From: Prolixibacteraceae bacterium
GTDB lineage: Bacteria; Bacteroidota; Bacteroidia; Bacteroidales; Prolixibacteraceae
NCBI GenBank assembly: GCA_016788685.1
Contig: JAEUSS010000520.1
Span: 1 to 16,425, forward strand
Direction: 5' to 3'
DNA: 16,425 nt
Each line of letters starts with the position of its first letter. The stretch's first letter is position 1. The position numbers and the translations under genes are program-made. This document shows, one piece after another, positions 1-16,425 of the stretch. The notes below the pieces were generated by a model. It did no database searches and was not told the DNA's origin. It saw only the letters and a list, made by a program, of their open reading frames with translations.

Positions 1-1803
1 GATGGTCAATTCATTGTAAACCCAACTTTCTCGCAACTGCAAAAAGCCGATCTGGACATCATGGTTGGAGCTTCATACGACAACATTATGATGGTGGAAG
101 GCGAAATGGACGAAGTTTCGGAAGAAGTAATGCTCGAAGCCATTAAAGTCGCTCACGATGCCATCAAAATCCATTGCAAAGCCCAGGAAGAACTGGCCGC
201 ACTGGTTGGAAAAACAAAACGCACCTATTGCCACGAAGTAAACGATGCCGACCTGAAAGCTAAAGTTTTCGAAGATCTTTACCCTGCCTGTTATGCTTTG
301 GCAACTCAGCGCATCAACGACAAAGCACTTCGGATCGAGGGATTTCATGCAATCGTTGAAAAATACATTGAGGAATATTCGGCCGAAAACGCTGAAAATA
401 CCGAAATCAACCTTGGAACAAACATCAAGCTGATAAAAAAATACTACCACGATGTTGAAAAAGAAGCCATGCGCCGCATGATTCTTGACGAGGGCATCCG
501 TCTGGACGGCCGTACAACCACTCAAATCCGCCCGATTTGGGGAGAAGTTGATTATCTGCCCGGATCACACGGATCAGCCATCTTCACCCGTGGAGAAACA
601 CAGTCACTTTCATCCATCACTTTGGGAACCAAAATGGATGAGAAAAAGATTGACAGCGTAACCTACCAGGGCGTTGAAAAATTCTTGTTGCACTATAACT
701 TCCCGCCATTCTCGGTTGGTGAAGCCAAAGTTCCACGCGGCGTTGGCCGTCGCGAAATCGGACACGGAAACCTGGCCTTACGTGCCTTGAAAAAAATGAT
801 CCCGGAAGATTTTCCTTACGTAGTGAGAGTCGTTTCAGATATTCTGGAATCAAACGGATCGTCATCAATGGCAACCGTTTGCGCCGGAACCATGTGTATG
901 CTCGATGCCGGTGTGAAAATGAAACGTCCGGTTTCAGGTATTGCCATGGGTTTGATTACCGACCCTGCCAACAACAAATTTGCCGTACTTTCTGACATTC
1001 TGGGCGACGAAGATCACCTGGGCGACATGGACTTCAAAGTGACCGGAACCTCAAAAGGGATCACCGCTACCCAGATGGACATTAAAGTTGGCGGACTTTC
1101 TTACGAAATTCTTTCTCAGGCATTGCTTCAGGCTAAACAAGGCCGCGAACACATCCTGGGCGAAATCCTGAAAGTGATTTCTGAACCTCGCGAAGATTAC
1201 AAACCGAACGTCCCGCGCGTTGAGGTAATTCAGGTTCCTAAAGAATTCATCGGACCAATTATTGGCCCGGGAGGAAAAAACATCCAGAAACTTCAGGAAG
1301 AAACCAAAACCGTTATCTCGATTGAAGAAAAAGACGACATCGGGTTTGTACAGATTTCAAGCACCAACCGCGACTCGCTGGATGCTGCCATCCGCCGTAT
1401 CAAACTGATTGTGGCTGTTCCTGAAAAAGGTGAAATTTACAAAGGAAAAGTAAAATCAATCACTACATTTGGAGCTTTCATCGAAATCATGCCCGGAAAA
1501 GAAGGGCTGCTCCACATTTCCGAAATCAGCTGGAACCGCCTGAAAACGGTAGAAGAAGAACTTCAGGAAGGTCAGGAGGTTGAGGTGAAATTGCTGGATA
1601 TGGACCGCGACGGCAAGATGAAATTATCTCGCCGGGTGTTGCTCCCAAAACCGGAAGGTTATGTTGAACGTCCGGAACGCAGCAACGATGAGCGTCCGCC
1701 CCGTCGTGACGACAACCGTGGCGGAGATCGCCGTGACAACCGTGGCGGAGACCGGCGCGACAACCGCGGAGGTGACCGCCGTGACAACCGCGACCGGAAC
1801 TAA
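1..1803 (+). CDS. pnp: Polynucleotide phosphorylase, 3' part (5' end outside window)
   Basis: PNPase degrades RNA 3' to 5' by phosphorolysis as a cytoplasmic trimer. The frame is open from base 1, so the CDS is partial; 600 residues are visible. An ATG at base 61 is internal. Visible parts are the end of the first RNase PH domain, an alpha-helical linker, the second RNase PH domain (about residues 155-400) with the metal and catalytic set D338, D344 and K346 inside [12 protein letters not shown], a KH domain (about 405-470, GPGG at 422-425) and an S1 domain (477-548). K346 corresponds to E. coli K494, so about 148 residues lie upstream. The tail (549-600) is very hydrophilic and ends in repeated DNRGGDRR units. 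Identification rests on near-canonical motifs and is firm. Confidence 0.97.
1711..1800 (+). repeat. 24-bp tandem repeat encoding the PNPase tail
   Basis: Three 24-bp units (starting 1711, 1735 and 1759) and a partial fourth (1783-1800) encode DNRGGDRR repeats at the end of PNPase. The units differ mostly at synonymous third positions (cgt/cgc, gat/gac, gga/ggc), so the peptide seems to be kept while the DNA drifts. Confidence 0.9.
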
Positions 1804-1828
1804 TTGAGATATCAACCGCTGATATAAT

Positions 1829-1860
1829 AAAGATGCCCGCTGGTCGGGCATTTTTATTTT
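1829..1860 (+). terminator. Intrinsic terminator after pnp
   Basis: A 7-bp GC-rich stem (1833-1839 with 1845-1851, loop CTGGT) is extended by A-T pairs and followed by a T-rich run (1851-1860). It lies 26 nt past the pnp stop. Confidence 0.85.
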
Positions 1861-1988
1861 GCAGCAAGTCTGTTTTTACAATTTTACCGCAGCGCATCCT
1901 TCACTGTAATAAAATTGCCTAAATCCATACGGATAGAGTACTGAACCGAGTGATTGTTAAAACACTTACTTAATATTTAATTCTGAAT

Positions 1989-4097
1989 ATGAAACGAGTT
2001 ATTATTCCTTTTTTAGCACTGTCATTTATGATGTCCTGCTCAGAGAAACCCATGCAGTATCCGCCAACAAAAAAAGGCGATGCAAAAGAAACTTATTTCG
2101 GAACCGAAGTTGAAGATCCATATCGCTGGCTCGAAGACGATAATTCGGAAGAAACGGCCGAGTGGGTTAAAACACAAAACCAGCTCACGTTTGCTTATCT
2201 GGAGAAACTTCCCTTTCGGGCTGAAATCAAAAAACGCCTGACCGAATTGTCTGATTACCCTAAATATGGCACACCATTTAAAGAAGCCGGCAAATACTTC
2301 TTCTATAAAAACAACGGACTGCAAAACCAGAGCGTTCTGTATATGACTGCCGACCTGGCAGCCGAACCCACCGTTCTACTCGATCCTAACACCTTATCCG
2401 ACGACGGAACGGCGGCTCTTTCGGGCATCGAAATATCCAACGACGGAAAGTACCTGGTGTACCTGGTTGCCAAATCAGGATCGGACTGGAACGAGATTTT
2501 TGTAAAAAATATTGAAACCGGAGAAACTCTTTCCGATCATATTGTCTGGGTAAAATTTTCAGGAGTAAGCTGGTATAACGACGGATTCTTTTACAGTGCT
2601 TACGACAAGCCCGAAGCCGGAAGCGAACTCTCTAAAGCAAACGAATTCCAGAAAGTCTATTTCCACAAGCTCGGAACCGACCAATCGGCCGACCAATTGA
2701 TTGTGAGCGACCCAACCAATCCGAAACACATGTTTGGAGCAGGCGTGACCGACGACAAGCGCTTCCTGTTGGTATCGAAAAGCATCGGCACACACGGCAA
2801 CGCACTCGACTTTAAAGATCTCAGCAAAAAAAACAGCACGTTCATTAACCTGATGAACAGCTACGAATTTGAATTTAATCCGGTTGACAACATTGGCGAC
2901 GACCTTTATGTACTGACCAACTACAAAGCCCCTAAATATCGCCTGATCCGCATCAACACCAGCAAGCCCGAAGAAGCCAACTGGACCGATGTTATTCCGG
3001 AGAAAAAAGATGTACTGGAATCAGTACGGTTTATTGCCGGCAAGCTCGTTGTCAATTACATGACCGATGCACACAGCAAAGTAGAAGTTTATTCGTATGA
3101 CGGCGCATTGGATCATGAAGTTGTACTGCCCGGAATTGGCACCGTAGGAGCTTTCTCCGGAAAAAAAGACGAACCGGTAGCTTATTTCAGCTACACCTCG
3201 TTCAATACTCCCGGCGAGATCTACAAATACGATTTTTCTACCAAAGAATCGTCGCTGCATTTCAGGCCTGAAGTCAAATTTAATCCCGACAAGTTTGAGG
3301 TTAAACAGGAATTCTACGCCAGCAAAGACGAAACCCGGGTCCCGATGTTTATCGTTCATAAAAAAGGAATTGAGCTGAACGGCAGCAACCCCACCCTTCT
3401 GTATGCTTACGGCGGATTTAACATCAGCCTGACTCCGTCATTTTCGCCTTCGCGGATGGCATTCCTCGAAAATGGAGGAATATTTGTCATGGCCAACCTG
3501 CGTGGCGGGGGAGAATACGGCGAAGAATGGCATCTGTCGGGAACCAAACTGCAAAAGCAAAATGTTTTCGATGATTTCATCTCGGCAGCCGAATACCTGA
3601 TCGCACAGAAATATACTTCGAGCCAAAAGCTCGCGATCCAGGGCGGATCGAACGGAGGCCTGCTGGTAGGAGCTGTTACCAACCAACGCCCCGACCTGTT
3701 TAAAGTTGCACTCCCGGCAGTCGGGGTTATGGACATGCTCCGCTTCCACAAATTCACCATTGGCTGGGCCTGGGCCGGCGATTACGGAACCAGCGAAGAC
3801 AGCGAAGAAATGTTTAAATATCTCTATGCTTACTCGCCTTACCACACCATCAAAAAAGACGCGGCTTATCCGGCTGTACTGGCCACCACAGCCGATCATG
3901 ATGACCGCGTTGTTCCGGCGCACACCTTCAAGTACATGGCCCGCCTTCAGGAATACGGTGCTGGCAACAAACTCCCGCTGTTGATTCGTATCGACACCAA
4001 AGCAGGACACGGTGCAGGCAAACCAACCGCTAAAGTTATTGAAGAATACACCGATATCTGGTCGTTTGTATTCTATCATCTAGGCATGAAACTGTAA
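1989..4097 (+). CDS. Prolyl oligopeptidase family S9A lipoprotein
   Basis: A serine peptidase that cleaves short peptides after proline (or similar residues). The 702 residues match the usual prolyl oligopeptidase length. Residues 1-17 form a lipoprotein signal (hydrophobic stretch, then MMSC with C17 as lipidation site), so it is probably anchored in the periplasm or outer membrane. The N-terminal part has the family signature around DPYRWLED (about 44-51), followed by a beta-propeller (about 75-425), then an alpha/beta-hydrolase domain. The catalytic triad is S554 in GGSNGG, D639 in DHDDRVV and H674 in KAGHGAG. Start chosen at 1989 because it begins the signal peptide directly. It is flanked by terminators, so it is probably a single-gene unit. 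The family is clear; specificity within S9A is inferred. Confidence 0.95.
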   Translation: MKRVIIPFLALSFMMSCSEKPMQYPPTKKGDAKETYFGTEVEDPYRWLEDDNSEETAEWVKTQNQLTFAYLEKLPFRAEIKKRLTELSDYPKYGTPFKEAGKYFFYKNNGLQNQSVLYMTADLAAEPTVLLDPNTLSDDGTAALSGIEISNDGKYLVYLVAKSGSDWNEIFVKNIETGETLSDHIVWVKFSGVSWYNDGFFYSAYDKPEAGSELSKANEFQKVYFHKLGTDQSADQLIVSDPTNPKHMFGAGVTDDKRFLLVSKSIGTHGNALDFKDLSKKNSTFINLMNSYEFEFNPVDNIGDDLYVLTNYKAPKYRLIRINTSKPEEANWTDVIPEKKDVLESVRFIAGKLVVNYMTDAHSKVEVYSYDGALDHEVVLPGIGTVGAFSGKKDEPVAYFSYTSFNTPGEIYKYDFSTKESSLHFRPEVKFNPDKFEVKQEFYASKDETRVPMFIVHKKGIELNGSNPTLLYAYGGFNISLTPSFSPSRMAFLENGGIFVMANLRGGGEYGEEWHLSGTKLQKQNVFDDFISAAEYLIAQKYTSSQKLAIQGGSNGGLLVGAVTNQRPDLFKVALPAVGVMDMLRFHKFTIGWAWAGDYGTSEDSEEMFKYLYAYSPYHTIKKDAAYPAVLATTADHDDRVVPAHTFKYMARLQEYGAGNKLPLLIRIDTKAGHGAGKPTAKVIEEYTDIWSFVFYHLGMKL

Positions 4098-4104
4098 TTT
4101 ACTG

Positions 4105-4129
4105 AGCGGGCGACCTGTAGTCGCCCGCT
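4105..4129 (+). terminator. Stable hairpin after the S9A peptidase, probable terminator
   Basis: A perfect 9-bp GC-rich stem (4106-4114 with 4120-4128, loop CTGTA), extended by an A-T pair, begins 8 nt past the stop. No long T run follows, so it may stabilise the 3' end rather than terminate on its own. The second hairpin at 4217-4246 is the better terminator. Confidence 0.55.
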
Positions 4130-4209
4130 TACTGCAATAAAGGAGAAAACACCTTCTCATTTTGATAATCAAGGTATCAAAAAAGCATTTCAGTTCGCTC
4201 AAAATATTG

Positions 4210-4217
4210 TACTTTTA
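4210..4217 (+). promoter_or_regulatory. Possible -7 box for the deoxynucleoside kinase
   Basis: TACTTTTA matches the Bacteroidota -7 consensus TAnnTTTG at 7 of 8 positions (the two n count as matches), with TTTC 18 nt upstream as a weak -33 box. It would start transcription inside the left arm of the following hairpin. By eye only. Confidence 0.35.
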
Positions 4218-4250
4218 AAATCCCGGAAAATTAAATCCGGGATTTTTTTT
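4217..4250 (+). terminator. Intrinsic terminator just upstream of the kinase start
   Basis: An 11-bp stem (4217-4227 with 4236-4246), including the CCCGG/CCGGG core, has an 8-nt A/T loop and continues into a run of eight T (4243-4250). It is a classic rho-independent terminator but ends only about 11 nt before the kinase ATG at 4262. Confidence 0.85.
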
Positions 4251-4261
4251 ATTTGCTGATT

Positions 4262-4900
4262 ATGAGCTTAAACTATCTGGTTATAGAAGGAAATATCGGT
4301 GCAGGCAAGACTACCCTTGCGCAGATGATTAGTGAAAGATACCAGGCCAAACTGGTACTCGAACAATTTGCCGACAATCCTTTCCTGCCCAAATTCTACG
4401 AAAATCAGGAACAATATTCATTCCCGCTCGAGATGGCTTTCCTGGCCGAAAGGTATAACCAACTGCACCGTGAACTCAGTCATTTTGACCTGTTCAGCAC
4501 GTTTACCGTCTCGGACTACTACTTCATGAAATCGCTGATTTTTGCACAGAACACCCTGCAGCCCGATGAATACAATTTATACCGGCAGTTCTTCACCATC
4601 ATATACGACAAAATGCCGAAACCCGATTTGTATGTATACCTGCACAAAGACACCGACCTGCTCCTGAAAAACATTGCACACCGGGGGCGCACCTACGAAT
4701 CGCACATCACGAAAGAGTACCTCGAAAAAATCACCCGGGGATATTTCAGTTTCTTCAGGCAACAAAATGACATACCGATACTGATTATTGACACTAATGG
4801 TATAGATTTTGTTAATCGGCCTGAAGATTTTGAAAAACTAACAGAAACGATATTTAACAGAGAATTTGGCAAAGGAATAACCCGCATATTACTTGATTAA
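4262..4900 (+). CDS. Deoxynucleoside kinase (dAK/dGK-type)
   Basis: It phosphorylates deoxynucleosides with a nucleoside triphosphate in the cytoplasmic salvage pathway. The 212 residues fit the single-domain dNK family. The N-terminus is a beta strand followed by a P-loop, GNIGAGKTT (residues 10-18). EMAFLAERYNQL fits the substrate-side helix, SDYYFMKS occupies the place of the family D-R-S/Y segment, and HRGRTYE is the arginine-rich LID. Start set at the ATG (4262) because an in-frame TTG at 4253 lies in the terminator's T tail and adds only three residues. It shares no operon with its neighbours: a terminator precedes it and a promoter for the next gene follows. The preferred base (dA, dG or dC) cannot be read from the sequence. 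Confidence 0.9.
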   Translation: MSLNYLVIEGNIGAGKTTLAQMISERYQAKLVLEQFADNPFLPKFYENQEQYSFPLEMAFLAERYNQLHRELSHFDLFSTFTVSDYYFMKSLIFAQNTLQPDEYNLYRQFFTIIYDKMPKPDLYVYLHKDTDLLLKNIAHRGRTYESHITKEYLEKITRGYFSFFRQQNDIPILIIDTNGIDFVNRPEDFEKLTETIFNREFGKGITRILLD

Positions 4901-4937
4901 AAACCGTTTTTATGCTTTTTTTTAAACGAAACATTGT

Positions 4938-4945
4938 TAATTTTG
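4938..4945 (+). promoter_or_regulatory. Bacteroidota-type -7 promoter box for the TPR lipoprotein
   Basis: TAATTTTG is a perfect TAnnTTTG match, with a T-rich -33 region (4916-4923) at about the right spacing. The predicted start near 4952 leaves a 5' leader of about 40 nt, reasonable for what looks like a highly expressed gene. Confidence 0.6.
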
Positions 4946-4991
4946 TAAACGTGACCGATTTTATTACACCATCAAATTTAATATATTCATT

Positions 4992-6746
4992 ATGAGAAGA
5001 ATTAACTTAAAACCATTTGCCCTCATTGCTTTGGCAGCCGTTATGCTGTCAAGTTGTGCAAGTTTGCAGAAGATGAAAAAGAATGCAAACCTGATAAACT
5101 TTAAAACGACTCCTGAAATTCTTGAAACACACGCAGGAAAAGTTGATGTTGCAATCGACGGAACTTTCCCGGCTAAGTATTTCAACAAAAAAGTAACTAT
5201 GGTTGCTACTCCGGTTCTGAAATATGACGGCGGAGAAACAGCTTATGCTCCGGTAACCCTTCAGGGCGAAAAAGTAAAAGACAACAACAAGGTAATCAGC
5301 ATCAAAAACGGCGGAAGCTTTAACTACAAAAATTCAGTTCTGTACGCTGAAGGCATGCGCATGTCGGACCTTGAGTTGCGCATTACCGCTTCGAAAGGTT
5401 TAAAAAGTGTTGACTTTGCTCCTATTGCATTGGCAAAAGGTGTAATTGCTACTCCAACACTGGTGATCAACTACCCGACTCCAATCCTTGGTGTTCAACG
5501 CGAGAAAAACACTACCGGCAAATACGATCCAAACATCGATGCCTTCCAACGGATTGTTCCTGATGAATACACTGCCGACATCAAATACCTGATCAACAAA
5601 GCAGATATCCGCAAAGAAGAACTGACAAAAGAGGAAATTGCCAGACTGAAAGAATACAACAAAGCAGCTGCCAAAGACCCACGCAAAAAAATCGTAGGCA
5701 TGGAAGTTTCTTCTTACGCTTCACCTGACGGAGCTTTGGAACTGAACACCAAACTGGCTGAACAACGTCAGAGTGCTTCTTCTAAATTCCTGACTAAAGA
5801 ATTGAAGAAAGACGAAGTAGAAGCTGAATTCAAAACAAAATTCACTCCGGAAGACTGGGACGGTTTCAAAGAACTGATGGGCAAATCGAACATTCAGGAT
5901 AAAGAATTGATCCTTCGTGTGCTTTCGATGTACACTGACCCTGAAGTCCGCGAACGCGAAATCAAAAACCTTTCGGCTGCTTTCACAGGCGTTGCCAACG
6001 AAATTTTGCCACAACTGCGTCGTTCAAAATTCACTACCAGCATCGAGCTGATTGGTAAAACTGACGAAGAAATTGCTGCTTTGGCTGATTCTGATCCTTC
6101 GAAACTGAACCCTGCTGAGTTGCTTTACGCTGCTACTTTAACCAAAGACCTGAACAAACAACTGGCTATCTACAACTCGTTCATGAAAGTATATCCGAAC
6201 GACTGGAGAGGACCAAACAACGCCGGTATGGTTTTGGCTAAACAGCAGAAATATGCTGATGCAAAAAGCTTGTTCGAAAAAGCTGAAAAGATGAACAACA
6301 ACGAGCCGATCATCAAAAACAACCTGGGTATCTGCGAACTGAAAGAAGGTAACTTAGCTAAAGCTGAAACTTATTTCGGAGCTGCTTCAGGAGCTGGTGA
6401 GGCTGTAAACAACAACCTTGGAATTCTGAGCATCATCAAAGGCGACTATGCTAAAGCTGTTAAATATTTCAACGATTCAGATTCACCAAACACTGGCCTA
6501 GCTAAAATCCTGGCCGGCGACAACAACGGTGCTTTGAAATCGTTGGAAAACTGCACCTGGGAAGGTTGCTACATGAAAGAATACTTCAAGGCAGTAGTTG
6601 GCGCACGCACAGCTAAAGAAAACCTGATGTACGAAAGCCTTTCGAAAGCTACCCAAATGAAACCTGAATTGAAGAAAACTGCTGCTTCGGGCATGGAGTT
6701 TGCCAAATACTTCAACGAAGCTCGTTTCAAAGAAATCGTAAAATAA
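4992..6746 (+). CDS. TPR lipoprotein with an OmpA-like segment, probably highly expressed
   Basis: A 584-residue protein with a lipoprotein signal (residues 1-22, lipobox LSSC, C22 lipidated), so probably outer-membrane or periplasmic. Residues about 35-230 look like beta-rich tandem domains. About 233-270 (MEVSSYASPDG, then N-x-x-LAEQRQSAS) resembles the OmpA C-terminal pattern of a strand, Asp/Gly turn and Arg-rich helix. About 370-500 holds TPR-like helical hairpins (GMVLAKQQKYADAKSLFEKA, LGICELKEGNLAKAETYF). Codon use is much more restricted than in neighbours (gct, aaa, aac, ctg favoured), which suggests strong expression. It has its own promoter and terminator. I recognise the architecture as a common Bacteroidetes surface or periplasmic protein but cannot assign a role; cell-envelope scaffolding is an inference. 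Confidence 0.85.
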   Translation: MRRINLKPFALIALAAVMLSSCASLQKMKKNANLINFKTTPEILETHAGKVDVAIDGTFPAKYFNKKVTMVATPVLKYDGGETAYAPVTLQGEKVKDNNKVISIKNGGSFNYKNSVLYAEGMRMSDLELRITASKGLKSVDFAPIALAKGVIATPTLVINYPTPILGVQREKNTTGKYDPNIDAFQRIVPDEYTADIKYLINKADIRKEELTKEEIARLKEYNKAAAKDPRKKIVGMEVSSYASPDGALELNTKLAEQRQSASSKFLTKELKKDEVEAEFKTKFTPEDWDGFKELMGKSNIQDKELILRVLSMYTDPEVREREIKNLSAAFTGVANEILPQLRRSKFTTSIELIGKTDEEIAALADSDPSKLNPAELLYAATLTKDLNKQLAIYNSFMKVYPNDWRGPNNAGMVLAKQQKYADAKSLFEKAEKMNNNEPIIKNNLGICELKEGNLAKAETYFGAASGAGEAVNNNLGILSIIKGDYAKAVKYFNDSDSPNTGLAKILAGDNNGALKSLENCTWEGCYMKEYFKAVVGARTAKENLMYESLSKATQMKPELKKTAASGMEFAKYFNEARFKEIVK

Positions 6747-6769
6747 GCGCAACACACGCGATATACCGG

Positions 6770-6802
6770 AAAGAGCGGCTCATGAGAGTCGCTCTTTTTT
6801 TT
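6770..6802 (+). terminator. Strong intrinsic terminator after the TPR lipoprotein
   Basis: A 12-bp stem (6770-6781 with 6786-6797, one G-T pair, loop ATGA) is followed by a T run to 6802. It begins 23 nt after the stop codon. Confidence 0.92.
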
Positions 6803-6803
6803 G

Positions 6804-6929
6804 TTATTACCGCTGAAACCACGCCATCCCATCGCGCCGGAACCAGGGGCGCATCGTACACAAGCCATTCCCGAATATCAGGCCGACAAAAAGGCCTTCC
6901 CGATCGGTTGCGCCTGAAATTTTAGACTC
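6804..6929. other. Non-coding stretch with no recognised feature
   Basis: Moderately GC-rich sequence between the TPR-gene terminator and the large hairpin. No frame on either strand has a plausible start, length and composition. It could be the edge of a dispersed repeat, but a second copy is not present in this window. Confidence 0.5.
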
Positions 6930-6931
6930 AG

Positions 6932-6973
6932 CTAACCAACAAAAGACTCCTTGCGGAGTCTTTTGTTGGTTAG
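6932..6973. terminator. Perfect 19-bp hairpin, possible bidirectional terminator
   Basis: Arms 6932-6950 and 6955-6973 pair without mismatch around a TTGC loop. The core AAAAGACTCC / GGAGTCTTTT has the A-tract, GC stem and T-tract of a terminator that reads on both strands, extended outward by nine more pairs. The left edge contains AGCTAAC. It does not directly follow a gene: the TPR gene already has its own terminator 150 nt upstream. Confidence 0.6.
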
Positions 6974-7001
6974 GCGAAAAGCCAATGTACACGGTCTGGC
7001 C

Positions 7002-7232
7002 GGCTAAGTCTCTTTTTTAGGCGGCTAAGTTTCGGTTTTATTTAGCTATGTTTCGGTTTAGTGTGGCTATATTTCGGTTCAATGCGGCTAAGCGTCTGGA
7101 ATGAATAGCTAAGACCCGGAATGATGCAGCTAAACGCCGGTTTAGTCTGGCTATGAGTCTCGACAACATGGCTATGTTTCGTTTGGGTCTGGCTAAGTCC
7201 CGCGACCGTGCAGCTAAGAGCCGGAGGAGAGG
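7002..7232. repeat. Tandem array, eleven units of 21 nt
   Basis: Eleven units start exactly 21 nt apart (7002, 7023, 7044, 7065, 7086, 7107, 7128, 7149, 7170, 7191, 7212). Each begins RGCTAW followed by a purine (G in 9 of 11), so position 1 is a purine and positions 2-5 (GCTA) are invariant. Position 10 is always a pyrimidine, position 11 always C, 12-13 mostly GG, and position 18 always a purine. The remaining positions vary freely. The spacing has no indels. A lone AGCTATA plus TCGG at 7317 is in register (five periods after the last unit). No coding function is evident. Confidence 0.93.
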
Positions 7233-7438
7233 TGCGCAGGAATGTTCGTGCCCTAGCAGCAGCCAACGGCAACCGATAGGACTGCAAGCATGGAAGGGGA
7301 CGGTGCGGATCAGAGCAGCTATATCGGCTTCAGGAAAAACAAAAATCGAAAAACATGCGGCGATTGCAAGGTTGATGGGGGAGTTGGTTTGTACGGAGAA
7401 CGGAATTTCTGTTCCAGAGCTAAACCATGCAAGTGACC
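7233..7438. other. Non-coding stretch between the array and the lipoprotein cassette
   Basis: No supportable gene. A frame from 7153 to 7443 exists, but its first third is just the translated repeat array and the rest resembles no known protein. AGCTAA at 7418-7423 is the inverse of TTAGCT at 7440-7445, so a small inverted repeat sits at the left border of the lipoprotein module. Confidence 0.5.
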
Positions 7439-7453
7439 GTTAGCTTTAAGTGT
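7439..7453. repeat. Left arm of 15-bp inverted repeat around the small lipoprotein gene
   Basis: Read on the minus strand this is ACACTTAAAGCTAAC; the right arm (7928-7942, plus strand) is ACACCTAAAGCTAAC, a 14/15 match in inverted orientation. The left arm begins GTTAGCT, similar in shape to an integron core site (GTTRRRY) but not an exact match. Confidence 0.8.
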
Positions 7454-7540
7454 AAAAAGGACCCAATTCAAAAGTACAATGAATACGCAACCAGAAATCC
7501 AATCATTACATCTTCTGTGTATTAACTAAATATACGTAAA

Positions 7541-7927
7541 ATGAAAAACTTAACGACAATTCTACTTGTGACAATTTCAATGCTTTCATTGAGCTCTTGT
7601 AATAAAGAGAAAGAAGAGGAAATTGATTTTTACGATAATGAATATCGAATAGGACTATGGATTAACTCTGTTGGTTCTAATAGAAAAGACACATTACAAT
7701 TTGTTAATGACTCTATTTTAATACGAAAAGGAGATTTTTATGTGTATGAAAGATATTTGTACAGAATTGAAGGAAAAACTCTTTTCGTTCGGCTTCCTGA
7801 CTCATCATTGGAAACTCAACATGCGATTTCAACGATTGACAAGAACGGTGTCATTCTTGGGAATATGTACATAACTACTGGATTTACAATCAATTCAGGA
7901 ACATTCTATAAAGACATTGAAAATTAA
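7541..7927 (+). CDS. Small AT-rich lipoprotein, function unknown
   Basis: A 128-residue protein with a clear lipoprotein signal: MKN, a hydrophobic stretch and LSSC, with C20 as lipidation site. A charged linker (KEKEEE) follows. The rest has alternating short strands (GLWINS, DTLQFVNDSILIRKG, YLYRIEGKTLFVRL, GVILGNMYITTG) that resemble a small lipocalin-like or single-sheet barrel; this fold is a guess from the pattern. The gene is visibly richer in A+T than every neighbour and uses rarer codons (ata, aga, tta), which suggests recent transfer. It starts 87 nt inside the left arm of the flanking inverted repeat, and the right arm begins directly after its stop codon, so gene and repeats look like one unit. 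Confidence 0.8.
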   Translation: MKNLTTILLVTISMLSLSSCNKEKEEEIDFYDNEYRIGLWINSVGSNRKDTLQFVNDSILIRKGDFYVYERYLYRIEGKTLFVRLPDSSLETQHAISTIDKNGVILGNMYITTGFTINSGTFYKDIEN

Positions 7928-7942
7928 ACACCTAAAGCTAAC
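7928..7942. repeat. Right arm of 15-bp inverted repeat around the small lipoprotein gene
   Basis: ACACCTAAAGCTAAC pairs with 7439-7453 at 14 of 15 positions. It begins at the base after the TAA stop of the lipoprotein gene and its AGCTAAC end leads into the folded element that follows. Confidence 0.8.
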
Positions 7943-8053
7943 AATTTGCAAATAGCCTTGCGGGTACAGTGATGTGCGTAGGGGATTGGGATAGCTTATT
8001 TGCCGGTCAGACTTTCTGGAAGGAGATGAACATGGCGGAGATTCTCCGGGGAA
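7936..8053. other. Folded, attC-like element between the lipoprotein and macrodomain genes
   Basis: The element starts with AGCTAAC, close to an integron R'' core (RYYYAAC, one mismatch). GCAAATAGC (7948-7956) pairs with GC-T-TATTTGC (7994-8003), leaving one unpaired T, as in attC sites, with a 37-nt loop. Two smaller hairpins follow: CAGA/TCTG (8008-8011 with 8015-8018) and CGGAG/CTCCG (8036-8040 with 8044-8048). The expected closing GTTRRRY is absent; GGTCAGA is the nearest. The element ends at the stop codon of the minus-strand macrodomain gene. It could instead be a genomic repeat or structured RNA. Confidence 0.45.
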
Positions 8054-8584
8054 CTACTCGTTCAGTATCCGGCTGTACAGGGCATAGTTTTCCTCATCAA
8101 AACAAACAAAATAAACCCGGCTGATCTCCGGATTCGATGCCAGAAACCCGCTGACCGTTTGAATGGCTATTTCTGCGGCCCGTTCCTTCGGAAAGCCATA
8201 AACCCCGGTGCTGATGTTGGGAAAAGCAATGGTTTCGACTTCGTTTTTCAAAGCTAATTTCAGGGAGTTGAGATACGCGTTTGCGAGCAGTTGCTCTTCA
8301 TTACTGCTTCCCCCGCGCCAGATTGGACCAACGGTGTGAATCACCAGTTTCGCCGGAAGATTGCCTCCGGAGGTTATTACCGCCTCACCCGTGGCACAGC
8401 GTCCCTGCCGGGCAACAATTTCGCAGCATTCGTCCAGAATAACTGGTCCTCCGGCGCGGTGAATGGCTCCGTCGACCCCGCCACCGCCCATCAGCGACGA
8501 GTTGGCCGCATTCACCACGGCATCCACCTTAAGTTTGGTAATGTCGCCCTGAAGAAGAGTAATACGGGAGAAAGTTGTTTCCAT
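8054..8584 (-). CDS. Macrodomain protein, probable O-acetyl-ADP-ribose / ADP-ribose deacylase
   Basis: A stand-alone macrodomain of 176 residues (YmdB/MacroD-like) that binds ADP-ribose and is likely to hydrolyse O-acetyl-ADP-ribose or remove ADP-ribose from acidic side chains in the cytoplasm. Key signatures are [19 protein letters not shown] (residues 13-31) with the ribose-contacting Asn pair N25/N28, the glycine-rich [14 protein letters not shown] loop next to it, and the phosphate-binding loop [10 protein letters not shown] near residue 120. Length and motif order are complete. The gene is separated from the upstream VOC gene by a hairpin and is probably transcribed alone. No toxin-type ADP-ribosyltransferase is visible nearby. 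Confidence 0.95.
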
Positions 8585-8651
8585 AGCTGCAGAATGATTA
8601 AATCACCTAAAGGTACGACATTTGGTAAAATTCAGACCTGCGTTAAACGAA

Positions 8652-8681
8652 GAAAGGCCATCTGAAATCAGACAGCCTTTC
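8652..8681 (-). terminator. Probable terminator of the oxidoreductase-VOC unit
   Basis: GAAAGGC (8652-8658) pairs with GCCTTTC (8675-8681), with four further inner pairs after a 2-nt mismatch. On the minus strand a TTCGTTT tail follows. It begins 17 nt past the VOC stop codon. Confidence 0.6.
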
Positions 8682-8698
8682 CCTATGATCTATTTGTT

Positions 8699-9109
8699 CT
8701 ACAGAATCTGGTTGAATTCCAGTCGTTCGCCATCGGGCCCCAGAATGTTAAAGTATTTACACCCGTTTTTCCAGAAAGGCAAAAATACCGGCTGATCTTC
8801 GATAACCTGGAATGAAGCTTCCTTCAGCGTCGCAAATGCCCGATCAACATCGCTCACGTCAAAAGCAACATGATCCACATGACCATCTTTGCGGTTTCTG
8901 ATCCCGGCCAGATCACTTTCGGGCAACTGATACAGTTCCATGATGATCTGATTCTGTTGCATCATAATCATGTTCCCTTTACCGCCGTTGTGTTCAAAAG
9001 GAGAACCTGTCACCTTTTCAAAGCCCAGTTTCCGGTAAAAAGCCTCGGATACCCGAAGATCTGTAACTGGTATGCCAATGTGCTGAAGCCGGTTTATTCT
9101 GAATTCCAT
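8699..9109 (-). CDS. VOC-superfamily metalloprotein (glyoxalase-like)
   Basis: A 136-residue protein of the vicinal oxygen chelate fold, which includes glyoxalase I, epimerases and dioxygenases. Two beta-alpha-beta-beta-beta modules are present with the full metal quartet: H10 (QHIGIPV), E58 (MELYQL), H80 (VDHVAF) and E131 (RLEFNQ). The ATG at 9109 is chosen because H10 and the first strand follow directly; an upstream in-frame extension to 9307 would overlap the preceding gene and does not look like protein. It starts 20 nt after the stop of the Gfo/Idh-type lipoprotein, so the two are probably co-transcribed. The substrate is unknown; the partnership suggests an epimerase or isomerase for an oxidised sugar, which is inference. 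Confidence 0.88.
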   Translation of the reverse strand: MEFRINRLQHIGIPVTDLRVSEAFYRKLGFEKVTGSPFEHNGGKGNMIMMQQNQIIMELYQLPESDLAGIRNRKDGHVDHVAFDVSDVDRAFATLKEASFQVIEDQPVFLPFWKNGCKYFNILGPDGERLEFNQIL

Positions 9110-9129
9110 TGATCTGTATTTTAGAAAGA

Positions 9130-10542
9130 TTACTTCTGCGAAGCCAATTTCAGGGCTTCGGTAGTGGTGTAGTATTTGGTAATCATACCCGGCACTTCCC
9201 ATTCGGGTAATTTCCCCCATTTCAGATAACGCAGGTATTTCTCGGTTACTTCGACAAAATGAGCTTCGTGCCCGACTTTGTATTGTTCGGGGATTTCCAC
9301 GGTCCACAGTTTGTCGCCCAGTTTGACCAGTTTCAGTCCCGGATATTTGGTTGCGATATCCTGATCGACAGCTTTTTTCAGGCCACCTTCAAACGTGGTT
9401 AAACCGTCAGTGATGTTTGCCTCGATGTAAACGGTTGGTTTGTATCCTTGTTCTTTATCCTGTTTGATGACTACGTTACACAGGTTTCCGCGCATGATGC
9501 TGTAATGAGTGTCGCCTGTACCTTCAGGAGCTTCGAAGTTCCAGATCACCGAAACTTTGGCCACTTTGCCCTTCAGCTTATATACCATTTCGCCGTTTGA
9601 ATAGACTTTCAGTTTGCCATCGGCCACATCCTTTTTCAGGAATTCGGGGAATTCTTTCAGCAAGGTTACTTTTTCGAACTGTTCCGGCGTCATGTCGGTT
9701 GTCCAACGGCGGGCCGAAATCATTTCCACGTCAGTTTTATTCAGGATAAACTCGGGAAAAGCGCCCCACTGAACCAGGTCAACCAGGTGTGTGGTCACAT
9801 CGACAATACCTTCGCCCTGCTGTGCGGTGTCAAAGAACCATGCCGGACGTTTCAGTGCGCTTCCGGCAACCATTTTAGAAAAGTGGTGAACACTTTCTTT
9901 TACAATAGCAGGCTGTTCCGGAGTTCCTTCGATTAAACCGCCGAATACATCGGGGATTTTAGCCAGTTCGCGCTGAATAATGGTGGTAATTTCGTGGCGT
10001 TCGGTCATGATGTCGTACAGCAAAACGCCTTTTTCTTCAGCTGTTTTGAAAGCCTGTTCCAAAGCCGGGAAAGCATCGGGAGTGATCACCATCGGTTTAT
10101 CGGCCAGTACGTTGATTCCGGCTTCAACAGCCTTCTGAATGTATTCGGTTTTTTTGGCATTGTTACCGGCAACCATCATCACATTCCCGGGTTTTTCGGC
10201 CAGCATTTTCTCGAGGTAATCGGCACCGGTGTATACTTTTTCGATCCAGCTGGTTGGATTTTCCGCACGTTTATTGAAACCTTCGATTCGTGCCAGATGC
10301 TCGTTCACATCGTCGCCTTCGGGCGCATAAACATAAACCGTTGGGTCAATCTGTTCGAACATGGACTTCTGGACGAGGGCAGCATGGAAATGCCCCGGAT
10401 CGAGAGTCATCAGTTTTACTTCGCCGGCAGCTCCGGTAAATTTGCCGGCCGATTTTTCTTTTTCGTTGGTTTTCTGTCCGCCACCGGCACAGGCCGATAA
10501 AATTGTGGCAACAGCAACCACAGGAATCAAATTTCTGTTCAT
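9130..10542 (-). CDS. Gfo/Idh/MocA-family oxidoreductase lipoprotein
   Basis: A 470-residue protein of the sugar-oxidoreductase family with the 'putative oxidoreductase C-terminal' arrangement common in Bacteroidetes. Residues 1-18 are a lipoprotein signal (LSAC, C18), so it is predicted outside the cytoplasm. The usual GxGxxG dinucleotide loop is replaced by LDPGHFHAALVQ (residues 47-58). DKP (148-150) stands where EKP is usual, and DVTTHLVDLVQW matches the conserved active-site His helix. Such exported members are thought to act on glycosides with tightly bound cofactor. The VOC gene follows 20 nt downstream, and a TAnnTTTG box precedes it. Family firm; reaction inferred. Confidence 0.9.
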   Translation of the reverse strand: MNRNLIPVVAVATILSACAGGGQKTNEKEKSAGKFTGAAGEVKLMTLDPGHFHAALVQKSMFEQIDPTVYVYAPEGDDVNEHLARIEGFNKRAENPTSWIEKVYTGADYLEKMLAEKPGNVMMVAGNNAKKTEYIQKAVEAGINVLADKPMVITPDAFPALEQAFKTAEEKGVLLYDIMTERHEITTIIQRELAKIPDVFGGLIEGTPEQPAIVKESVHHFSKMVAGSALKRPAWFFDTAQQGEGIVDVTTHLVDLVQWGAFPEFILNKTDVEMISARRWTTDMTPEQFEKVTLLKEFPEFLKKDVADGKLKVYSNGEMVYKLKGKVAKVSVIWNFEAPEGTGDTHYSIMRGNLCNVVIKQDKEQGYKPTVYIEANITDGLTTFEGGLKKAVDQDIATKYPGLKLVKLGDKLWTVEIPEQYKVGHEAHFVEVTEKYLRYLKWGKLPEWEVPGMITKYYTTTEALKLASQK

Positions 10543-10577
10543 GGGTTTAATATTAGGATTGTCTGATTTATCGTTAG

Positions 10578-10585
10578 CAAAATTA
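10578..10585 (-). promoter_or_regulatory. Promoter -7 box for the oxidoreductase-VOC unit
   Basis: On the minus strand this reads TAATTTTG, a perfect TAnnTTTG match, giving a start near 10571 and a leader of about 28 nt. The -33 box is weak (a T-rich stretch at 10602-10605). Confidence 0.5.
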
Positions 10586-10768
10586 AAATTTTATACGGAA
10601 GAAAACAGGATTTCCGGATTTCGCTTCGAGTATACCCGCGTAACAGCCAGCCGATCTGATTACCGGTTCCGGATGGGTTGATGCCAGAAACAATTTTTCG
10701 GGGCGGCTGTTTAATTCTAAGTTAAAAGCAAGCCTGAGATAAAATCATGAAACCTCAGGAACATTTTT

Positions 10769-10776
10769 TATATTTT
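10769..10776 (+). promoter_or_regulatory. Possible -7 box for the carbonic-anhydrase-like gene
   Basis: TATATTTT matches TAnnTTTG at 7 of 8 positions (the two n count as matches) and would place the start near 10784, about 40 nt before the chosen ATG. No convincing -33 box; weak. Confidence 0.3.
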
Positions 10777-10825
10777 CGTCCTGTCGTGAACTTTCATGCA
10801 GGGGACAGACCCAAAAGAAATCAGA

Positions 10826-11368
10826 ATGAATAAACTTATTGCTATAAATTCAATCGCCGACATTCCTGAAGAATATCGGGAAACGCCCATCGGCATGCTC
10901 CTGGAGTATCAAAACCTGGACCGGCCGCTCGACCCCTGCGAAAAAGCGAAGCTGCTGGTAGGTATGTGCATGGATAATCGGAAGCACTTGCGGATTCCCG
11001 ATAATTTTGCCTATATTATCCGTTCCGGGGGTGCCAACCTGAGATACAGCGAATTTAAAGTCTCATTCGCCATCGCGGTGGGGCAAGTGAGACATATCGC
11101 CCTGCTGGCCCACAATCACTGCGGAATGGTGAATATCATGTCCCGGAAAAACGAGTTCATTAACGGACTGATTGAGATTGCCGGATGGGAAAAAGAACGC
11201 GCCGAGGAGCATTTTACGCATTTCTCGCCAATGTTTGAAATCGACAGCGAAACCGATTTTGTAGTCAGCGAGGCCAAGCGGCTTCGGGTCAGGTATCCGA
11301 AAGTAACAATCGCACCTTTGTATTACCGGGTGGAAGACAACAAATTATACTTTGTCGGAGAAGACTAA
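10826..11368 (+). CDS. Beta-carbonic-anhydrase-like protein
   Basis: A 180-residue protein with the zinc-site layout of beta-carbonic anhydrases: C48-x-D50-x-R52 (CMDNR), IIRSGGAN (64-71) in place of the family's VRNAGN, and H96-x-x-C99 followed by G (HNHCGM). C48, H96 and C99 would bind zinc and D50-R52 form the catalytic dyad. The hydrophobic helix between them (about 76-93) also fits. Start chosen at 10826; an in-frame ATG at 10796 would add MQGTDPKEIR, which is possible but lies very close to the predicted transcription start. Sequence around the motifs is divergent, so another substrate (CS2 or COS hydrolase-like) cannot be excluded. It is transcribed away from the oxidoreductase and probably alone. 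Confidence 0.82.
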   Translation: MNKLIAINSIADIPEEYRETPIGMLLEYQNLDRPLDPCEKAKLLVGMCMDNRKHLRIPDNFAYIIRSGGANLRYSEFKVSFAIAVGQVRHIALLAHNHCGMVNIMSRKNEFINGLIEIAGWEKERAEEHFTHFSPMFEIDSETDFVVSEAKRLRVRYPKVTIAPLYYRVEDNKLYFVGED

Positions 11369-11519
11369 ATGTAACCTTATATAAAGATACCGTTCATCCG
11401 GGCAAAAGTCCGGGCAGAACAATCTTCAGAACATCATCAGTGAATAACAAACAACGAAATACTCATCAAAAACAAACCATAAACTTCCCTGCCGGGAAAT
11501 CAACTAATTCATACACCAC

Positions 11520-12887
11520 ATGGAACACATTGAGAAATACATTACTGAAAACAAAGACCGCTTCCTGGAAGAATTGTTCGGACTGATCCGGATTCCGTCC
11601 ATCAGCTCGATTGCTGCCAACAAACCCGAAATGTACCGGGCTGCCGAGTACTGGAAACAAACCTTGCTGAATGCCGGTGCCGACCGCGCCGAAGTATATG
11701 AATCGGATGGCAATCCGGTAACCTACGGCGAAAAGATTATCGATCCGGCCAAACCAACGGTGCTCATTTATGCCCACATGGATGTGATGCCGGTAGATCC
11801 GTTGAACCTTTGGGATTCGCCGCCTTTCGAGCCTGAAATCCGCGACGGGAAGATCTGGGCCCGCGGTGCCAACGATGACAAAGGACAGAGTTTTATGCAC
11901 GCCAAAGCGTTCGAGCTGATGGTGAAAACCAACACCCTGCCCTGCAACGTCAAATTCATGATTGAAGGTGAAGAAGAAATTGGTTCGCCCAACCTGGGCA
12001 AATGGTGCGAACAGCACAAAGACATGCTGAAAGCCGACATTATCCTGGTTTCGGACACGTCGATGATTGCCCCGGATATGCCGTCGATCACCACCGGATT
12101 GCGCGGACTGGCCTACTGGCAGGTAGAAGTAACCGGCCCGAACAAAGATTTGCACTCCGGATTGTTTGGCGGAGCGGTGGCTAACCCGATTAACGTACTG
12201 GCTAAAATGATCGCCCAGATGACCGATGAAAACGGGCGCATCACCATCCCCGGATTTTACGACGACGTGGTGGAAGTTTCGGCCGAAGAGCGCGCGATGC
12301 TGGCCAAAGCGCCATTTGATCTCGAAAACTATAAAAAAGCGCTCGACATTGCGGAGGTTGCCGGAGAAGCAGGTTACTCGACCAACGAGCGCACCGGCAT
12401 CCGCCCAAGTTTTGATGTGTGCGGAATCTGGGGCGGCTACATGGGCGAAGGCGCCAAAACGGTGATGCCATCCAAGGCGTTTGCCAAAATATCGTGCCGG
12501 TTGGTACCAAACCAGGACCATAAAAAGATTGAGGTGCTGTTTAAAAAGCATTTCGAAAGCATTGCTCCCAATACTGTAAAAGTGGAAGTAACTTACCTCC
12601 ACGGCGGATACGGTTACGGTTGCCCGATTGACTTTCCACCCTACCAGGCAGCCGAAAAAGCCTACCTCGAGGTGTATGGCAAACGGCCGGTTCCGGTTCG
12701 CAGCGGCGGAAGTATCCCGATTATCTCCACCTTTGAGCAGGTGCTGGGCACCAAAACCATATTGATGGGCTTTGGCCTCGAATCAGACGCCATCCACTCG
12801 CCCAACGAAAACTTCCCGCTGGAACAATTCTTCAACGGAATCCGGACAATCCCGCTGTTTTACAAGTATTTTGCTGAGCTAAAATAA
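11520..12887 (+). CDS. M20-family dipeptidase (ArgE/DapE/CPG2-type)
   Basis: A 455-residue di-zinc exopeptidase, no signal peptide, so cytoplasmic, likely acting on dipeptides. Motifs: H86-M-D88 in YAHMDVMPVD, D119 in ARGANDDKGQ as bridging ligand, EGEEEIGS with catalytic E152 and ligand E153, an Asp in ILVSDTS, and the final ligand His in ESDAIHSPNENF near the C-terminus. A dimerisation (lid) domain lies between about residues 195 and 330 (DLHSGLFGG marks its start). Length is typical of the dipeptidase branch with inserted lid. The start ATG at 11520 is the first in frame. It ends 23 nt before a strong terminator. The exact dipeptide preference cannot be read from sequence. Confidence 0.95.
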   Translation: MEHIEKYITENKDRFLEELFGLIRIPSISSIAANKPEMYRAAEYWKQTLLNAGADRAEVYESDGNPVTYGEKIIDPAKPTVLIYAHMDVMPVDPLNLWDSPPFEPEIRDGKIWARGANDDKGQSFMHAKAFELMVKTNTLPCNVKFMIEGEEEIGSPNLGKWCEQHKDMLKADIILVSDTSMIAPDMPSITTGLRGLAYWQVEVTGPNKDLHSGLFGGAVANPINVLAKMIAQMTDENGRITIPGFYDDVVEVSAEERAMLAKAPFDLENYKKALDIAEVAGEAGYSTNERTGIRPSFDVCGIWGGYMGEGAKTVMPSKAFAKISCRLVPNQDHKKIEVLFKKHFESIAPNTVKVEVTYLHGGYGYGCPIDFPPYQAAEKAYLEVYGKRPVPVRSGGSIPIISTFEQVLGTKTILMGFGLESDAIHSPNENFPLEQFFNGIRTIPLFYKYFAELK

Positions 12888-12910
12888 GTTCTTACCACAA
12901 AGACAAGCAG

Positions 12911-12945
12911 ATTCCATTCTTCGAAAGAAGGATGGAATTTTTGTT
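12911..12945 (+). terminator. Intrinsic terminator after the dipeptidase
   Basis: A 12-bp stem (12911-12922 with 12927-12938, one G-T pair) closes a GAAA tetraloop and is followed by T-rich sequence. It faces the minus-strand terminator just downstream. Confidence 0.9.
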
Positions 12946-12954
12946 TCAGACGGA

Positions 12955-13004
12955 TAAAAAAATCTCCCAAAATCCAGTAATATACAAATCCTGATTTTGG
13001 GAGA
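12955..13004 (-). terminator. Intrinsic terminator of the TldD/TldE-like operon
   Basis: A 12-bp stem (12963-12974 with 12993-13004) with two more inner pairs past a bulge. On the minus strand it is followed by seven T (12956-12962), 26 nt past the TldE-like stop. It sits back to back with the dipeptidase terminator. Confidence 0.88.
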
Positions 13005-13029
13005 ATCTCAAAAAGATCTTTGCCAGGGA

Positions 13030-14742
13030 CTATATTTCCAATGGATTTTTTACAACTGGAAGCTTGTTCAGTAAAGGTTTGGTTGATTTGCTGATTTCGA
13101 GATCCTTGAAAAGGAAGGCATCTGGTGTAATGAAGGTGGCCGGACAACCGCTCATGTAATCAATCCGGTGATTTGTATCCTCTCCACCTGTAGTGTTTAG
13201 CACCTGCTTTTGATCACTGGCTCCAATAATTTTTCGAAGATCATTTAATACCAATGAATTGAAGCTTACTGATCTGATCCGGGTTTCTTCTCCGGTGTTT
13301 ACGTCAACCTTGAAAAGCTGTCGCAACTCCGAGAGGTTGGAGGTCATTTCCCGGACAATTATGGCATAATTGAGACCATCAGCTTTTGCACGTTCCATCA
13401 ATTGCTTTTTCAATTCTTCCTTCGATACCGCATTATTATAATCTACCTCAACCACTCCCGGAGCGATAAATGAAGCTCCAGAATAAAAAGGAACACGCAA
13501 ATGTCCATTTGATTCTTTCATTTTCAGCGTTGGCATCCGCCCGCAAAGCAAATTTTTCAATACTCCGTTTTCAATAATTACCAGTTCATCCGGAGGAATT
13601 GTTCCTTCCATATCAACGGGATAAGCGCCCAACAATTGAACCCCATTAAATTCTGTTTTTTTCGAAACAGCTTTTACCGTCATATTTTCAGGAGAAATCC
13701 GGGTATCGATGCGCAGTTCGGTCGAAATTTTATTGGCTGACCGATCGGGCATTTGAGGGTTCGTCCTTCTTTCGCGCTTGGCAAAAAGGTTTTCCTGTTG
13801 GGCATAAAACATCGTTTTACGAACAACTTCGGCTGCCGCCGGTCCTTCAAACAGAACCGGACCATTATACACATCGTTGAAAACAGGAGCCTTTTTCATT
13901 TCAAGCAAAGTGTTGACGATATCCCGCGCTTCATTTGAAACTTGTTCAATTGAAGGAAGTTCAGACTCGGTTTTTACATGATAGGTCCGGTAAAGTTCAA
14001 GTTTCTCTCCGTCATCGGTCTGCGTTTCTGCATTGATCACCAGGCGAAGAATGGTGCTCGGATAGGATGCTTTACTTCCTTCGGTATTTGAATAATAAAT
14101 GTTTGCCTTAGTTCCGGTTAGTCTGACCCACGAATAGGTTATTTGCGGATATGCTTTCATAACCGCCGAAATAGCATTGGTGTAACGAATTAGTTTCTCA
14201 TTTTCATAATTCAGATCGACTAACGGTTGAGTTACCTGAATAACTTTGCCCGGCAGAAAATCAGGAACGTCAGTCCATTCGTCGGCAACAGTATTTTTAT
14301 TAGCCGACTGTTCAGCCGAATACATATTGACTGCCCCTTTATATGCTCTGTCGAACGAAAGCCATAATCTTCTCCTGACTTCGTCCGAGCAGTCGCCGGT
14401 TGAGAAATTTGCCCTGGCCAATGGCATATACATGACATTCCCGTTAAGATTATTGTTTTTGTAGTCGCCCACCATTACGTGAAGGTTTTGAGTCCCCCGA
14501 AGTCGCGTTTCCGAAGCTTTAATCAGCGACCCAAGCGAGGAATAAACGATAATGCGGTTTTGATCGACAATGTTCAGCCCGATATAAAATGGATTTGGCA
14601 TTCCGGGTAACCGTAACGATTGCATGCTTTTTTTCATTTGTTCTTCCATCATTTTATGGAACATTGCATCGGAATTTTGGGCCATAACCACTGCTGATAT
14701 CAGCAGAAAGAACAGGACGATATATTTTTTGTGAATGATCAT
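13030..14742 (-). CDS. Exported TldE/PmbA-like protein without the metal site
   Basis: A 570-residue member of the TldD/PmbA family (U62-type peptidases). Start chosen at ATG 14742, giving MIIHKKYIVLFFLLISAVVMAQ, a Sec signal with an AQ cleavage site; a GTG at 14766 would add eight residues. The family core is seen in the GPVLFEGPAAAE segment and the C-terminal GGEDTNHRIDYMSGCPATFITP block. The HExxxH helix expected after GPVLFEG is absent (VVRKTMFYAQQ instead), so this is the TldE-type, non-catalytic partner. It is longer than E. coli TldE (about 450 residues) owing to N-terminal sequence. It starts 36 nt after the TldD-like stop, as expected for a two-gene operon, and probably acts as a heterodimer with it. 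Confidence 0.88.
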   Translation of the reverse strand: MIIHKKYIVLFFLLISAVVMAQNSDAMFHKMMEEQMKKSMQSLRLPGMPNPFYIGLNIVDQNRIIVYSSLGSLIKASETRLRGTQNLHVMVGDYKNNNLNGNVMYMPLARANFSTGDCSDEVRRRLWLSFDRAYKGAVNMYSAEQSANKNTVADEWTDVPDFLPGKVIQVTQPLVDLNYENEKLIRYTNAISAVMKAYPQITYSWVRLTGTKANIYYSNTEGSKASYPSTILRLVINAETQTDDGEKLELYRTYHVKTESELPSIEQVSNEARDIVNTLLEMKKAPVFNDVYNGPVLFEGPAAAEVVRKTMFYAQQENLFAKRERRTNPQMPDRSANKISTELRIDTRISPENMTVKAVSKKTEFNGVQLLGAYPVDMEGTIPPDELVIIENGVLKNLLCGRMPTLKMKESNGHLRVPFYSGASFIAPGVVEVDYNNAVSKEELKKQLMERAKADGLNYAIIVREMTSNLSELRQLFKVDVNTGEETRIRSVSFNSLVLNDLRKIIGASDQKQVLNTTGGEDTNHRIDYMSGCPATFITPDAFLFKDLEISKSTKPLLNKLPVVKNPLEI

Positions 14743-14778
14743 GATAAACGGATTTTTATATGACACCTGATTTTACAT

Positions 14779-16425
14779 TTATTTAGGCATATCGATCGGA
14801 GGAGTATTTCCTGCCGGGATAGCTTTTTTTTGAAGTTCGATCTTGCGGACAAACATCATCGGGCATACTGATGATACAGGAACGCTTCCTGATTCGGCTC
14901 CACAGTATCCTGTAAAAAGTCCGTAATCTCCACCTACTGCTTCAATTTCGGAAAACATGGCCAACGGGGTTCCTACCAGATTTATCCCCCGCACCAGTTC
15001 GTCGGGACGGCCGTCAGTATAAACCCGGTAAACTTCGTTGGGGGTTACATTAAACACATTGGGATTAATTCTGCCAGTTACGGCAAAACCACCAGTCACT
15101 TCTTTAAAATAGTATCCAAATTCAAGGTTTCGTTTTTTCAGTTCTGAAATAAAAAGTTCCCGAAGTTCCTTTTCCGAATAATGTTTCTGCGATTCAAGAA
15201 TGAAGTTCGACTGACGGGAAACTGGGGCAAAGCCTTCCATTGCACGCCCATGTCCGTTCGATTTTGCGAAGCCTGAAATTGGAGTTCTGCCTGTAAGGAA
15301 ATCTTTTAATATACCCTTATCAACCACTACAACTCTTTTCCCTTTTACTCCTTCATCGTCATAAATGTATGATCCGTTCAGGGCGAATCCCTTAAATGTG
15401 CTGAGGGTTGGATCAAAAATGACTGATAAATCGGGATGAAGAACCTGCTCGTTGACTTTCTTTTTAAAAGTCTGTGCATCGTCAATGGTTTTCAGGCGGG
15501 ATGCTTCAATCCGGTGCCCAAAGATTTCATGAAAAAAGACTCCTGTTGCTGAGCCTGAAAGCAAGGCTGGCCCGCTGTACGAATCAACCACAGGAGATTT
15601 CCGCATTTCTGCAATTTTACTGATCATGCCTTTTACCACTTCCATAACAAGTTCGTCAGAGGGCAAACTTTTCAAATCGCGGACAAAATAAGTTTTGAAC
15701 AATGGAAGGTCCATCCCATCTTTGGCAATACCGCTGCAAGCTATCGTTAGTTCAATGGCGTTCCTGTTTTCAGCAATTTTTGTTCCTTCACTCGAAACCA
15801 AGTATTTCCGGTTTGAACTGATTGAATACCGAACCAATGAATTGGTAATAAAGACATTGTTATAGAAAGGGGCTGAAAATTTCTTAACTTTAGCAATCAG
15901 TAATTCTTCCGTCTTTTGGTCAATCGATATTTTTCTGATGGACTCAATGTATTTCTCAGGTGTTTCCAGATTGAAATCCGGCGATTTATCTTCTTCTTCA
16001 GCATTAATGGCATTACTTCCTTTAATTCGTCCTAGTTTTTCTAAAGCACTTTGATAGGCACTGTTGGTGGTTTGCCAAAGTAGCTGAGTGATTCCGGCTT
16101 CATTGGTGTCTAAGGGAAGTTCGGTTATCCCTTGGTAACTAAAAATTCCTGAACCTCTGATTGCATGAAAATTGTCCAGATCAGGGCTTCCAACTCTAAT
16201 CATGGTAGTTAACACCCGACTATTGTTTCGCCTGTTTTGTTCCAGACATCCGTGAGAGCCGGATATTTCAGTTACATCCATGTCAGAAACCCGGTAGCTG
16301 ATGTGGTAGGCAGGAATCTCCTGCTTTTTGAGTTGGGTAAATTCCCGGACTAGCTCTTTTTCAAGCAAATCGAGTAGTGGATCCTGTGCAGAAAGTTGCA
16401 GGCATGTTATGCTTAGAATTAATGC
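14779..16425 (-). CDS. Exported TldD-like metalloprotease, 5' end outside window
   Basis: The metal-bearing partner of the next gene. The frame stays open to the right edge, so the start lies beyond it; 548 residues are visible. The first visible residues (ALILSITCLQLSAQ, then DPLLDLL) are the end of a Sec signal peptide with AQ cleavage, placing the protein outside the cytoplasm. Zinc ligands H299 and H304 with catalytic E300 form HEIFGH (visible numbering), and C508 in GYCGAESGSVPVSS is the third ligand typical of TldD. In E. coli TldD/TldE is a cytoplasmic protease that trims small peptides; here substrates are unknown. A TTG at 16368 is internal, not the start. Confidence 0.9.
   Translation of the reverse strand, partial: ALILSITCLQLSAQDPLLDLLEKELVREFTQLKKQEIPAYHISYRVSDMDVTEISGSHGCLEQNRRNNSRVLTTMIRVGSPDLDNFHAIRGSGIFSYQGITELPLDTNEAGITQLLWQTTNSAYQSALEKLGRIKGSNAINAEEEDKSPDFNLETPEKYIESIRKISIDQKTEELLIAKVKKFSAPFYNNVFITNSLVRYSISSNRKYLVSSEGTKIAENRNAIELTIACSGIAKDGMDLPLFKTYFVRDLKSLPSDELVMEVVKGMISKIAEMRKSPVVDSYSGPALLSGSATGVFFHEIFGHRIEASRLKTIDDAQTFKKKVNEQVLHPDLSVIFDPTLSTFKGFALNGSYIYDDEGVKGKRVVVVDKGILKDFLTGRTPISGFAKSNGHGRAMEGFAPVSRQSNFILESQKHYSEKELRELFISELKKRNLEFGYYFKEVTGGFAVTGRINPNVFNVTPNEVYRVYTDGRPDELVRGINLVGTPLAMFSEIEAVGGDYGLFTGYCGAESGSVPVSSVCPMMFVRKIELQKKAIPAGNTPPIDMPK

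Follow-up and report, generated by a model that had tools for sequence, protein, structure and literature searches.

A 21-nt direct-repeat array in a Prolixibacteraceae genome, possibly an orphan member of an intergenic repeat class of Bacteroidales

What is a tandem array of short, strongly diverged units doing between the genes of a Prolixibacteraceae genome? The stretch of DNA that we analyzed (16,425 nt; hereafter, the window) contains such an array (Table 1), which an earlier note described as eleven 21-nt units without indels, carrying an invariant GCTA and an invariant C11. Our unit-by-unit reading bears this description out. The units start at 7002, 7023 and so on to 7212, in an exact 21-nt step with no indels; GCTA at unit positions 2-5 and C at position 11 are present in 11 of 11 units, as are the claimed purines at positions 1 and 18 and pyrimidine at position 10, and position 6 is A or T in all eleven. 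Read on the minus strand, the core has the form (A/T)TAGC(C/T) in every unit. The units are otherwise diverged, with a mean pairwise identity of 0.55 (range 0.38-0.76); Tandem Repeats Finder returned only 4.4 copies for the array, and a gap-free repeat finder detected the 21/42-nt spacing. Elsewhere in the window, GCTA recurs at a 21-nt distance only once, as a two-member pair at 12180. Four units without the core separate the array from an isolated in-phase unit, which may be an older, decayed end of the array or may be there by chance.

Table 1. Features of the window around the 21-nt array.
Feature	Position	Strand	Remark
TPR protein gene, 584 aa	4992..6746	+	upstream of array; in 22 of 23 genus genomes (own included)
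Terminator-like hairpin of TPR gene	6768-6799		terminator scan
Perfect 19-bp hairpin, 4-nt loop	6932..6973	no strand	ends 28 nt before array; inverted-repeat search
Array of eleven 21-nt units, consensus GGCTAAGTTTCGGTTTAGTGT	7002..7232	+	GCTA (2-5) and C11 invariant
Isolated in-phase unit AGCTATATCGGCTTCAGGAAA, core AGCTATATCGG	7317..7337	+	15 periods after first unit
Lipoprotein-like reading frame, 128 aa	7541..7927	+	right of array
Macro-domain protein gene	8054..8584	-	PF01661, E 9.6e-49

The surroundings of the array vary within the genus. In the rows that we read, the genomes have different DNA behind the TPR gene; no array was seen behind this gene in the scanned congener loci, with a reach of 1.5 kb at most, and no orthologue of the window array was seen in the congeners searched. 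The 19-bp hairpin before the array is not on the list of the terminator scan, and it occupies the same place as terminator-like hairpins at several arrays that lie behind genes of a helical-protein family described below. No gene or remnant of that family was found in the 16.4-kb window with 27 family proteins as queries (best tblastn E 0.38). When its TAGC strand is taken as the reference, the array lies about 820 bp behind the macro-domain gene. The lipoprotein-like frame matched no Pfam or NCBIfam family above the cut-off; it is bracketed, in a cassette-like manner, by a 15-nt inverted repeat (93%; 7439-7453 and 7928-7942). A separate 24-nt tandem repeat at 1711-1790 encodes the DNRGGDRR tail at the C-terminus of the window's first gene.

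Relatives of the array were found within the genus. A relaxed pattern, GCTA-N17-GCTA-N17-GCTA, matched in 9 of 23 genus genomes (roughly 114 Mb) at 16 distinct places, some of them single or coding. Multi-unit arrays are present in the window's own genome (C285 and C281) and in G010 (C91, C102 and C35), G008 (C62), G014 (C558) and G004 (C264). These arrays have GCTA in common through the choice of search, and they do not share C11. The likeness in unit sequence is slight: one window unit, at 7086, and one of G008 agree at 17 of 21 positions, but in the columns other than GCTA only a weak resemblance of the window units to seven genus arrays was measured (p 0.05-0.64). A better likeness to arrays of other families (L327, p = 0.002 and 0.010; L323, 0.015; L324, 0.017) was discarded because the pattern that fetched those arrays also demanded YC at positions 10-11. 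No further copy of the window unit type was found in the window's own genome, a 654-contig assembly in which copies could be missed. A second 21-nt array of the same genome, GGCTATGATCGCTTGTCCGAT, is much fresher; it stands at two contig ends (G000:C285:19-375 and C281:5119-5244; L316 and L317) and is flanked on one side by a histidine kinase gene. What the sibling arrays keep is the period, 21 nt throughout or 20- and 21-nt units mixed (lags 41 and 62). This fits the proposal of the earlier note that 21 bp, two helical turns, would place every core on one face of the helix; cooperative binding is something that we, too, can only infer.

Some of the genus arrays lie beside genes of one protein family. 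Family genes adjoin the arrays of G010 C91 and G004 C264, where they are intact, and that of G008 C62, where the gene is broken; a family gene or remnant is thus within about 250 bp of 3 of the 16 GCTA places. We hold that this proximity is not due to chance, because by our own estimate the 12 non-core family genes take up very little of the roughly 114 Mb searched. In the genus, the fetched flanks of 9 of the 12 non-core family genes contain a 21-based array with a score of at least 0.57, against 0 of 18 core-type genes, with the two groups separated by our own reading and the score limits (0.54, 0.57 and 0.6) fixed after the scores were seen. One conserved, array-free member of the family, present in most genus genomes (G000:C117, L346, and its orthologues), is perhaps a housekeeping paralogue. 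The family protein has about 240 aa and is all-helical in its AlphaFold model (pLDDT 83, pTM 0.52); the nine members considered are not basic. Its fold gave no clear known match and contains no recognised domain, and comparison with known Rep, ParR and transposase families gave no match. Homologues were named from Prolixibacteraceae and Prolixibacter, plus one from Rhodocytophaga. At the sensitivity used, the family was not found on viral contigs, phages or plasmids (the last searched with one family protein).

The same association is seen at the level of the order. Our profile search of 393 order genomes had 56 matches to the family, spread over 26 genomes, and 30 loci were fetched. In 24 of these, one of them weak (L367), the strongest period in the flanks is 21, 42, 63, 41 or 62 nt. 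Wherever a close family member has an array, it is downstream (3') of the gene (20 of 20), and for remote members it is upstream (5'; 4 of 4); the window's own genome has a remote family gene with a third 21-nt array located 5' of it (G000:C23; L362, gene at 705-1418 and array at 1764-1890). By our own reading, gene and array are separated by a terminator-like hairpin at about 9 of 20 loci. Unit sequences differ strongly from locus to locus. Among in-phase trinucleotides, TAG ranks first on the gene-sense strand and occurs in at least half of the units in 8 of 18 arrays (20 arrays less L377 and L395, each of which has its orthologue in the set), and CTA ranks 30th of 64 on that strand. With array borders set by eye from autocorrelation peaks, here as in the coding, column and TAG tests, array similarity rises with protein identity, also across genera (Spearman 0.29, permutation p = 0.0005, 177 pairs). 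Close orthologues from different species share their array type, with similarities of 0.79-0.98 at 90-97% protein identity. Arrays can nevertheless change faster than the protein, because paralogues in the same genome carry unlike arrays: two G286 paralogues are 87% identical as proteins with an array similarity of only 0.45, and three other same-genome pairs have similarities of 0.26-0.41. An array can also outlive its gene. G007 and G008 have an array in common, of 5 units with a whole gene in the former and of 12 units in the latter, where the gene is frame-broken and carries a deletion. Arrays without a family gene occur at the C285/C281 ends of the window's own genome as well, where the contigs stop inside the array, and at the control loci described below.

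Based on these findings, we tentatively propose, with somewhat less than even confidence, that the window array belongs, as an orphan whose units have strongly diverged, to a class of 21-nt direct-repeat arrays between the genes of Bacteroidales chromosomes, and that its core would be a protein-contact site repeated along one face of the helix. The class itself is widespread in Bacteroidales, little described, and often placed just behind a small helical-protein gene. The window array has its characters: at least five spacer-free, intergenic direct units at 21 (or 20/21) nt, conserved core columns amid diverged units, and a TAG core on one strand, a trait that is not universal in the class; an adjoining gene for a helical protein of about 240 aa is missing. 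A row of protein contacts is to us the simplest account of the fixed period, the tolerance of 20/21 nt, the fixed core, the lack of a coding signal and the linkage to a gene. The protein would bind at the core, one molecule next to another on a single helix face, and the helical protein encoded beside other arrays is the leading candidate; the array of the window may have lost its family gene or may never have had one. The bound array could mark the locus, insulate genes or control a gene. The overall reading of the earlier note, an array that works at the DNA level with uneven columns and a two-turn period, is retained in this proposal. Two points lack support: we found nothing that points to its partition-like or silencing site, and the invariant C11 does not recur in the other genus arrays.

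The pairing of gene and array was at first seen as tight, and we have cut this view back. Around an unrelated peptidase gene, 21-type arrays were present in 6 of 17 flanks, all in genomes that carry the family, compared with 23 of 30 family loci (Fisher p = 0.011). A long frame contains one of these control arrays; the remaining five are again 3' of the gene, here the peptidase gene, so the 3' position is not special. We also took a census of 1.6 Mb from ten genomes, in which 27 of 31 tandem segments outside long frames are 21-based, mostly of 41-42 nt; two pairs of segments overlap, which leaves 29 arrays, 25 of them 21-based. One genome (G218, a single contig; L453-L472) has 15 21-type arrays in 400 kb, mostly of 41-42 nt, a single-contig genome of the window's genus (G011) has 1 in 400 kb, and four genomes have 0 in 100 kb. 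Since the peptidase control and the census show that 21-type arrays are common in some genomes, the claim of pairing is weakened. The census arrays are possibly a mixed lot, because a TAG core in at least half of the units is rare among them (3 of 24). A less stringent control, with 29 weak array matches and 20 TPR-gene loci (49 in all), was not clean: 8 loci were flagged, 3 of them at 0.57 or above, and we judged these three to be repeat-rich coding sequence (L022), low complexity (L005) and a short 21-nt repeat of 3-4 units (L204). Also on the negative side are the window's lack of a family gene, the unlike arrays of near-identical paralogues, the weak likeness of the window units to the genus arrays outside GCTA, and a family protein that is not basic and has no clear known fold.

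The main rival to a protein-contact array is a neutral minisatellite that, for some reason, favours 21 nt. Slippage in 21-nt steps would be favoured by replication or repair in Bacteroidales, arrays would arise from local sequence behind genes, where they are harmless, and the conserved columns would reflect unit phylogeny or the GCTA search. The abundance of 21-based arrays in intergenic DNA and near an unrelated gene suits this rival, as do the change by whole units between G007 and G008 and the different units of paralogues within one genome, even at 87% protein identity. The columns speak against it. Five invariant columns including a run of four were reached in 0 of 20,000 mismatch permutations (p 5e-5), and simulations of growth by tandem duplication followed by uniform drift down to the identity of the window array yielded both traits in 0 of 7094 runs; both statistics were picked after the array had been seen, and the margin is large. 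The observations thus support the conclusion that the conserved columns of the window are not a product of duplication and even drift, and they agree with the argument of the earlier note that a relic of slippage should be conserved evenly or randomly rather than in fixed columns. Column heterogeneity is significant for the window array (p = 0.004) and at p < 0.05 in 22 of 26 arrays; among arrays found through the gene search, where the GCTA search bias is absent except for L366, it is significant in 16 of 19. The earlier note had also suggested a column-wise check among orthologues, which was moved to a sibling array because an orthologue of the window array was not seen in the congeners searched. 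Between G323 and G242, the sibling array has kept 21 units with no indels, and its core columns differ at 3 of 105 sites compared with 40 of 336 in the remaining columns (p = 0.004), so the core is spared. Together with the recurrence of TAG on the gene-sense strand, these results lead us to regard a purely neutral origin as the less likely of the two.

A second alternative, which we consider distinctly less probable, is that the array is what remains of a MITE-type mobile element, non-autonomous and with a minisatellite inside, comparable to two elements of Porphyromonas gingivalis. BrickBuilt is described as a minisatellite/MITE that is always intergenic, with gap-free tandem units and frequent stops in translation; its 23-nt unit, AGAYCATARTATCCTCTCRTRTG, occurs in 19 non-identical copies in one genome, with a leader and a tail that have small inverted-repeat ends, and a terminator before the element is described for one copy (PMC4596501). 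MITE464/PgRS of the same species consists of 41-nt tandem repeats with repetitive flanks and, according to the same paper, has no matches outside the species (PMC4596501). These two appear to be the nearest known elements in kind. BrickBuilt resembles the window array in its occurrence in Bacteroidales, its intergenic place, its gap-free units of about two helical turns and its stops in translation, whereas it differs in unit sequence, ends and copy structure, and a protein partner is not mentioned in the portion of PMC4596501 that was available. PgRS shares its 41-nt period with several of our arrays. The intergenic place, the tandem units and the preceding terminator that the window has in common with BrickBuilt (PMC4596501), and the variable stretch behind the TPR gene among congeners, would fit a mobile element. 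However, terminal inverted repeats are missing around the array: between 6700 and 8100 our search for inverted repeats returned nothing but the 6932-6973 hairpin and one pair to the right of the array. The window unit type was found in one copy only in the genome, and the family gene has neither a transposase match nor, at the sensitivity used, a detected presence on plasmids, phages or viral contigs.

The array might instead be a decayed protein-coding repeat, since 7 codons make 21 nt. One minus-strand frame reads xxxRx(L/I)A in 11 of 11 units, its Arg is encoded by synonymous codons only (AGA 3, CGA 4, CGG 4), and its synonymous fraction of 0.52 is the highest among the six frames; moreover, two sibling arrays look coding (L395, p = 0.025; L397, p = 0.045). 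The signal of this frame is not significant, however (p = 0.109 by column permutations, with 2 stops), stops are present in all six frames of the window array, three siblings (L368, L373 and L377) have at least 3 stops in every frame, and 20- and 21-nt units are mixed in several arrays. A coding excess is absent in 27 of 29 arrays, the window array among them. We think a heptad origin unlikely, and the earlier claim of no coding role is likely to be correct; the suggestive xxxRx(L/I)A frame keeps it short of proof. About as improbable is a transcribed array working as RNA, a sponge or a 3' untranslated element, which would suit the 3' place of the arrays of close family genes and a TAG oriented with the gene, but which the terminator-like hairpins between gene and array speak against, as do the folds of the window array on either strand, not better than shuffles (z -1.39 and 0.59), and the lack of an Rfam match at the gathering score. 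The window array looks like an element that acts at the DNA level rather than as coding sequence or structured RNA.

A more far-reaching form of the protein-contact proposal, which we put forward as doubtful though possible, is that the arrays and the helical proteins of about 240 aa together make up an undescribed two-part chromosomal system. Each gene copy would have a private array behind a terminator, with sites of 20-21 nt on one helix face that track the protein lineage, and the protein would form a filament on them; arrays without a gene would be surviving or trans-acting sites. Direct repeats of about two helical turns that are bound by a protein encoded alongside are known from plasmid iterons and from ParR-parC. 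The arrays described here differ from them in being chromosomal and, in some genomes, numerous, and their neighbour protein has no Rep or ParR match. REP sequences with RAYT transposases are a chromosomally dispersed repeat class tied to one gene family; those repeats are palindromes, whereas ours are tandem direct repeats whose partner is all-helical and without a recognised domain. If such a system exists, a large bacterial order possesses repeats with a dedicated protein family, and similarity searches miss them because the fixed 21-nt helical period, and not sequence, reveals the arrays. It would also offer a testable protein-DNA pair, with a gene and its private array, orthologous arrays that spare the core, and a natural experiment in the broken gene, and it could explain the 41-, 23- and 22-nt minisatellites of P. 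gingivalis. Neither the membership in a class nor the placement beside helical-protein genes is visible from the sequence of the window alone.

Wider pattern scans contributed less. An exact search with a strict unit had no match in the genome collection. A pattern of four units matched 81 stretches in several phyla, many of them near-perfect repeats or inside long open frames, of which L221, L226, L230 and L263 were read unit by unit; L263 and G344 contig 52 (both 34,744, with an identical array) were counted as one record. Genome counts at the order level, from a sample of about 120 families, were not used because a reversed control pattern matched 17 genomes compared with 18 for the real one, and a scan of viral contigs was set aside with at least 120 stretches, which by our own estimate is near the chance number. 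Outside Bacteroidales, Saprospira grandis (L228, L239, L247, L254, L278 and L279) and the Oscillospiraceae genome Pcl387_bin59 contain many fresh 21-nt arrays with AGCTA-type cores.
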